Below are positions 1 to 63,804 of a DNA stretch of 63,804 nucleotides, piece after piece. The notes beneath the pieces were generated by a model. It had not been told where the DNA came from. It did no database searches and worked only from the letters and a program-made list of their open reading frames with translations. The stretch is from Methylococcaceae bacterium (GTDB lineage: Bacteria > Pseudomonadota > Gammaproteobacteria > Methylococcales > Methylococcaceae). The stretch lies in contig CADDZF010000002.1 in assembly GCA_902812445.1 (NCBI GenBank), positions 1 to 63,804 on the forward strand. The letters are read 5' to 3'. Position numbers and translations under genes: made by a program. Position 1 is the first letter of the stretch; every line of letters begins with the position of its first letter.

Positions 1-128
1 TCTCCCCCATAGGTCTCCGCCATCACTTTGGTCAACGCCGCCGTCAACGTCGTCTTCCCGTGATCCACATGGCCAATCGTTCCCACATTGATATGCGGCT
101 TCGTCCGCGCAAACTTTTCTTTGGACAT
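1..128 (-). CDS. tuf: Elongation factor Tu, N-terminal fragment (runs off the left edge)
   Basis: EF-Tu is the GTPase that brings aminoacyl-tRNA to the ribosomal A site. The reverse strand from the ATG at 126-128 encodes a start [20 protein letters not shown] followed by the P-loop GHVDHGKT near residues 19-26, which is diagnostic of EF-Tu. Only about 42 codons lie inside the window; the rest is cut off by its edge, not by damage. It lies directly downstream of tRNA-Tyr, tRNA-Gly and tRNA-Thr on the same strand, the classic tRNA-tufB transcription unit of gammaproteobacteria. Which tuf copy this is in the genome cannot be told. Confidence 0.96.
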
Positions 129-187
129 CCCCTGCTTCCCTTAATTCATGGCAACAATAAAATGATTACAAGCAACTGGTATCAATG

Positions 188-263
<76 letters not shown>

Positions 264-286
264 GCTTGGTCTTTGCCACTCATTTC

Positions 287-360
<74 letters not shown>

Positions 361-397
361 GCAATCATTCTTGAACTTAAGGAATTCTTCACTGCGG

Positions 398-479
398 TGG
401 AGGGGGGAGGATTCGAACCTCCGAAGGCTGAGCCGTCAGATTTACAGTCTGATCCCTTTGACCGCTCGGGAACCCCTCC
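398..479 (-). tRNA. tRNA-Tyr (GTA)
   Basis: This is a class II tRNA on the reverse strand with acceptor GGAGGGG, a long variable arm, the T-loop GGTTCGAATCC and an encoded CCA. The anticodon loop CTGTAAA gives GTA (tyrosine). It is the first recognisable gene of the tRNA-tuf operon, whose promoter would lie just above 480 on this strand. Confidence 0.95.
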
Positions 480-518
480 CGAAATAGCATTGCATTCTCT
501 ATCACCGAAAATCTAAAG

Positions 519-1217
519 TCAAGTTTTGCTCAGGCGGAACAGCAATTCTAAATCGGCTCGGCGCCCTTTATTAACCCGGGGTAGGGAGCCGATAGTGCGG
601 CGCCAAGCCGCGTGAGGCAAGGCCGGGCGTGTAGCGGCCTGGGCGATGGAGCGAAATACCAGGAAGGTATTCTCGGGCCGGAGTAATAAAAGGATCGTCC
701 TGAAGCGACGGATTTTTAGGGTCGCGGCCGGCGGCTTTGAAGTGATGCGGGTATCCATAAATATGGACCATGCGGGAAAGGCCAGATAGGCGGCGAGGGT
801 ACGGAGATGCTCGAAGAAGCGCTTGCGGGAACCCTTGGCTTGACAGGCGTGCTGCCAAAGTCCGTCGAGGCAATCACACACCGTGTGAGAAGCGAAGGTC
901 AATAAGATCATAGCGGCGAAGACCATGGCCGGATACTGTTGGCCATGGCCGAAGTGGTATGCGAGACTTGAGCCATTGCTCTTCAGCACGTTGAAAAGAT
1001 CGTTCTCGATTTTCCACCGGGTCCGACCGCAGGCGACCTGCCCGACGACGTTATTCTGAGCGCCTGGCAGACGGGGGATAAACGCGCCGTCATCAGTGAT
1101 TTTGCCTTTGCCGTCAGTGCTCTCGACGTTAATCCAGTTGACGTTCAGGGCTTTCTTACCCTCTTGCAAGGGTACGTCGCCGATCCAGCGGGAACGATAG
1201 GTCAGGCGTTTGCTGCC
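519..1217 (-). pseudogene. Decayed DDE-type transposase, C-terminal part
   Basis: The reverse-strand frame encodes residues typical of the C-terminal third of a DDE transposase. It has RWKIEN, then FNVLKSNG, then FGHGQQYPAMV, a leucine-rich stretch and RFFEHLRTLAAYLAFPAW. The frame is broken upstream by an in-frame TAA at 1218-1220. No conserved N-terminal DDE core or methionine start is visible, and the frame opens only at a TTG (1169). The last 70 or so codons no longer look like transposase and coincide with a dispersed repeat (568-689). No terminal inverted repeats or target duplications could be paired. It sits between pth and the tRNA-tuf unit, where many relatives carry ychF. The exact IS family is not assigned. 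Confidence 0.7.
568..689 (+). repeat. Dispersed structured repeat, copy A
   Basis: A core of about 95 bp (roughly 595-689) matches the reverse complement of 4655-4748 at close to 88 per cent by hand alignment. Shared blocks include GCGGCGCCAAGCCGCGTGAG, AGGCCGGGCGTGTA, CGGCCTGGGCGATGG and CGAAATACCAGGA. It is rich in short inverted repeats and so likely forms hairpins as RNA or single-stranded DNA. The left end starts TTTATTAACCCGG, as copy B does. No coding function is expected, although the transposase remnant frame reads through it. Confidence 0.75.
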
Positions 1218-1420
1218 TTAGTGCTCGGATAGCCCAATAGCGGCTATCGAATAGGTGGCGGTTCGCCACTCGGTGTGTCCGGGAAAGCTCTGCACACCTG
1301 CTTCAACCCGATTAAAAGTTAATCTAAAAGCTCATGGCTCCTGAAATCACATTTCCGGCCCTGGCTGGACAATATCTCACAAGAGAGATAGAGATTTAGA
1401 ATTGCTGGAGGTGGAAGTCG

Positions 1421-2005
1421 TTACTGAGAAACGCGATGCAAACAATTCATGACGGCTTCTATATTTCCGTGCAGTAGGTCTGGAAAAGCATCGACTGCCC
1501 TCGCGATCGACAACCTCAATCGCCGTTCATCTTCCCTATCAGGTCTTTCGAGGACATATGAGACCATCCGGCCCGCATTTTGCGGGCGGCCAATTCCAAT
1601 TCTGAGTCTAAGAAATTGATCCGAGCCGAGTTGATTCATGATGTCTCGCAATCCGTTATGACCGCCGTGCCCGCCGCCTTTCTTCAGGCGCAGTACGCCC
1701 GGAGCAAAATAGAGATCGTCATGCGCTACCACGATCTGCTCAGGCAATATCTTGTAATAGCGCGCCAAAGAGGCGACCGCCTGCCCGCTACGATTCATGA
1801 ACGTCATCGGCTTAAGAAGAAACAACGTTTCGTTCTCGAAGTCGAATTTGGCAACTTGCCCGTGAAAGCGTTCGTCTTTGATGAAACTCAGTCGATTGCG
1901 TTCGGCGATCTCATCTAAAACCCAAAACCCGGCATTATGCCGGGTTTTTTCGTACTCAGCGGTAGGGTTTCCTAGTCCGGCTATCAACTTGAACGGGCTA
2001 GCCAA
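1421..2005 (-). CDS. pth: Peptidyl-tRNA hydrolase
   Basis: Pth releases peptides from peptidyl-tRNAs that drop off the ribosome, so the tRNAs can be recycled. The product is 194 aa, the same length as the E. coli enzyme. Catalytic and binding residues line up: Asn13 and His23 in LGNPTAEYEKTRHNAG, Asn71 in MTFMNRSG, Asp96 in AHDDLYF and Asn117 in GGHGGHNGLRD. It is the third protein gene of the prs-rplY-pth series and lies 44 bp after rplY. An unusual feature is a 25-bp terminator-like palindrome inside codons 20-28, covering the catalytic His motif (see the entry at 1924). Confidence 0.97.
   Translation of the reverse strand: MASPFKLIAGLGNPTAEYEKTRHNAGFWVLDEIAERNRLSFIKDERFHGQVAKFDFENETLFLLKPMTFMNRSGQAVASLARYYKILPEQIVVAHDDLYFAPGVLRLKKGGGHGGHNGLRDIMNQLGSDQFLRLRIGIGRPQNAGRMVSYVLERPDREDERRLRLSIARAVDAFPDLLHGNIEAVMNCLHRVSQ
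1924..1948. repeat. Perfect palindrome inside pth, terminator-like
   Basis: The 12-bp arms AAAACCCGGCAT and ATGCCGGGTTTT flank a single central base. On the plus strand the stem continues into TTTTTT and resembles an intrinsic terminator. On the coding (minus) strand it is preceded by an A-run and followed by GGGTTTT. It lies wholly in codons 20-28 of pth, which encode the conserved catalytic segment. It may attenuate pth or block antisense transcription; both are inference. Confidence 0.6.
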
Positions 2006-2049
2006 AGCTTCACCCTCTCGGTTTAATCGGATTTACGATACGATCAAAC

Positions 2050-2658
2050 TCATTCCTCGACGATTTCTTCTGCAGCCTCGGCTGCGCGCGTGGCCTGAAT
2101 CACCGCCACCGGCAGGTCGTGCTCCTCGCCGTGCGCCAAGACTGCTATTTCTACGCCTTCGGGCACCACTAGATCAGATAAATGCACGGTTTGGCCCAAA
2201 TCGACATGGGTCAAATCGACCTCGATATATTCGGGCAACCTATCCGGCAGGCAAGTGACCTCGATATCCACCATATTGTGCATCACGACGCCGCCTTTCT
2301 TTACGCCGGCGGAGATATCCTGATTAATGAAGTGCAAGGGAACATGGACGCGTATCGCTTTGCTGCTTACTCGCTGAAAATCCATATGCATTATGACGGG
2401 CTTGCTGGGATGGCGCTGAAGTTCCTTCAAGATGATCTTTTCCTCCTTGCCATCCACGTTGAGCGAAAGAACATGGGAATAAACGGCTTCATTTTCCAGG
2501 CTTTTAAGGACTTCATTATGATCTAACGCCACTGATACCGGAGCAGCGCCGCCGCCATAGATGACAGCGGGTACTTTATTCAGCTTGCGTAATCTTCTTA
2601 TTTGGCCTTTCCCCAACTCAGTTCGTAACTCTGCTTCAAACTTGAAGACATCTAACAT
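2050..2658 (-). CDS. rplY: 50S ribosomal protein L25 / general stress protein Ctc
   Basis: L25/Ctc binds 5S rRNA in the large ribosomal subunit. At 202 aa this is the long CTC-type form: an N-terminal L25 beta-barrel (about residues 1-95, with LRTELGKGQIRRLRKLNKVP and AVIYGGG) followed by a C-terminal TL5 domain (about 100-190). It ends in an acidic, alanine-rich tail. The gene starts 16 bp after the prs stop codon and is followed by pth, the usual prs-rplY-pth order in gammaproteobacteria. These genes are probably cotranscribed. Confidence 0.96.
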   Translation of the reverse strand: MLDVFKFEAELRTELGKGQIRRLRKLNKVPAVIYGGGAAPVSVALDHNEVLKSLENEAVYSHVLSLNVDGKEEKIILKELQRHPSKPVIMHMDFQRVSSKAIRVHVPLHFINQDISAGVKKGGVVMHNMVDIEVTCLPDRLPEYIEVDLTHVDLGQTVHLSDLVVPEGVEIAVLAHGEEHDLPVAVIQATRAAEAAEEIVEE

Positions 2659-2674
2659 GACGGCTACTCCATAG

Positions 2675-3628
2675 TTAATCGATGTACAGCGAACTTACCG
2701 ATTCGCCTACCGCAATCCGGCGAATGGTCTCGGCAAGCATTTCTGCGATGCCGAGCTGACGTATTTTCTCGCAGCGTTGTGCAGCTGGACGAAGAGGAAT
2801 AGTGTCCGTCACTACTAGCTCGTCCAATACCGAGTTTTCTATATTTTCAACGGCCTTGCCGGACAAAACGGCGTGCGAGCAATAAGCCACCACTTTCACT
2901 GCGCCCTGCTCTTTTAAGGCGCTCGCAGCCTGGCAGAGGGTGCCTGCGGTATCGACCAGGTCGTCCACCATGACACAGCTACGCCCTTCGACATCTCCGA
3001 TGATATTCATCACCTTGGCTTCATTGGGTCGCGGCCGCCGCTTATCGATGATGGCAAGATCGGCATCATCCAAGCGTTTCGCCAAAGCCCTTGCGCGGAC
3101 GACACCGCCAACATCGGGCGAAACAACGATCACGTCTTGATATTTTTGCCGCCACACATCGCCCAAGAGAATTGGCGAAGCATAGACGTTATCGACCGGA
3201 ATATCGAAAAACCCCTGGATTTGATCGGCATGCAGATCAACGGTCAGGACACGATCGGCTCCTGCCGTGGAAATCATCTTGGCGACCAGCTTGGCCGTTA
3301 TCGGCACCCTCGATGAGCGCGTCCTGCGATCTTGCCTGGCATAACCAAAGTACGGCATGACGGCGGTAATGATGGAGGCCGATGAGCGGCGAAAAGCATC
3401 GATCATGATCAACAGTTCCATGAGGTTCTCATTGATCGGCGCACAGGTGGGCTGTACGATGAAGACCTCCCTGCCGCGGACGTTTTCCTCGATTTCGACA
3501 GCAATTTCGCCATCGCTGAACCGGCCGACGCTCGCCATACCCAAGCGCATGCTCAGTTTGCGGGCGATTGCCTCGGCCAAAGGTAAATTGGCATTCCCCG
3601 AAAACACCATGAACGAGCCATCGGTCAT
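2675..3628 (-). CDS. prs: Ribose-phosphate pyrophosphokinase (PRPP synthetase)
   Basis: The enzyme makes PRPP from ribose 5-phosphate and ATP, feeding purine, pyrimidine, histidine, tryptophan and NAD synthesis. The product is 317 aa, standard for class I. Visible signatures are [20 protein letters not shown] near the N-terminus, the catalytic loop [18 protein letters not shown] near residue 100 and the PRPP-binding motif [13 protein letters not shown] near residue 220. It follows tRNA-Gln on the same strand and precedes rplY by 16 bp. The ATG at 3626-3628 is the natural start. Confidence 0.98.
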
Positions 3629-3671
3629 TCAAGAACTCCCGCGGCCACCAAGAAAGTCGCGCTCAAAACGG

Positions 3672-3743
3672 CTGGGGCGCCAGGATTCGAACCTGGGTAT
3701 GCGGGGATCAAAACCCCGTGCCTTGCCACTTGGCGACGCCCCA
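3672..3743 (-). tRNA. tRNA-Gln (TTG)
   Basis: The reverse strand forms a cloverleaf with acceptor TGGGGCG/CGCCCCA, D-arm GCCAAG..GGC, T-loop GGTTCGAATCC and anticodon loop TTTTGAT (anticodon TTG, glutamine). After the discriminator G the genomic sequence reads CCG rather than CCA, so the 3' CCA is not fully encoded and must be repaired after transcription. It lies between ispE and prs, the conserved gammaproteobacterial position. Confidence 0.94.
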
Positions 3744-3765
3744 ATCAAATCGTTTACCGAGAGCT

Positions 3766-4626
3766 TCAGCTGCTTCGACCGAGTGTTTGATGCAAGAGAG
3801 AGTGATTCATGCCTTTTGTCACAAACAGTGGCCACTTGTCCCTTAAAGACGCCGCGACCCGGTCCGCTTCGGCTTTACTCGCACACGCGGCAAAGACGCA
3901 AGCGCCGGTGCCGGTCAACCTGGCGTGTTGCCTCTGCTTGGCTAAATCCTCAACCGCGGATCGGATCTGGGGATACATGTCCAGCACGACCGGCAGACAA
4001 TCATTGGTCTGCTGACCTTCGAAAAAGTCGGTTATTGTGATGGGTTTGCTATTGCGTGTCAAACGCTCGGCTGCAAAAACCTTTGCCGTCGGCACCGGAC
4101 AGGCGGGAATGACTACGACATACCAAGACTCGGGCAAAACAACTGGCGTCAGCGTTTCTCCAACACCTTCCGCCCAAGCGCTGCGGCCACGGATAAAGAC
4201 CGGTACATCAGCGCCCAGACTTATGCCGAGCTCCTCCAGTGCCTCGTCCGACAAGCCCATATTCCAAAGCGTGTTTAATGCAACCAACGTCGTGGCGGCA
4301 TCCGAGCTGCCGCCGCCCAATCCGCCGCCCATCGGCAAATTCTTCTCAACTTCGATCTCGACGCCATAATTTTCTCGTGCCTGCCCCTGCAAAAGCCTTG
4401 CGGCACGCACCGTAAGATCCCGTTCCGCGGGAACGCCTGGAAGAGGGGTATTTAATTTGATCTGCCCATCATGGCGGAGACGGAAACGGAGCCAATCACA
4501 ATGATCGATCAACTGAAAAACCGTCTGTAACAGATGATAACCATCCGCTCTCCGGCCGACGATTCTCAGCATCAAATTGAGTTTTGCCGGCGCAGGTAGA
4601 TAGAGCTCCGTGGCAGATGTTGGCAT
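3766..4626 (-). CDS. ispE: 4-diphosphocytidyl-2-C-methyl-D-erythritol kinase
   Basis: IspE phosphorylates CDP-methylerythritol in the MEP route to isoprenoids. It is a GHMP-family kinase: the substrate segment PAPAKLNLMLRIVGRRADGY is near residue 10, the glycine-rich ATP loop PMGGGLGGGSSDAA near residue 100, and a C-terminal GTGACVFA motif is present. I chose the ATG at 4626 (286 aa), which fits the E. coli length of 283 and puts the family N-terminus MPTSATELYLPAPAKLN first. The frame stays open upstream to 4698, but those codons overlap a non-coding repeat. Its upstream region is occupied by dispersed repeat copy B. Confidence 0.96.
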   Translation of the reverse strand: MPTSATELYLPAPAKLNLMLRIVGRRADGYHLLQTVFQLIDHCDWLRFRLRHDGQIKLNTPLPGVPAERDLTVRAARLLQGQARENYGVEIEVEKNLPMGGGLGGGSSDAATTLVALNTLWNMGLSDEALEELGISLGADVPVFIRGRSAWAEGVGETLTPVVLPESWYVVVIPACPVPTAKVFAAERLTRNSKPITITDFFEGQQTNDCLPVVLDMYPQIRSAVEDLAKQRQHARLTGTGACVFAACASKAEADRVAASLRDKWPLFVTKGMNHSLLHQTLGRSS

Positions 4627-4654
4627 GTTATAAAGCCCTTGCGCTTTTCCCAAG

Positions 4655-4764
4655 TTATTATTCCGGCCCGAAAATAGCCTCCTGGTATTTCGGGCCATCG
4701 CCCAGGCCGGTACACGCCCGGCCTCAGCTCACGCGGCTTGGCGCCGCGCCGGGCATCCCTGACC
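4655..4764 (-). repeat. Dispersed structured repeat, copy B
   Basis: Read on the minus strand, this matches copy A (568-689) over about 95 bp with about 11 mismatches by hand alignment. It contains at least two inverted repeats, GGCCGG..CCGGCC and CCCGAAA..TTTCGGG. It fills the space between the lolB stop codon and the ispE start, and is joined to the TTAA-bounded hairpin at 4766-4803. It probably forms part of the lolB-ispE intergenic transcript. Confidence 0.75.
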
Positions 4765-4765
4765 C

Positions 4766-4803
4766 TTTATTAACCCGGCCTATTTAGGGGCCGGGTTAAT
4801 AAA
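4766..4803. terminator. 15-bp perfect hairpin overlapping the lolB stop codon
   Basis: The arms TTTATTAACCCGGCC (4766-4780) and GGCCGGGTTAATAAA (4789-4803) are perfect inverted repeats around an 8-nt loop. The lolB TAA stop (4796-4798) is inside the right arm. A/T-rich ends and a GC-rich core give it the look of a bidirectional terminator, but neither side has a long T-run. TTAA occurs in both arms, and the same TTAACCCGGCCC start recurs after the DUF488 stop codon at 63661. It could equally be the end of the dispersed repeat. Confidence 0.55.
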
Positions 4804-5383
4804 AGATCCATGCATCCGCGATAACTTTTACGCGCGCGTTGGGACTTGTCAGGACGGTCTTGCGCGGCAACGCGAGATTATTGACATTCATGAATTGTTC
4901 GAACTCAATCAGCCAGCCCAGTTGAGTCATGCGACGCAAAGCACCCGCTTCATCATAGCTTGGCTGGTACGCGCGGTTCGGTTCAGGTAGGCCCAAAACC
5001 CAATAGCGCAGCGCTGACAAAGGCACCGCAAAGCCGAGCCGCGATTCGAGCAATTGGTTGGGCTCGGGGGACGATTCGATGGTTCCATCGGCTTGGTGGA
5101 TATAAATCAGCTTATCCTGCACGACGATCGTCATCGCGCCTTGACTGAAAGGTCCTTCTATCTGCATTCTATCCTGTACGGCCCCATGGTCCCAGAACAG
5201 GCTGGCGTGCCAGCCCTCTTCTTTGGCTTGAACGGCAATGCGTCCTTCAAGGCGCCATGCTGCAAGCGCATAAAGGGCATTATGCGCAGCCGTATCTCCT
5301 AACCCCGTAGGCTTAACGGTCGTCGCACAGCCGGCCGCAAGGAAAAGGCAGGCCAGCAAAAATGGAGCCCCAAGCTTCGTCAA
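4796..5383 (-). CDS. lolB: Outer-membrane lipoprotein insertion receptor LolB
   Basis: LolB accepts lipoproteins from LolA and inserts them into the outer membrane. It is itself a lipoprotein: a signal peptide MTKLGAPFLLACLFLAAGC ends in the lipobox LAAGC, with Cys19 as the acylation site. The 195-aa length and the position upstream of ispE match the family. Later segments AAWRLEGRIAVQ, GWHASLFWDH and LPRKTVLT are typical LolB strands. The gene lies 39 bp after the TPR lipoprotein gene on the same strand, the Pseudomonas-like hemA / TPR / lolB / ispE arrangement. Confidence 0.94.
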   Translation of the reverse strand: MTKLGAPFLLACLFLAAGCATTVKPTGLGDTAAHNALYALAAWRLEGRIAVQAKEEGWHASLFWDHGAVQDRMQIEGPFSQGAMTIVVQDKLIYIHQADGTIESSPEPNQLLESRLGFAVPLSALRYWVLGLPEPNRAYQPSYDEAGALRRMTQLGWLIEFEQFMNVNNLALPRKTVLTSPNARVKVIADAWIFY

Positions 5384-5422
5384 GCTAAACCCGAAATCCA
5401 GTCGATCACAAAAGTCGGCCGA

Positions 5423-7144
5423 TTACTGAAACGCTTCTTTGAAGCGGATTTTAACTTTCTTCATGTCCTCGCTTTGAGGATCCTTTCGCAGTGCGTCCCG
5501 CCAAATTCTCTTGGCTTCTTGGCGCTTTTGCATTTTCCACAGCACTTCGCCGAGGTGAGCCGCAATTTCAGGATCGTTCACCGCTTGGTAAGCGCGCCGT
5601 AAATAGTCCTCAGCCTGCTCGTAGCGTCCCAAGCGATACTGCAGCCAGCCATAGCTATCCAGGATGGCCGGATCGTCCGGCTTTAGCTCAATCGCCCGGT
5701 CAAGATAGCGCTGGGCATCGTCAAGCCGCTCATTGCGATCGGCCAGGGTATAGCCTAGCGCGTTAAGGGCATTCACATCGTCCGGGTTTTTTTGCAAAAT
5801 AGCCGACAAATCCGTCTCCATAACATCGATTCGGTCCAATTGCTCGGCGACTAACGCTCGCGTGTAGAGCAATTCCGTTTGCTCAGGCATCTCCTCGAGC
5901 GCCGCGTTCAGAAGATCGAATGCTTCACTGTAATTCTTGTTTTTGGTGAGCAGCTCGGTCTCCAGTAAGTAAAGCCGTAGCGCTTCATTCGGAAAGCTCT
6001 TGCGAACTCGGCGCAAGCGATCGCGCGCTTCGCTCAGACGGCCCAGATTGATCAGCGCGGTAATGGCGTTTACCTGGGCGTCAAAGACGATCGGTCCGCT
6101 CGAAACTTTATCAAACCATCGCAAGGCGCTCGGCAGATTGTTTTTCTTGGCTTCAATCAACCCAAGATAAAAAAAAGCCTGCATTTGCCATTTCGGCACG
6201 CGGAGCAATTGCATCAACGTGCTTTTGGCCTTGTGCTCCTGGTTCAACTCCATTTGCGCCATGGCGAGTCCGAAGCGCGCATCCTGGTTATCCGGCTCTG
6301 TCGCTAAAATTCTCGCGAGTTCTTTCTCGGCCTGCTGATAATTACCGGCCTTAACCAGGAATTGCGAATAGATCAAGCGCAAGCGGGCGTTGTTCGGATC
6401 ACGCCGCAGAGCCGTCTGCATGGCATCGCGGGCCGCGCGCGAGTCGCCTAGTTGTGACATGACCTGCGCCTGGAGGATACGTGCCTTGTTCCAGTCCGGT
6501 TGCAGTTCCAAGGCCCTTTTTACCTCATTCAGAGCGAGCGGATAGTCCCCTTTGTCGACCGCCAGCAGAGCATAGGCAAAATGAATTTCGGCGTTGTGCG
6601 GTGCCTCGGCGATCAACTGGTTCATTGCCTGCATGGCGGTTTCCTTTGGCACTTCTACGTTCAGAAGTTTAACCACCTCGATGAGGGTGCTCTCGATATC
6701 GACATCGTTCAAGGTGAGAAGAACTTTCAACTGCTCTACCGCCTGATCGAGCTGACCCGCCTTGAGATAGAGCAACGCGGATATTTTTCGCGCGGATGCA
6801 CTGTTCGGCTCGCGCTCGATCCACAACGCGACCGCCTCTCGCGCCTTCTCCAAATTTTTCGCATAAAGTGCGATCTGGGTCGCCCTTTCCGCTACTTTGG
6901 CATCTGCGCTTATTTTTGCCGCCTTGAGATAACTATCCAAGGCAACCGCGTATTGCTCTCGCTGTCCGGCAATTTCGGCGGACAACAGAAGGTACAGAAG
7001 ATTGGAGAGGTCCGAATTATGTCCTTCGCTCCGGGGACTTTTAGCTAAACCGATCTCGTCCTTCACATCGGTCGGATAGGCTCTATTTGCACATCCGCAC
7101 AGGAAGAATGCGCCACAGATCAGATACACTAATTGCTTCAACAC
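5423..7144 (-). CDS. Tetratricopeptide-repeat lipoprotein, between hemA and lolB
   Basis: The product has an N-terminal lipoprotein-like signal (KQLVYLICGAFFLCGC), so it is probably attached to an envelope membrane. Serial TPR helix pairs fill almost the whole length, for example AEIHFAYALLAVDKGDYPLA, ALELQPDWNKARILQAQV and LDRAIELKPDDPAILDSYGW near the C-terminus. TPR arrays are protein-binding scaffolds; no enzyme motif is seen. I chose the GTG at 7144 (573 aa) because it places the signal peptide at the N-terminus. The frame is open to a TTG at 7228 with no signal-like sequence. Position, orientation and size match the uncharacterised TPR gene that sits divergently from hemA in pseudomonads. 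Confidence 0.88.
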   Translation of the reverse strand: MLKQLVYLICGAFFLCGCANRAYPTDVKDEIGLAKSPRSEGHNSDLSNLLYLLLSAEIAGQREQYAVALDSYLKAAKISADAKVAERATQIALYAKNLEKAREAVALWIEREPNSASARKISALLYLKAGQLDQAVEQLKVLLTLNDVDIESTLIEVVKLLNVEVPKETAMQAMNQLIAEAPHNAEIHFAYALLAVDKGDYPLALNEVKRALELQPDWNKARILQAQVMSQLGDSRAARDAMQTALRRDPNNARLRLIYSQFLVKAGNYQQAEKELARILATEPDNQDARFGLAMAQMELNQEHKAKSTLMQLLRVPKWQMQAFFYLGLIEAKKNNLPSALRWFDKVSSGPIVFDAQVNAITALINLGRLSEARDRLRRVRKSFPNEALRLYLLETELLTKNKNYSEAFDLLNAALEEMPEQTELLYTRALVAEQLDRIDVMETDLSAILQKNPDDVNALNALGYTLADRNERLDDAQRYLDRAIELKPDDPAILDSYGWLQYRLGRYEQAEDYLRRAYQAVNDPEIAAHLGEVLWKMQKRQEAKRIWRDALRKDPQSEDMKKVKIRFKEAFQ

Positions 7145-7365
7145 TAGGCAAGTCTCTTGAATTGCGGTTCTAATGACACTATACCGGTCTCGCCTAAGAT
7201 TTTCAGCGTTGTGCTCCGTACACGCCAAGGCTCAGGCGCGCTAACTCATCCGTAATCCAATGCTGCGGTGCGAGCGAGGCGATCTACAGTCTCAGATAAA
7301 CATTTGGACGTGGGCTGGCTTTTTCTTAAAATTATGAGCGAAGGAAAGCAGCAGAAACTCCCCTG

Positions 7366-8616
7366 ATGACCATTTTGACCTTAGGATTAAACCACAATAC
7401 GGCCCCGGTATCGATACGGGAACGTCTTGCTTTCCCGGCTGAACGGCTGAAATCGGCGCTGTGCGACTTGGCGCACCTGCCGGAGGTGGACGAAGCGGCC
7501 ATCCTCTCTACCTGCAACCGAACCGAAGTCTATTGCGGCACCCAAGCGAACAACCAGGCCCTCATCATCGACTGGATTGCTTGTCATCACGGCCTGAACA
7601 CGGAGGACTTTGCACCTTATTTGTATAGCTGTGCGGATTCTGCAACGATCCGCCACATGTTCCGGGTCGCCTGCGGGCTCGATTCGATGATCCTGGGCGA
7701 ATCCCAGATTCTCGGCCAGATGAAATCGGCTTATCACATCGCCGCGGAAGCCGGCACTCTCGGGAAAAACTTGAGCAAGCTGTTCCAGTATACGTTTGCG
7801 GCAGCGAAAAAAGTGCGCACCGACACCGCCATCGGTTCCAGCCCTGTTTCTGTCGCCTTTGCTGCGGTTCGCTTGGCGCAGCGCATTTTCGACGATTTGA
7901 ATCAGCAGACCGCCATCCTGATCGGGGCCGGCGAAACCATCGAGCTCACCGCCCGGCATTTGCACCAGCACGGCGTCGGCCATCTGATCGTCGCCAATCG
8001 TACTTACGAAAAAGCGCATGCCTTGGCGATGCAATTCAACGGCTCCGCCATCGCGCTGGCCGAGTTACCGAAATATCTCGCCAAGGCTGATATCGTGGTT
8101 TCCTCTACTGCCAGCCAATTACCGATCCTGGGTAAAGGCAGCGTCGAAAGCGCCATCAAGGCGCGCAAGCACAAACCAGTGTTCATGGTCGACTTGGCCG
8201 TGCCGCGCGACATCGAGCCTGAAGTAGAGCAGCTCAGCGATGTGTACCTGTATACCATCGACGACCTGCAGGACGCCGTTCAGGAAAATATCGCCTCGCG
8301 CCAGCGAGCGGCGAAGCAGGCCGAAGAAATCATCGACTGCGAAGTCGATCACTTTCTCGCCTGGCTGCGAGCGCAAGGTGCCAGTTCGACGATCCGCGAT
8401 TTTCGCGGCCACGCCGAGCAACTACGCGACGAGGCGTTGAAGAAGGCTCTTGCCGCCCTGAACAAAGGCAATCCACCGGAACAAGTGCTCGAGCGGTTGG
8501 CGGATACGCTGACCCATAAGCTGCTCCATACGCCGAGCATCCAGATCAAACAGGCCGGCATTCATAAACGCCATGATCTTATTGCCGCCGCCCGCGAACT
8601 GTTTAAACTCAGATAG
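7366..8616 (+). CDS. hemA: Glutamyl-tRNA reductase
   Basis: HemA reduces glutamyl-tRNA with NADPH to glutamate-1-semialdehyde, the first committed step of tetrapyrrole synthesis by the C5 pathway. The product is 416 aa, the usual length. The nucleophilic cysteine lies in ILSTCNRTEVYCG near residue 50. The segment CGLDSMILGESQILGQMK near residue 105 and the NADPH-binding part ILIGAGETIELTARHL near residue 185 are also present. A long C-terminal helix forms the dimerisation arm. It begins the plus-strand series hemA-prfA-prmC and is divergent from the TPR gene, with about 220 bp between them. Confidence 0.98.
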   Translation: MTILTLGLNHNTAPVSIRERLAFPAERLKSALCDLAHLPEVDEAAILSTCNRTEVYCGTQANNQALIIDWIACHHGLNTEDFAPYLYSCADSATIRHMFRVACGLDSMILGESQILGQMKSAYHIAAEAGTLGKNLSKLFQYTFAAAKKVRTDTAIGSSPVSVAFAAVRLAQRIFDDLNQQTAILIGAGETIELTARHLHQHGVGHLIVANRTYEKAHALAMQFNGSAIALAELPKYLAKADIVVSSTASQLPILGKGSVESAIKARKHKPVFMVDLAVPRDIEPEVEQLSDVYLYTIDDLQDAVQENIASRQRAAKQAEEIIDCEVDHFLAWLRAQGASSTIRDFRGHAEQLRDEALKKALAALNKGNPPEQVLERLADTLTHKLLHTPSIQIKQAGIHKRHDLIAAARELFKLR

Positions 8617-8625
8617 CCACTCCAC

Positions 8626-9711
8626 GTGAAAGCATCCATACAAGCCAAACTCGACAGCCTGTCCGAGCGCTTCGAAGAGATTTCGGCGCTGCTGGCCGAA
8701 CCGGGAATTCAACAGGATCAAGATCGCTTCCGCGCTCTGAGCAGGGAATACGCGCAGCTCAACCCGATCATCATCGGCTTCAAGAACTATCGCGAGGCGC
8801 AGGCGGAAATCGTCTACGCCGAGAGCCTGCTGCAAGACCAGGACATTGGCGTGCGCAGCTTGGCGCATGAAGAACTCGCCGCGTCGACCGAACGGCGACA
8901 TGCTTACGAACGTCAGCTAGAAATTCTCCTGTTGCCAAAAGATCCGAACGACGAACGTAATATATTTCTCGAGATCCGCGCCGGCACCGGCGGGGCCGAG
9001 GCAGCCCTGTTCGCAGGTGATCTCTACCGCATGTACACCCGCTACGCCGAGCGCAAAGGGTGGAGGGCCGAAGTGGTCAGCGAGAGCGAAGGCGAACACG
9101 GCGGCTACAAGGAAGTTATCCTGCGCATCAGCGGACAGGATGTCTATTCGCACCTCAAGTTCGAATCCGGCGCCCACCGCGTCCAGCGCGTCCCCGAGAC
9201 CGAAGCGCAGGGGCGGGTTCACACCTCGGCCTGCACCGTCGCCGTGCTGGCCGAGGTGGATGAACTCGACGAGATCGACATCAACCCGGTCGATCTGCGC
9301 GTCGACACCTATCGCGCCTCCGGCGCCGGCGGTCAGCACGTCAATCGGACCGACTCGGCCGTGCGTCTCACCCATCTGCCGACCGGCATCGTGGTCGAAT
9401 GCCAGGACGAACGCTCTCAGCACAAGAACCGGGCACGCGCCATGTCGCTGCTGAAATCACGCATCCTGTCGGCACGCCAAGAGAAGCAAACGGCTGAAAT
9501 CGCCGCCTCGCGCAAACTCCAGGTCGGCAGTGGCGACCGCTCCGAACGCATCCGCACTTATAACTTCCCGCAAGGCCGCCTGACCGATCATCGCATCAAT
9601 CTGACGCTGTACAAGCTCGAAGCCATCATCGAGGGCGATCTCGACCCGGTCATCGAGCCCCTGATTCATGAATACCAAGCCGATCAACTCGCTCAACTCG
9701 GTGAAGCATAA
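8626..9711 (+). CDS. prfA: Peptide chain release factor 1
   Basis: RF1 reads UAA and UAG stop codons and triggers peptide release. The product is 361 aa. The catalytic GGQ is in [20 protein letters not shown] near residue 233, and the upstream segment ends [12 protein letters not shown] before the stop-codon-recognition region. The start is GTG at 8626, nine bases after the hemA stop codon. prmC, whose product methylates the GGQ glutamine, overlaps its 3' end in another frame, so the two are translationally linked. Confidence 0.98.
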
Positions 9712-10567
9712 GGCGGCCGCGCTCCCTACGAGGACCATCGCGCTGAGTCTTGCCGCTGCGCTGAAAAAGCTCGCGCAGACCAGCGCAACCGCCCGACTCG
9801 ATGGGGAAATTCTGCTCGCCCATGTGTTGAGAAAAAATCGCGCGTATCTGCGCGCCTGGCCGGAAAGAACGCTGGGGCGAGAAGAGCGGGCGCGGTTTCA
9901 CGATCTCATTGCACAGCGTGCGCACGGAACACCCATCGCTTATTTGACGGGCCGGCGGGAATTCTGGTCGCGCGAGTTCATGGTTACTCCCGATGTGCTG
10001 ATTCCGCGTCCCGAAACGGAGCTGCTTATCGAGTTGGCCTTATCATTTATCCCGCGCAACAAATCGTTCACCGTCCTCGATTTGGGCACGGGAAGCGGCG
10101 CCATTGCGGTCACACTGGCGGCAGAACGGCCGCTCGCGCGCGTCACCGCGACCGACATCAGCGAGCCGGCATTGCAGATGGCGCAGCGAAACGCCGCGTT
10201 GCACAGGTTGCAGAACATTCATTTCGTAACCAGCGACTGGTTTTCGCAGCTGCCGGTGCGGGATCAGTTCGATCTCATCATCAGCAATCCGCCCTATATC
10301 GCAGCGGGCGATCCCCATCTGCGCCAAGGCGATGTGCGTTTCGAGCCGGGCATTGCTCTGCACTCTGGGCCCAGCGGTTTGGATGCCTTGGCGCTCATCG
10401 CCGACCGGGCGCGCGACCACCTGCGTCCCGGCTGCCATCTGCTGCTCGAGCACGGATTCAACCAGGCGGCGGATGTGAAGACCTTCTTAGCCACGGCAGG
10501 CTATAATCGCATCGTGCACTATCCCGACTTGCAAGGACATTTACGCGCCACCGCCGCAACGGCGTAA
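9668..10567 (+). CDS. prmC: Release factor glutamine N5-methyltransferase
   Basis: PrmC methylates the glutamine of the GGQ motif of RF1 and RF2 using S-adenosylmethionine. The catalytic signature NPPY is in [15 protein letters not shown] near residue 205, and the AdoMet-binding loop [16 protein letters not shown] is near residue 135. [20 protein letters not shown] and IPRPETELL are also family motifs. The ATG at 9668 would overlap prfA by 44 bp (299 aa). The GTG at 9701 (288 aa) fits family length better, and neither has a clear Shine-Dalgarno site. Confidence 0.96.
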
Positions 10568-10591
10568 GCCCAGAGCGACCTCAAAAAGCTC

Positions 10592-11017
10592 ATGAACCGG
10601 CCACCAGCCGAAATTCCCCGCGCCCTGGTCAACGAGCTATTACACCATGCCCAGGCTTCACCTGACGTTGAAATCTGCGGGCTGATCGGCGGTCGCGCCG
10701 GCGTCGCCCTCACCTGCTATCACGCCCGAAACACTGCCGCCACGCCGGCGAGCCGGTTTTGTCTCGACGCCAAGGAACAGATCAATATCATGCGCACCAT
10801 GCGCGAGCGCAATGAAGACCTCTTTGCTATTTTCCATTCCCATCCTCGAGGCCCGGCAACGCCCTCCCGCCTCGACGTCGAACTGGCGGCTTACCCCGAT
10901 GCGCTCTATCTCATCATCGCGCTGCACACCAGGGGCGTATTGGAAATGCGCGGGTTCCGGTTGGCGAGCGACAAACAGCTCCACGAAGTCGAACTGCTGC
11001 TGCCAAGCGAAAGCTAA
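10592..11017 (+). CDS. JAMM/MPN+ metalloprotease (M67 family, Mec/RadC-like)
   Basis: The 141-aa protein carries a complete JAMM zinc site: an acidic residue in DVEICGLIGG near residue 28 and HSHPRGPATPSRLDVELA near residues 83-100 (HxHPxG...SxxD). Bacterial homologues of this size remove C-terminal extensions from ubiquitin-like sulphur carriers in cysteine or cofactor synthesis. No ThiS/MoaD or E1-like gene is adjacent, so the substrate is unknown. The ATG lies 24 bp after the prmC stop codon, suggesting cotranscription with hemA-prfA-prmC. Confidence 0.88.
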   Translation: MNRPPAEIPRALVNELLHHAQASPDVEICGLIGGRAGVALTCYHARNTAATPASRFCLDAKEQINIMRTMRERNEDLFAIFHSHPRGPATPSRLDVELAAYPDALYLIIALHTRGVLEMRGFRLASDKQLHEVELLLPSES

Positions 11018-11032
11018 GTCGCTATCTGTTTT

Positions 11033-13762
11033 CTAGTTCGCGACCTGGCCGAACCAGCCGGCCCGTTTCATCCATTTTCCCAGTTCCAGCACGGGCGAGA
11101 TCGTGAAAGCCAGGCTGATGATGATCAGCCAATCCTCGATTGGCAAGCCGACCGTCCCGAACAGTCGCTGCAGAAAAGGCACGTAAATGATCAGAACGAG
11201 CAGCATGGATTCCCAGAGAATGGCCATGTCGAGCCATTTATTCGAGGAGGGCAGGTGCACTACCGAGTAATGATCGGAGCGAAAATTGTAAGCCTTGAAA
11301 AATTCGATCAGTGCCAAAGACGCGAACGTCATCGTCATCGCCTCTTCGAGGCTGCGCCCGGAACGCAGCGCCCAAGTAAATAGCGCCAGATTGATCAGGG
11401 TTGACCAAATGCCGCCCATGACCATGAGGGCCGTGACCGGCCGGCTAAAAATGCTGCCGCGAGGATTACGCGGTCTCTGTCGCATCAAGTCTGGATCGGG
11501 TGCATCGACCGCCAGGGCGAGCGCCGGCAATCCGTCGGTGGCAAGATTGATATAGAGGATCTGCACGGCGCTCAAAGGCAACGGCAAACCGGCGAAGGAC
11601 GCACCCGCCATCAGGCCGATTTCGCCGATATTGGCCGAGAGCAGATACATGAGATATTTTTTGATATTACCGAAAATGGCGCGGCCTTCTTCGACAGCGG
11701 CGACAATCGAGGCAAAATTGTCATCAGTCAGCATCATCGCTCCCGCCTCCTTGGTCACATCCGTTCCCGTGATACCCATGGCGATGCCGATATCGGCCTG
11801 CTTCAGAGCCGGCGCGTCGTTCACTCCATCGCCGGTCATGGCGACGACGTTGCCTTTGCCCTGCAGGGCCTTGACCACGCGCAGCTTATGCTCGGGTGAA
11901 ACACGCGCGTAGACTTCGATCGTATCCACTTGGAGCTCGAATTCGAGCTCGCTCATCGCCTCCAGCTCCGCGCCGAGCACGACCCTGCCGGCTTCGAGCA
12001 GACCGAGTTCCGACGCCACGGCCCGCGCCGTCATGGGGTGATCGCCGGTAATCATGACCACCTTGATCCCGGCCCGCTTACAGGTTTCGATAGCCAATCG
12101 GGATTCCGGCCGAGGTGGATCGATCATGCCGGCCAGGCCGAGGAACGTCATTTCGCGTTCGGCATCCTGCAAGGTCGCTGACGGCTTAAAGGCTATCGCC
12201 AGAACTCTCAGCGCGGCATTCGCCATATCCTGCGCCTGCGCCACGATCAACTGTTTGTCGGCTGCCTGCAACGCCGCTTCGCCGCTCGCGGTCAGCCAGC
12301 GTGTGCAGGAATCCAGCATGATCTCCGGCGCACCCTTGCCATAGGCGACCGTGACGCCCCCCATTTCGCGGTGCAGCGTCGTCATGCGCTTGGTTTCGGA
12401 CCTAAATGGAACCTCATCGATACGAGGGTATCTGACTTCCAACTCGCTCTTGCTGCAACCGGCCTTGAGGGCGACCACAATCAGCGCGCCTTCCGTCGGA
12501 TCGCCCTGCACGCGCCAGCGCCTCTCCACCTCATCGTGCACTACGCGCGCATCGGATGCGAGAGTCGCGGCGTGCAGCAGCGTTTTCAGGGCTGCCGAAG
12601 GGTGCGCCACGCCGCCCTGGCTGAAAAACTCGCCGCATGGCTCGTAACCCGAACCGGAAACCTCCAGCACGTCCCCGGCGACCCAGATTTTGCGCACGGT
12701 CATCTCGTCCTTGGTCAGCGTGCCGGTCTTGTCTGAGCAAATGACCGATGTGCTGCCGAGCGTTTCGACAGCCGACAAACGGCGTATCAACGCGTGCCGC
12801 TTGACCATCTGGCGGGCGCCGATAGCCAGCGAGATGGTGACTACTGCCGGCAAGGCTTCCGGCACCACGGCGACCGCCAGAGCGATGCCAAAAATCAGCA
12901 TCTCGATAAAAGGCTGGCCGCGGTAGAGACCGATCGCCACGATGACCGCGACGATGGCGAAAGCGATGCCGGCGAGGTTATGGCCGACCTTGTCCAGGTT
13001 TTCCTGCAAGGGTGTCTTGCGCGGCGCGGCGGAGCGCAACAGGTGAACGATCTTGCCGAACTCGGTGTTCATGCCGGTCGCCACCACGATGGCGCAGCCC
13101 CGCCCGTACGTCACCGCGGTACCGGCGTAAGCCATGTTCCTGCGATCACCCAGGGCCGAATCCTTGTCCGCCAAGGCATCGGTCAGCTTCTCCACAGGAA
13201 GGGATTCACCGGTCAGCGCGGATTCCTCGACCTGGAGATTGATGGCTTCCAGCAACCTGACGTCGGCGGGGACTTTGTTCCCGGTCTGCAGCCGAACCAC
13301 ATCGCCCGGCACCAGCGCTCGCGCCGGAACCTCGGTTTCCTTGCCATCGCGCACGGCGACCGCGGTCGGCGCGGCCATTTCGCTCAGCGCTTCCATCGCC
13401 CGCTCCGCGCGGTATTCCTGCAGGAAGCCCAGGAAGACGGCAAACAGTACGATGACCGCAATGACCAAGGCTTCGACGCCGTGATGCAAAAAACCGGAAA
13501 ACACGGTAGCGATCAAGAGAATGATGATCAGGGTATTTTTGAACTGGGCCAAGAACAACGTCAGCGCGGAAACACGGCCGGCCGCCTGGATCTCGTTCGG
13601 ACCTTGTTCGGCCAGCCGACGGCTGACCTCGTTTGCGGGCAGTCCGGAAGGAGTGGATTGGAGACGCGTCAAGACCGCTTCCACGGAAAGGCAATGCCAG
13701 GGTGACGGGGATTCATCAAATGCTTGACTCATGGCAGGGAGGGCTCGCTTGGTCTTAATCAT
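11033..13762 (-). CDS. P-type cation-transporting ATPase (P2 type, probably Ca2+)
   Basis: This is a complete 909-aa P-type ATPase of the inner membrane. From the N-terminus it has a cation-ATPase N domain (about 20-90), TGES in the actuator domain (184-187) and M4 PEALP (301-305). The phosphorylation site DKTGTLT follows at 344-350, then [10 protein letters not shown] and [20 protein letters not shown] in the P-domain. M6 reads [16 protein letters not shown] and the C-terminal helices complete the pump. PEALP plus NxATD fit the PacL/SERCA-like subgroup, so calcium efflux is the best guess; sodium or manganese cannot be excluded. A second possible start is the ATG at 13732. It lies last in an operon after the VIT transporter. 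Confidence 0.92.
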
Positions 13763-13832
13763 CTATCAGTATCCGCTGCGCGCGCATCGCTCGGCGAGGG
13801 AGCGCTGCAAGCGATCCAACAAGCCGGCAGCT

Positions 13833-14543
13833 TCAGGCGATCAGCCTGGCCAACGTATACGCGGCAGCGGCGGCCAGGCCACCCACCAGAACGGTCTGCA
13901 GCGCGCTCCCGAGTTTCGCGACGCCGGTGAAATGGCCTTTGGCAAAGCCGAATATCGCCAAGGCGAACAAAGTCAGCCCGGTGGAGTACTGCAGTGCGGC
14001 TTCAGCGTCGGCCATAGCCATATAGGGAGCGAGCGGAATGAAGCCGCCGGCGACGTACGAGGCCGCTATGGTCGCGGCGCTCTTCAGCGCGCGCCGGGGT
14101 TGTGGAGTTTCCAGGCCCAGCTCGAAGCGCATCATGAAGTCTCCCCAAGCCGCGGGACGCTTTTTCAGCGCCTCGATCAACGGCGCGACTTCCGCTTCGG
14201 TCAACCCGTAGGCGGCGAACAGATCGACGATCTCCGAGGACTCCTGATCCGGGATCAGCTCGATTTCCCGCTCCTCCCGCCGCCGTTCGCTGGCGTAATG
14301 TTCTGCTTCACTGCGCGCCGCCAGATAACCGCCAAGACCCATGGCGATGGAGCCGGCCGCAATTTCGGCGACGCCCGCGGCGACAACCACCTGGGCGGCC
14401 GCACCGATCGCGCCGGAAATACCCGCCGCCAGTGCGAACGGCACGGTCAGCCCGTCGGCCATGCCGAGGACGATATCCCTGACCGTATTGCTGCCCCGGA
14501 AGTGTTCTTCGCGGTGATAGGGGCGATTCATCGCGATTGCCAT
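13833..14543 (-). CDS. VIT1/CCC1 family membrane transporter
   Basis: The 236-aa protein belongs to the vacuolar iron transporter family, which exchanges Fe2+ or Mn2+ for protons. The N-terminal signature NTVRDIVLGMADGLTVPFAL is followed by GSIAMGLGGYLAARSEAEHY. A charged metal-binding segment with many Glu and Arg (about 85-125) comes next, then three C-terminal hydrophobic helices (YVAGGFIPLAPY onwards). Metal specificity cannot be read from sequence. The gene begins 8 bp after the BON-DUF1207 gene stops, and the P-type ATPase follows about 70 bp later, so the three probably form one operon for cation handling. Confidence 0.9.
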   Translation of the reverse strand: MAIAMNRPYHREEHFRGSNTVRDIVLGMADGLTVPFALAAGISGAIGAAAQVVVAAGVAEIAAGSIAMGLGGYLAARSEAEHYASERRREEREIELIPDQESSEIVDLFAAYGLTEAEVAPLIEALKKRPAAWGDFMMRFELGLETPQPRRALKSAATIAASYVAGGFIPLAPYMAMADAEAALQYSTGLTLFALAIFGFAKGHFTGVAKLGSALQTVLVGGLAAAAAYTLARLIA

Positions 14544-14551
14544 TGTGGGCT

Positions 14552-15814
14552 TCAGAAGTGAAAGTGGACGCCGAGACCAACGTATTCTATCTTCTTCTTG
14601 TAAAATTGACCGCTTGGCGAATGCCCGTCGAAATATTCCACGAGAAACTGGAGATTTCGCCCCAGCGCTTGCACGCTGTCGAATTGAATGCCGGCGCGCG
14701 TGGAAACGTCGACCGCCCAGTCGTTTTCTTCATAATTCTTGAGATCGACGGCAAACACCGGTCTGATCGAAGCGAACTCGGTGTGTCGACGGCCTCGGTA
14801 TTCGGCGCCGTACTGCACCGACCAGGGCTTGAGATCGCTGGGCTCTTTGTGAAACAGGCCGCCGCCACCACCGTAGAGACGCAGTCCAAAAGGAAACTCG
14901 TACGACAGCTTGAGATCGGCGCCCTCATAGCTCAGATTCACCCGGTTCAGGCGGGTCGCCAACAACAGTTCATCCCCGAGATGGGAACTTTGGTGGAAAA
15001 CCCGGCCCAACACCGAGAAACCCTCATAGCGGTAGCCGCCCAGCGCCGCCACGAAGTAATCGGCGTTGAGCAAATCGTTGGACTCGGTATCCAGGCCGAA
15101 ATCGCTGAACACGCCGGCCTGCACGCCGACTTCCCACTGGCCATACGGCAAATCGTCGCGGTACAAGGTAAGCATCTCGCCGAAGCTGACCGTGGCGATG
15201 TTACGGGCATCGACGCTCCTGAGCTTCAAACGATCGGTGTAATAATGATAAGCGGCGGAAAAATGTGGCCAGCGCGGATCGGCAAGCAAGGGCTTGAACA
15301 ACTGGCCTCTCGGCAGCGCTCCAGTGAGCAATCCTTCCGGCTCGATCCCCTGCTCGGATTTATCGACTTCCACCATGGAGGCCGGCGGTGACGCCGTGGC
15401 GATCGGCTCGTTGTCGTGTAGCACGTTGACGCTTGCTACGCCCCGGATGCGGGACAGCGCCTCGGTCACCATTGCGGCATCGGCATCGCCCACATCCTCA
15501 GCCGTCAGAGTGATGACGCCGTCTTTCACGCTCAGCGAGCGGGCGTTCACTTTGAATTCGCGCTCGAGTACGGCAGCCGCATAGCCGGAGATGTAGGCAT
15601 CGACCTGGGTTGTTGCGGAAGCGCCACGAGCGCAGCAAACAGCTATTGCCAGCCCCAGCCAGAGCCGCGTGAGCAAAGCCCGTCCAGCCGTATTTCGGTC
15701 GCCATCGCAGACGCTTTCCGGCCGGCGCACTGCGCAGGGCTGTGCTATCGCTTGAAACGACCGGTCCATTGGTTTTGCACAGCGGCGAAAAGTCGGAATG
15801 GGGCCTACCGGCAT
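14552..15814 (-). CDS. BON domain fused to DUF1207 outer-membrane protein
   Basis: After a hydrophobic export segment (LWLGLAIAVCCARGASA), a BON-like domain (about residues 70-135, with SVKDGVITLTAEDVGDADAA and RIRGVASVNVLHD) precedes a DUF1207 domain. DUF1207 motifs include PRGQLFKPLLADPRWPHFSA, HQSSHLGDELLLATRLNRVN and LFHKEPSDLKPWSVQYGAEY, and the chain ends YVGLGVHFHF. An aromatic C-terminus and alternating strands suggest an outer-membrane beta-barrel. BON domains bind phospholipid or peptidoglycan. I chose the ATG at 15814 (420 aa) because GGAGAAG lies seven bases before it; the frame is open to 15952 without such a site. The function of DUF1207 is unknown. Confidence 0.85.
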   Translation of the reverse strand: MPVGPIPTFRRCAKPMDRSFQAIAQPCAVRRPESVCDGDRNTAGRALLTRLWLGLAIAVCCARGASATTQVDAYISGYAAAVLEREFKVNARSLSVKDGVITLTAEDVGDADAAMVTEALSRIRGVASVNVLHDNEPIATASPPASMVEVDKSEQGIEPEGLLTGALPRGQLFKPLLADPRWPHFSAAYHYYTDRLKLRSVDARNIATVSFGEMLTLYRDDLPYGQWEVGVQAGVFSDFGLDTESNDLLNADYFVAALGGYRYEGFSVLGRVFHQSSHLGDELLLATRLNRVNLSYEGADLKLSYEFPFGLRLYGGGGGLFHKEPSDLKPWSVQYGAEYRGRRHTEFASIRPVFAVDLKNYEENDWAVDVSTRAGIQFDSVQALGRNLQFLVEYFDGHSPSGQFYKKKIEYVGLGVHFHF

Positions 15815-15948
15815 GGGTATCTTCTCCTGCGATGAATAGCCACCGAAGCGCCGTGGCAGCTCACGGTAACTTCCTTGCGAAGGCTTTTTGCTTGTTCGCA
15901 CCATGATAGTAGGCCAGGCGGCCACGGTAAAGGCTACCGGCCGCTCGC

Positions 15949-17073
15949 TCAAGAGCCGGCTGCGGCTCTCGGCGGCGGCGTTTGTTCGGCCTGCTGCGCC
16001 GACTGGCTGATGACCTGATGAACGAATTCCATCTTTTCCACGGCTTTGGGGGCGAGCACGAACGGGTACATATCTGGCTGCCCCATGCTGCGATTGATGT
16101 TATTGATGGCATAGGCGAGCGGTAACCAGCTTTCCATCATCGCTTTAAACGAAGACGGCCGATAATCGTCCGCGCCCGCCAGCATCGCCGTGAATTCCCC
16201 CGCCACTCCTTCCGGCGTTTTTACCTGCAGCGAGAAATTTCGGGCGGTTTCCAGTGTATCGACGATATGCAGATACTGGGCCCAGCTTTCTGCCCAATCT
16301 TCCCAGGGATGGGCACTGGCGTAAGCGCTGACAAAGTGCTGCTGCCAGTCTGCCGGCGGCCCTTCGCTGTAGTGTCTCTGGAGAGCCTTGTCGTAATCAG
16401 CGCGTTCATCGCCGAATAATTTACGGAACGGCGTCAGCAGATCACTGGAGCGAATCAGCAGTTCCCAGTAATAATGCCCGCTCTCGTGGCGAAAATGCCC
16501 CAGCACCGTTCGGTAAACTTCATTCATCTGCAGACGCATTTTTTCCCGCACTACATCATCCGCCTCGGCAATATTGATCGTGATCAAGCCGTTGGCGTGT
16601 CCGGTCATGACGGCGTTGCTTTCGCGAAACTCCGGGTTGGCCTCGCCCATGAACGCAAAGGCGAGACCGCGTTCCGGATCGTCCCGCTTGCTGACAGGCG
16701 GCAGACCAAGCTGCAATAAACCATAAATCAACCTCCGCTTGGCTGCTTCGAGGCGCTGCCAATAGGCACGGTTTTGTGGCGAGGATAGGTCGGGTATCGT
16801 CTGATTATAACTGCAGGCAAGGCATAAACTCGCGCTGTCATCGGCGCGCAGCATCCAGTTACAGACGTTTTCGTCACTGTAGTTGCGGCACATCTTGTAC
16901 AGTCGGTCGCCCGCTTCCGGCGCGAGTGCCTGCCAGCGACCCTCACCCACCGGTCCAAGAGCGCTGAGCAGGCCGATATCGGGTAGATAACCCAGCGTAT
17001 GCTGACAGCGCACGCACTTGACGTTCTCGAAAAAGATCAACTGGCCGCAGTTTTGACAGTTGAAGATATTCAT
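15949..17073 (-). CDS. Zinc-ribbon putative zinc metallopeptidase (Peptidase_Mx type)
   Basis: The 374-aa protein opens with a zinc ribbon (Cys6, Cys9, Cys20, Cys23) and a second cysteine pair near 84-87. A metallopeptidase-like region carries HESGH at 196-200 (HExxH) in GHFRHESGHYYW. The segment HPWEDWAESWAQYLHIVDTL downstream probably supplies the third ligand and is typical of the family (PF15887-like). No signal peptide is present, so a cytoplasmic location is expected. GGAGG lies eight bases before the ATG. It precedes the BON-DUF1207 gene by 134 bp. The substrate is unknown. Confidence 0.82.
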   Translation of the reverse strand: MNIFNCQNCGQLIFFENVKCVRCQHTLGYLPDIGLLSALGPVGEGRWQALAPEAGDRLYKMCRNYSDENVCNWMLRADDSASLCLACSYNQTIPDLSSPQNRAYWQRLEAAKRRLIYGLLQLGLPPVSKRDDPERGLAFAFMGEANPEFRESNAVMTGHANGLITINIAEADDVVREKMRLQMNEVYRTVLGHFRHESGHYYWELLIRSSDLLTPFRKLFGDERADYDKALQRHYSEGPPADWQQHFVSAYASAHPWEDWAESWAQYLHIVDTLETARNFSLQVKTPEGVAGEFTAMLAGADDYRPSSFKAMMESWLPLAYAINNINRSMGQPDMYPFVLAPKAVEKMEFVHQVISQSAQQAEQTPPPRAAAGS

Positions 17074-17493
17074 GTTTCAAGCCTCCAATGACCAAGGGGT
17101 CAACGAGCAACAGGGAGCGGCGCAAGCGGGAAATTTCCCGCTGACTATCTTCAACCGTACCACCGCGGCAATCCGATTGACGCGCGCAAAATCGCCTGGC
17201 TTCCTGGGCCCGCAAGATCACCGATATCGTCTGAGCGAGTTCAAGCGATGCGGCTGCCATGCTGACCAACCGGTCCTCTCCGCGATCAAGTTAAAACTCG
17301 TTCTCCTCGCCCTCTCTGGCAAACCATTGCGCGCCAAATCGCGCACCCAGCGAAACCGATCAGCGCCAGGTTGCACATTAGAAATAAAGGGTCATGCAAA
17401 ATTAACTGGCGGCGCGTACTCCGAGCCAGGCCGTGACCCGCTGCTCAGATGCAGCCGGTTCTACTGCGTCCTTTGTGGGGTGCGCTCCGGCAG
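17074..17493. other. Intergenic stretch, no supported gene
   Basis: These 420 bases lie upstream of the metallopeptidase gene and downstream of the 45-aa membrane protein gene, both on the minus strand. Open frames on either strand lack recognisable domains or ribosome-binding sites. I see no tRNA, terminator or sigma-54 element. The metallopeptidase promoter is presumably in the lower-numbered part. Confidence 0.5.
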
Positions 17494-17631
17494 TCAAGTG
17501 CAACCGCGCAGCAGAAAAATCACAAACAACACCGAGGCGGGCACACCCATCAACCATAACAGGATATAACCCCATTTGCCTTCCTCCAATTTCTTGCTGA
17601 CCCTCTGGGCGTTATGAGGTTTCGCTTGCAT
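17494..17631 (-). CDS. Small single-pass membrane protein, 45 aa
   Basis: From the ATG at 17631 the frame encodes 45 residues. There is a charged N-terminus, a KLEEGKWGYILLWLMGVPAS segment, a hydrophobic helix and the end LLRGCT. GGGAGAAG lies a few bases before the ATG and decides this start over an upstream methionine at 17727. Small proteins of this layout occur widely in gammaproteobacteria but have no assigned role, and this recognition is from memory. It is likely an inner-membrane protein. Confidence 0.72.
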   Translation of the reverse strand: MQAKPHNAQRVSKKLEEGKWGYILLWLMGVPASVLFVIFLLRGCT

Positions 17632-18020
17632 GCTTCTTCTCCCTTCAACGTTTGGATGGTGGTACCCGCGGCCTGGCGCGATCGACTTCGTCAAAAAACA
17701 GCTGCCCTGCACCGGGATGACAGGCACCTATCCCACCTGGCCGGCTGGCTCCGGATGCAGCGCCCGCTAAGGCGTCCAGCCCACGGTGCCTCGATGACCG
17801 GTGCAGCCTCGAGCGAGCTTACGTCGTGAACCTATAGGCAATCTAGAGTGCTCGGTCAGCGCTCGCGATTCGATGGCACAATCTGAACCTTTGATCCGCC
17901 GTAGCTCCCGTCTTTGCTTGTTGTTCACAACAGGCGAGCGCGAACGACGTTTTCACCGGAGCAATCGATGCACTCCTTAAGGAGCAGATCTCGTACTCTG
18001 CCTCCTCTCGCCCGCTGGAG
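17632..18020. other. Intergenic stretch, no supported gene
   Basis: These 389 bases separate the 45-aa membrane protein from the DUF3309 gene. Codon-like frames are short and unsupported. TGTTGTTCACAACA-like and GCTC/GAGC inverted repeats are present but short. I found neither a GTAA-N3-TTAC site nor a sigma-54 promoter here. Confidence 0.45.
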
Positions 18021-18179
18021 TTATAGCTGGCCTGTCAATATCAGGACGATTAAGATGATGAGCAGCACCCCTACGATACTCGTCGGTCCGTAACCCCAAG
18101 CCCGGCTGTAACCCCAGGTCGGAATTACACCGACAAGAACCAGGATCAGAATAATCAGCAAAATTGTATTCACAGGCAC
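18021..18179 (-). CDS. DUF3309 small hydrophobic protein, 52 aa
   Basis: The reverse strand encodes a 52-residue protein from a GTG at 18177-18179. Its hydrophobic start (NTILLIILILVLVGVIPTW) is followed by GYSRAWGYGP and a second hydrophobic run ending LTGQL. The TW-x-YSRxWGYGPS core is the DUF3309 signature. AGGAG seven bases before the first GTG supports that start; a second GTG two codons later is possible. It is probably a two-helix inner-membrane protein. The DUF3096 gene lies just upstream on the same strand, so both may be cotranscribed. Its function is unknown, though relatives often sit in stress-related loci. Confidence 0.85.
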   Translation of the reverse strand: MPVNTILLIILILVLVGVIPTWGYSRAWGYGPTSIVGVLLIILIVLILTGQL

Positions 18180-18253
18180 GTTCGTTCTCCTAATTGTCGG
18201 CTAGCTCGACTCCCCAAACATCTAAGCGCGTTGTCAACATCACCGCTCGGCGA

Positions 18254-18382
18254 TCACTTCCGCAGTAGCCCGGAGATTCCGAGAATAATTAGATAAATGG
18301 CCACGAAATAACTCAGTAAATTTGGCATCAACAGGAGCAAGATGCCCGTCACCAAGGTCAATACCGGAATGGTCTCTTTCAT
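18254..18382 (-). CDS. DUF3096 small membrane protein, 42 aa
   Basis: From the ATG at 18382 the product is 42 residues, almost entirely a hydrophobic hairpin. It reads TLVTGILLLLMPNLLSYFVA followed by IYLIILGISGLLRK, the pattern of the DUF3096 family. The frame is open upstream to 18541, but those residues do not resemble the family and cross an 11-bp inverted repeat. No clear ribosome-binding site is seen before the chosen start. It lies about 75 bp upstream of the DUF3309 gene. Its role is unknown. Confidence 0.72.
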   Translation of the reverse strand: MKETIPVLTLVTGILLLLMPNLLSYFVAIYLIILGISGLLRK

Positions 18383-18437
18383 GTAATAAAAAACGGCTCG
18401 ATTGACGCGCTGGAGGAGGAATCGCCATATCGCCGCT

Positions 18438-18462
18438 TGTGCGAGAACCAAGTTCTCGCACA
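18438..18462. promoter_or_regulatory. 11-bp perfect inverted repeat upstream of the DUF3096 gene
   Basis: TGTGCGAGAAC and GTTCTCGCACA are exact inverted repeats around a 3-base spacer (CAA). The element is centred about 68 bp before the DUF3096 ATG. No T-run follows on either strand, so a protein-binding operator or an RNA hairpin in the leader is more likely than a terminator. Confidence 0.5.
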
Positions 18463-18624
18463 CCTGAGCTGGCACTCTCGCTGCATGGATCCTCCCCATA
18501 GCCCTAGGATTCACCAGGTAGAAGGGCATAGACAGCTTCATCGCTTAGCTGCAGTAGACTCCAGAATCCTTTTCCGGAGCTGGTTAACGGCATAAGCTAA
18601 GACGATTCCTCCGACTCTTGCACG

Positions 18625-18669
18625 GAGACCTCTATTCCGTGAAATCGCTCTTTTCACGACGAAGGTCTC
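18625..18669 (-). terminator. Two-tier hairpin just after csbD
   Basis: The outer arms GAGACCT (18625-18631) and AGGTCTC (18663-18669) enclose the inner arms CGTGAAA (18638-18644) and TTTCACG (18652-18658). It begins nine bases beyond the csbD stop codon on the minus strand. There is no long T-run, so it may stabilise the csbD transcript's 3' end rather than act as a classical terminator. Confidence 0.45.
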
Positions 18670-18677
18670 ATTGGCGA

Positions 18678-18908
18678 TTAGAGGCGATCGCGCGCCGTGT
18701 TGGCACTCCTCTGCGTCTCTGCAAAGAAGCGATCGACTTCCCGTTGAGCCTCTTCGCGTGATTTTCCATAACGCTCCTGGATAAGGCCTGCGAGCTTGTC
18801 TTGCTGTCCGTCAAGCTGATCCAATTCATCATCCGTGATCTTGCCCCACAGTTTCTTCATTTCGCCGCGGAACTGCTTCCATTGGCCTTTTGCGATGTCT
18901 TCGTTCAT
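18678..18908 (-). CDS. CsbD-family stress protein
   Basis: The 76-aa product matches the CsbD family: MNEDIAKGQWKQFRGEMKKL leads into WGKITDDELDQLDGQQDKL, then IQERYGKSREEAQREVDRF. CsbD-like proteins are small, soluble, charged and induced by general stress in many bacteria; their biochemical role is unknown. I chose the ATG at 18908 because GAGGAG lies eight bases before it. Upstream is a sigma-54 promoter (19012-19027) with two enhancer-like palindromes (19103-19139), giving a leader of about 93 nt. A hairpin follows the stop codon, so it is probably monocistronic. Confidence 0.9.
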   Translation of the reverse strand: MNEDIAKGQWKQFRGEMKKLWGKITDDELDQLDGQQDKLAGLIQERYGKSREEAQREVDRFFAETQRSANTARDRL

Positions 18909-19011
18909 GGTTAAACTCCTCTTGATGTCTCGCACAGTCATGTCTTAAATGCAGTGACTTCATTAAGCTAAAATTCACGCAGCTGCGCGACAGTAGCTTG
19001 TCCGGAAGTTA

Positions 19012-19027
19012 AGCAACCTCCACGCCA
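19012..19027 (-). promoter_or_regulatory. Sigma-54 promoter for csbD
   Basis: On the minus strand the sequence TGGCGTGGAGGTTGCT has the invariant GG and GC spaced by exactly 10 bases, as RpoN-RNA polymerase requires (consensus TGGCAC-N5-TTGCW). Transcription would start near 19001, about 93 nt before the csbD ATG. The element is almost identical to the one at 25204-25219. Confidence 0.78.
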
Positions 19028-19102
19028 CTCCCCTTTCGCCCACTGCATTCAAAAGCTTAAGAGCTTTCCGAGGGCAGCGCCGCAGCACTCGCTTAAACAC
19101 AT

Positions 19103-19139
19103 CGGTAACTCTTACCGTTTTCGCTGTAAGCTTTACAGC
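19103..19139 (-). promoter_or_regulatory. Paired enhancer palindromes upstream of csbD
   Basis: Two sites of the form GTAA-N3-TTAC occur: CGGTAACTCTTACCG (19103-19117) and GCTGTAAGCTTTACAGC (19123-19139). Both are perfect palindromes. Their centres are 21 bp apart and lie 96 and 117 bp upstream of the -12 GC, the usual position for an NtrC-type activator. The same pair arrangement recurs at 20624 and 25306. Confidence 0.75.
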
Positions 19140-19323
19140 CGACGAACAGACTGAGCAGCGGTCCTTCAAGCAAAACGATACCTGGGTGCATCTGGTGGTC
19201 GAACGTACGTAGAACGCGGTCGGCGACTTTTGCTCGAGCGCGGCGCGCGTTGAAATCGGCTTAAGGGGACAGGCTAGCCGGCGCGGCGGGAAAATGGCCC
19301 TGGCAAACTGCTATGCAAAAGCC

Positions 19324-20397
19324 TTACAGCGGCAGGGACCAGCATACGCGAGTGCCCTTTTCCAGCTGCGGCTCCACTGCCATCGTACCGCCGTGCATTT
19401 CGGCCACCCGGCGGGCAAGATAGAGGCCCAGACTCGCAGCGTCCTTCGGAGCATTCAAGTAAAGCCGGTCAACTTCGTCGAGCAGTGCCTGCGAACTGGC
19501 CGGACCGTCATTCTGTAGCACGAAATGAGCCTTGCCGCTCATTTTGCCGAGCTCAGCATTCAGCTTCCCACCCTCGGGTATCGCCCGCAACGCCTGGATG
19601 ATGAGATTGAACACCGCCTGTTTGACCTGCTCCCGATTGCCTCTCACCTTAACGGCGCCATCGGGTTTGGCAAAATGCATCTGCACCTTTTGTAGCCGCA
19701 TCGGATATTCTAGCGCCTTGATAATCTCTTCGATCGTAGCGCCCAAATCAAAGTTCTCCATCACCGAAGGCAGTGGCATGGCCTGTTGGCGTAAGGACTG
19801 AACATAACGGTTGAAACGCTCGAGTTCACTTTTCAGGACGGTCACATAGCGACGTCTGTCGGCAAGCAACTCCTCCGCCTGCGTCAGCGTATCGTCATTC
19901 ACGCTGAGCTCGAGTAGCTCGAGCGTGATTTTCATCGCGTTCAGTGGGGCTACCAATCCATGGATCAAGCCGGCGGCGAGATAAGCCTGGGTACGCATGC
20001 GGCTGGCGACGAGCAGCTCGCTTTCCAGAGCGTCGATCGTTTGTCGGTCTCGCAGCAGGGCGAGATAACCCCCCTGTGACTCAGGGTCCAGCGTATGGAT
20101 TTCCAGCCCGAGCAAACGCCCTCCGTCCGGGTGCGGGATATCCAGCGCCAGGCGCGCCGGCCTGGTAGCCTTCAGCCGGTCTTCACCAGCCAAGCCTAGC
20201 GAGCGAATATAGCTTCGCCAGCAGCGCCGGGCCTCCTCTTCGCTCTTGCAACCCATGAGTCCTAAAGCGACGGTATTGGCAAATACCAGTTCGGCAGAGG
20301 AATCCAAAATCAATACGCCAGCGCCGATAATCTCGCTCAATGCAGTAATGCCCGGGCAACAGAGGCAATGGGTCGTCGCGATTTGTCTCATCAACAT
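19324..20397 (-). CDS. PAS-containing histidine kinase with an altered N-box
   Basis: The 357-aa protein has no membrane helix and is likely cytoplasmic. A PAS-like sensor occupies about 20-125 (ILDSSAELVFANTVALGLMG). A HisKA-like helix contains His146 in LIHGLVAPLNAMKITLELLE, and a HATPase_c domain covers about 220-357. The N-box reads NLIIQALRA: the second Asn that normally coordinates Mg-ATP is Gln268. The G1-like NDGPA and G2-like ASLGLYLARRVAEMHGG are partly kept. It may have weak kinase activity or act mainly as a phosphatase or sensor. It is divergent from the sRNA and receiver gene, and 1.3 kb from the sigma-54 activator gene it may regulate (inference). Confidence 0.8.
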   Translation of the reverse strand: MLMRQIATTHCLCCPGITALSEIIGAGVLILDSSAELVFANTVALGLMGCKSEEEARRCWRSYIRSLGLAGEDRLKATRPARLALDIPHPDGGRLLGLEIHTLDPESQGGYLALLRDRQTIDALESELLVASRMRTQAYLAAGLIHGLVAPLNAMKITLELLELSVNDDTLTQAEELLADRRRYVTVLKSELERFNRYVQSLRQQAMPLPSVMENFDLGATIEEIIKALEYPMRLQKVQMHFAKPDGAVKVRGNREQVKQAVFNLIIQALRAIPEGGKLNAELGKMSGKAHFVLQNDGPASSQALLDEVDRLYLNAPKDAASLGLYLARRVAEMHGGTMAVEPQLEKGTRVCWSLPL

Positions 20398-20623
20398 AGT
20401 CTCGAAGCAGCTGCAGTCCGATTATTATAAATAGCCAAAAAGCCACTGCTTATAGAGCTGTACGTTTCCTTGGTCTGAATTCGAGCCCATAGAGCCCTGT
20501 GCATTTTTACAACCTAAGGTGCTGGTTCGCATTTTCTGTTCCATCCCTAGATAGACAGCTAAGCAGCTGATTTTACGGTAATAATCAAGGTGGCGCTTTT
20601 CCCCTCTACCGTGTTGCCAAAAC

Positions 20624-20658
20624 GGTAAGCATTACAAACTGTTTGCAAGCTTTACAAA
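20624..20658 (+). promoter_or_regulatory. Paired enhancer palindromes upstream of the sRNA promoter
   Basis: GGTAAGCATTACA (20624-20636) fits GTAA-N3-TTAC. TTTGCAAGCTTTACAAA (20642-20658) is the same element with one mismatch (GCAA for GTAA). The centres are 20 bp apart and lie 127 and 107 bp upstream of the -12 GC of the sigma-54 promoter at 20743. The architecture equals that at csbD and the EF-hand operon. Confidence 0.7.
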
Positions 20659-20742
20659 TCCGCTAACATATCCTTTTGCAGCGGCCTTTGGACAAGCGTT
20701 TAAGGACGAGAGCTCGCCGTTTGCGCATCATCGCCTCCACGC

Positions 20743-20758
20743 TGGCATGAAAAGTGCT
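20743..20758 (+). promoter_or_regulatory. Sigma-54 promoter for a small RNA
   Basis: TGGCATGAAAAGTGCT has GG and GC with the required 10-base spacing and five of six -24 consensus bases; the -12 is GTGCT rather than TTGCT. The predicted start point is near 20769, only about 38 bases before a strong intrinsic terminator stem, so the main product would be a short non-coding RNA. Confidence 0.7.
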
Positions 20759-20768
20759 CATATACTTA

Positions 20769-20842
20769 ACAAAGTGGGTTCCCCCGGGCTCTGCTTCCTC
20801 CTGATGGTCACCTGCTCCATTAAGCGGCAGGTGACTTTTTTT
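20769..20842 (+). ncRNA. Predicted sigma-54-dependent small RNA with anti-Shine-Dalgarno motif
   Basis: A transcript from the sigma-54 promoter to the T-run would be about 74 nt. It contains a C-rich 5' region and the motif CUUCCUCCU (20794-20802), complementary to Shine-Dalgarno sequences. It ends in a terminator of nine perfect base pairs plus seven T. No credible peptide is encoded: an ATG at 20804 lacks a ribosome-binding site and reads through the terminator. The layout parallels Vibrio Qrr RNAs (LuxO) and Pseudomonas CrcZ (CbrB), which are also sigma-54-dependent sRNAs under NtrC-type activators. Targets are unknown. GGAGG- or GAGGAG-type sites precede DUF4398, csbD and the EF-hand gene nearby. 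Confidence 0.65.
20807..20842 (+). terminator. Intrinsic terminator of the small RNA
   Basis: The stem GTCACCTGC (20807-20815) and GCAGGTGAC (20827-20835), nine perfect pairs with an 11-nt loop, is followed directly by seven T (20836-20842). It is the clearest rho-independent terminator in the window, and no protein gene ends upstream of it on this strand. Confidence 0.88.
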
Positions 20843-21045
20843 ATGCGCTGGCGGCCCCCTGGATTAACGACAAAAAAGCTTTTTCACAGGCAGGGCTATT
20901 CGGTATTTTGCGATGCACGGGGGTAAGTGATGAAAATCGGGTTCGACCGAATCTTCATCTACTCAGCATGTCGTTGGCGCCGAATGGCAATAGCGGCAAC
21001 CCAGTGTGTTCGCGACAATGGCACTGGTATTTTTACCATGAGCAG

Positions 21046-21504
21046 ATGAAGACTCTAAAAATGGATGAGCAACCTGGTAAACTTCAAACGCAGACAGCGC
21101 CGCGCGGCATACGAAAGGAGACGCTCAAAGGCTTGCGGCTGCTCATCGTCGACGATGACGACAATACGCGCGAGATGCTGAGCGAAGTTTTGTGCTTATA
21201 CGGGGCCGACGTGAGGGCGGCTGACGGTGCGGCTAAAGCGTTAGCGATACTGCAGGCATGGCTCCCAGACGTCCTTGTGTCCGACATAGGCATGCCGGAC
21301 GAGGACGGCTACACCCTCGTTCGCAAAGTGCGCATGCTGCCGGCGACCCGTGGCGGTGAAACACCGGCGATTGCATTGACCGGTTATGCCGGGCCGGAAG
21401 ACCGCGCACACGCTTTATCGGCGGGTGTTCAGGTATTTGTCGCAAAACCCGTTGATCTGGATGAGCTGATAGACCGCATCCTGGAGCTCAGAAATTCTGC
21501 TTAG
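21046..21504 (+). CDS. Single-domain response regulator (receiver only)
   Basis: The product (152 aa from the ATG at 21046; an ATG at 21061 is also possible) has a short basic leader and then one CheY-like receiver. It shows LRLLIVDDDDNTREMLSEVL (acidic pocket), the phospho-acceptor Asp in LVSDIGMPDEDGY, the Thr in PAIALTGYAG and the Lys in VFVAKPVDLDEL. There is no output domain, so it may act as a phosphate shuttle or by protein contact. The gene lies about 200 bp downstream of the sRNA terminator, on the same strand. No clear ribosome-binding site settles the start. Read-through from the sigma-54 promoter is possible. Confidence 0.85.
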   Translation: MKTLKMDEQPGKLQTQTAPRGIRKETLKGLRLLIVDDDDNTREMLSEVLCLYGADVRAADGAAKALAILQAWLPDVLVSDIGMPDEDGYTLVRKVRMLPATRGGETPAIALTGYAGPEDRAHALSAGVQVFVAKPVDLDELIDRILELRNSA

Positions 21505-21619
21505 CCGTCCTCGACACAGCCTGAATCGTAAATGCCTCAGCAGCTGCCTCGTATGCTGCTCTGCCCGAATGATGGATTTTCGGATCTCCTGGCCTCACCG
21601 TTTCACGGCGATGGGGTGG

Positions 21620-21652
21620 AAAAAACGCCCCTTCCGGAGTAGAAAATGGCGT
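21620..21652 (-). terminator. Possible terminator of the sigma-54 activator gene
   Basis: On the minus strand ACGCC and GGCGT form a short stem around an 18-nt loop, followed by TTTTTT (complement of 21620-21625). It lies about 65 bp beyond the activator stop codon. The stem is weak, so this is tentative. Confidence 0.35.
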
Positions 21653-21715
21653 CCACCTGGAAGCGGTTCATTCACCCGTAGGAGAGTAAACTCCGGTTTT
21701 CCGTCGTGTCCGTGC

Positions 21716-23086
21716 TTACTGCGCCTCGAATTCCCGCAGCCGGTTGTACAGCGTTTTCAAACTGATGCCGAGCATTTCGGCGGTTTTTTCCTTGCTGTTC
21801 TTGCAGTGCTCCAAGGTCGCCAGGATCAGCCTTTTTTCTGCATCGGCAATCTTAGTCCCGACCGATATACTGAGCGAAGTCCCGGCACTGGTCTTGATGA
21901 TTCCCAAGGACTGATGCGCCGCCGGCGCGTTCAGTAATTCATTCGGCAGGCAATCGCCGTCGATGATCTCGTCGGCCATAATCAGCGCCCGGTGGACGAC
22001 ATTCCTGAGTTCCCGCACATTGCCCGGCCAGTGATAGTCACGCAGCCTTTCCAGAGCCTCTGGCGCAAACGTCTTGGCGGTGGATTCAGCTTCATTCATC
22101 TCCTCGAGAAAATGCTTGGCCAGCAATTCAATGTCCTGGAGGCGCTCGCGCAGCGGCGGCATGTGAATGGGAAAAACCTGTAGCCGATACAGCAGGTCTT
22201 CGCGCAGTTTTTCTTCCGCCACCGCTTGTTCGGGATTGCGATTCGTCGCGGCGATGAGCCGCACATCGCTCTCCAATTGTTCGTCGGCGCCTACGCGCAT
22301 GAACGTGCCGGTCTCCAGCACGCGGAGCAATTTTCCCTGTAGCTCGATCGGCATCTCGGTGATTTCGTCTAGAAACAGCGTGCCGCCATGAGCGCGTTCG
22401 AAATAACCTTTGTGCCGGCGAGTCGCCCCGGTGAAACTGCCCTGCTCGTGGCCAAACATTTCGCTTTCGATCAACTGCGGTGAAATCGCGCTGCAGTTCA
22501 CCGCAAGGAAAGGCTGTTTCTTGCGCCGGCTTAGCTCGTGTACGGTCTGCGCAACCAGTTCCTTGCCGGTACCGCTCTCGCCGGTAATCAGGACGGTGGC
22601 TGCGGTAGGCGCTACGCGAGCGACCTGATCGTAGATTTTTTGCATTGCCGGCGAAACGCCGAGTAATCGGCCGAAGCGTCCGATGTTCCGAAGTTCTCCG
22701 CGGAGCTTATTGATCTCGGCCTTGAGATCGGGCACGCGTGTCACCCGGGACAAGATGGCCTTGAGCTGTTTCACGTTGATCGGCTTGATCAGGTAATCGG
22801 CGGCCCCCAGACGCAGTGCCTCGACCGACGTCTCCAGGCTGGCGTGGCCGGTAATCATGACGATTTCAGTATTGTTGCGGGATTCAAAATCCTGGAACAA
22901 GTCCATCCCGTTGCCGTCCGGCAGCACGATATCGAGCAGCACCACTTCCGGGCGCTGCATTGCCATTTGCTGGCGCGCTTCTTTCAGGCTGCCCGCCGTG
23001 CTGACGGTAAATCCTTCACGCTTGACCAATTCGGCCAAGCCACTCAACGAGTTGATGTCATCATCGACGATTAAGGTATGGGGCAT
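21716..23086 (-). CDS. NtrC-family sigma-54 enhancer-binding response regulator
   Basis: The 456-aa protein has the full NtrC layout. A receiver (about 1-115) carries the phospho-acceptor Asp52 in VVLLDIVLPDGNG and Lys101 in YLIKPINV. An AAA+ domain (about 140-375) has Walker A GESGTGKE (169-176), the sigma-54 contact loop GSFTGA (216-221; the usual form is GAFTGA) and Walker B GGTLFLDE (234-241). A Fis-type helix-turn-helix (about 420-454) has KTAEMLGISLKTLYNRLREF. It would bind paired palindromes as a dimer of dimers and drive RpoN promoters. It is the only such activator in the window and sits between the csbD, sRNA and EF-hand promoters, so it is the best candidate for the GTAA-N3-TTAC sites (inference). 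Confidence 0.93.
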   Translation of the reverse strand: MPHTLIVDDDINSLSGLAELVKREGFTVSTAGSLKEARQQMAMQRPEVVLLDIVLPDGNGMDLFQDFESRNNTEIVMITGHASLETSVEALRLGAADYLIKPINVKQLKAILSRVTRVPDLKAEINKLRGELRNIGRFGRLLGVSPAMQKIYDQVARVAPTAATVLITGESGTGKELVAQTVHELSRRKKQPFLAVNCSAISPQLIESEMFGHEQGSFTGATRRHKGYFERAHGGTLFLDEITEMPIELQGKLLRVLETGTFMRVGADEQLESDVRLIAATNRNPEQAVAEEKLREDLLYRLQVFPIHMPPLRERLQDIELLAKHFLEEMNEAESTAKTFAPEALERLRDYHWPGNVRELRNVVHRALIMADEIIDGDCLPNELLNAPAAHQSLGIIKTSAGTSLSISVGTKIADAEKRLILATLEHCKNSKEKTAEMLGISLKTLYNRLREFEAQ

Positions 23087-23487
23087 TCACGCTCTCGGAT
23101 TCTTTAACTTGCGGCTTGCGCCCTCGGCTCAAACGCCACACTCCAGTCAGACGCTTTGACTAGAAGTATAGGTGATTGTTTTTATTGATTTAATACAGCG
23201 TTTGCGGGTATTATTATAAAGGACTGAGCGCCTGCGGCAAGGGCAATCCGCCGAAAGACTAGGATATCGCAGTTACCCGCGTTTAGGGAAACGTTGCAGA
23301 AAATCTAAGGAAGAGGTCCAGGCAGCGCCCGCTGTACAGCGTACGCTTCCTCGAATTTTGAGCTTCTCTGGTGGCTTGGCGAGCGCTGCCCGAGCGGCAT
23401 GTCTACAGAGAGCTATCGATGGATGCCCAATTCCTGCCGCGGCGCTTGTATCGAAAGCGCCAGCAGATCATCGGCCTTGGCGTGTTC
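23087..23487. other. Intergenic stretch between the activator and OmpA-lipoprotein genes
   Basis: No gene is supported in these 401 bases. On the minus strand a TATACT (complement of 23165-23170), with a weak TTAAAT 17 bp further upstream, could be the activator's housekeeping promoter. A TATAATAATA-like run lies nearby. No GTAA-N3-TTAC palindrome is seen, so the activator does not obviously control itself. Confidence 0.4.
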
Positions 23488-24276
23488 TTAGGTCGAACCT
23501 GCCGGGCGAGCCTGAGCGGAAATGATGATTTCTACCCGCCGGTTCTGCAGACGTCCAGCCTCGGTGCTATTGGTCGCTACCGGATTGGCTTCACCATAGC
23601 CGCGCGCGCTGATGCGGTCGGGGCCGATGCCATTTTGGAGCAGAAAATCCTGCACGGACTGCGCGCGCCGCTGGGACAAATCCAGGTTATATTCATCCGA
23701 GCCGGTACTATCGGTATAGCCCTCGATGGCCACGGTGCGTTCCGGGTTCTCCTTGAGAAAATTAACTAGCTGGTACAGATTCTGCTGGGCCCCGGGCTTG
23801 AGATTGGCCTTATTGTAATCGAACAGCACATCGCCCAAGGTGAGTACATAACCGCGCTCGGTCTTCTTGGTCTTGAGCTCGGCTAGTTCCCTTTCCAGCT
23901 GTTGGGCTTGGCGGGTGCGCGCTTGCAGCAGAATTTTATCGTGCTGCTCAAGCTGCTGTGCCGCCTGAGCTTCGGCCACTTTACGCTGGGCTTCCGCGCG
24001 CGCGATGGCGACCTGCTTCTCAGCGAGATAAGCATAATGGTTCACGTCTTCCTTATCACTGCCGCGTTCGGCTTTGCGCAAGGACTCCTCGGCCTCGTGC
24101 AGGGCGACCGAGGCATGCGTGGCGACTTGGGGGTCTCCCGTCGCCTGCGTATAGACTTGTTGAGCATGCTGCAAGGCCAAGTTGGGACCGGCGCAACCCG
24201 TGCACAATGTGACGATACCCAGCGCCAGACTGCACGTGACCAAACGGAGAGAGCGGTCGGTGTGTAGGCTTAACAT
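23488..24276 (-). CDS. OmpA-family lipoprotein with DUF4398 region
   Basis: The lipoprotein signal ends LCTGC near residue 28. A helical DUF4398-like region (about 35-140) is rich in Ala, Glu and Gln and likely coiled-coil. The C-terminal OmpA/MotB peptidoglycan-binding domain (about 155-255) shows LGDVLFDYNKANLKPGAQ, VAIEGYTDSTGSDEYNLDLS and NRRVEIII. It should sit in the outer membrane and hold peptidoglycan. AGGAG is two bases from the ATG at 24282 but eight from the ATG at 24276, so the latter is preferred. It is the last gene of the sigma-54 operon EF-hand / DUF4398 / OmpA. Confidence 0.92.
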   Translation of the reverse strand: MLSLHTDRSLRLVTCSLALGIVTLCTGCAGPNLALQHAQQVYTQATGDPQVATHASVALHEAEESLRKAERGSDKEDVNHYAYLAEKQVAIARAEAQRKVAEAQAAQQLEQHDKILLQARTRQAQQLERELAELKTKKTERGYVLTLGDVLFDYNKANLKPGAQQNLYQLVNFLKENPERTVAIEGYTDSTGSDEYNLDLSQRRAQSVQDFLLQNGIGPDRISARGYGEANPVATNSTEAGRLQNRRVEIIISAQARPAGST

Positions 24277-24296
24277 GGTCATGTCTCCTGTTCGAA

Positions 24297-24683
24297 TTAG
24301 TCCCCGGGTGCTTTCGGAGCCGCCTCTTGGCGCAGCGTATCGATCGTCTCTCGTGTTTCCTCGGAACTCTTTTGCGCGGCCTCGGCAAGCGCTTTCGCTT
24401 CCGCCAGCCGGGCGTCCACGCGAGCTTGCTCGGCCAACCGGCGGGCTTTTTCGTAGTCGTCGTCGTGCATGGCCGATTTCGCCTTGTCCAGCTTTTCTTG
24501 CGCTACCCGTAATTCCAAGGGCGCATACTCGGACGCCTTGGCATCCATGGCTCGGTTGTAGGCCATTTGCGCCGTTGATAGGGCATCGGTCGGCGGATTG
24601 CCGGCGCAGGCACAGAATGCGCCCGTTATGCTGATAAGCACCGGCAAACCGGCACGCCGTCTGCGTAACGGAATTTCGTTCAT
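24297..24683 (-). CDS. DUF4398 helical lipoprotein-like protein
   Basis: The product is 128 aa from the ATG at 24683, chosen because GGAGG lies about seven bases before it. A hydrophobic export segment (LPVLISITGAFCAC) ends at a candidate acylated cysteine with an imperfect lipobox. A long alpha-helical DUF4398 domain follows, with STAQMAYNRAMDAKASEYAP, LELRVAQEKLDKAKSAM and YEKARRLAEQARVDARLAEA. The same kind of helix occurs in the OmpA-lipoprotein encoded 14 bp downstream, so the two may associate. It is the middle gene of the sigma-54 operon starting at 25139. Confidence 0.85.
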   Translation of the reverse strand: MNEIPLRRRRAGLPVLISITGAFCACAGNPPTDALSTAQMAYNRAMDAKASEYAPLELRVAQEKLDKAKSAMHDDDYEKARRLAEQARVDARLAEAKALAEAAQKSSEETRETIDTLRQEAAPKAPGD

Positions 24684-24782
24684 GGCTCTTACCTCCATTG
24701 CTTCGAGGAGCGTCGCTGCCACCTCGTAATCCCGCTGAGCTTAGTGGCAGGGCCTGTCCGCAAACAGACCCCGAGCGATTAT

Positions 24783-25139
24783 TTACGGTGTCGTCGCAGA
24801 ACCTCCCGCATCCTCCCGCTTTTCCTGCATGAACAGGTTGCCGTATTCGTGGGCTTCCAGCTTGCCGTCTTTGCCGGCGTCTACCTTGTCGAAGTTCTCC
24901 AACAGTTTCGGATAATCTTTCAATTCGTCCTTGGTGATGTAGTGATCGCCGTTCTTATCCACTTGTTCGAACATGGGCAGCTCTTTGCTACCCCCGCCTG
25001 CACTGCCCGCCTGCTGGCTCGGATTGATTTTCTCGGGTTCAGCGCTGTGAACAGCCATGGAACTCAACATGCAAACCATGCCAGCGCTCAATGCTACAGG
25101 CAGCCAAGCTTTCCCGATCGTTATGTTTAAAGCTTTCAT
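24783..25139 (-). CDS. Exported EF-hand protein
   Basis: The 118-aa protein has a signal peptide (about 1-33, ending SMAVHSA) and two EF-hand loops. The first, at 61-72, has ligands Asp61, Asn63, Asp65, Tyr67 and Glu72. The second, at 87-98, has Asp87, Gly89, Asp91, Lys93 and Glu98. The first is canonical, and the second lacks one usual side-chain ligand. It is probably a periplasmic calcium-binding protein. GAGGAG lies before the ATG. Upstream are a sigma-54 promoter (25204-25219) and paired enhancers (25306-25338), making this the first gene of an operon with the DUF4398 and OmpA lipoproteins. Confidence 0.9.
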   Translation of the reverse strand: MKALNITIGKAWLPVALSAGMVCMLSSMAVHSAEPEKINPSQQAGSAGGGSKELPMFEQVDKNGDHYITKDELKDYPKLLENFDKVDAGKDGKLEAHEYGNLFMQEKREDAGGSATTP

Positions 25140-25203
25140 GCTTCACTCCTCTTTTCGACGAAACTTTGCGGCCGCGACAAATCTTGTGCAGCTTCCCTAA
25201 GGG

Positions 25204-25219
25204 AGCAACCTCCATGCCA
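25204..25219 (-). promoter_or_regulatory. Sigma-54 promoter for the EF-hand / DUF4398 / OmpA operon
   Basis: On the minus strand TGGCATGGAGGTTGCT matches the RpoN consensus with GG-N10-GC spacing. It differs from the csbD promoter at one base. Transcription would begin near 25194, about 55 nt before the EF-hand gene's ATG. Confidence 0.82.
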
Positions 25220-25305
25220 CTGAATTTTTTATCCATTTAAGTCTGTAGATTCAAGCGCTTAATCTCGGCTGTTGAAGAATGATATGGCGATTCGGCAGCA
25301 TTTTC

Positions 25306-25338
25306 GGTAACAATTACCATTAGGATGTAACCCTTACA
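25306..25338 (-). promoter_or_regulatory. Paired enhancer palindromes upstream of the EF-hand operon
   Basis: GGTAACAATTACC (25306-25318) and TGTAACCCTTACA (25326-25338) are perfect GTAA-N3-TTAC palindromes with centres 20 bp apart. They lie 106 and 126 bp upstream of the -12 GC at 25205. They also lie about 85-115 bp from the purE start on the other strand, but purE shows no sigma-54 element. Confidence 0.78.
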
Positions 25339-25421
25339 CGGCGTTGTCTTGAGTGGTGGACGGCGCGCAAGCACGCACGAAATGCAATAATGCTGGTTTC
25401 CTCAACCGTCGATCGAGAGTC

Positions 25422-25910
25422 ATGATTCAAGTCGGCATTGTCATGGGCAGTAGCAGCGATTGGGACGTCATGCAACACGCCGCCCGCCAGCTCAGGGATT
25501 TCGGGGTCGAATACGAGGCGCGCATCGTGTCGGCGCACCGCACGCCCGACCTGCTTTTCACCTACGCGGAAACCGCCGACCGGCGGGGACTTAAGAGTAT
25601 CATCGCCGGCGCGGGCGGGGCCGCGCACCTGCCGGGCATGCTGGCCGCCAAGACCATCCTGCCGGTGCTCGGCGTACCCGTCCCGTCACCCTACCTGAAC
25701 GGCCAGGATTCCTTGTATTCCATCGTGCAGATGCCAAAAGGCGTTCCGGTCGCAACCTTCGCCATCGGCCAAGCGGGCGCGGTCAATGCCGCCCTGTTTG
25801 CCGCCGCCATGCTGGCAAATAACGACGAGGAATTGAAACACCGCTTGGATGCGTTCCGCCGCAGTCAAGCGGAGCGCGTCCTGGCAACACACTTGCCGGA
25901 AGTCGAATGA
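25422..25910 (+). CDS. purE: N5-carboxyaminoimidazole ribonucleotide mutase
   Basis: PurE converts N5-CAIR to CAIR in purine synthesis. From the ATG at 25422 the product is 162 aa, a normal bacterial class I size. It begins [18 protein letters not shown], with the GSxSDW substrate motif, and carries the catalytic His in VSAHRTPD and the loop [13 protein letters not shown]. The upstream in-frame codons from 25353 are not family-like. Its stop codon overlaps the purK ATG by four bases, so the pair is translationally coupled. Confidence 0.97.
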
Positions 25911-27043
25911 GCGTCCACATTCTGCCCGATGCCATGCTCGGCATTCTCGGCGGTGGTCAGCTTGGGCGCATGTTCACCCTGGCAGCGCGGGCAATGGGCT
26001 ATCGCGTCAGCGTGCTGGATCCAGATCCTGATTGCCCGGCGGGTAATCTGGCCGATGCCCACCTTCGCGCCCACTACGATGATGCTGCCGCGCTGCACAG
26101 CCTGGCCGCGACCTGTGCGGCAGTGACCACCGAATTCGAGAACGTGCCGGCTGAGAGCCTGCGCCTGTTGCAGCAAACCACCCGCGTCAGACCTTCCGCC
26201 GACTGCGTGAGCATCGCCCAGGACCGCATCTGCGAAAAACGCTATATCGCCCAGACCGGCATCCGGGTCGCACCCTTCGTCGCCGTCGAAATAGCAGCCG
26301 ATCTCGCTCGCGACCTGAGCGCCTATCTGCCGGGTATTTTGAAGGTCGCACGACTGGGTTACGACGGCAAAGGTCAGATTCGCGTGGAGACGCCGGATGA
26401 AGCCCGCGCCGCCTTCCTCCAAATGGGTTGCCGGGCGTGCGTATTGGAGCGGCGGCTCACGCTGAAGAGTGAAATTTCGGTCATTGTCGTACGTTCTTCG
26501 GCGGGCGAAGCGGCCTGTTTTCCGGTCGCCGAAAACCAGCACGCAGCCGGCATTCTCGAGCTGACCATCGTGCCGGCCCGAATCGCGGCTGAGGTCGCCG
26601 AGCGCGCACGCCGACTGGCTCTGCAATTAGCCACGGCGATGGATTACATCGGCGTGCTGGCGGTCGAGTTCTTTATAGTGGATGACGATGAAATCGTGAT
26701 CAATGAAATCGCGCCGCGCCCGCATAACAGTGGCCACTACACGCTGGACGCCTGCGTGGCAAGCCAGTTTGAGCAACAGGTGCGAGCGCTATGCGGCTTG
26801 CCGCCGGCGTGTACCCGATTGCTGAGTCCGGTCGTCATGGTGAATTTGCTCGGTGATTTCTGGCGCAACGATTCCCCCGCCTGGGACAGGCTGTTGAGCC
26901 AGCCGAACGTCAAACTGCATCTGTATGGCAAAAAAACCGCCCGCATTGGCCGCAAGATGGGCCACTTCAACCTCCTCGCCGAGGATGTCACGCAGGCGCT
27001 GGTGCAGGCCAGGAAACTGAAACAAACGCTTGAACGGTGTTAG
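25907..27043 (+). CDS. purK: N5-carboxyaminoimidazole ribonucleotide synthase
   Basis: PurK uses ATP and bicarbonate to carboxylate AIR, providing the substrate of PurE. The 378-aa ATP-grasp protein begins with the nucleotide-binding [20 protein letters not shown]. It contains [13 protein letters not shown], the grasp segment [15 protein letters not shown] and [20 protein letters not shown] near residue 270. The ATG overlaps purE (ATGA). It is followed by a 170-bp gap before recQ in which no further gene is seen. Confidence 0.97.
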
Positions 27044-27213
27044 CGGCACAAGCCGGAAAAGCGCTCAGGGGATTAGCGGCCTCGCTATTCAAGGCAGCCC
27101 AGAAAGGGTGAGCCAGGCCACCATGTCGGTAATTTCGTGCAGGCTGGGCATGGCGTCCCGGCGGCGCCAATCGGGGGACGGCGCCGTACGGATGAGGTTT
27201 CAACGCGCTCGCC

Positions 27214-29394
27214 ATGTCTGACAAGCCCATAGAAGACGTCCTCCGCCGTGTTTTCGGCTATGCCCAATTTCGTGGCCAGCAGGCGGCGATCGTCGATCAT
27301 CTGGTCAAAGGTGGCGATGCTTTGGTATTGATGCCGACCGGCGCCGGCAAGTCCCTTTGCTATCAAATTCCAGCCATGCTGCGACCCGGTACGGCGATCG
27401 TCGTTTCTCCCTTGATCGCCTTGATGCAGGATCAGGTCAGCATGCTGAATCAAGTCGGCGTGCGGGCCGCGTTTCTCAATTCGAGCTTGGACGCGCATGC
27501 GATGCGCGCGGTCGAGGCGGAATGGGCTGACGGACGCCTGGATCTTTTGTATGTCGCGCCCGAGCGCCTGCTGTCGACTGCCATGCTGGACCGCTTGGAT
27601 CGTGCGCCCAGCAGCCTGTTTGCCATCGATGAAGCGCACTGCGTATCACAGTGGGGTCATGATTTCCGCGCCGACTACTGGCGGCTTTCCGTGCTGCACG
27701 AGCGCTATCCGCAGGTGCCGCGCGTTGCCCTCACGGCCACTGCCGACGAGCGCACACGACAGGAGATCATCAAGCGGCTAAATCTTGAAAAAGCTAAGGT
27801 ATTCTGCCACGGCTTCGATCGACCCAATATTCGCTACCGCATCGGCGTCAAGCAAAACGTGCACGGTCAACTGTCGCGTTTTTTACAGGACGAACACCGG
27901 GGTGATGCCGGGATCGTCTATTGCCTATCGCGTAAAAGAGTGGACGCCACGACCGAATGGTTGAGCGAAAAAGGATTCAGCGCCCTGCCTTATCATGCCG
28001 GCTTGCCGACAGACCTTCGGCGGCGAAACCAGCAACGCTTTCTGATGGAGGAAGGAGTGATCATGGTGGCGACGATTGCGTTCGGCATGGGTATCGACAA
28101 ACCGAATGTCCGCTTTGTCGCCCACCTCGATCTGCCGAAAAGCCTGGAAGCCTATTACCAGGAGACGGGGCGCGCCGGACGCGATGGTCTGCCCGCCAAT
28201 GCCTGGATGGTTTACGGCCTGCAGGACGTCATCGCGCTGCGGCAAATGGTCGAAGCATCCGCAGCCGATCCGCTGCACAAACGAGTTGAACGCCACAAAC
28301 TCGAAGCCATGCTGGGCTTCTGCGAACTGACGACGTGCCGTCGGCAGGCGTTACTGAGCTACTTCGGCGATGAATTAAAGCAACCGTGCGGCAATTGCGA
28401 CAATTGTCTGCAACCGGCGTTGACCTGGGATGCTACGGAAGCTGCGCGTAAAGCCCTCTCCTGCGTCTATAAAACCGGGCAGCGGTTTGGCGTTCGCCAT
28501 CTCGTGGATGTGCTGCTCGGAAAGCTCAATGAAAAGGTACGCGGCTTTGCTCACAACCGGCTAAGCACCTTCGGCATCGGTCACTCATTGAGTGAAAAAC
28601 AGTGGCATTCCGTCTATCGCCAATTGATCACCCGCGGCCTTCTGGCGGTGGATTGGGAAGGGCATGGCGCCTTGCGGCTAACGGAGGCGTGCCGACCGGT
28701 GCTGCGCGGGGAACAAGCGCTTTGGCTGCGTCCGGATGAGGCCTCGGCCCGGCAGGCAAGGCCAGCGCCCGCGCGCTTTGCGACACCGATGGCCGAACAG
28801 CTGTGGCAGGCACTAAGAGTTCACCGACGCCGGCTCGCGGCGCAGCAGCAGGTGCCGCCCTATGTCATTTTTCACGATGCCGTCCTGATGGACATGGTGC
28901 GATTGCGGCCTCAACACAAGGCGGCGTTGGGCCAGCTCGCCGGAATCGGTGAACGCAAGTTGGAGCGCTACGGCGATAGCTTTCTCGCAGTAATCCAAGA
29001 CGTTGGGGGACTCGGAAAATCGCCCGCCATAACGGGTGTCCGCACGCAAGACGAGAGCCTTAAGTTGTTTCGCCTCGGCATGAGCGTGCAACAGGTCGCC
29101 GTGCAGCGCGGATTGGCGGTAACGACCGTATGGATTCATCTCGCGCAGGCAATCGAGTCCGGCGCCCTGGAGCTCGGCGCCGCAGTCAAACTGGATGAGA
29201 TGCAGCTGGCCGCAATCAGGGCCGCTTGGGATGCACTGCCGGAAGGCGAACGCGCAGTCCTCAAACCGTTGTACGAGTCGCTGGGCGGCGTTTACAGCTA
29301 TGAGGTGCTGCGCTGCGTTCGCTCCGCCTTCCGGCAGGAGTCGAACGAAAGCCCTAGTCCAACGCCAGACAGTGTTCCTGCGAAGGGCGTGTGA
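27214..29394 (+). CDS. recQ: ATP-dependent DNA helicase RecQ, extended form
   Basis: RecQ unwinds DNA in recombination and repair. The 726-aa product is longer than E. coli RecQ (609). In order it has the helicase core with Walker [14 protein letters not shown] near residue 45 and DEAH in [15 protein letters not shown] near residue 140. The second RecA lobe ends [14 protein letters not shown] zinc site (CGNCDNC near 393-399 plus an upstream Cys), an RQC winged helix, an HRDC domain (about 528-600) and a C-terminal helix-turn-helix extension ([20 protein letters not shown]) follow. Its last 41 bases overlap the 3' end of the convergent DUF1249 gene. Confidence 0.96.
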
Positions 29395-29821
29395 TGCTGA
29401 ATCGGTAGCGGTTCTGTAGGCAATGGTCCAGCCATTTATCCAAAAAATAGTTTAAAGACCATTTGTAATCGAGCACCTTTTGGCCGGAACTGCCAGCCTT
29501 TAGCGCATCCGCAACCAACGGGCGGTGATAGTCGCTCAGCACCTCTGCCGCTTTCACGTCGAGATAGACGCGGATTTGTACCGCCGGCTCGAAGGCCTCC
29601 AGCTCTTGCTGGAAACGATGGGTCAGTTCCAGCGTCAACGTATACGGTGCGCGCTGGATTAAGCGAAGATAGAGCGTCGGCTTGCCTTCGGCGTTGGCCA
29701 CTGCGCTTTTGCTCTCATTAAGGTCGTCGAGGTCGGGAACCAGGCTGAGTAGCTTGCGGTAGTTCGATTCGCAGATTTTTTCCAGCCAATACGATTTGTT
29801 AACGAGGTTCAGTGCGCTCAT
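29354..29821 (-). CDS. DUF1249 (YqiB-like) protein
   Basis: The product is 155 aa from the ATG at 29821; a TTG five codons earlier is less likely. The family pattern is visible: [20 protein letters not shown] at the N-terminus, then [19 protein letters not shown] and [17 protein letters not shown] in the middle. There is no signal peptide or catalytic motif. The function of DUF1249 is unknown; in other gammaproteobacteria it often lies near cpdA and tolC. Here it follows queD by 27 bp on the same strand, and its stop lies inside the end of recQ on the opposite strand. Confidence 0.9.
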
Positions 29822-29848
29822 GTCAGAAATTATCAACCCTTCCGCGTT

Positions 29849-30250
29849 TCATTCTCGATACGAGGCGCAGGCGCTTGGTGTTTCCCATAAGCTAACGCTG
29901 TCGACTGGGTAACCTTGGGCCGCGATGTATTGGTAAATCAATTTTGCCAGGTACTCGGCGGTCGGATGCTCATCCAACGCCATGAATCGTTCATTTGCCT
30001 GTCTTAGAAAAGGCAGCAAAGGATCGTCTCGATGCAACAGAAAATTATGATCCAGTTGTTCCTCGATGAAGCCGCAGGCGACTCCATCGATTTCGCCAAA
30101 ATCACAGACCATGCCGTGTCGATTAAGCTTCTCGGCCGATAGCGTGATCGCCGCCTTGACGCTGTGTCCATGAACGTTGCGGCACTTGCCTGCGTGCTCC
30201 ATCAGGCGGTGACCGTAGCAGAACGACACTTCTTTAGTAACGGTAAACAT
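29849..30250 (-). CDS. queD: 6-carboxy-5,6,7,8-tetrahydropterin synthase (QueD/PTPS family)
   Basis: The 133-aa protein has the zinc-binding histidines of the PTPS fold (His14 in CYGHRL, His27 and His29 in CRNVHGH) with the nucleophilic Cys23 in CxxxHGH, the QueD pattern. DFGEIDGVACGFIEEQLDHN and the C-terminal LWETPSACASY, with its pterin-anchoring Glu, complete the signature. It probably converts dihydroneopterin triphosphate to carboxytetrahydropterin for queuosine synthesis. No queC, queE or queF gene is adjacent. A 6-pyruvoyl-tetrahydropterin synthase role is less likely but possible. Confidence 0.9.
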   Translation of the reverse strand: MFTVTKEVSFCYGHRLMEHAGKCRNVHGHSVKAAITLSAEKLNRHGMVCDFGEIDGVACGFIEEQLDHNFLLHRDDPLLPFLRQANERFMALDEHPTAEYLAKLIYQYIAAQGYPVDSVSLWETPSACASYRE

Positions 30251-30298
30251 AGCGATGAATGATCAGAAAATGAGGGCAAAAACGTGTTCTTGAGAGCT

Positions 30299-30598
30299 CT
30301 AGTCGCTCTTAATGCCTTTTATCGCGCCGGCTATTTGATAGCCTCCGTCATCGGTCTTCATGCTTCGGATGACTTCGATAAATGCAGTCAGAGGTGGAGT
30401 CAGGCTATTTTCGGGTACGAGGTAGATTTCGAGAGCCCTGCCGAGTTCTATATTTTGCTGCGTCTTAAACAGGATGCCGGCACCGCTCAGGTTTAGGCAG
30501 AAAGCCTCATGTTGTCGTTCGGTGTCGACCGCTTTATAGGTCATTTTACAATTGGTCTGCATGCGCACAAAGTCGCGTTTCTCATCATCCAGCAACAT
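30299..30598 (-). CDS. PilZ-domain protein
   Basis: The 99-aa protein is a lone PilZ domain, a likely cyclic-di-GMP receptor. The arginine motif RDFVR (residues 8-12; consensus RxxxR) and NLSGAGI (36-42; consensus D/NxSxxG) are both present with normal spacing. No other domain or export signal is seen. It lies 48 bp upstream of queD on the same strand. Possible outputs such as motility or exopolysaccharide control cannot be told from context. Confidence 0.88.
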   Translation of the reverse strand: MLLDDEKRDFVRMQTNCKMTYKAVDTERQHEAFCLNLSGAGILFKTQQNIELGRALEIYLVPENSLTPPLTAFIEVIRSMKTDDGGYQIAGAIKGIKSD

Positions 30599-30801
30599 CT
30601 AAATACTCTCTGGTCTTCTGTTCGATCGCCGGCAGCCATTATCAGTCGTTAAAAAATCATATTAAACTCAGTGTTAGCATTTAGTGCAAGAGACCTCGGC
30701 GGTGCGCATCAATGTGCGCTCTTCGTCGCTCCTCGCATCGCGCGCTACCGATTGATCGCTTATTGGCCCACCGGTAAGGCCCCGGTCAAAAGGGTACTTT
30801 T

Positions 30802-30807
30802 TATAAT
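30802..30807 (+). promoter_or_regulatory. -10 element for tRNA-Val
   Basis: A perfect TATAAT lies 30 bp before the tRNA start. No good -35 hexamer is found 16-18 bp upstream, so the assignment is partial. Confidence 0.4.
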
Positions 30808-30837
30808 CGGAAAATCTGTTTACAATTAGCCAGTATT

Positions 30838-30914
30838 AGGCGCGTAGCTCAGCTGGTTAGAGCACCACCTTGACATGGTGGGGGTCGTTGGTTCGAGTCC
30901 AATCGCGCCTACCA
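30838..30914 (+). tRNA. tRNA-Val (GAC)
   Basis: This is a 77-nt cloverleaf with acceptor AGGCGCG/CGCGCCT, D-arm GCTCAGCTGGTTAGAGC, anticodon loop TTGACAT (GAC, valine), T-loop GGTTCGAGTCC and an encoded CCA. A terminator follows eight bases later. It precedes thrS on the same strand. Confidence 0.95.
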
Positions 30915-30921
30915 ATGATTT

Positions 30922-30951
30922 AAGCATCGCATCGCGATGCTTTAATTTTTT
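30922..30951 (+). terminator. Intrinsic terminator after tRNA-Val
   Basis: AAGCATCGC and GCGATGCTT form a perfect 9-bp stem with a 3-base loop (30922-30942), followed by a T-rich run ending in six T. It separates the tRNA from thrS, whose ATG is 39 bp further on. Confidence 0.82.
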
Positions 30952-30989
30952 GAAGGTCAGGTTTCCTTACCTATTTCGAAAAACAGAAA

Positions 30990-32909
30990 ATGCCGGTCGT
31001 TACCCTTCCCGATGGCTCGAGACGTTTTTACGATCATCCAGTGACCGTGATGCAGGTTGCCGAGAGCATTGATTCGGGGCTCGCAAAAGCGGCCCTAGCG
31101 GGCCGCCTCGATGGCAAGCTGGTCGATCTTTCGACTGTACTCGATCGCGACGCGGAGGTGAAAATTGTCACCGGACAGGATACAGAAGGGCTGGACGTAT
31201 TGCGCCACTCGACCGCCCATCTGCTTGCTCATGCCGTCAAGTCGCTTTATCCAAGCGCGCAAGTGACCATCGGCCCCGTGATAGAAGATGGATTCTATTA
31301 CGATTTCGCTTTTGATAGGCCATTTACACCAGACGATCTGGCGGCCATCGAAAAGAAAATGCACGAGCTCGCGGAGCAGGCACTTGCGGTTAGACGCCAA
31401 GTGATTCCGCGACAACAGGCGATCGACTTTTTCCGTCGCCAGGGGGAAGAATACAAAGCCAGAATCATCGAGGAGATTCCCGCCGACGACGAGATCTCAC
31501 TTTACACCCAGGGCGATTTCACCGATCTTTGCCGTGGACCGCATGTGCCCGATACGGGAAAATTGAAGGCTTTCAAATTGATGAAAATCGCCGGCGCTTA
31601 TTGGCGCGGCGATGCCCGCAACGAAATGCTGCAACGAATATACGGTACCGCCTGGCTCAACAGGAAGGATCTAAACCGGTATCTCGAACGCCTGGAAGAG
31701 GCCGAGAAAAGAGATCACCGCAAGATCGCCAAGGCGTTGGACTTGTTTCACCTGCAGGAAGAAGCACCGGGCATGGTGTTTTGGCACCCGAAAGGCTGGG
31801 CGTTGTGGCAAGTCATTGAGCAGTATATGCGCCAGCTATTTCGCACGAGTGGTTATCAGGAGATTCGCACGCCGCTCATCGTCGACCGCAGTCTATGGGA
31901 AAAATCCGGGCACTGGGACAAATTCGGCGAGGAAATGTTTACGACTCACTCCGAATCCAAAGATTACGCCATCAAGCCGATGAATTGCCCTTGCCACGTG
32001 CAGGTTTATAACCAGGGACTGAAGAGTTACCGGGATCTACCGCTGCGCCTAGCCGAATTTGGCTCTTGCCACCGCAATGAGCTGTCAGGCGTCCTGCATG
32101 GCATCATGCGCGTGAGAAGTTTTACCCAGGACGATGCGCATATCTTTTGCACAGAGGATCAGATTCAGGACGAAGTGTCGCGTTTTATCGATCTGCTGCA
32201 CCAAGTGTATGCTGATTTTGGTTTTCACGAAATCCTGATAAAACTCTCTACCCGCCCCGCCAAGCGGGTAGGTTCCGATGCAATATGGGACAAGGCCGAG
32301 CAGGCGCTCGAAACAGCCTTGAACGCCAAACGGCTAAATTGGCAATCGCAGCCCGGCGAGGGCGCCTTCTACGGGCCTAAAATCGAATTTTCGTTAAAGG
32401 ACTGCCTCGCTCGAATCTGGCAGTGCGGCACGATCCAGGTCGATTTTTCCACACCGAACGCATTGGGCGCCGTCTATGTGGCCGAAGACAGTTCCAAGCA
32501 GACGCCCGTCATGCTGCACCGCGCCATACTTGGCTCGCTGGAGCGGTTTATCGGGATTCTAATCGAGCATTATGCCGGAAACTTTCCGGTCTGGTTGGCC
32601 CCCGTGCAGGCAATGGCGTTGAACATTACGGACCGGCATACGGAATATGTTAAAAAAATGGTTCATGAAATGGAAAATCAAGGATTTAGGGTCAAGGCCG
32701 ACTTGAGAAATGAAAAGATCGGCTTTAAAATTCGCGAGCACTCGATCCAGCGAGTTCCCTATCTTTTGATAGTGGGTGACAAAGAGATGGAAACGCGCAC
32801 ACTCGCCGTTCGCACGCAGAAAGGAACCGATCTTGGCCGTTTTACGCTGGAGGATTTTTTAGCCAGGCTGGCGGCTGATACAGCAAGCCGCAGCACACTT
32901 TTACCATGA
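30990..32909 (+). CDS. thrS: Threonyl-tRNA synthetase
   Basis: ThrRS charges tRNA-Thr and edits mischarged serine. The 639-aa product has all expected parts. An N-terminal TGS domain (about 1-63) comes first. The editing domain carries [12 protein letters not shown] (HxxxH, about 73-84) and PHVPDTG. The class II core holds the zinc cysteine in [13 protein letters not shown] near residue 334, and the C-terminal domain is the anticodon-binding one. It leads the conserved thrS-infC-rpmI-rplT-pheST-ihfA cluster. The infC start lies 17 bases beyond its stop codon. Confidence 0.98.
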
Positions 32910-32926
32910 ATGTGGAGGATTAAGGT

Positions 32927-33457
32927 ATCACCGTTAATGTCAATAAAGAACCGCGTCTGAATGATGAAATCACGGCACATTCCGTCAGATTAATCGATTC
33001 GGAAGGCAAACAGGTCGGCGTCGTTTCGGTTAGAGAAGCCAAACAAATTGCTCAGGATGCTGATCTGGATCTAGTAGAGATTTCGCCCAACGCAGATCCT
33101 CCGGTATGTAGGGTGATGAACTATGGCAAGTACCGCTTCGAGCTGAGCAAGAAACAGCAGGCTGCCAAGAAAAAGCAAAAGCAGATTCAAATCAAGGAAG
33201 TAAAATTTAGACCGGGCACGGATGAAGGAGATTATCAGGTTAAGATGCGTAACCTCGTCAAATTTCTGCATGAGGGCGACAAAACGAAAATCACCGTGCG
33301 GTTTAGGGGGCGCGAATTGAGCCATCGCGAATTGGGGATCGATTTACTGAAAAGAATCGAAACGGAGTTGGAGCCTTTTGCATCGGTGGAGCAACATCCC
33401 AAGCTGGAGGGCAAGCAGATGATCATGGTGCTTTCGCCCAAGAAGAAAAAGACTTAA
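32927..33457 (+). CDS. infC: Translation initiation factor IF-3, AUC start codon
   Basis: IF-3 binds the 30S subunit and proofreads start-codon selection. The frame opens after an in-frame TAA at 32921-32923 and has no ATG, GTG or TTG before the conserved N-terminus ([10 protein letters not shown]). The only suitably placed codon is ATC at 32927-32929, eight bases after GGAGG. That gives 176 aa, close to the E. coli 180. infC commonly starts at a rare codon (AUU in E. coli), which lets IF-3 repress its own synthesis. An ATG at 33113 would delete the N-terminal domain. Motifs [20 protein letters not shown] and [15 protein letters not shown] are intact. Confidence 0.94.
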
Positions 33458-33477
33458 CTCATCACAGAGTACAACGT

Positions 33478-33675
33478 ATGCCAAAAATGAAAACAAATCG
33501 AGGCGCCGCGAAGCGGTTTAAGCGCACCACGTCGGGCAGCTTCAAATGCAATCACTCGCATCGGCGCCATATCCTGACGAAAAAGAGCACGAAGCGGAAA
33601 AGACACTTACGGCATGGCAACATGCTGCATCCCTCGGATGCCGGAAGTGCGAGTCGGCTATTGCCGTATAGTTGA
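33478..33675 (+). CDS. rpmI: 50S ribosomal protein L35
   Basis: The 65-aa, very basic protein begins [20 protein letters not shown] and contains the [17 protein letters not shown] segment of L35. Length and position between infC and rplT are canonical. It is likely regulated with rplT by L20 binding near the infC-rpmI junction, as in E. coli; the operator itself was not resolved here. Confidence 0.98.
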
Positions 33676-33706
33676 AGTTTAAAGACAACATTTACGAGGA
33701 ATCTCC

Positions 33707-34054
33707 ATGCCAAGAGTCAAACGCGGCGTCACTGCGCGAGCGCGGCACAAAAAAGTTCTCAAGCAAGCGAAGGGCTATTATGGCGCCCGCAGCCGCGTCT
33801 ATCGGGTAGCCAAACAGGCCGTTATCAAAGCCGGTCAATACGCCTATCGCGATCGCAAACAACGGAAGCGCCAATTCCGCGCCCTGTGGATCGTACGCAT
33901 CAATGCGGCCGCTCGCGAATGCGGACTGTCCTATAGCCGCTTGATGGACGGTCTGAAAAAAGCCTCGATCGCTATTGACCGCAAGGTGCTCGCTGACTTG
34001 GCCGTTCACGATAAGGAAGCTTTTGCCGAACTGGCCAAATTAGCCCAGAGCTAA
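33707..34054 (+). CDS. rplT: 50S ribosomal protein L20
   Basis: The 115-aa product begins [20 protein letters not shown] and contains [20 protein letters not shown] and the C-terminal rRNA-binding domain with [21 protein letters not shown]20 is needed for early 50S assembly and represses rpmI-rplT translation in E. coli. It lies 31 bp after rpmI. A Shine-Dalgarno site (GAGGA) precedes the ATG. Confidence 0.98.
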
Positions 34055-34098
34055 GGCCGTTCAAAATTGCAAAAGCTGTCCTTCGACTGCAGTCCTAG

Positions 34099-35130
<1,032 letters not shown>

Positions 35131-35182
35131 TCTATTCGTCATTTTTCCAGTGACGAAATCACGGCTCGAATAAAGTTTAATC

Positions 35183-37567
35183 ATGCGTTTCAGCGAAGCT
35201 TGGCTCAGAGAAAATGTAAACCCGCCGGTCAGCACGCAGACGCTCGTTGAACAATTGACCATGGCGGGCCTCGAAGTCGACGCCGTTGAGCCGGCCGCTG
35301 GCTACTTCGACAGCGTCGTTGTCGGCGAAGTGCTCGAAGTCGTGCCTCACCCGCACGCAGACCGCTTAAAGTTGTGCAAGGTCAGAATTGGCGAAGCGCC
35401 ATGCCTACAGATCGTCTGCGGCGCTCCCAACGTAGTCCCCGGAATGCGCGCCCCGACCGCCTTGCCGGGAGCCATCTTGCCAGGCGATGTCCGCATCGGG
35501 CGGGCGGAATTGCGCGGCGTTGCATCGGCTGGCATGTTGTGCTCAGCGAAGGAGCTGGGTCTGGATTCCTCGGCAGACGGTTTAATGAGCTTGCCAGAGG
35601 ATGCGCCAGTCGGGGCCGATATCAGGCAATATCTGCAACTCAACGATTCGATCCTCACTCTCGATTTGACCCCCAATCGTGCTGACTGCCTGAGTATTCG
35701 GGGGATTGCACGTGAAGTGGCGGTACTCAACAAACTGGATTGGAAACCCCGGCCGAGCAGCGAATCGGCGATCCGACATGAAGACAGCGTGCCGGTGCAC
35801 GTGAGCGAGAGCGAAGCCTGTCCTCGCTACCTTGGCCGTTTGTTGACGGCCCTCACGCAAGCGGCCGACACGCCGTTGTGGATACGCGAACGCTTGCGCC
35901 GGTCCGGCATTCGATCGCTCGGCCCCATCGTCGATGTCACCAATTATGTATTACTCGAACTCGGTCAACCGCTGCATGCTTTTGACGCCGCCAAGTTAAC
36001 CGGCGGCCTGCAGGTACGGCTGGCAACATCCGGCGAACGGATCGTGTTGCTAAACGATCAAACGGTCGCGCTCGATGAGGATGTCTTGGTCATCGCCGAT
36101 GCAGCGAAGCCTTTAGCGATAGCAGGCATCATGGGTGGAAAGGATTCAGCGGTAAGCGAGGCGACGACCGATATCTTCCTCGAGTGCGCTTTTTTCGCGC
36201 CTGCTGCGATCGCCGGCAAAGCCCGCCGCTATGGCCTGGCTACAGAATCTTCCCACCGGTTCGAACGCGGTATCGATCCTGAGCTGCAGCATAACGCCAT
36301 CGAACGGGCTACCGAGCTTCTAGTCGCGATTACGGGAGGACAGCCGGGCCCTATTAGCGAAGTCTGCCACAGGACTGCCCTGCCGGCTCCTAAGCCCATC
36401 GTGCTCAGAAAAACGAGGATTGAAAAAATCCTGGGCTTGGCGCTGGCGGAAAGTTTTCTCCTCGACACCTTGAGGCGTCTCGGCATGGATGTCGTGCGGC
36501 GAGGGGACGGCGACTGGCAAGTGACACCACCCGCCTTTCGCTTTGACCTTGCCATCGAGGTGGATCTGATTGAAGAACTGGCCAGGGTCTATGGATATCA
36601 GCGGCTGCCTCAGGAACAGCCGATCTTGCGACCCCGATTGCTCGCCGAATCGGAGGCGGTAGTGGATATTGAGCGGGTGAAAGACTTGCTGTCCGGCAGA
36701 GGCTACCGAGAAGCGATTACCTATAGTTTCGTCGATGCCTCCGTGCAAAACAAAATCGAACCCCACGTCCAACCCATTACGCTCAAAAACCCGATCTCAT
36801 CCGATTTGGCTGTCATGCGAACCAGCTTGTGGTGCGGGCTGCTCCAAGCGGCGTTAAGAAATCAAAATCGCCAACAGACGCGCGTTCGTTTATTCGAAGT
36901 GGGTCTCGTATTCAGCCAACGCGGAAATGAAGTTAAACAGGAAAAACGCATAGCAGGGATCGCGCTAGGTTCTCTTTACGAAGAACAATGGGGTGTAAAA
37001 ACCCGTGCTGTCGATTTTTATGACGCTAAATCGGACATCGAGGCGCTGCTCGCCCTGAAGGGAAATAAACAAGGATTTGCCTTCGCCCCCGCCCAGCATC
37101 CTGCGCTACATCCCGGGCAAGCGGCGGAAGTGTTGAATTCCGACGGCGAATGCATCGCCACATTCGGCATGCTGCACCCGAGGCTGGAGGAAGATCTGGG
37201 GGTCGAGGCCCGTGTCTTTCTGTTTGAAGTGAAGCACGATTTATTTAAAAGCAGGACTCTTCCATCTTTTCAAAGCTTGTCCAAATTCCCCCAGGTTCGC
37301 CGGGATCTTGCCGTGGTCGTCGATGCAGAGGTACCGGTTGCGAGCCTGATCGATTGTGTCCACGGACGATGCGGTTCCATCGTCAGACAAGTTAAGGTTT
37401 TCGACGTCTACCAGGGAGAGGGAATTGACGCGGGGCGAAAGAGCGTCGGCCTGGGTGTGATTCTGCAGGATCATGCCAAAACGCTCACCGATGAAATCGT
37501 CGATGCCTGCATCGCGGACATAGTCCAGCGTTTGGCAATCACCTTCAACGCAAAACTAAGGGAATAA
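35183..37567 (+). CDS. pheT: Phenylalanyl-tRNA synthetase beta subunit
   Basis: PheT binds tRNA and edits tyrosine mischarging. The 794-aa length matches E. coli (795). It has an N-terminal tRNA-binding OB fold (about 40-150, [20 protein letters not shown]), the B3/B4 editing region and B5. The catalytic-like core contains [20 protein letters not shown], and the C-terminal FDX-ACB domain (about 700-794) contains [14 protein letters not shown]. It lies between pheS and ihfA; the ihfA ATG follows its stop codon by two bases. Confidence 0.98.
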
Positions 37568-37569
37568 TC

Positions 37570-37869
37570 ATGGCGGTGACAAAAGCGAATCTGGCTGAAT
37601 ATCTTTTTGAAGGTCTCGGTTTAAACAAGCGAGATGCGAAAGAGATCGTCGAACAGTTTTTCGAGGAAATCAAAAATTCTCTGGAAGAGGGCAAACAAGT
37701 TAAGCTCTCTGGCTTCGGCAATTTCGATCTCAGGAACAAAAATCAAAGACCAGGCCGAAACCCGAAAACAGGAGAAGAAATTCCCATCAAGGCGCGTCGC
37801 GTCGTCACCTTCAAGCCCGGGCAGAAGTTGAAAATAAAAGTAGAACACCACGCGGCGACAAAATCATAG
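37570..37869 (+). CDS. ihfA: Integration host factor subunit alpha
   Basis: IHF is a heterodimeric DNA-bending protein. The 99-aa product carries the DNA-minor-groove arm [20 protein letters not shown] with the conserved NPKTG proline, and begins with [20 protein letters not shown]. Position after pheT is typical of ihfA rather than ihfB or hup. IHF commonly bends DNA between NtrC-type enhancers and sigma-54 promoters, which may matter for the circuit at 19-25 kb (inference). It converges on aspS with 126 bp between them and no clear terminator. Confidence 0.97.
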
Positions 37870-37995
37870 CGCATGGAGGCGGCAAGCAGGCGGGGCGAGC
37901 GGCCTTCAGGGCGCTGCCCCGTAAGCCGCAGCGACCTCTCTGCAAAGCCCTTTTTCCGGCATCATCTGCCAAGGGGTGGCGGACAACAAGGCGAA

Positions 37996-39810
37996 TCAAC
38001 GCGGCCCGCTGGTTGCCACGGAAGCCTTGTCTTTATCCTTGCTGGGCGGGTTTCGCAGCTGAATGCCCAGCTCGCGCAGTTGCTCATCGCTGACCGGGGC
38101 AGGCGCGTCCATCAATGGACACCACGCCGATTGGGTCTTCGGGAAAGCCATCACTTCTCGAATCGAATTTGCACCGCTCATCAACATGACCAGCCGATCC
38201 AATCCGAACGCCAGGCCTCCGTGCGGCGGACAACCATATTTCAGCGCCTGCAGCAGGAAGCCGAATTTTTCCTGCGCTTCCCGCTCGTCGATGCCCAGCA
38301 ATTGAAACACGGCGTGTTGCATGTCGGTGCGATGAATACGAATTGATCCGCCCCCAATTTCCATGCCGTTTAGCACCATGTCGTAAGCCCGCGAAATTGC
38401 CCTGCCGGGATCGCTCAGCAGCTCCTCGAGGCTGCACTTCGGCGCGGTGAAAGGATGATGCAAAGCGCTCCAGCGTTGCAGCTTGTGATCCCACTCGAAG
38501 AGCGGAAAATCGGTTACCCACAGCGGTTGCCAACCGGGTTTGATGAGCCTGAGATCATGACCCAGTTTGGTACGCAGGGCTCCCATCGATTCATTCACCA
38601 CAGCTGCCACACCGGCGCCGAAGAAGACCAGATCGCTGCTCGCGGCTCCTGCACGATCGAGGATTGCATCCACGACGCTGTCAGGCAGAAACTTGATAAT
38701 CGGCGATTGCAGGCCGGCGCTGCCCTGCGCGCGCTGGTTGACCTTGATGTAGGCCAGTCCCCGAGCGCCGAAAATACTGACGTAGCGGGTGAGCTCGTCG
38801 ATTTCCTTACGCGTCAAGTGGCTGCCGCCGGGTATCTTCAAGGCAGCTACCCTGCCTTGCGGATCACGTGCCGGTTCGGCAAAGACCTTGAAGTCCACGT
38901 CCTTTACCAGATCGGCGATATCCACCAGCTCGAGTGCTATCCGCAAATCCGGCTTATCCGATGCGAACCGTCGTAGCGCTTCGGCATGGGTCATGCGCGG
39001 AAAAGGACTGGGTAGATCCACGCTCAGTATTTCGGCAAACAGGGCCCGCATCATGTCTTCCATGATGTCCATGATCTGGTTTTCGTCCATGAATGACGTC
39101 TCGATATCGAGCTGAGTAAACTCGGGCTGCCGGTCGGCACGCAAATCTTCATCGCGAAAACAGCGCACGACCTGATAGTAGCGGTCCATGCCCGAAATCA
39201 TCAATAATTGTTTATAAAGCTGCGGCGATTGCGGTAAGGCGAAAAACCTGTTCGCGTGGGTTCGACTGGGCACCAGATAATCGCGAGCGCCCTCCGGCGT
39301 GGCTTTGGTGAGAAACGGCGTTTCTATCTCATAAAAGCCCTGTTGATCGAGAAAATTCCGCAAAAACCGGGTGATGTCACGCCGTGTTTTGATGCGCTGC
39401 TGCATGAGGGGGCGACGCAAATCGATGTAGCGGTAGCGCAGGCGCGTCTCTTCATTGACCTCGATATCGCTCTCCAGAGGAAATGGGGGAGGCTCCGCTC
39501 GGTTGAGAATTTCCAGTTGTGTTGCCAGAACTTCGATTTCGCCCGTCGCCATCTGGCGATTTTCCGTGCCCTCCGGTCGTGGCCGCACGGTACCATGCAC
39601 CTTGAGCACATATTCGCTGCGAACGCTCTCGGCTCGCCGGAAAGATTCCCTTTCGCCAGGGTCGAAAACGACCTGCACCAAGCCTTCGCGGTCACGCAGG
39701 TCAATAAAAATTATTCCGCCATGGTCCCGACGTCGATGCGCCCAGCCGCAGACATCTACCTCCTGATTGACATGGCTCGCATTGAGTTCTCCACACCGGT
39801 GGCTGCGCAT
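37996..39810 (-). CDS. aspS: Aspartyl-tRNA synthetase
   Basis: AspRS attaches aspartate to tRNA. The 604-aa bacterial-type enzyme has an N-terminal OB anticodon domain (about 1-105, [20 protein letters not shown]). The class II core holds motif 2 ([20 protein letters not shown] near residue 220), a GAD insertion domain (about 310-420) and motif 3 ([20 protein letters not shown] near residue 545). The fmdB-type zinc-ribbon gene lies just upstream on the same strand, a conserved pairing. Whether it also charges tRNA-Asn cannot be judged from this window. Confidence 0.98.
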
Positions 39811-39868
39811 AGTTAATCTCTATTCGTGGAAGGTTTGACGGCGGTTGGCAGATTGTGCGTCGCGGCTT

Positions 39869-40186
39869 TCAAGGAGCATCGGTCGCTGGACGAGCAGGAG
39901 GCTTGGTATTGTCGTGCTTTGAAGCTTTTTGGCCGGCATCGGTTTTGGGATCAGCCGGCTTTCCGTCTGACGCTTCCCCTACCAGATTGCGCTTTTTTTC
40001 TTTACCACCCTTGAAGTCCGTTTCGTACCAACCACCGCCTTTCAGCCGAAAGCCCGCCGCTGAAACCAACTTGATCAGTGCCGGGTGACTGCAGGAAGGG
40101 CAATCGGTGAGGAGTTTATCGGTCATTTTCTGCAAAGCCTCGAATTCATGTCCACACGCCTTGCAGTGATATTCATAGATAGGCAT
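39869..40186 (-). CDS. FmdB-type zinc-ribbon protein
   Basis: From the ATG at 40186 the product is 105 aa. It starts MPIYEYHCKACGHEFEALQK and continues to CPSC, so it carries a four-cysteine zinc ribbon (CxxC...CxxC) of the FmdB/regulatory-protein family. The C-terminal half is low-complexity and charged (KGGKEKKRN, then Pro/Lys/Asp-rich) and looks disordered. GGAGC precedes this ATG. The frame is open to 40246, but those residues are not family-like. It lies immediately upstream of aspS, a widely conserved neighbour pair of unknown purpose. Confidence 0.92.
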   Translation of the reverse strand: MPIYEYHCKACGHEFEALQKMTDKLLTDCPSCSHPALIKLVSAAGFRLKGGGWYETDFKGGKEKKRNLVGEASDGKPADPKTDAGQKASKHDNTKPPARPATDAP

Positions 40187-40341
40187 CAACAGCTCCGATT
40201 TCAGTTGGCAATAACAAGATATTACGGTTTGAAAAGGCTTTTTCAAGCTCCTGGCGCGCGGTCGAAGGCGGTATGATGTTTATTTAGCAAATACGCCGGA
40301 GCGAACTTAAAATATACGTTGTTTTGTGCCGGCCAGCATGA

Positions 40342-41388
40342 ATGCAGAGATTTACCCTCACCTGTCCTGACGATTGCCATTTACACGTGCGCGACGGTAC
40401 AGCGCTTCAAGCCGTCATACCCCACAGCGCACGTCAATTCGCTCGCGCGATAATCATGCCCAACCTGACACCGCCGGTGACCACTGTTGCTCAGGCGATG
40501 CGGTACCGTCAGCGCATTCTTGAAGCCGTTCCGGCGAAGACGCATTTCCAGCCGCTGATGACGCTCTATCTCACCGAATCCACGACGCATGATGAGATTG
40601 AACGCGTTTCGAGACAAACGGATGTGCTCGCTTTCAAACTTTATCCGGCAGGGGCCACCACCCACTCCGAAGCAGGCGTCAAGGCGCTGGAAAAAATTTA
40701 TCCGCTATTGCAGACGATGGAGCGCCATGACATTCCACTGCTGGTGCACGGTGAAGCGATCGACCCCGCAGTCGATATCTTCGATCGCGAAAAAGCCTTT
40801 ATCGACAAACATCTCGCAGCCTTGTGCGAGCGCTTTCCGGCTTTGCGGATTGTACTCGAGCACGCAACGACGGCTGAAGCCGTGCAGTTCGTCCGCGACA
40901 GCGGGCCACAAGTCGCCGCGACCATTACCGCACATCATCTGTTGTATAATCGGAATGCCCTGTTTGCCGGCGGCATCCATCCGCACCATTACTGCTTACC
41001 CATTTTGAAACGGGAAAAACACCGGCTTGCGCTGCTAGATGCAGCCACCAGCGGGGATAAAAAATTTTTTCTTGGGACCGACAGCGCACCGCATCCGCAG
41101 TCGCACAAACAGTCTGCTGTCGGCTGCGCCGGTTGCTATACGGCCCATGCCGCGGTAGAGTTTTACGCCGAGGTCTTCGACGCCGCCCGCGCGCTGGATC
41201 AGTTGGAGAAATTTTCCGGCTTTAACGGCGCCGACTTTTACGGCTTGCCCAGGAATCGAAGCACCATCACGCTAGGGAAGAGCAGCTGGACGATTCCAGC
41301 CACTTACCCATTTGGCGATGAATCGGTCATACCACTGAGAGCAGCAGAGACCATCACCTGGAGATTGCTCGACAAATCGGAGCCATGA
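40342..41388 (+). CDS. pyrC: Dihydroorotase
   Basis: PyrC cyclises carbamoyl-aspartate to dihydroorotate in pyrimidine synthesis. The 348-aa product equals E. coli PyrC in length. The metal motif HLHVRDG is near residue 15. The segment LAFKLYPAGATTHSEAGV near residue 97 supplies the bridging lysine position, and HGEAIDP, LEHATTAEAV and GTDSAPHPQSHKQ (the catalytic Asp loop near residue 250) complete the class II enzyme. It is a single gene, convergent with mlaA. Confidence 0.97.
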   Translation: MQRFTLTCPDDCHLHVRDGTALQAVIPHSARQFARAIIMPNLTPPVTTVAQAMRYRQRILEAVPAKTHFQPLMTLYLTESTTHDEIERVSRQTDVLAFKLYPAGATTHSEAGVKALEKIYPLLQTMERHDIPLLVHGEAIDPAVDIFDREKAFIDKHLAALCERFPALRIVLEHATTAEAVQFVRDSGPQVAATITAHHLLYNRNALFAGGIHPHHYCLPILKREKHRLALLDAATSGDKKFFLGTDSAPHPQSHKQSAVGCAGCYTAHAAVEFYAEVFDAARALDQLEKFSGFNGADFYGLPRNRSTITLGKSSWTIPATYPFGDESVIPLRAAETITWRLLDKSEP

Positions 41389-41492
41389 ATGGATAACGGG
41401 CCTAGCGCCTGCAGGTAGCTGCGCTGCAATACAGGAGACCCGCTGGATAAAACATTACCCACCGTGGGCGGCCCGGAGCGATCATCAGCGCG

Positions 41493-42272
41493 TCAAGGCA
41501 CTTGATCGATCTGATTATCCGGCTGTTGTTCTTCCGAGTCGGAATCGATGTCTTCCTCCCATTCCTGATCGAGTGGCGGATTGCCGTCATAGACCAAGTA
41601 ATTACGCTGTTGAAAGTAAGCGTTCCGAATGAACTCATAACGATCAATCGAGGCTTGATCGGCAATCCTTGTCGCGCTCAAATTGTCGGCGCGAATATCG
41701 GTCATGCGCAGCGCGTAGAGCCCTGAGCTAATAGCGGTCGCGTTGGCATAAGAAATCGGGTTCATGGCCGAATCTCCCACCAGCCCGGCGGCACCCCGGG
41801 GCGAACTCGGCCCAAAAAACGGCAAAACCAGGTAAGGGCCTGTGGACAACCCCCACGTTCCCAAGGTTTGGTCGAAATCCTCGTTGTGTTTCGGCAGATC
41901 GACTTTGGCCGCCACATCGAAAAATCCAGCCAGGCCAACCGTCGAGTTGACGATGAAGCGCCCGGCGTCCATGGTTCCCTGTGCGAGCTTGAGTTGAAAA
42001 AGATCGTTTAAGGTCACCCCGATGTCATCTATGTTATTGAAAAAATTTGTGATGCCGCGATCGACAAAGGTCGGTGTAATCCATTGATAGCCTTTAGCCA
42101 GAGGTTTCATAAAATAATCGTCCAACTTATCATTGAACTTCTGCACGCCGCGGTTCCACGCTTCCAAGGGATCCCGGGGATCGTGGCGAGTGGTCGCGCA
42201 GCCGGTCGTACCCAGTATTAGAACTAACAGGAAAGCGGATGCTTGTTCTTTGATGAGGATGTTTTTTTTCAT
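41493..42272 (-). CDS. mlaA: Outer-membrane phospholipid-transport lipoprotein MlaA (VacJ)
   Basis: MlaA removes surface phospholipid from the outer membrane and passes it to MlaC. From the ATG at 42272 (AGGAAC before it) the product is 259 aa. The lipoprotein signal ends LGTTGC. Family motifs follow: DPLEAWNRGVQKFNDKLDDY, the pore-loop region FFNNIDDIGVTLNDLFQLKL and FDQTLGTWGLSTGPYLVLPF, then GPSSPRGAAGLVGD. The C-terminus is unusually acidic (EEDIDSDSEEQQ). No mlaBCDEF genes are nearby. Confidence 0.95.
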   Translation of the reverse strand: MKKNILIKEQASAFLLVLILGTTGCATTRHDPRDPLEAWNRGVQKFNDKLDDYFMKPLAKGYQWITPTFVDRGITNFFNNIDDIGVTLNDLFQLKLAQGTMDAGRFIVNSTVGLAGFFDVAAKVDLPKHNEDFDQTLGTWGLSTGPYLVLPFFGPSSPRGAAGLVGDSAMNPISYANATAISSGLYALRMTDIRADNLSATRIADQASIDRYEFIRNAYFQQRNYLVYDGNPPLDQEWEEDIDSDSEEQQPDNQIDQVP

Positions 42273-42426
42273 CTCTTGTTCCTGAATATTCCACTTGAAG
42301 ATGTTGATCGGGATCAACTGTCAGTTTAACACTAGCGCTGGCCCAAGCTCATCGGCATCGTTGCAGCCAAAAACGACACTATAATAACCGTTCCCGGCTA
42401 AGTCGAGAATTCATTCCTTATCCACC

Positions 42427-43071
42427 ATGACCCCGCAAAAACCGCTTTTCTCACGACGTTTCAGGGGCTATCTCCCGGTCATTGTCGACATAGAGACGTC
42501 GGGCTTCAACCCCGTGGAGAATGCGCTACTGGAGATCGCCGCGGTGATTCCCGCAATGAACCCTGTGGGACATCTGAGCATTGTTGAAATCCATGCCAGC
42601 CCGGTTAAGCCTTTCCCTGGTGCAAGACTCGACAGGGCTGCCCTAAATTTTAACAAGATCGATCCCCACGATCCCGAGCGCCACGCATTCGAGGAAAAAG
42701 AAGCTTTACAAACAATATTTCGTGCAGTCAGGGAAGCAGTCAAAAGGAATGGCTGCCTACGCGCCATTCTGGTCGGGCACAACGCGGCATTCGACCTAGG
42801 ATTTTTGAATGCCGCCGTGGAACGCACCGGGATAAAGAAAAATCCTTTTCATCCTTTCAGCACCTTCGATACGGCAACTTTATGCGGGCTCGCTTATGGG
42901 CAGACCGTGCTTGCCAAAGCTGCTCAGGCCGCCGGTATGCCGTGGGACAACAGCCGGGCGCATTCAGCCGCTTACGATGCGGAGCAAACTGCCCGGCTGT
43001 TTTGTGGCATTGTCAACCGTTGGGAAAATCTTGTGGCTTCGGAAAAGCTGTTCGCCAGCGACCTACGCTGA
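42427..43071 (+). CDS. rnt: Ribonuclease T
   Basis: RNase T is a 3'-5' exoribonuclease that trims tRNA and other stable RNA ends. The 214-aa protein begins MTPQKPLFSRRFRGYLPV and has the DEDD exonuclease motifs IVDIETSGFNP near residue 20, LVGHNAAFDLGFLN near residue 118 and HSAAYDAEQTARLF near residue 180. Length matches E. coli (215). It converges on grxD; the two stop regions overlap by nine bases. Confidence 0.96.
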   Translation: MTPQKPLFSRRFRGYLPVIVDIETSGFNPVENALLEIAAVIPAMNPVGHLSIVEIHASPVKPFPGARLDRAALNFNKIDPHDPERHAFEEKEALQTIFRAVREAVKRNGCLRAILVGHNAAFDLGFLNAAVERTGIKKNPFHPFSTFDTATLCGLAYGQTVLAKAAQAAGMPWDNSRAHSAAYDAEQTARLFCGIVNRWENLVASEKLFASDLR

Positions 43072-43392
43072 ACGATCCGACACCGCCGTTTCCTGCAGTG
43101 CTTTCTGCAGCTCGCCGCGCTCATAGAGTTCCGCCATAATATCGCTGCCGCCGATCAATTCACCATTAATGAACAATTGCGGGAAGGTCGGCCACTGTGA
43201 AAACAGTTTAAGATTTTGCCGGATTTCCGGATCTTCGAATACATTGACGTACGCGTACTCTACACCGCACTGATTCAGTAGCTGTACGGCGTGACCCGAA
43301 AAACCGCATTGCGGGAAGTCCGGCGTGCCTTTCATGTATAACATCACCCGGTTCTCTTCAACTTGCTTTTTGATTCTTTCCAAAACGCCCAT
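43063..43392 (-). CDS. grxD: Monothiol glutaredoxin (Grx4 type)
   Basis: The 109-aa protein has the CGFS active site in PDFPQCGFSGHAVQLL near residue 29, and the motif YMKGTPD before it, typical of Fe-S cluster-carrying monothiol glutaredoxins. WPTFPQLFINGELIGGSDI is the conserved glutathione-binding segment. It probably stores and delivers [2Fe-2S] clusters. Its 3' end overlaps rnt on the opposite strand. Confidence 0.96.
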   Translation of the reverse strand: MGVLERIKKQVEENRVMLYMKGTPDFPQCGFSGHAVQLLNQCGVEYAYVNVFEDPEIRQNLKLFSQWPTFPQLFINGELIGGSDIMAELYERGELQKALQETAVSDRSA

Positions 43393-43472
43393 CTATCACC
43401 TCATGAGAGAATTTATATCGCACCAGACCATCATATCAGCTTTTTCCGCCGCCCACTCGCGAGCGGAATTCG

Positions 43473-43865
43473 CTAGCAAGCCTTGAATTTCAAGCGCAGG
43501 AACGGCGCAAAGCCATAGGTTCTCGCCAGATACTGATTTTGTATGGCATACGCTTCTTTCTCGCGGGCGACCTGATCCCGACATTCCTGGGTAACGTATT
43601 TTCCGCTTTTATGCTGCAGGTAATGGACGAATTCGTGGATCCAAATACCGCGCGACGCGGGGGTATCGGCATTGCGGATGCGCTCGTCCAGATAGACCAC
43701 ACCTTGATCGTCATACCACCCAAGCGCATTACACGGTCGTCCCAAACAGGCATTTTCGACAAAAAACGCATGCGGTTTGAATTCGACGCGCGGAGGCTCG
43801 GCCGGCTGAGGATAATGCGAAGCCATTACTGCCCAGCTTAGCAAAGCTTTAACCATTTCAGTCAT
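43473..43865 (-). CDS. Small HExxH protein (putative metalloprotease-like, DUF6647 type)
   Basis: The 130-aa protein has a short hydrophobic N-terminus (VKALLSWAVMA) that could be a weak export signal. Its motif WIHEFVHYLQH (HExxH at residues 77-81) is followed by an acidic, alanine-rich helix (CRDQVAREKEAYAIQNQYL). An EKEA-type glutamate there may serve as third zinc ligand. The cysteine pair C40/C45 and YDDQGVVYLDERIR precede it. No substrate is known; assignment to DUF6647 is from memory of the pattern. It stands alone between grxD and the argD promoter region. Confidence 0.72.
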   Translation of the reverse strand: MTEMVKALLSWAVMASHYPQPAEPPRVEFKPHAFFVENACLGRPCNALGWYDDQGVVYLDERIRNADTPASRGIWIHEFVHYLQHKSGKYVTQECRDQVAREKEAYAIQNQYLARTYGFAPFLRLKFKAC

Positions 43866-44020
43866 GTCAGCTCCTTCATCGTTCAGGAATGCACACCGGT
43901 TGAAAGCTCTGCATCAAGACGCTGGCGAAAAAACCTTCGTGGCCGGGCGGTCCAGCCCACGATCAACCGCTTCGACTTCACGAATATCGCCGAAGTTCTT
44001 GTGCAAACTATTATTTTTAA

Positions 44021-44026
44021 TATAAT
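44021..44026 (+). promoter_or_regulatory. -10 element upstream of argD
   Basis: A perfect TATAAT lies in an AT-rich stretch 68 bp before the argD ATG. The best -35 (TTGTGC at 43999-44004, 16-bp spacing) is weak. Transcription would start near 44033, ten bases before a terminator-like hairpin. Confidence 0.5.
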
Positions 44027-44042
44027 CCAAGCTAGCTTAAGT

Positions 44043-44073
44043 AGGCAGTCTTTCGCGGCTGCCTTTTGTTTTT
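44043..44073 (+). terminator. Terminator-like hairpin in the argD leader
   Basis: AGGCAG (44043-44048) pairs with CTGCCT (44059-44064) around a 10-nt loop, and the run TTTGTTTTTT follows. It lies between the -10 element at 44021 and the argD start, so it would stop transcripts after about 40 nt unless overcome. It could instead end an upstream transcript. Confidence 0.6.
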
Positions 44074-44093
44074 TATCGTCAAGCAATAGCGTT

Positions 44094-45257
44094 ATGCAAA
44101 CACGAATAATGCCAACTTACGCAAGGCTTCCCCTCCGCTTTGAGCGGGGGGAAGGCGTATGGCTGTGGGACACAGAGGGTAAGCGGTATCTGGATGCGAT
44201 TGCTTCGATCGCCGTGTGTGGATTGGGGCATGCCCATCCCGGCGTCCGCGAAGCCATCTGCCAACAGGCGGGCAGGCTCGTGCACACGTCCAATCTGTAT
44301 CGTATCGACCTGCAGGAGCGACTGGCAGGAGAGTTGACCCGGCTGAGTGGCCTGGATAACGCTTTTTTCTGTAACTCCGGCGCCGAAGCCAATGAAGCGG
44401 CCATCAAGATCGCCCGCAAATATGGCCATCATCGCGGTATCCCGAACCCGGCCATCATCGTTATGCAGCGCAGCTTTCACGGCCGCACCCTGGCCACCTT
44501 GAGCGCGACTGGAAATCGCAAAGTGCAACAGGGCTTCGAGCCGCTGGTCGACGGCTTCATCCGCGTGACGTACGACGATATCGCCGCGGTCAAAGCCCTC
44601 GACGACCCTCGCATCGTCGCGATACTGGTCGAGCCGGTGCAGGGCGAGGGCGGAGTCCGGGTGCCTGCGCCCGATTACTTGAACCAGCTGCGCACCCTCT
44701 GTGATGAGCGTCATTGGCTGCTGATGCTGGATGAAGTGCAGACCGGCATCGGCCGAACCGGGCGCTTTCTGGCTTATCAGCACAACGGCATCTTGCCGGA
44801 CGTCTGCACGCTGGCCAAAGCCCTGGGCAACGGCGTGCCGATCGGCGCTTGCCTGGCGCGTGGCACGGCGGCTGCCATGCTGACCGTCGGCAGCCACGCC
44901 ACGACCTTCGGCGGTAATCCTTTGGCTTGCAGCGCCGCGCTCGCCGTGCTGCAAGCGATCGAACGACAACACCTGGTCCAGCGCGCTGCAGAGCTCGGAG
45001 AGGAAATCATTGCCGCCATTCGCGCGCGGTTATCAGGCAATCCTCATGTCCTCGAGATCCGCGGCAAAGGCTTGATGATCGGTATCGAGCTGGACAGGCC
45101 CTGCGCCAACCTCGTGCCCTTGGCCTTGGGGGAAGGATTGCTCATCAACGTGACCGCCGATGCGACGGTGCGGCTGCTGCCGCCTCTCATCATGGAAGCA
45201 GAACCGACCGAACGACTCATCGAGACGCTCGTCCCGCTGATCATGCGACAGGGTTAA
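44094..45257 (+). CDS. argD: Acetylornithine aminotransferase
   Basis: ArgD transfers an amino group to N-acetylglutamate semialdehyde in arginine synthesis and may also act in lysine synthesis. It is a class III PLP aminotransferase of 387 aa from the ATG at 44094. It has [20 protein letters not shown] near residue 105, [13 protein letters not shown] near residue 180, [14 protein letters not shown] (PLP Asp) near residue 215 and the PLP Lys in [14 protein letters not shown] near residue 245. The frame is open upstream to 44001, but that part crosses the leader hairpin. argF follows 25 bp later. Confidence 0.95.
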
Positions 45258-45282
45258 CCCACTTTCATCCGCGCTCGGATGT

Positions 45283-46197
45283 ATGAATCTGCGGCATTTC
45301 ATCTGCTTACAAGACATCGACGGTAGCGAGTTCCGCCAGCTCATCGGCCGCGCCAGCGAGCTCAAGCGTCTAAAGCCGGCCGACGAGCCGCTGAAAAATA
45401 AAGTGCTGGGCATGATTTTCGAGAAGTCGTCTACCCGCACGCGGGTGTCGTTCGAAGTCGGCATGGTTCAGTTGGGCGGAAGCGCCATTTTTTTGTCTCC
45501 CCGCGACACGCAGCTCGGCCGTGGCGAACCGGTCGAAGACAGTGCCCGGGTCATGTCCAGGATGGTTGACTGCATCATGTTGCGGACGCATATCCATGAA
45601 ACCGTGACCCGCTTTGCAGAATATTCGCGGGTACCCGTTATCAACGGCCTTACCGACCGTTTCCATCCCTGCCAGTTGCTCGCCGACATGCAGACCTATT
45701 TCGAACTTCGCGGCGACATCGCCAGCAAGACGGTCGCCTGGATCGGCGACGGCAACAATATGTGCCAAACGTATATCCAGGCCGCGCAATTGCTGGACTT
45801 CAGACTGCACATCGCCTGCCCGCACGGCTATGAACCGGAGCTTGGCTTGATCGCCGCGGCGAAAGACCATGTCGAGCTCTGCCATGAACCGACCGTCGCC
45901 GTTCAGCAAGCCGATCTCATCGTTACCGATGTCTGGGCCAGCATGGGCGATGAGGGCGAACACGAGGAAAGGGTTAAAGCATTCGGGGCCTTCCGGACCG
46001 ATGAGGCTCTCATGAGCCAGGCCAGCGCCGATGCCCTGTTCATGCACTGTCTGCCCGCCCACCGCGGTGAAGAGGTAACCGCCGGTGTCCTCGAAGGTCC
46101 GCAAAGCGTCGTTTGGGACGAGGCCGAGAACCGCCTGCACGCGCAAAAAGCGCTGCTCGAATTTTTGTTGCTGGAATCAAACGCCGGGCGTTCCTGA
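45283..46197 (+). CDS. argF: Ornithine carbamoyltransferase
   Basis: OTCase joins ornithine and carbamoyl phosphate to make citrulline. The 304-aa protein has the carbamoyl-phosphate motif [10 protein letters not shown] near residue 48, [26 protein letters not shown] near residue 125 and the ornithine-binding [18 protein letters not shown] near residue 262. It directly follows argD, forming an argD-argF unit, and precedes the SH3-domain gene by 39 bp. Confidence 0.97.
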
Positions 46198-46236
46198 TAG
46201 AATGCCCGTGTTATTTAGATCTCATCCGGAGTGGCG

Positions 46237-46893
46237 GTGAAATATCTTCTTGCGGCTGTCCTGCTCTGGGCGGGGTTTGCCCTGCAAGCGGCAGAGTCAG
46301 CCTACGTGACCGACCAGCTCGAGGTTCAGTTACGGCGGGGACCCAGCCTGCAGCACAAGATCGTGAAAATGCTTCGGTCCGGCACGCCGGTGACGGTTCT
46401 GCAGCAGGATACGAAAACGGGCTACTCGAGGATCGCGCTGGAAAACGGCCAACAGGGCTGGATTTTGACGCGTTATTTAACCAGCCAGGCTCCGGCTGCG
46501 ATAAGGACCGGCGATGGTGACAAGAGAATCGCCGAGCTGCTTGAAGAGAACAGGCTGCTGAAGGAGCAAGTCAGATACAGCAAACTCAATCCGGACGAGG
46601 CGGCTCAGTATCGCAACGATGAAACCCAACGGCTCACGACCGAACTCAACGCGGTGCGCCAGACATCGGCCAACGCGCTACAGATCCAGGCGGAGCGGGA
46701 CCAGCTTCAGGAGCGCGTCATCAATCTCGAGCGCGAGCTGGAATCGGCCAAGCGCGGGCAGCATGCGCTCAAAGACAGTCAAAAACAGGACTGGTTCCTG
46801 ATGGGTGCAGGCGTATTGTTCGGTGGCATTTTGCTGGGTGTCATCCTGCCTCGAATCAGCTGGCGCAAAAAAAGTAGCTGGGATTCGTTTTGA
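46237..46893 (+). CDS. SH3-domain, coiled-coil membrane protein (YgiM-like)
   Basis: From the GTG at 46237 (GGAG five bases before it) the product is 218 aa. It has a signal peptide (LLAAVLLWAGFALQAAESA), a bacterial SH3 domain (about 20-85: LEVQLRRGPSLQHKIVKML, PVTVLQQD, WILTRYL) and a long coiled coil (about 95-180). It ends in a C-terminal membrane helix and a basic tail (ISWRKKSSW). The layout matches the TIGR04211/YgiM family. Bacterial SH3 domains often bind cell-wall peptides. It sits between argF and ilvD, with no obvious metabolic link. Confidence 0.88.
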   Translation: MKYLLAAVLLWAGFALQAAESAYVTDQLEVQLRRGPSLQHKIVKMLRSGTPVTVLQQDTKTGYSRIALENGQQGWILTRYLTSQAPAAIRTGDGDKRIAELLEENRLLKEQVRYSKLNPDEAAQYRNDETQRLTTELNAVRQTSANALQIQAERDQLQERVINLERELESAKRGQHALKDSQKQDWFLMGAGVLFGGILLGVILPRISWRKKSSWDSF

Positions 46894-46997
46894 CCATTCG
46901 AGTCGAAAATGGCGCGGGCAAGCGCCCCTCCGCCGAGCTGGCAGCGAGAACTCCGCATGCTTGCTGCTGTCACCGCACTTTTGGGAGATTATGAAAC

Positions 46998-48692
46998 ATG
47001 AGCGATCAAGCTACCCGTCAATTTTCATCTCGAGTCGTCGACGGCATGGAACGCGCGCCGAGCCGCGCCATGTTGCGCGCCGTGGGCTTTGACGAGGCCG
47101 ACTTCGCCAAGCCGCAGGTCGCCATCGCCTCGACCTGGAGCATGGTGACGCCTTGCAATATGCACATCAACCGACTCGCCGAGCACGCTGCTCGCAGCGT
47201 AGATCAGAATGGCGGCAAGGCGGTCGTATTCAACACCATCACCATCTCGGACGGTGTCTCGATGGGTACCGAAGGCATGAAGTACTCCCTCGTGTCGCGC
47301 GAAGTGATCGCCGACTCCATCGAGACCGTGGTAGGCTGCCAAGGCTTCGATGGTATCGTCGCCATCGGCGGCTGCGACAAGAATATGCCGGGCTGTCTGA
47401 TGGCGATGGCGCGCCTGAACCGGCCGGCCGTGTTTGTCTATGGCGGCACCATCCTTCCCGGCTGTTACGGTGACCACAAGCTGGACATCGTTTCGGTATT
47501 CGAAGCCGTCGGCGCCCGCGCCAACGACCGTATCGGCGATGACGAGCTCAAGACCATCGAATCCCGCGCCATCCCCGGCCCCGGCGCCTGCGGCGGCATG
47601 TATACGGCGAATACCATGGCCTCGGCCATCGAAGCGTTGGGCATGAGCCTGCCCGGAAGTTCCGCCCAGGCCGCCATCTCGCAGGACAAGCAGCTGGACT
47701 GCGAGCGTGCCGGGCAGGCGGTATTGCAGCTCTTGGAAAAACGCATCACACCACGCGATATCATGACCAAGCCGGCATTCGAAAACGCCATCACCGTCGT
47801 GATCGCCCTAGGCGGCTCCACCAACGCCGTACTGCACCTGCTCGCGATGGCCGACGCGTCGGGAGTGGATTTAGGGCTCGATGACTTTACCCGCATCGGC
47901 CAGCGGGTGCCCCTGCTGGCCGATCTCAAACCCAGCGGAAAGTACGCCATGGCGGAACTGGTGGAAATTGGCGGAATTCTGCCTTTGATGCAGATGCTAC
48001 TGAATGCAGGCTTGCTGCACGGCGACTGCCTTACCGTTACCGGTCATACGCTGGCGCAAAATCTGGCGAACGTTCAGCCTTATCCCGATGATCAAACCAT
48101 CATCCGTCCACTGGATAAACCGATCAAGAAGGACAGCCATCTGGTGATTCTCAGAGGCAATCTCGCTCCGCAAGGCGCCGTCGCGAAGATTACCGGCAAA
48201 GAAGGCCTGCGCTTTACCGGCGCGGCGCAGGTATTCGACTGCGAAGAGCTGGCGCTGCAAGCCATCCTCAACGGTACGATCAAAAAAGGCGATGTCATCG
48301 TCATTCGTTATGAAGGCCCGAGAGGAGGACCCGGGATGCGGGAGATGCTTTCTCCCACCGCCGCCGTGATGGGTAGGGGACTCGGCAACGACGTGGCGCT
48401 GATTACCGATGGCCGTTTTTCGGGCGGCACGCACGGTTTTGTCGTCGGCCATATCACCCCGGAAGCCAGCCTTGGCGGCCCTTTGGCGCTCATCAGAACC
48501 GGCGATGCCATCACTATCGATGCGGAAGAACGCGAGCTGACCCTGCATGTCGAGGGTAGCGAAATGCAGGAGCGGCGTGCGCGATGGCAGGAGCCGGAAC
48601 CGCGCTATAAGCGAGGTGTACTGGCCAAATATGCCCGGCAGGTCAGTTCGGCATCAGAAGGCGCAGTGACCGACAAGGATCCCGGCATTTGA
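46998..48692 (+). CDS. ilvD: Dihydroxy-acid dehydratase
   Basis: IlvD dehydrates dihydroxy acids in isoleucine and valine synthesis. The 564-aa product is the shorter IlvD type (E. coli has 616). Fe-S cluster cysteines are seen in CNMHIN near residue 53 and in [11 protein letters not shown] near residue 122-132. [20 protein letters not shown] near residue 195 and [20 protein letters not shown] near residue 475 are also family motifs. It stands alone among arginine genes, 104 bp after the SH3 gene and 150 bp before argE. Confidence 0.97.
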
Positions 48693-48842
48693 CCGGCGCG
48701 TCGCAGAAACCCGGCGAACTCGGCCGCGTAGCAAGGCAAACGCCGGTGTCGCGCGCCTGTCAGTTGATGGGAATCGTCTTTCAGACCGCGATCGGGGCGC
48801 TCGTGTTACACTGCTCGCGCCATCCTACCGTGATAAGAAACC

Positions 48843-50009
48843 ATGCCCGCCGTTCTGGATATGATGCGCGAGCTCATCGCGCGGCCCTCGGTAAGCTGCA
48901 CCGATCCAAGCTTCGATCAGAGCAACCTCGCGGTGGTCTATCTCCTCGCCGACTGGCTGGATGCCTTGGGTTTTGCGATCGACATCGATCCGATATGCGA
49001 GAGGAAGGCCAATCTCATCGCCACCCTCGGCAATCCAGCGTGCAGAAACGGTTTAGTCTTGTCCGGGCACACCGACACGGTACCGTATGACGCCGGGCAG
49101 TGGACCTTCGACCCGTTCAAACTGACCGAAAGGGATCAACGGCTCTACGGCCTGGGTAGCGCCGACATGAAGTCGTTTTTTGCATTGGTCATTGAAGCTG
49201 CCCGGCACTACGCCGCACGCGATTTGCAGCAGTCTCTCGTCATCTTGGCGACCGCAGACGAGGAAAGCTCCATGTCGGGGGTCAAACGACTGCTCAAGGA
49301 AGGGATGAAACTGGGACGCTATGCCGTCATCGGCGAACCCACCGATCTCAAACCCATCCGCATGCACAAGGGCGTCATGCTGGAAGCCATCCGCGTGCGC
49401 GGTCACGCGGGGCATTCCAGCGACCCGGCTCTCGGCGCCAATGCGATCGAGGGTATGCACGCGGTGCTGACCGAACTGATCGCCTGGCGCGCCGAACTGC
49501 AGGCCAAATATAGGCACTCCGCCTTCAAGGTCGCTGTGCCGACTTTGAACTTGGGCTCGATCCATGGCGGCGATAATCCGAACCGTATCTGCGCCGAGTG
49601 TGAGACGCAGATCGACATTCGCCCGCTTCCCGGCATGGATTTAGCCGAATTGCAGCACTCCCTTCTGCAACGACTGCTGCCCGTACTGGCGGATGATCCG
49701 CGCCTATCCTTGCAGGTCGTTCCGCTATTTGAGGGTCTGCCGGCCTTTGAGACGCCCGCCGAGGCCGAGATAGTCAAGTCGTGCGAACGGCTGACCGGCC
49801 ATGCCGCAGGAGCCGTGGCCTTCGGCACGGAAGCGCCGTTTCTGTCGCGACTGGGTCTGGACACCATCGTCATGGGCCCGGGCAGCATCGAACAGGCGCA
49901 CCAGCCAGATGAATATCTGGCGCTCGACCAGATTCAGCCGACCATCGCACTGCTGCGCAAATTGATCGAGCGCTACTGTGTGGAGCCGGTTCCCTGCCGC
50001 CAACTGTAA
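48843..50009 (+). CDS. argE: Acetylornithine deacetylase
   Basis: ArgE hydrolyses N-acetylornithine to ornithine. The 388-aa M20-family metalloprotein has the zinc ligand motif SGHTDTVPYD near residue 77 and GSADMKSFFALVIEA near residue 108. The catalytic glutamate pair is in TADEESSMSGVKRLL near residue 140, with GEPTDLKPIRMHKGVMLEAI near residue 167 and a dimerisation domain in the middle. Together with argA this implies the linear acetyl-removal route for ornithine, although argJ elsewhere cannot be excluded. Confidence 0.95.
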   Translation: MPAVLDMMRELIARPSVSCTDPSFDQSNLAVVYLLADWLDALGFAIDIDPICERKANLIATLGNPACRNGLVLSGHTDTVPYDAGQWTFDPFKLTERDQRLYGLGSADMKSFFALVIEAARHYAARDLQQSLVILATADEESSMSGVKRLLKEGMKLGRYAVIGEPTDLKPIRMHKGVMLEAIRVRGHAGHSSDPALGANAIEGMHAVLTELIAWRAELQAKYRHSAFKVAVPTLNLGSIHGGDNPNRICAECETQIDIRPLPGMDLAELQHSLLQRLLPVLADDPRLSLQVVPLFEGLPAFETPAEAEIVKSCERLTGHAAGAVAFGTEAPFLSRLGLDTIVMGPGSIEQAHQPDEYLALDQIQPTIALLRKLIERYCVEPVPCRQL

Positions 50010-50291
50010 CGTCCTCGACGAGTTCTGGCATGGCGTTGCTTGGGCGCTGTCTTGCTCGCACTGCCAAATTACAACGGCGCCCACCGTCAGGGGCATGCCG
50101 ACCGGCAGCACGCTGATATCTCATGGATTTCCCGAGCGGCGGGATTGGCGTAAACTTTTTTATTTTTAGGATCAAGATCAATCCTGGGCAGAACCGATGA
50201 GCGCGAGATCTCTTGGCATGGCTCTTGATGCAACTGAGCGCGCAATGAGCATTCGTGGGCTTGACGGCTGGATAGTGGGGAAAGGTCGTTG

Positions 50292-51617
50292 ATGGAGTTC
50301 CAGCCATCAGTTTTCGTCCGCTGGTTCAGAGATTCTTCGCCCTATATCCATGCCCATCGCGGACGCGTGTTTGTCGTCTCTTTCGGCGGCGAAGCGGTTG
50401 CGGATCCTTTATTTCCCGGTCTGGTGCACGATTTTGCCTTGCTGCATGGGCTGGGTGTCAGCTTGGTGCTGGTGCACGGCGCACGGCCGCAGGTGGAAGC
50501 GCGTTTGCGAGCGCGCGGCGTCGAGCTGCATTACGGGAATGGCCTGCGCATCACCGACGATGCCGCACTGCAGTGCGTCAAGGAAGCGGCCGGCACATTA
50601 AGGGTCGAGATCGAGGCGCTGCTGTCGATGGGCCTTGCCAACTCGCCCATGGCGGGTGCGAAAATCCGTGTCGCTTCCGGTAATTTTGTCACCGCCAAAC
50701 CGCTGGGCGTGCGCGGTGGCATTGATTTTCGCCACACCGGCGAAGTGCGCCGCATCGATGCGGACGCGATGCGCGCTCAACTCGAACGGGGCAATGTCGT
50801 GCTGGTTTCGCCACTGGGCTATTCGCCGACCGGGGAAATATTCAATCTCTCCGCCGAAGATGTGGCGACTGCGACAGCTGCCGCACTTCAGGCGGACAAA
50901 CTGCTGTTGCTGACGGAACAGGACTGTATTCAAATGCAGGATGGAGCGGCCATTCGCCAGCTCACGACGCGCGAAGCCGATGCCTTGATCCAAACGGAAC
51001 CGACGCTCGATGCCGAAACAATTCCTCATCTGAAGGCGGCGATTTCCGCCTGCCAGGCGGGCGTGCAGCGAGCTCATCTACTCAACCGCAACATAGACGG
51101 CGCCATCCTGCTGGAGCTGTTCACGCGCGACGGCGTTGGGACGCTGATCAGCTCGACGCCTTTCGAAGAGCTGCGCCAGGCGACGATTAATGACGTGGCC
51201 GGCATCCTGGAATTGATTGAGCCGCTGGAAGAGGAAGGCATCCTGATCGAGCGTTCGAGAGAACAACTTGAAGCGGAAATCGATGACTACACCGTCATCG
51301 AGCGGGATGGCTTGATCGTCGGCTGCGCCGCCTTGCACCCCTTTCCCGACGCGTACCGGGGAGAGCTGGCTTGTCTTGCCCTGCATCCGGCCTATCGTGG
51401 CGAGAAGCGCGGTGAGCGGCTTTTGGAGCATATCGAAGCGAGGGCGCAGGCGAGCTCCCTCACTGCACTCTTCGTGCTCACCACGCATGCGGCGCACTGG
51501 TTCCGCGAACACGGTTTCGAGAATGCCCAAATCGCCGATTTGCCCACGCAACGGCAAGCTGTATACAATCATCTGCGGAACTCGAAAATTTTGCTTAAAG
51601 CGCTGAACGCGTCCTGA
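50292..51617 (+). CDS. argA: N-acetylglutamate synthase
   Basis: ArgA catalyses the first step of arginine synthesis and is usually feedback-inhibited by arginine. From the ATG at 50292 the product is 441 aa, close to E. coli (443). An N-terminal amino-acid-kinase domain (about 10-285, VVSFGGEAVADPLFPGLVHD, LVLVHGARPQVEARL) is followed by a C-terminal GNAT acetyltransferase domain (about 300-440). The latter has LACLALHPAYRGEKRGERLL, carrying the acetyl-CoA loop, and HAAHWFREHGFE. It follows argE after 282 bp in which no other gene is seen. Confidence 0.96.
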   Translation: MEFQPSVFVRWFRDSSPYIHAHRGRVFVVSFGGEAVADPLFPGLVHDFALLHGLGVSLVLVHGARPQVEARLRARGVELHYGNGLRITDDAALQCVKEAAGTLRVEIEALLSMGLANSPMAGAKIRVASGNFVTAKPLGVRGGIDFRHTGEVRRIDADAMRAQLERGNVVLVSPLGYSPTGEIFNLSAEDVATATAAALQADKLLLLTEQDCIQMQDGAAIRQLTTREADALIQTEPTLDAETIPHLKAAISACQAGVQRAHLLNRNIDGAILLELFTRDGVGTLISSTPFEELRQATINDVAGILELIEPLEEEGILIERSREQLEAEIDDYTVIERDGLIVGCAALHPFPDAYRGELACLALHPAYRGEKRGERLLEHIEARAQASSLTALFVLTTHAAHWFREHGFENAQIADLPTQRQAVYNHLRNSKILLKALNAS

Positions 51618-51626
51618 GTTTGCGCG

Positions 51627-52502
51627 ATGGGATCAAGCTATCCTTTCCACCAAGCCGCGCCGCAAGGTATCCCCCACCCGGATTGTTTCGCCCATTTGGA
51701 CTCGATAACACACCAGCCGATCAAACTGTTACATCTCACCGACTGTCACCTGCGCGCCGAACCCAATCAGACGCTGCTCGGCATCAATACCGATGAGAGC
51801 CTCGAACGGGTGCTTCAGGACGCTCAGAAACACGGCTGGCCTCCCGCTGCCATCCTGCTGACCGGCGATCTGGTGCAGGATGTATGCAGTGCCAGCTACG
51901 CGCGGCTCAAACAACGCTTGAACGAGTTGAAGGTACCCTGCTATTGTCTCCCCGGCAATCACGACGATCCTCGGGTGATGAGATCGGCTTTGGGAAACGG
52001 CAACACGCGTTATCAAAGCCAGGTTCTGCTCGGTCCTTGGCAAATTATCTGTCTTGATAGCACGATTCCCGGCAAGGCAGGCGGCTATCTTGCCGCTGAA
52101 CAGCTCGCGCTGCTGGAATCCCTACTGAGTGCACAGCCCGACAGACATGCCCTGATTGCCCTGCACCATCATCCCCTCGCCGTCGGCAGCCCGTGGCTGG
52201 ACACCATGATACTGAGCAATGCCGATGCATTGTTCGCCGTGCTCGAGCGCCATAGTCACGCGCGCGCTATCATCTATGGCCATATTCACCAGGTGCAGGA
52301 CGCCATTTATCGCGGCTTGCGGATACTGGCAAGCCCTGCGACCTGCTTTCAGTTCAAGCCTTTAAGCAAGGAGTTCGCGCTGGATCGCGTGCCGGCGGGG
52401 TATCGCTGGCTGCAGCTCTACCCGGATGGCACGATCGATACGTACGTACGCCGGCTGGACGCCTTACCTAAAGGCCTCGCTGCGATTTGCAGCGGCTATT
52501 AA
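51627..52502 (+). CDS. cpdA: Metallophosphoesterase, CpdA-type 3',5'-cyclic-AMP phosphodiesterase
   Basis: The 291-aa protein has all calcineurin-like metal motifs in order: LLHLTDCHL near residue 36, LTGDLVQD near 78, CLPGNHDDPRVM near 110, ALHHHPLAVGS near 180 and IYGHIHQVQD near 214. Length and the motif ILASPATCFQF fit CpdA (E. coli 275). It would hydrolyse cAMP, though activity on other phosphodiesters is possible. It starts nine bases after argA and is probably cotranscribed with it. Confidence 0.88.
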   Translation: MGSSYPFHQAAPQGIPHPDCFAHLDSITHQPIKLLHLTDCHLRAEPNQTLLGINTDESLERVLQDAQKHGWPPAAILLTGDLVQDVCSASYARLKQRLNELKVPCYCLPGNHDDPRVMRSALGNGNTRYQSQVLLGPWQIICLDSTIPGKAGGYLAAEQLALLESLLSAQPDRHALIALHHHPLAVGSPWLDTMILSNADALFAVLERHSHARAIIYGHIHQVQDAIYRGLRILASPATCFQFKPLSKEFALDRVPAGYRWLQLYPDGTIDTYVRRLDALPKGLAAICSGY

Positions 52503-52680
52503 CCGATAGCGCGCGGCACATCGACTTGCAACGAACCGGCGTGCCGCCTACGGCGAATTGTCGCCGGCGGGAGCGGGCCGGTAGTTGGCGCAGGCCACAT
52601 GCCTTTAGCCCTGGCAATGGCTCCTCCGGGCGTACCGGCAAATGTGAGCACGCTACCCCTGAGGGCATGGGGAGACCGAT

Positions 52681-54030
52681 TTGAGTTTACGCTTTCGCCT
52701 GAATCTCATGATCATGCTGACCATGCTGGTCATGATCAGCGTGGGCACGCTGTTCATGCTTCACCACGCCCGGCGGTCGGTGTCCGAAGAGGTGCGCTCA
52801 TCGGTCGGCATGGCGATGCAACTGATCGATGCCGGCCTCGGGTATACCCGCGGCAACGAGGGGGCCTTGACGTCCTGGCTGGTCGCACTCGCCGGCATGG
52901 AAAAGACCCGCCATCTTCGCATCCGCGTACAACAGGCCTCGCGAGCCATCGTCAATCCGAGCTTCGCCACGCGGCCGAAAACCGAGGCTCGCGTGCCTGC
53001 CTGGTTCACGTGGGCAGTGACGCCACAGCTTATCGTCGGCGAGAAACAAATCCAACATGCGGACGGCCGGCCTATCCAGATCATGATCGAGGCCGACCCG
53101 CAGGATGAAATCGCCGAAGCCTGGAGCGAGGCGCACGATTTTCTCTATCTGATGGCCCTGCTGACGCTATCGGTGTATTTGTTAATTCATTTTATCCTGG
53201 GTCGTGCGTTTAAATCCGTGGGGGTGATCCTGCGGGGGCTGGAGGACATCGAGCACGGCCACTATGACAAGCGGCTGCCGGATTTTTCCGTGCGGGAATT
53301 CGAGCGCATTTCCCAGGCGTTCAACCATGCCGCCGAGGTGCTGGCCAAGGCGCGCGATGAAAATAGCGCGCTGACCCGGCAGTTGCTGAATATCCAGGAA
53401 GAGGAACGCCGCTATCTCGCCCAGGAACTGCATGACGAGCTGGGACAATGCTTGAGCGCCATCAAAATCATGGCCGCCTCGTTGCGCAAACCGATCGGCG
53501 GCGGCGCGGGCACGGAAGCCGTGGAGGCCATCATCGCAACCTGCGACCGCCTGTTCGGCGTCGTGCGCGCCATGATGCGGCGATTGCGGCCGATGCTGCT
53601 GGACGAACTGGGTCTGGCCGCGGCGCTGGAAGACATGATCGCCCATTGGCGCGAGCGCAATCCCGGCGTCTGGCTGAGCTTTCGTTGCACGGCAGGCGTC
53701 GACGCCTGCCCCGGTGGCACCCGCATTCAGTTGTTCCGCGTTGTTCAAGAATGCCTGACCAACGTGGCGCGGCACGCCCAGGCAAGCAATGTGCGGATTC
53801 ATCTGTGGCTGGCCGAAGAAGAGACACCCGCTTCCAGTCCGCTCATTCTGGAGGTGAGTGACGATGGCCGCGGCTTCGACCCGGATCGGCCCGTTGCAGG
53901 CTTCGGAATTCTGGGCATGAGGGAAAGAGTGGCCAGGTTGAGCGGCGACTTCAGCCTGACAACCCGTCCCGGCCAAGGCGTGCGCATTGAAGTGCGGGTA
54001 CCCCGCAGCGCGCGGATACCCCATGCCTAA
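52681..54030 (+). CDS. NarX/UhpB-type sensor histidine kinase
   Basis: The 449-aa inner-membrane kinase has two hydrophobic helices (LNLMIMLTMLVMISVGTLFM and LYLMALLTLSVYLLIHFILG) around a periplasmic loop of about 120 residues. A HAMP-like linker follows, then a HisKA_3 domain with the phospho-His in YLAQELHDELGQCLSAIKI near residue 260. The HATPase domain ends with DDGRGFDPDRP and FGILGMRERVARLSGDF. The start is TTG at 52681, supported by GGGGAG six bases before it. It overlaps the LuxR-type regulator gene by eight bases. nnrS downstream hints at a nitrogen-oxide or respiratory signal, but the ligand is unknown. Confidence 0.92.
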   Translation: MSLRFRLNLMIMLTMLVMISVGTLFMLHHARRSVSEEVRSSVGMAMQLIDAGLGYTRGNEGALTSWLVALAGMEKTRHLRIRVQQASRAIVNPSFATRPKTEARVPAWFTWAVTPQLIVGEKQIQHADGRPIQIMIEADPQDEIAEAWSEAHDFLYLMALLTLSVYLLIHFILGRAFKSVGVILRGLEDIEHGHYDKRLPDFSVREFERISQAFNHAAEVLAKARDENSALTRQLLNIQEEERRYLAQELHDELGQCLSAIKIMAASLRKPIGGGAGTEAVEAIIATCDRLFGVVRAMMRRLRPMLLDELGLAAALEDMIAHWRERNPGVWLSFRCTAGVDACPGGTRIQLFRVVQECLTNVARHAQASNVRIHLWLAEEETPASSPLILEVSDDGRGFDPDRPVAGFGILGMRERVARLSGDFSLTTRPGQGVRIEVRVPRSARIPHA

Positions 54031-54667
54031 CATCTCGGTCATGCTGGTGGACGATCATGCGGTCGTGCGCGCCGGATACCGGCTGTTATTGTCCCAATGC
54101 GACGACATTACGGTCGCCCACGAAACCGGGCGCGGCGAAGAAGCCTGTCGGCTGCATGCCGAGGCGCGACTTGACGTCATCGTCATGGATATCAACCTGC
54201 CGGGCATCGGCGGTCTCGCTTCGATCCGGCGTATCTGCGCCCGCGATTCAGACGCCAAAATCCTGGCTTTCAGCATCCACGATGAGCCGCTCTGCGTCAT
54301 GCGAGCCTTGGAAGCGGGCGCCAGAGGCTATATCAGCAAGACTTGCGCGCCGGAAATTCTGGTCGAGGCGGTCGTCGAGATTGCCGCCGGCGCTAGCTAC
54401 ATCGAACCCGAAATCGCCCAGCGCCTTGCGGCGCAGCGGTTTGTCGGAGCCGCTGCAGCAACCGATCTCAACTCCCTTTCGGCGCGTGAGTTCGACGTGT
54501 TCTGCCTGCTCGCCGGCGGCCATACCGCCCGCGAGGCAGCCGATGAACTGTGCCTGGGCTACAAAACGGTTGCCAACTACGTCACTGGACTGAAGCGTAA
54601 ACTGAACGTCAATACCACCGCGGAAATGGCGCGGATTGCCTATCAGTATGGAATTCTCAAGCGTTGA
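54023..54667 (+). CDS. LuxR/NarL-type response regulator
   Basis: From the ATG at 54023 the product is 214 aa. A receiver (about 1-120) has VMLVDDHAVVRAGYRLLL, the phospho-acceptor in DVIVMDINLPGIGG and the Lys in ISKTCAPEIL. A LuxR helix-turn-helix (about 150-212) has LNSLSAREFDVFCLLAGGHT, REAADELCLGYKTVANYV and LKRKLNVNTTAEMARIA. It is the partner of the upstream kinase, whose 3' end it overlaps. Its targets are not known; nnrS, 176 bp downstream, is a candidate. Confidence 0.94.
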   Translation: MPNISVMLVDDHAVVRAGYRLLLSQCDDITVAHETGRGEEACRLHAEARLDVIVMDINLPGIGGLASIRRICARDSDAKILAFSIHDEPLCVMRALEAGARGYISKTCAPEILVEAVVEIAAGASYIEPEIAQRLAAQRFVGAAAATDLNSLSAREFDVFCLLAGGHTAREAADELCLGYKTVANYVTGLKRKLNVNTTAEMARIAYQYGILKR

Positions 54668-54843
54668 GGCGGCGTCCGAGGCGCTTTGCCGTCCGTCTTG
54701 GGCTCTATGCCAAGCGTTACACAAGCAGGCAACGAATTTACGCGGCTGAAGTTGGCATAATCTCGGGCGTGCCGTTTCCATCGAACGTGGCGAAAGGCGC
54801 CTAGACAGAAATTCGACCCCGCCGTCAACTCGAAACGCCACTG

Positions 54844-56013
54844 ATGAACCGAATCCAGCTCGCCTCGCATGTCTTGTTCAGCTATGCCTTCCGCCCTTTC
54901 TTTCTGCTGGTCGGAGCCTACGCTGTCCTCATTGTTCCCGCCTGGGGCTTTCATCTCGGCGGCATGCTGGCCTGGCCGAACGCGGTACCCGCCTCGCTGC
55001 GGCACGGCCATGAGATGATTTCAGGGTTCGCCGGAGGCGCGATCGCCGGCTTCCTGTTGACAGCGGTCGCCACCTGGACCGGGCGCTCACCCGTTGCAGG
55101 AGCGCCGCTGATCGCTCTGTGTACGATCTGGATCATGGCCCGGGTCGGCGCTTGGTTACCCGGCACGGCCGGTCTTGAACTGTGGACATGGGCCAGCCTG
55201 CTATTTTGGGCAGGGCTTTGTCTGCTGGTCTCCCGTACGCTAATCGGGGTCCGAAACACTCGTAACTATAAAGTGCTGGCCTTATTGGCGGCATTTCTCA
55301 CGGCGGAAGCCTACTTCTTCTCGGCCCTGGGCGAGCCGGAAAGCCTGCACCGCGGTCTTCGCATCGAGCTTTGTCTGGTGATCGGCATGATCCTGCTGAT
55401 CGGCGGCCGCATCATTCCGAGTTTCACGCAGAACTGGCTGCGCGTAAACCGGCCCGCGCTGACCCCGCATCTGCCCGCTTTCGATCGGTTGGATGCCATG
55501 GCGGTGGGTGTCACTGGCTTATTCGCTCCAGCGTTCGTGTTGTGGCCTTCTTCGAGCTGGTCGGGCGCGATAGGACTCGCCGCGTCCGCGCTCCAGTTCA
55601 TTCGCTTGGCCCGCTGGCGCGGCGGGTTGACGCGGTCTGAACCGCTGCTGTGGGTGTTGCACGTGGGGTATTGCTGGATACCGATCGGCTTGGCCTTGCT
55701 CGGTGCGAGCATGCTGCTCGGCCATGCCGGGCTATGGGATGGCGGCCTTCATGCGCTGGGCTATGGAGCCATCGGCACGCTCATCCTGGGCGTGGCGGCC
55801 CGCGTGGCGCTCGGTCACACCGGACGATCCCTGCGCGCCTCGCCTTCAATGACCGCCGCGTTCGCGATGATTATCCTCGGAACCCTCTTCCGGCTGCTTG
55901 CGCCATTGGCAGGTCTACTCATGGGGCTGTCCATTATTCTGTGGGTCGCGGCCTATCTGCTCTTCCTGGTGCACTACCTCCCCATTTTGCTGGCGCCGCG
56001 CGTGAGCGCCTAG
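54844..56013 (+). CDS. NnrS-family multipass membrane protein
   Basis: The 389-aa protein has about twelve hydrophobic helices and the NnrS motifs: FSYAFRPFFLLVGAYAVLIV at the N-terminus, RHGHEMISGFAGGAIAGFLL with histidines near residue 58, GGRIIPSFTQNWLR near residue 180, HVGYCWIPIGLALLGAS and HALGYGAIGTLILGVAARVALGHTGR near residue 300. NnrS proteins contain haem and copper and protect against nitric oxide stress. No FNR- or NnrR-like box was recognised upstream. It follows the two-component pair on the same strand. Confidence 0.92.
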   Translation: MNRIQLASHVLFSYAFRPFFLLVGAYAVLIVPAWGFHLGGMLAWPNAVPASLRHGHEMISGFAGGAIAGFLLTAVATWTGRSPVAGAPLIALCTIWIMARVGAWLPGTAGLELWTWASLLFWAGLCLLVSRTLIGVRNTRNYKVLALLAAFLTAEAYFFSALGEPESLHRGLRIELCLVIGMILLIGGRIIPSFTQNWLRVNRPALTPHLPAFDRLDAMAVGVTGLFAPAFVLWPSSSWSGAIGLAASALQFIRLARWRGGLTRSEPLLWVLHVGYCWIPIGLALLGASMLLGHAGLWDGGLHALGYGAIGTLILGVAARVALGHTGRSLRASPSMTAAFAMIILGTLFRLLAPLAGLLMGLSIILWVAAYLLFLVHYLPILLAPRVSA

Positions 56014-56154
56014 GGCATCTGGCGTTTTAGCAGCACCCTCGATCGCTTTGGATCTGCTCGAGGTCCTGAGCCCGTGGCCGCTCAGGCTTACAAAGCGAGA
56101 AAGAGCCCGTCTCGGGTAGGCCCTTAGCCAGATTTTTCCACGACAGCCTGGCGT

Positions 56155-56616
56155 TTAAAACGGAATGTCGTCATCAAAGTCGTCCGGCGCGGGGCTCTGC
56201 GCCGGCGCTTCCGGAGCAGGCTGCTGGCGATTCTCGCCGCGCGCGGACGCCGCTGGAGCGCCTCCCACTGCGCTGCCGCGGCTGTCCAGCATCTGCATCT
56301 CACTGGCGATGATTTCGGTGGTGTAGCGATCCTGCCCGTCCTTGCCCTGCCATTTGCGCGTCCGCAGGCTCCCTTCGATATAGACCTTGCTACCTTTTTT
56401 GAGGTACTCGCCCGCCACTTCGGCCAAACGCTTGAACAATACGACGCTGTGCCATTCGGTGCGTTCCTGCTGCTGGCCGGTTTGCTGGTCCTTCCAGGAT
56501 TCGCTGGTCGCGATGCGCAAGTTGGTGATGGCACCACCGCTGGGCATGTAGCGGACTTCCGGATCGGCACCCAGATTGCCGACTAAAATGACTTTATTGA
56601 CGCCTCGACTGGCCAT
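56155..56616 (-). CDS. ssb: Single-stranded DNA-binding protein
   Basis: The 153-aa SSB has an N-terminal OB fold (about 1-110, beginning [20 protein letters not shown], with [20 protein letters not shown]). A flexible Ala/Pro/Gln-rich linker follows, then the acidic protein-interaction tip DFDDDIPF at the C-terminus. It is cotranscribed with the upstream MFS gene (28 bp gap). The uvrA-MFS-ssb order is common in gammaproteobacteria. Confidence 0.97.
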
Positions 56617-56644
56617 ATGTCAACTCTCCTCGTAATGGTGATGG

Positions 56645-58036
56645 TCAGGCTTTGCTCGCCTGCAAAACAAGATTCAACTGCTGATGATCGAGCTTCTCTT
56701 TATCCACTTTCAGGTAAGCGACGCCGTCCTCCGCGAGCACGACCACTTCAGCGACTCCCGCCACCCTGGCGATGCGCTCGGAATATTGCGCCGCTCGGGT
56801 TGCGTCCAACGCCCCGAGATTGATCAGCAGACTGCTAAGATAGCGCGGCGGTTTCATGTCGAGAGCGGCCAGCAGCCACAACGCGGCGATGCCGGAGCAG
56901 AATAAGAACACATAGGGAAGGCCGAACCTGCCATAGATCCAGCCGCCGCAGACACCGCCAATGAATGCACCGAGGAACTGGGCGGTGGAATAAATTCCCA
57001 TCGCGGTGCCTTTCAAATCCGGCGGCGCCACTTTGGAAATCAAAGAGGGCAGGGTCGCTTCCAGCAGGTTGAAGCCGGTAAAGAACACGTAAAGCAAACC
57101 CCCGACCGTGATGAGCTGCTGATGAAACCACATGAGCCCCGCGCTGGAGAGCGCGATGAGCGCGATGAAAGCCACGAATACCGGCTTCATGCGGTGCCGT
57201 TTTTCCGCCAGGATGATAAATGGAATCATGGTCATCATCGACAACAGGAACACCGGCAGGTAAACCTCCCAATGACGGCTGGTTTCCAGTTGGACGGCAT
57301 CACGCAGGATCAGGGGCACGGCGACGAACAGCGCGGTCAGGCTCGCATGCAGGGCCAGAATGCCGAAATCCAGCCGCAGCAGTTCCGGATTCTTCAGCAC
57401 GGTGGTGAATTCGGCAGGCTCGGCCTGGGTGTCGCGGTGGAAGCGGCTGATGGCGGGCGTCGGCACGAAGGCGAACAAGACCACGATACCCAATATCGCC
57501 AGCGCGCTCACGATCCAGAAAATCCCTTTTACGCCGACCCAGCCGGACAGCACCGGCCCTGCGACCATTGACAAGGCAAAGGAAATACCAATGCTGACGC
57601 CGATGATCGCCATCGCCTTGGTGCGATGCTCCTCCCGCGTCAGATCGGCGGCCAGCGCCATCACCACCGCGGCGACCGCGCCGGCGCCCTGAATAGCCCG
57701 GCCGGCGATTACGCCGTAGATCGAATCGGACAGAGCCGCCACGGCGCTCCCCGCCGCGAAGGTGAGGAGGCCGATCGTGATGAGGGGCCTGCGGCCATAA
57801 CGGTCGGATAGCAGGCCGAAAGGGATCTGGAACAGCGCCTGCGTCAGGCCGTAAACGCTGATGGCAAGCCCGATCAGCAACGGTGTGGAGGCACTCAGTT
57901 CATGAGCATAAATAGAAAACACCGGCAAAATCAAAAACAGACCGATCATTCTCAGCATATAGATCCCCGCCAGGGACAGGCTGGCACGTATTTCGCTGGG
58001 GCTCATCGGACCGGCCAAGTCTTGTGCTTGGTTCAA
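56645..58036 (-). CDS. MFS transporter with C-terminal ferredoxin-like domain (YajR-like)
   Basis: The 463-aa inner-membrane protein has about twelve transmembrane helices and motif A in PFGLLSDRYGRRPLITIGLL near residue 75. The central loop (about 195-215) is charged. After helix 12, a soluble extension of about 70 residues (SERIARVAGVAEVVVLAEDG, VAYLKVDKEKLDHQQLN) resembles the YAM domain of E. coli YajR. The substrate is unknown; YajR-type proteins are proton-driven drug or metabolite exporters. It is divergent from uvrA, with 72 bp between starts, and precedes ssb. Confidence 0.92.
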   Translation of the reverse strand: MNQAQDLAGPMSPSEIRASLSLAGIYMLRMIGLFLILPVFSIYAHELSASTPLLIGLAISVYGLTQALFQIPFGLLSDRYGRRPLITIGLLTFAAGSAVAALSDSIYGVIAGRAIQGAGAVAAVVMALAADLTREEHRTKAMAIIGVSIGISFALSMVAGPVLSGWVGVKGIFWIVSALAILGIVVLFAFVPTPAISRFHRDTQAEPAEFTTVLKNPELLRLDFGILALHASLTALFVAVPLILRDAVQLETSRHWEVYLPVFLLSMMTMIPFIILAEKRHRMKPVFVAFIALIALSSAGLMWFHQQLITVGGLLYVFFTGFNLLEATLPSLISKVAPPDLKGTAMGIYSTAQFLGAFIGGVCGGWIYGRFGLPYVFLFCSGIAALWLLAALDMKPPRYLSSLLINLGALDATRAAQYSERIARVAGVAEVVVLAEDGVAYLKVDKEKLDHQQLNLVLQASKA

Positions 58037-58108
58037 ACGTTACTCTCCTTTGCGTTCTGTCTGTCAGTCGCTTTATAGTAACAGGTTCTCCAACGAGCCG
58101 GAATTTGC

Positions 58109-60943
58109 ATGGATACCATTCAAATCAGAGGAGCGCGCACGCATAATCTGAAGAATATCGATCTCGACCTGCCGCGCGACAAGCTCATCGTCATCACCGG
58201 TCTTTCCGGCTCCGGCAAGTCCTCGCTTGCCTTCGATACGATCTACGCGGAGGGCCAGCGGCGCTACGTGGAATCCTTGTCCGCCTATGCCCGGCAATTC
58301 CTGTCCATCATGGAAAAGCCGGACGTCGATCACATCGAGGGCCTATCGCCGGCCATTTCGATCGAGCAGAAATCGACTTCGCACAATCCCCGCTCCACCG
58401 TCGGTACCATCACCGAAATCTATGATTACTTAAGGCTCCTGTTCGCCCGCGCGGGCACGCCGCGCTGCCCAACTCACGGTGTTTCGCTGGAGGCGCAGAC
58501 CGTCAGCCAGATGGTCGATCAAGTCCTTGGCCAGCCAGAGGACTCGCGCTGGATGCTGCTCGCGCCGGCGGTCAACCAACGCAAGGGCGAGCACGTGCAG
58601 TTGCTGGAAGATCTCCGCGCCCAAGGCTTCATCCGTGCGCGCATCGATGGCGAGATCTACGAGTTGGATGAGCCTCCGCCGCTGGACCTGCGGAAAAAAC
58701 ACACTATTGAAGCGGTCGTCGACCGCTTTAAAATTCGCAGTGATCTGGCCACGCGCCTGTCCGAGTCGTTCGAAACGGCGCTGCGGCTGGCCGACGGCGT
58801 GGCGCTGGTGGTGGCGATGGATGAACCCAAAACGGAACTCGTTTTTTCCAACAAATATGCCTGTCCTCACTGCGGCTACTGCGTCAGCGAGCTCGAACCG
58901 CGCATTTTTTCCTTCAACAATCCCAAAGGCGCCTGCCCTCAATGCGATGGGCTGGGCGTCAAGCAATATTTCGACCCGCAACGCATCGTGCACAGTCCGC
59001 AGCTGAGCCTCGCCGGCGGTGCGGTACGCGGCTGGGACCGGCGTAATCTGTATTACTACCAGATGATCCTGTCGCTGGCGGAGCACTACGGCTTCGATCC
59101 GGAAGAGCCGTTCGAACGTCTGCCCGAGCGCATCCAAGCGCTCATCCTATACGGCAGCGGCCAGGAAGCCGTCACGTTCAAGATGCTCGACGCGCACGGC
59201 GGCGTCCATGCGCGGCGGCATCGATTCGAAGGCGTCATCCCGAACATGGACCGGCGCTATCGCGAAACCGATTCCAGCCTGGTGCGTGAAGAAATGGCCA
59301 AATACCTGGCTAGCAAGCCCTGCCCGGAATGCCGCGGCACGCGTCTGAACCAGGCCGCGCGACACGTTTACGTAGCGGACCGTGCACTGCCCGAACTGAC
59401 CGGCCTTCCGATCCGGCGCGCACTGGAGTTCTTCGGCGCCTTGAACTTGTCCGGCAGACGCGGTCAAGTCGCCGCCAAGATCGTCAAGGAAATCAAAGAG
59501 CGCCTGCAATTCCTCGTCAATGTGGGACTGGATTATCTCAGCCTCGACCGCAGCGCCGATACGCTTTCCGGCGGGGAAGCGCAGCGCATACGGCTGGCCA
59601 GCCAGGTCGGCGCCGGCCTGGTCGGCGTCATGTACGTGCTCGACGAGCCCTCCATCGGCCTCCACCAACGCGACAACCAGCGCTTGCTGGACACGCTCCT
59701 GCGCCTGCGCGACATGGGGAACACGGTAATCGTCGTCGAGCACGATGAGGACGCCATTCGTACCGCGGATTATGTCGTCGATATCGGCCCCGGCGCCGGC
59801 GTGCACGGCGGCCATATCGTGGCGCTGGGGACACCCGAAGAAATCATGGCGCAACCGCGCTCGCTGACTGGACAGTACTTGTCCGGACAACGGACGATCC
59901 CCTTGCCGAGTCAATACAGGCCGCCCGATCCGGCCAGACAGCTACGCATCCGCAACGCGCGCGGCAACAATCTGAAAGGCATCGATGCCGCGTTTCCGGT
60001 TGGCCTGTTGACCTGCGTCACCGGCGTTTCCGGTTCAGGCAAATCGACCCTAATCAATGATACCCTCTACCCGATCGTCGCTCGCGAGCTTAATCACGCC
60101 AATGTGACGCCGGCAGCCCATGACTCCTTCGAAGGCCGGGAGCATATCGACAAGGTGGTCGATATCGACCAAAGTCCGATCGGACGCACGCCGAGATCCA
60201 ATCCGGCTACTTACACCGGCCTGTTTACCCCTATCCGCGAACTATTCGCCGCCACGCCGGAAGCGCGCTCGCGCGGCTATCTGCCGGGCAGGTTCAGCTT
60301 CAATGTCAAGGGAGGCCGTTGCGAAGCGTGCGCGGGAGACGGCATGATCAAGGTGGAAATGCATTTTCTGCCGGATATTTTTGTCCATTGCGACGTCTGC
60401 AAGGGCAGACGCTACAACCGTGAGACGCTGGATATCCGTTACAAGGGCAAAACCATCCACGAGGTCCTGGAGATGACGGTCGAGGAAGCCCGCGCCTTCT
60501 TCGCCGCTATTCCAGCGATCTCGCGCAAGCTCGAGACGCTGATGGAGGTAGGCTTGAGTTACATTACCCTGGGACAGAATGCGGTGACGCTTTCAGGCGG
60601 GGAAGCGCAGCGGGTGAAACTGGCGCGCGAACTGTCCAAGCGTGATACCGGCAGGACCTTGTACATTCTGGATGAACCGACCACGGGTCTGCATTTTCAC
60701 GACATTCAGCAATTGCTCAACGTGCTGCTGCAACTCCGCGACCACGGCAATACGGTGATCGTCATCGAACATAACCTCGACGTGATCAAGACGGCGGACT
60801 GGATCATCGATCTCGGACCGGAGGGTGGTGAAGGCGGCGGCAGCGTGATTGTGGCAGGCGCACCGGAGCAGGTGGCGCAGGATCCCGCGTCGTATACGGG
60901 CTTCTATTTGCGCCGAGTGCTGAGCGAGCGGAAATCGGCTTGA
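58109..60943 (+). CDS. uvrA: UvrABC excinuclease subunit A
   Basis: UvrA recognises DNA damage for nucleotide excision repair. The 944-aa product has two ABC ATPase halves. Half 1 has Walker [17 protein letters not shown] near residue 35 and signature [16 protein letters not shown] near residue 490. Half 2 has Walker [17 protein letters not shown] near residue 640 and [16 protein letters not shown] near residue 830. Zinc cysteines occur in [23 protein letters not shown] and [23 protein letters not shown] / TATAGT pair at 58051-58080 is a weak promoter candidate. No LexA box (CTGT-N8-ACAG) was found upstream, unlike in E. coli. Confidence 0.98.
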
Positions 60944-61066
60944 GCTCTCTCGACCTGCAGTGAATTCTCCGGCGGAAACCGGCTTACGGAAAAGCTCCCG
61001 GGGGCGAGCCGCGACACGACGACCTCACCGGCCGTCGTCACCCGGCATCGCCCCGGGCAAAAACGG

Positions 61067-61222
61067 CTACTGGGGCGAGCTCGTTTCCAGTATCGCCGTC
61101 AGATGTTGCGATGCACTCAGCATCTGCGTGGGCTGCGTATCGCTATGAATCAGCCAGAATATCGTCAATCCCAGTATGATCGCCGCTGCCAGAGCGAGAT
61201 GTTTCTGTGTAATCGATTTCAT
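61067..61222 (-). CDS. Small single-pass membrane protein, 51 aa
   Basis: The reverse strand encodes 51 residues from the ATG at 61222. There is a short basic start (MKSITQKH), a hydrophobic helix (LALAAAIILGLTIFWLI) and a polar tail rich in Thr, Ser and Gln ending SSPQ. GAGG lies seven bases before the ATG, which supports translation. It stands alone between uvrA and the YheT-like gene, opposite both. I do not recognise the family. The topology suggests inner-membrane anchoring with the tail outside, or an uncleaved signal. Confidence 0.55.
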   Translation of the reverse strand: MKSITQKHLALAAAIILGLTIFWLIHSDTQPTQMLSASQHLTAILETSSPQ

Positions 61223-61442
61223 TGCATTTCCTCACGTGTCACCCCGTGCAGCGCCATACTGTACAGCGCGACCATAACAATACTGTGACGAGACGTCATC
61301 ATAGCCTGACATAGCAGAAAACAAGTGTGAGTCATTGAAGTACTGAACATTTCCGTATAAAAGACAAACAGGTTTGGCTTTCCCGCACACAGACCGATCG
61401 GCTCGACCGTTACCGAGAACGAAGCTGGACACGACTGTTACC

Positions 61443-62492
61443 ATGGCATTATCAACCGAAAGCACCTTTGAACCGGCGTGGTGGCTGGTGAACGCTCATC
61501 TGCAAACCCTGTGGCCAGCTTTGTTCCGACGGGCTCCCAACATTTCTGTGCAGCGGGAGCGCATGATAACGCAAGATCACGATTTTATCGATCTGGATTG
61601 GTGTGGCTCATCGCCTGGACCGATCGTCATTCTGATTCACGGCCTGACCGGCAGTTCGCGCTCCGGCTATATCGTCGGTATGCAGCGCGCCTTGCTGGAT
61701 TGCGGATTTCGCAGCGTGGCGATGAATTTCCGCGGTTGTGGCGGGGAGTTCAACGTGAGCGCCCGCTGCTATCACTCGGGCGACACCGAAGATCTGCATC
61801 AGCTCTATGCCGCGCTGAGGCAGCGCGAACCCGACACGCCGATCGCGGCGATCGGTTATTCCCTGGGCGGCAACGTCCTGCTCAAGTGGCTGGGAGAACA
61901 GGGCGGAGCCGTATCGCTGTTCGCCGCCGCTGCCATCTCCGTACCTTTGTTACTCAATCTATGCGCCGATCGCATGGATCTGGGCCTTTCCAGAATCTAC
62001 CGAAACCGGCTGATCAAGGACTTGAAGCGCTACATCGAGGACAAGCGGGCTTATCTACGGGCAGCGGGCTACACGGAGGCAGCGGAAAAGCTCGAGCAGC
62101 TCGGCGATTTGTCCGCCATTCGCTCGTTTTGGGAATACGACGACCGCGTGATCGCCGGCCTGTATCCGTTTCGCGATGTGCACGAGTATTACCGGAAAGC
62201 CAGTTCGCGCCAGTTCCTTAAGGCCATCCAGGTGGCTACTCTGCTGATCCAGGCCCAGGATGATCCATTCATGTCCCCGGCCGTCATCCCCAAAGTGGAC
62301 GAGCTATCACCGGCCATTCGCCTTGAAATCACCCGGGGTGGCGGACACGTTGGCTTCATCAGCGGCCGGTTGCCCGGCAGGCCGCTCTACTGGCTGGAGC
62401 AGCGGATTCCCGCGTTCCTGGTGGAACGGCTAGGCTCGGAAACAGGGGGGCCGTGCGCCCTGCCAACCCGGCTAAAAACAGTTGAGCAATGA
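61443..62492 (+). CDS. Alpha/beta hydrolase, YheT family
   Basis: The product is 349 aa from the ATG at 61443; the open frame begins earlier at 61374, but the family start FEPAWWLVNAHLQTLWPALF fits this ATG. The alpha/beta-hydrolase features are VILIHGLTGSSRSGY (oxyanion region near residue 67), NFRGCGGEFN, the nucleophile Ser in AIGYSLGGNVLLKWLGE near residue 142, the acid in LLIQAQDDPFM and His in GGGHVGFISG near residue 302. YheT-type enzymes are esterases of unknown physiological substrate. Confidence 0.92.
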   Translation: MALSTESTFEPAWWLVNAHLQTLWPALFRRAPNISVQRERMITQDHDFIDLDWCGSSPGPIVILIHGLTGSSRSGYIVGMQRALLDCGFRSVAMNFRGCGGEFNVSARCYHSGDTEDLHQLYAALRQREPDTPIAAIGYSLGGNVLLKWLGEQGGAVSLFAAAAISVPLLLNLCADRMDLGLSRIYRNRLIKDLKRYIEDKRAYLRAAGYTEAAEKLEQLGDLSAIRSFWEYDDRVIAGLYPFRDVHEYYRKASSRQFLKAIQVATLLIQAQDDPFMSPAVIPKVDELSPAIRLEITRGGGHVGFISGRLPGRPLYWLEQRIPAFLVERLGSETGGPCALPTRLKTVEQ

Positions 62493-62512
62493 AACGCGCT
62501 GCAGTATGTTAA

Positions 62513-63253
62513 ATGTCTTCGATTGTCCTCGAAAACGACTGCACGCGTATGGCCAAACCGCCCGCAAAAAATGACCTGAGCCTCTCCGGAATCAGCCGTG
62601 GCGTCCTCGCGCCGCTCATCCGCCTACTGATTTGGAAGTGTCAGAAGATCTATTTCCACACGGTCGAGTCGATTGGCCACCACAAGCGCGACATCCTGGT
62701 CCTCCGGGTGGAGAATGCGCGCGACACGCTGGAAGAGGCAAAACAGCAGTTTCAGGGTGCACTGGATAAATTCAGCGCGCTGACCCAATTCGATGGACAG
62801 GCGCTTGAGGACATATACCGCCAGTTGAAGATCGAGTTCGATTACAGCCGGGCCAAGGCTCAGGCGGTGAGTGATCGCATCGATGCGGTGCAGGACGTCG
62901 CCGAGGCGTTATTCGCCGAGTGGGAGGGTGAACTCGAACACTACAGCAACCGCAGCTTGCGCAGCAGCAGCCGGCAGAAGTTGAAGCTGACGCAGCAGCA
63001 CTGCGGCCAGTTGATATCCGCCATGCGGCGTGCGGAAGGGAAGATCGACCCCGTGCTGCGCGTATTTCACGATCAGGTGCTGTTCTTGAAGCATAACCTC
63101 AACGCCAAGGCAATCGCTGCGCTGGAGAACGAGCTGATCACCGTGACCATCAGCATTTCCGGACTGATCACCGCCATGGAGCGCTCCATCAGCCGCGCCG
63201 ATGCCTTCGTCAGTGCACTGAACGGCCAGAAAGCGCTGTCCGCCAACGGATGA
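62513..63253 (+). CDS. DUF2959 coiled-coil protein with an altered N-terminus
   Basis: The 246-aa protein matches DUF2959 throughout: YFHTVESIGHHKRDILVLRV, ENARDTLEEAKQQFQGALDK, then RIDAVQDVAEALFAEWEGEL, QYSN-like HYSNRSLR and VFHDQVLFLKHNLNAKAIAA. It is mostly alpha-helical coiled coil. Family members are usually lipoproteins whose Cys-Gln-Ser begins the mature chain. Here the equivalent Cys lies in LLIWKCQK after a basic, poorly signal-like N-terminus, so acylation looks lost or the start is misread. An ATG at 62549 is an alternative. The function of DUF2959 is unknown. It lies 20 bp after the hydrolase gene. Confidence 0.82.
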   Translation: MSSIVLENDCTRMAKPPAKNDLSLSGISRGVLAPLIRLLIWKCQKIYFHTVESIGHHKRDILVLRVENARDTLEEAKQQFQGALDKFSALTQFDGQALEDIYRQLKIEFDYSRAKAQAVSDRIDAVQDVAEALFAEWEGELEHYSNRSLRSSSRQKLKLTQQHCGQLISAMRRAEGKIDPVLRVFHDQVLFLKHNLNAKAIAALENELITVTISISGLITAMERSISRADAFVSALNGQKALSANG

Positions 63254-63301
63254 AACGCTCGGTGACCAATCAATGGTCCGATTGATGGACGAGAAAGCGG
63301 C

Positions 63302-63664
63302 ATGAGTCTACACCTCAAACGCGTGTATGAAGAGCCCGCCGGGGACGATGGCTATCGGGTGCTGGTGGACCGGTTATGGCCGCGTGGAATCAAAAAGGAA
63401 AACGCCCAGATCGATCTCTGGCTGAAGGATATCGCGCCGAGCGGTCCGCTGCGTCGGTGGTTCGCTCACGACCCGGCCAAGTGGGAGGAATTCACCGCCC
63501 GATATTTCCGCGAACTCGAAGAGCGGGAAGCACTTCTCGCCCAGTTGCGCGAAAAAGCCGCCCATGGCCGGGTGACCCTGTTATACGGGGCGAAGAACGC
63601 ACAATTCAACAACGCGGTCGCACTGAAGGCTTTTCTGAGCCGGGATAAGTTTCGGTCCGATTAA
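63302..63664 (+). CDS. DUF488 (YeaO-like) protein
   Basis: The 120-aa protein has the DUF488 pattern: LKRVYEEPAGDDGYRVLVDR, LWPRGIKKENAQIDLWLKDI, then RRWFAHDPAKWEEFTARYF and VTLLYGAKNAQFNNAVALK. The family is widespread and has no proven role. It lies 48 bp after DUF2959. Its TAA stop codon (63662-63664) is the first part of TTAACCCGGCCCTTAAATAA, the same motif that overlaps the lolB stop codon. Confidence 0.9.
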   Translation: MSLHLKRVYEEPAGDDGYRVLVDRLWPRGIKKENAQIDLWLKDIAPSGPLRRWFAHDPAKWEEFTARYFRELEEREALLAQLREKAAHGRVTLLYGAKNAQFNNAVALKAFLSRDKFRSD

Positions 63665-63680
63665 CCCGGCCCTTAAATAA
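63661..63680 (+). repeat. TTAACCCGGCCC motif, partial copy of the dispersed repeat end
   Basis: The 20 bases from 63661 match the outer part of the hairpin after lolB (TTAACCCGGCCCYTAAATA). Beyond that the similarity ends. As at lolB, the TTAA supplies the upstream gene's stop codon. It may mark the edge of an element that continues beyond the window. Confidence 0.5.
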
Positions 63681-63762
63681 CGTGAGTTCTGGATAAGGGA
63701 GGAGCGTCCTGGACCAGAAAGTGGAAAACATTCTGTACCTATGAATCTGTCCAGGAGCCCCC

Positions 63763-63804
63763 ATGAACGAGTCGGACGCCTTGATCGCCTGGTTTTGCGA
63801 GATC
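63763..63804 (+). CDS. Start of an unidentified gene (runs off the right edge)
   Basis: An ATG at 63763, preceded by AGGAG with good spacing, opens a frame of 14 codons (MNESDALIAWFCEI) to the end of the window. This is too short to assign. Its closeness to the repeat motif at 63661 raises the possibility of a mobile-element gene, but nothing in the residues proves it. Confidence 0.45.
   Translation, partial: MNESDALIAWFCEI

Follow-up and report, generated by a model that had tools for sequence, protein, structure and literature searches.

The region between a sensor-kinase gene and a stand-alone receiver gene of this Methylococcaceae bacterium raises the question of whether it holds the gene of a small RNA and, if so, which regulator would switch it on and what the RNA would act upon. 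In a preliminary description it was read as a sigma-54-dependent small RNA with an anti-Shine-Dalgarno core. Here, we followed up this reading in the whole analysed stretch of 63,804 nucleotides (63.8 kb, hereafter the window), in the remaining genome and in relatives.

Results

A predicted transcription unit between the kinase and the receiver gene

The features of the locus are summarized in Table 1. The promoter TGGCATGAAAAGTGCT can be read directly, with the GG and the GC placed 10 bases apart, and it matches the preliminary description base for base. Taking the GC as -13/-12, the inferred +1 is the A at 20769, where the start had been expected. On the weight matrix the site scored 21.0 of 22.9 and was among the three best of the window.

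Table 1. Coordinates of the predicted small RNA, its control elements and its neighbours.
Feature	Position	Strand	Basis or remark
Predicted 74-nt small RNA	20769..20842	+	TSS from -12 element, 3' end from terminator
Sigma-54 (-24/-12) promoter of RNA, TGGCATG-AAAA-GTGCT (TGGCATGAAAAGTGCT)	20743..20758	+	sequence, weight matrix
Enhancer (UAS) site 1 of RNA, GTAAGCATTAC	20625..20635	+	-118 from promoter start
Enhancer (UAS) site 2 of RNA, GCAAGCTTTAC	20645..20655	+	-98; one mismatch to GTAA-N3-TTAC
5' hairpin of RNA, weak	20772..20796	+	folding, ~ -7 kcal/mol
Anti-Shine-Dalgarno stretch CUUCCUCCU (CTTCCTCCT)	20794..20802	+	sequence, unpaired probability
Intrinsic terminator, perfect 9-bp stem, 11-nt loop, T7	20807..20842	+	sequence, shuffles
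Sigma-54 promoter of CsbD gene (18678-18941)	19012..19027	-	UAS 19105-19115 and 19126-19136, at -109/-88
Sigma-54 promoter of EF-hand/DUF4398/OmpA operon (23488-25139)	25204..25219	-	UAS 25307-25317 and 25327-25337, at -118/-98
Possible weaker sigma-54 promoter of kinase gene, TGGAACAGAAAATGCG	20528..20543	-	UAS pair of RNA at -112/-92
Histidine-kinase-like protein, divergent from RNA	19324..20397	-	profile match
Stand-alone receiver-domain protein, downstream of RNA (start codon uncertain)	21049..21504	+	profile match
NtrC-family sigma-54-activating response regulator, probable activator of RNA	21716..23086	-	Pfam; orthologue neighbourhoods

At the other end of the unit, the hairpin GTCACCTGC-TCCATTAAGCG-GCAGGTGAC (20807-20835) is followed by seven T (20836-20842), with a strength of about -16.5 kcal/mol. 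This terminator is as described earlier and moreover unique. When both strands of the window were scanned for perfect stems of 8 bp or more with T6 behind them, it was the only match; 30 Markov-shuffled windows gave none, and of 2000 shuffles of the local intergenic sequence a single one produced such a structure. A standard terminator scan, limited to loops of 8, had passed over it, as its loop is 11 nt long. Downstream of the terminator and ahead of the receiver gene there is also an inverted repeat (GATGAA..TCGG..CCGA..TTCATC, 20923-20965) without a T run.

The only same-strand open reading frame across the RNA has its ATG at 20747, ahead of the inferred start of transcription, and extends past the terminator as far as 20926. 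Two start codons within it, GTG 20774 and ATG 20804, are not preceded by a Shine-Dalgarno sequence and meet no stop inside the RNA, and no frame both opens and closes within the 74 nucleotides, which agrees with the earlier view of an RNA of about 74 nt without a plausible peptide. The -24/-12 promoter with upstream activator sites and the intrinsic terminator without a closed frame place the unit among the sigma-54-dependent intergenic small RNAs, which are a kind and not a sequence family. Taken together, these elements make a convincing case for a complete transcription unit predicted to yield a 74-letter non-coding RNA.

Tandem enhancers shared with neighbouring operons

Five exact copies of GTAA-N3-TTAC are present in the 63.8 kb, where 0.2 would be expected, and all of them lie at three sigma-54 promoters, namely those of the RNA, the CsbD gene and the EF-hand/DUF4398/OmpA operon. 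When up to one mismatch was allowed, 15 sites were found in the window, and tandem pairs 18-23 bp apart occurred only at the same three promoters. These tandem enhancers, common to the RNA and two neighbouring sigma-54 operons, lend further weight to a sigma-54-dependent small RNA, as does the genome-wide promoter set described below. The enhancer pair of the RNA may serve both the RNA and the divergent kinase gene, since the kinase-facing element sees these sites at -112/-92. By eye, the kinase appears degenerate, with an N-box reading NLIIQA in place of N-x3-NA and a G2 box lacking the first glycine (SLGL). As an anchor for comparison it gave no close homologue among the genomes searched.

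A sigma-54 regulon and its probable regulator

The pattern UAS-N80-110-TGGCN8TGC had nine matches in the genome and none in the reversed control. Across 150 other genomes of the order it was found 0 to 4 times per genome, and in the wider class no genomes stood out except two members of one other family (G081 with five and G226 with three). Outside the window, about eight further promoters of this type, with tandem GTAA-N3-TTAC approximately 90-120 bp upstream of -24/-12 elements, stand ahead of stress and envelope genes (contigs C8, C9, C15, C23, C85, C117 and C135). The genes, identified from their translated N-termini, comprise two DUF883/ElaB-like genes, a glycosyltransferase, a PRC-barrel-like, a nuoA-like and a zinc alcohol dehydrogenase gene as well as small exported proteins; at such promoters in G081 and G226 we found BON-like, RlpA-like, DUF2383-like and DUF1328-like genes. 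Biologically, the gene set downstream of the other sites makes sense. Genes of the CsbD, ElaB/DUF883 and OmpA types are usually under RpoS-like control, and our literature search found no paper describing a sigma-54 stress/envelope regulon with GTAA-N3-TTAC enhancers. Among the units examined in the genome, the RNA is the only one without a protein-coding gene before its terminator.

The NtrC-family regulator encoded near the RNA is 60-71% identical to orthologues in G226, the closest at 71%, and in Burkholderiales, and the motif KTLYNRL near its C-terminus is invariant in the five proteins aligned. Beside the Burkholderiales orthologues, the same enhancers and sigma-54 promoters lie ahead of OmpA/BON-type lipoprotein, DUF883-type and rpoN-like genes. 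In G226, no strong sigma-54 site adjoining the orthologue was found among the upstream genes checked. Because its orthologues adjoin the same combination of enhancers and promoters, there is strong reason to assume that the regulator binds the GTAA-N3-TTAC sites. With the enhancer code shared within the window, across the genome and beside the orthologues of the regulator, the RNA very probably represents the non-coding arm of the sigma-54 regulon of this adjacent regulator. In two Burkholderiales loci (L037, 4701, minus strand; L043, 4966, minus strand) an enhancer and a sigma-54 promoter precede the rpoN-like gene near the regulator orthologue, an arrangement that suggests a sigma-54 gene activating its own transcription. 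The genome studied here has one rpoN and one hfq (Hfq, 103 bits), and both the hfq gene and a U-tail of at least seven (T7), as in Hfq-dependent small RNAs, are present.

Exposed core and candidate targets

The RNA is predicted to fold into a weak 5' hairpin, a linker and the terminator, mildly better than shuffled sequences (z -1.8). The anti-Shine-Dalgarno stretch that had been noticed ahead of the terminator hairpin is indeed present as CTTCCTCCT, and its core is predicted to be single-stranded: CCUCCU (20797-20802) is 0.97-0.99 unpaired and lies between the two hairpins, a placement in an unpaired region as in anti-Shine-Dalgarno RNAs of the alpha-r14/alpha-r15 type. In this folding model the placement is suggestive. 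By chance, an anti-Shine-Dalgarno hexamer occurs in 2% of 74-mers with the composition of the window and in 9% of those with small-RNA composition. Because the hexamer alone is common by chance, the strength of the case lies in the promoter, the enhancers and the terminator jointly and not in the hexamer.

Target prediction, which had been proposed as a check, was applied to start sites of the window. Within the window, the middle of the RNA outperformed shuffles on the median at start sites (2% of shuffles), as any anti-Shine-Dalgarno would; these predictions are weak and include a hairpin arm, and no start site in the window emerged as a strong specific target. The best candidate was the start site of the co-regulated EF-hand operon, where UGCUUC-CUCCU would pair with AGGAG-U-GAAGCA across the Shine-Dalgarno sequence and the AUG. 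The predicted duplex reaches -16 to -18 kcal/mol, not counting opening costs of some 3.7 + 8.0. As about 1% of shuffled queries equalled this pairing and six start sites were examined, the operon is a modest candidate target and serves as a lead only.

Search for homologues

A DNA search of about 520 relatives (family, order, class sample and family f36) revealed no homologue of the RNA, and neither plasmid nor viral collections contained a match; in its own genome it is single-copy. Conservation of the promoter and terminator in relatives, which had been named as a test, was accordingly not seen, and support from conservation or covariation is absent. The search is a weak test because the set contained no genome of the same genus and a comparable regulon is missing from the rest of the order. 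The one weak match in the class sample (G186, 24 nt, E 0.005) was rejected as probably lying inside a gene, since open reading frames of some 300 codons cover that site. Around the Burkholderiales orthologues of the regulator, a combined promoter and terminator search found no comparable RNA; candidate hairpins were seen at L046 and L048. A candidate leader in Pigmentiphaga (L043, 7176) was discarded, as it leads to a DUF883-type gene.

Discussion

The promoter, the enhancers, the terminator, the shared regulon code, the exposed core and the presence of hfq and rpoN can be read or computed from the DNA. From these we infer the identity of the binding regulator, the production of the RNA and its association with Hfq, as well as repression through base pairing and the choice of targets. 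We favour, as probable with some reserve, a free-standing gene for a trans-acting small RNA of about 74 nt that is driven by the regulator and sigma-54 and acts with Hfq as an anti-Shine-Dalgarno repressor. The activated regulator would bind the pair of GTAA-N3-TTAC sites some 100 bp upstream and drive RNA polymerase-sigma-54 from the -24/-12 element, and transcription would end at the hairpin and U7. As its non-coding arm, the product would belong to an envelope/stress regulon under sigma-54 that also comprises CsbD, DUF883/ElaB, OmpA lipoprotein, EF-hand, PRC-barrel and further genes. Its exposed CCUCCU linker, perhaps together with the flanking UGCUU, would pair with the ribosome-binding sites of selected mRNAs and repress their translation, with Hfq bound to the U7 tail. 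Trans-acting repression of this kind appears to be the likeliest mode of the RNA.

Alternatively, the unit might serve the receiver gene at 21049 as an attenuated leader, in which the sigma-54 promoter drives the receiver through a conditional or read-through terminator and the short RNA is mostly a by-product. The receiver gene follows on the same strand at a distance of about 200 nt, and a simple scan detected no sigma-70-type promoter between 20000 and 21843. However, the terminator is perfect and strong, no anti-terminator, leader frame or Rfam riboswitch was seen, and the exposed linker would have no role, so that we regard a leader as unlikely. Somewhat less likely still is a real sigma-54 small RNA that, in the manner of CrcZ and Crc/Hfq, titrates a protein or another RNA instead of blocking ribosome-binding sites. 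CrcZ is controlled by CbrB and sigma-54 and sequesters Crc (PMC7602753). C/U-rich single-stranded stretches are predicted in the RNA studied here. CrcZ, however, is far longer and has several CA-motifs, whereas our RNA has one C/U-rich linker only, and it also lacks a GGA motif for CsrA. That promoter, enhancers and terminator coincide by chance or are decayed would fit the lack of homologues in relatives, but is very improbable given a joint occurrence far beyond shuffled expectation. An mRNA of a small protein read from GTG 20774 or ATG 20804 is the most improbable reading, for although the frame stays open across the RNA, it reaches the terminator without a stop and lacks a Shine-Dalgarno sequence, and ATG 20747 is upstream of the inferred start.

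The preferred reading, a trans-acting repressor, can be compared with known small RNAs. In Rfam, no match was found at the gathering cut-off or at E<=5 except two chance matches to snoRNAs at E ~1, which bears out the earlier impression that the RNA resembles neither Qrr nor CrcZ. The Qrr RNAs of Vibrio, controlled by LuxO and sigma-54, are likewise intergenic small RNAs with a sigma-54 promoter, activation by an NtrC-family response regulator and an intrinsic terminator. The Qrr covariance model, however, did not match, leaving no kinship in sequence or structure, and whereas Qrr belongs to quorum sensing, the RNA described here is single-copy and neighbours an envelope/stress regulon. Similar non-coding arms of sigma-54 response-regulator circuits have been described with CrcZ (CbrB), NrsZ (NtrC), GlmY/GlmZ (GlrR) and GlnZ (NtrC regulon) (PMC7602753; PMC9731577). 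From all of these our RNA differs in its enhancer motif, its regulon and the lack of an Rfam match, including to the CrcZ and GlmY/GlmZ models; the several CA-motifs of CrcZ are absent, and GlnZ is a 3'UTR product, unlike the free-standing gene found here. With regard to the pairing motif, AbcR1/2 and NfeR1 of rhizobia (alpha-r15 and alpha-r14) carry the unpaired anti-Shine-Dalgarno motifs CUCCUCCC and CCUCCUCCC, which block ribosome-binding sites (PMC8844928; PMC10746234). Our RNA shares a short motif of this type in an unpaired region, but its core is a single CUUCCUCCU of different sequence between two hairpins, and no Rfam match points to kinship in sequence or structure. Moreover, transcription of AbcR1 and AbcR2 depends on LsrB/RpoH1 and the NfeR1 promoter has no sigma-54 signature. 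In the way it would be switched on, the RNA is thus most like Qrr, NrsZ or GlmY, and its probable pairing motif is like that of AbcR1/2 or NfeR1. It is a member of no Qrr, CrcZ, GlmY/Z or Rfam family.

A more far-reaching and, as a whole, doubtful reading would join these observations. In a GTAA-N3-TTAC sigma-54 stress regulon present here and in Burkholderiales, one enhancer pair would drive both the kinase gene and the divergent anti-Shine-Dalgarno RNA, which would dampen translation of the EF-hand/OmpA operon of its own regulon and thereby form an incoherent feed-forward loop.

Few sigma-54 small RNAs are well characterised, and these come mostly from Vibrio, Pseudomonas and Enterobacteriaceae. 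On the evidence of its sequence, the predicted RNA convincingly adds a new case to an already known type of bacterial regulator. Because the shared enhancers tie it to a defined set of protein genes, the regulator, the regulon and the RNA can be tested together. The analysis also brings out a sigma-54-controlled stress/envelope regulon with genes of the CsbD, ElaB/DUF883 and OmpA types.
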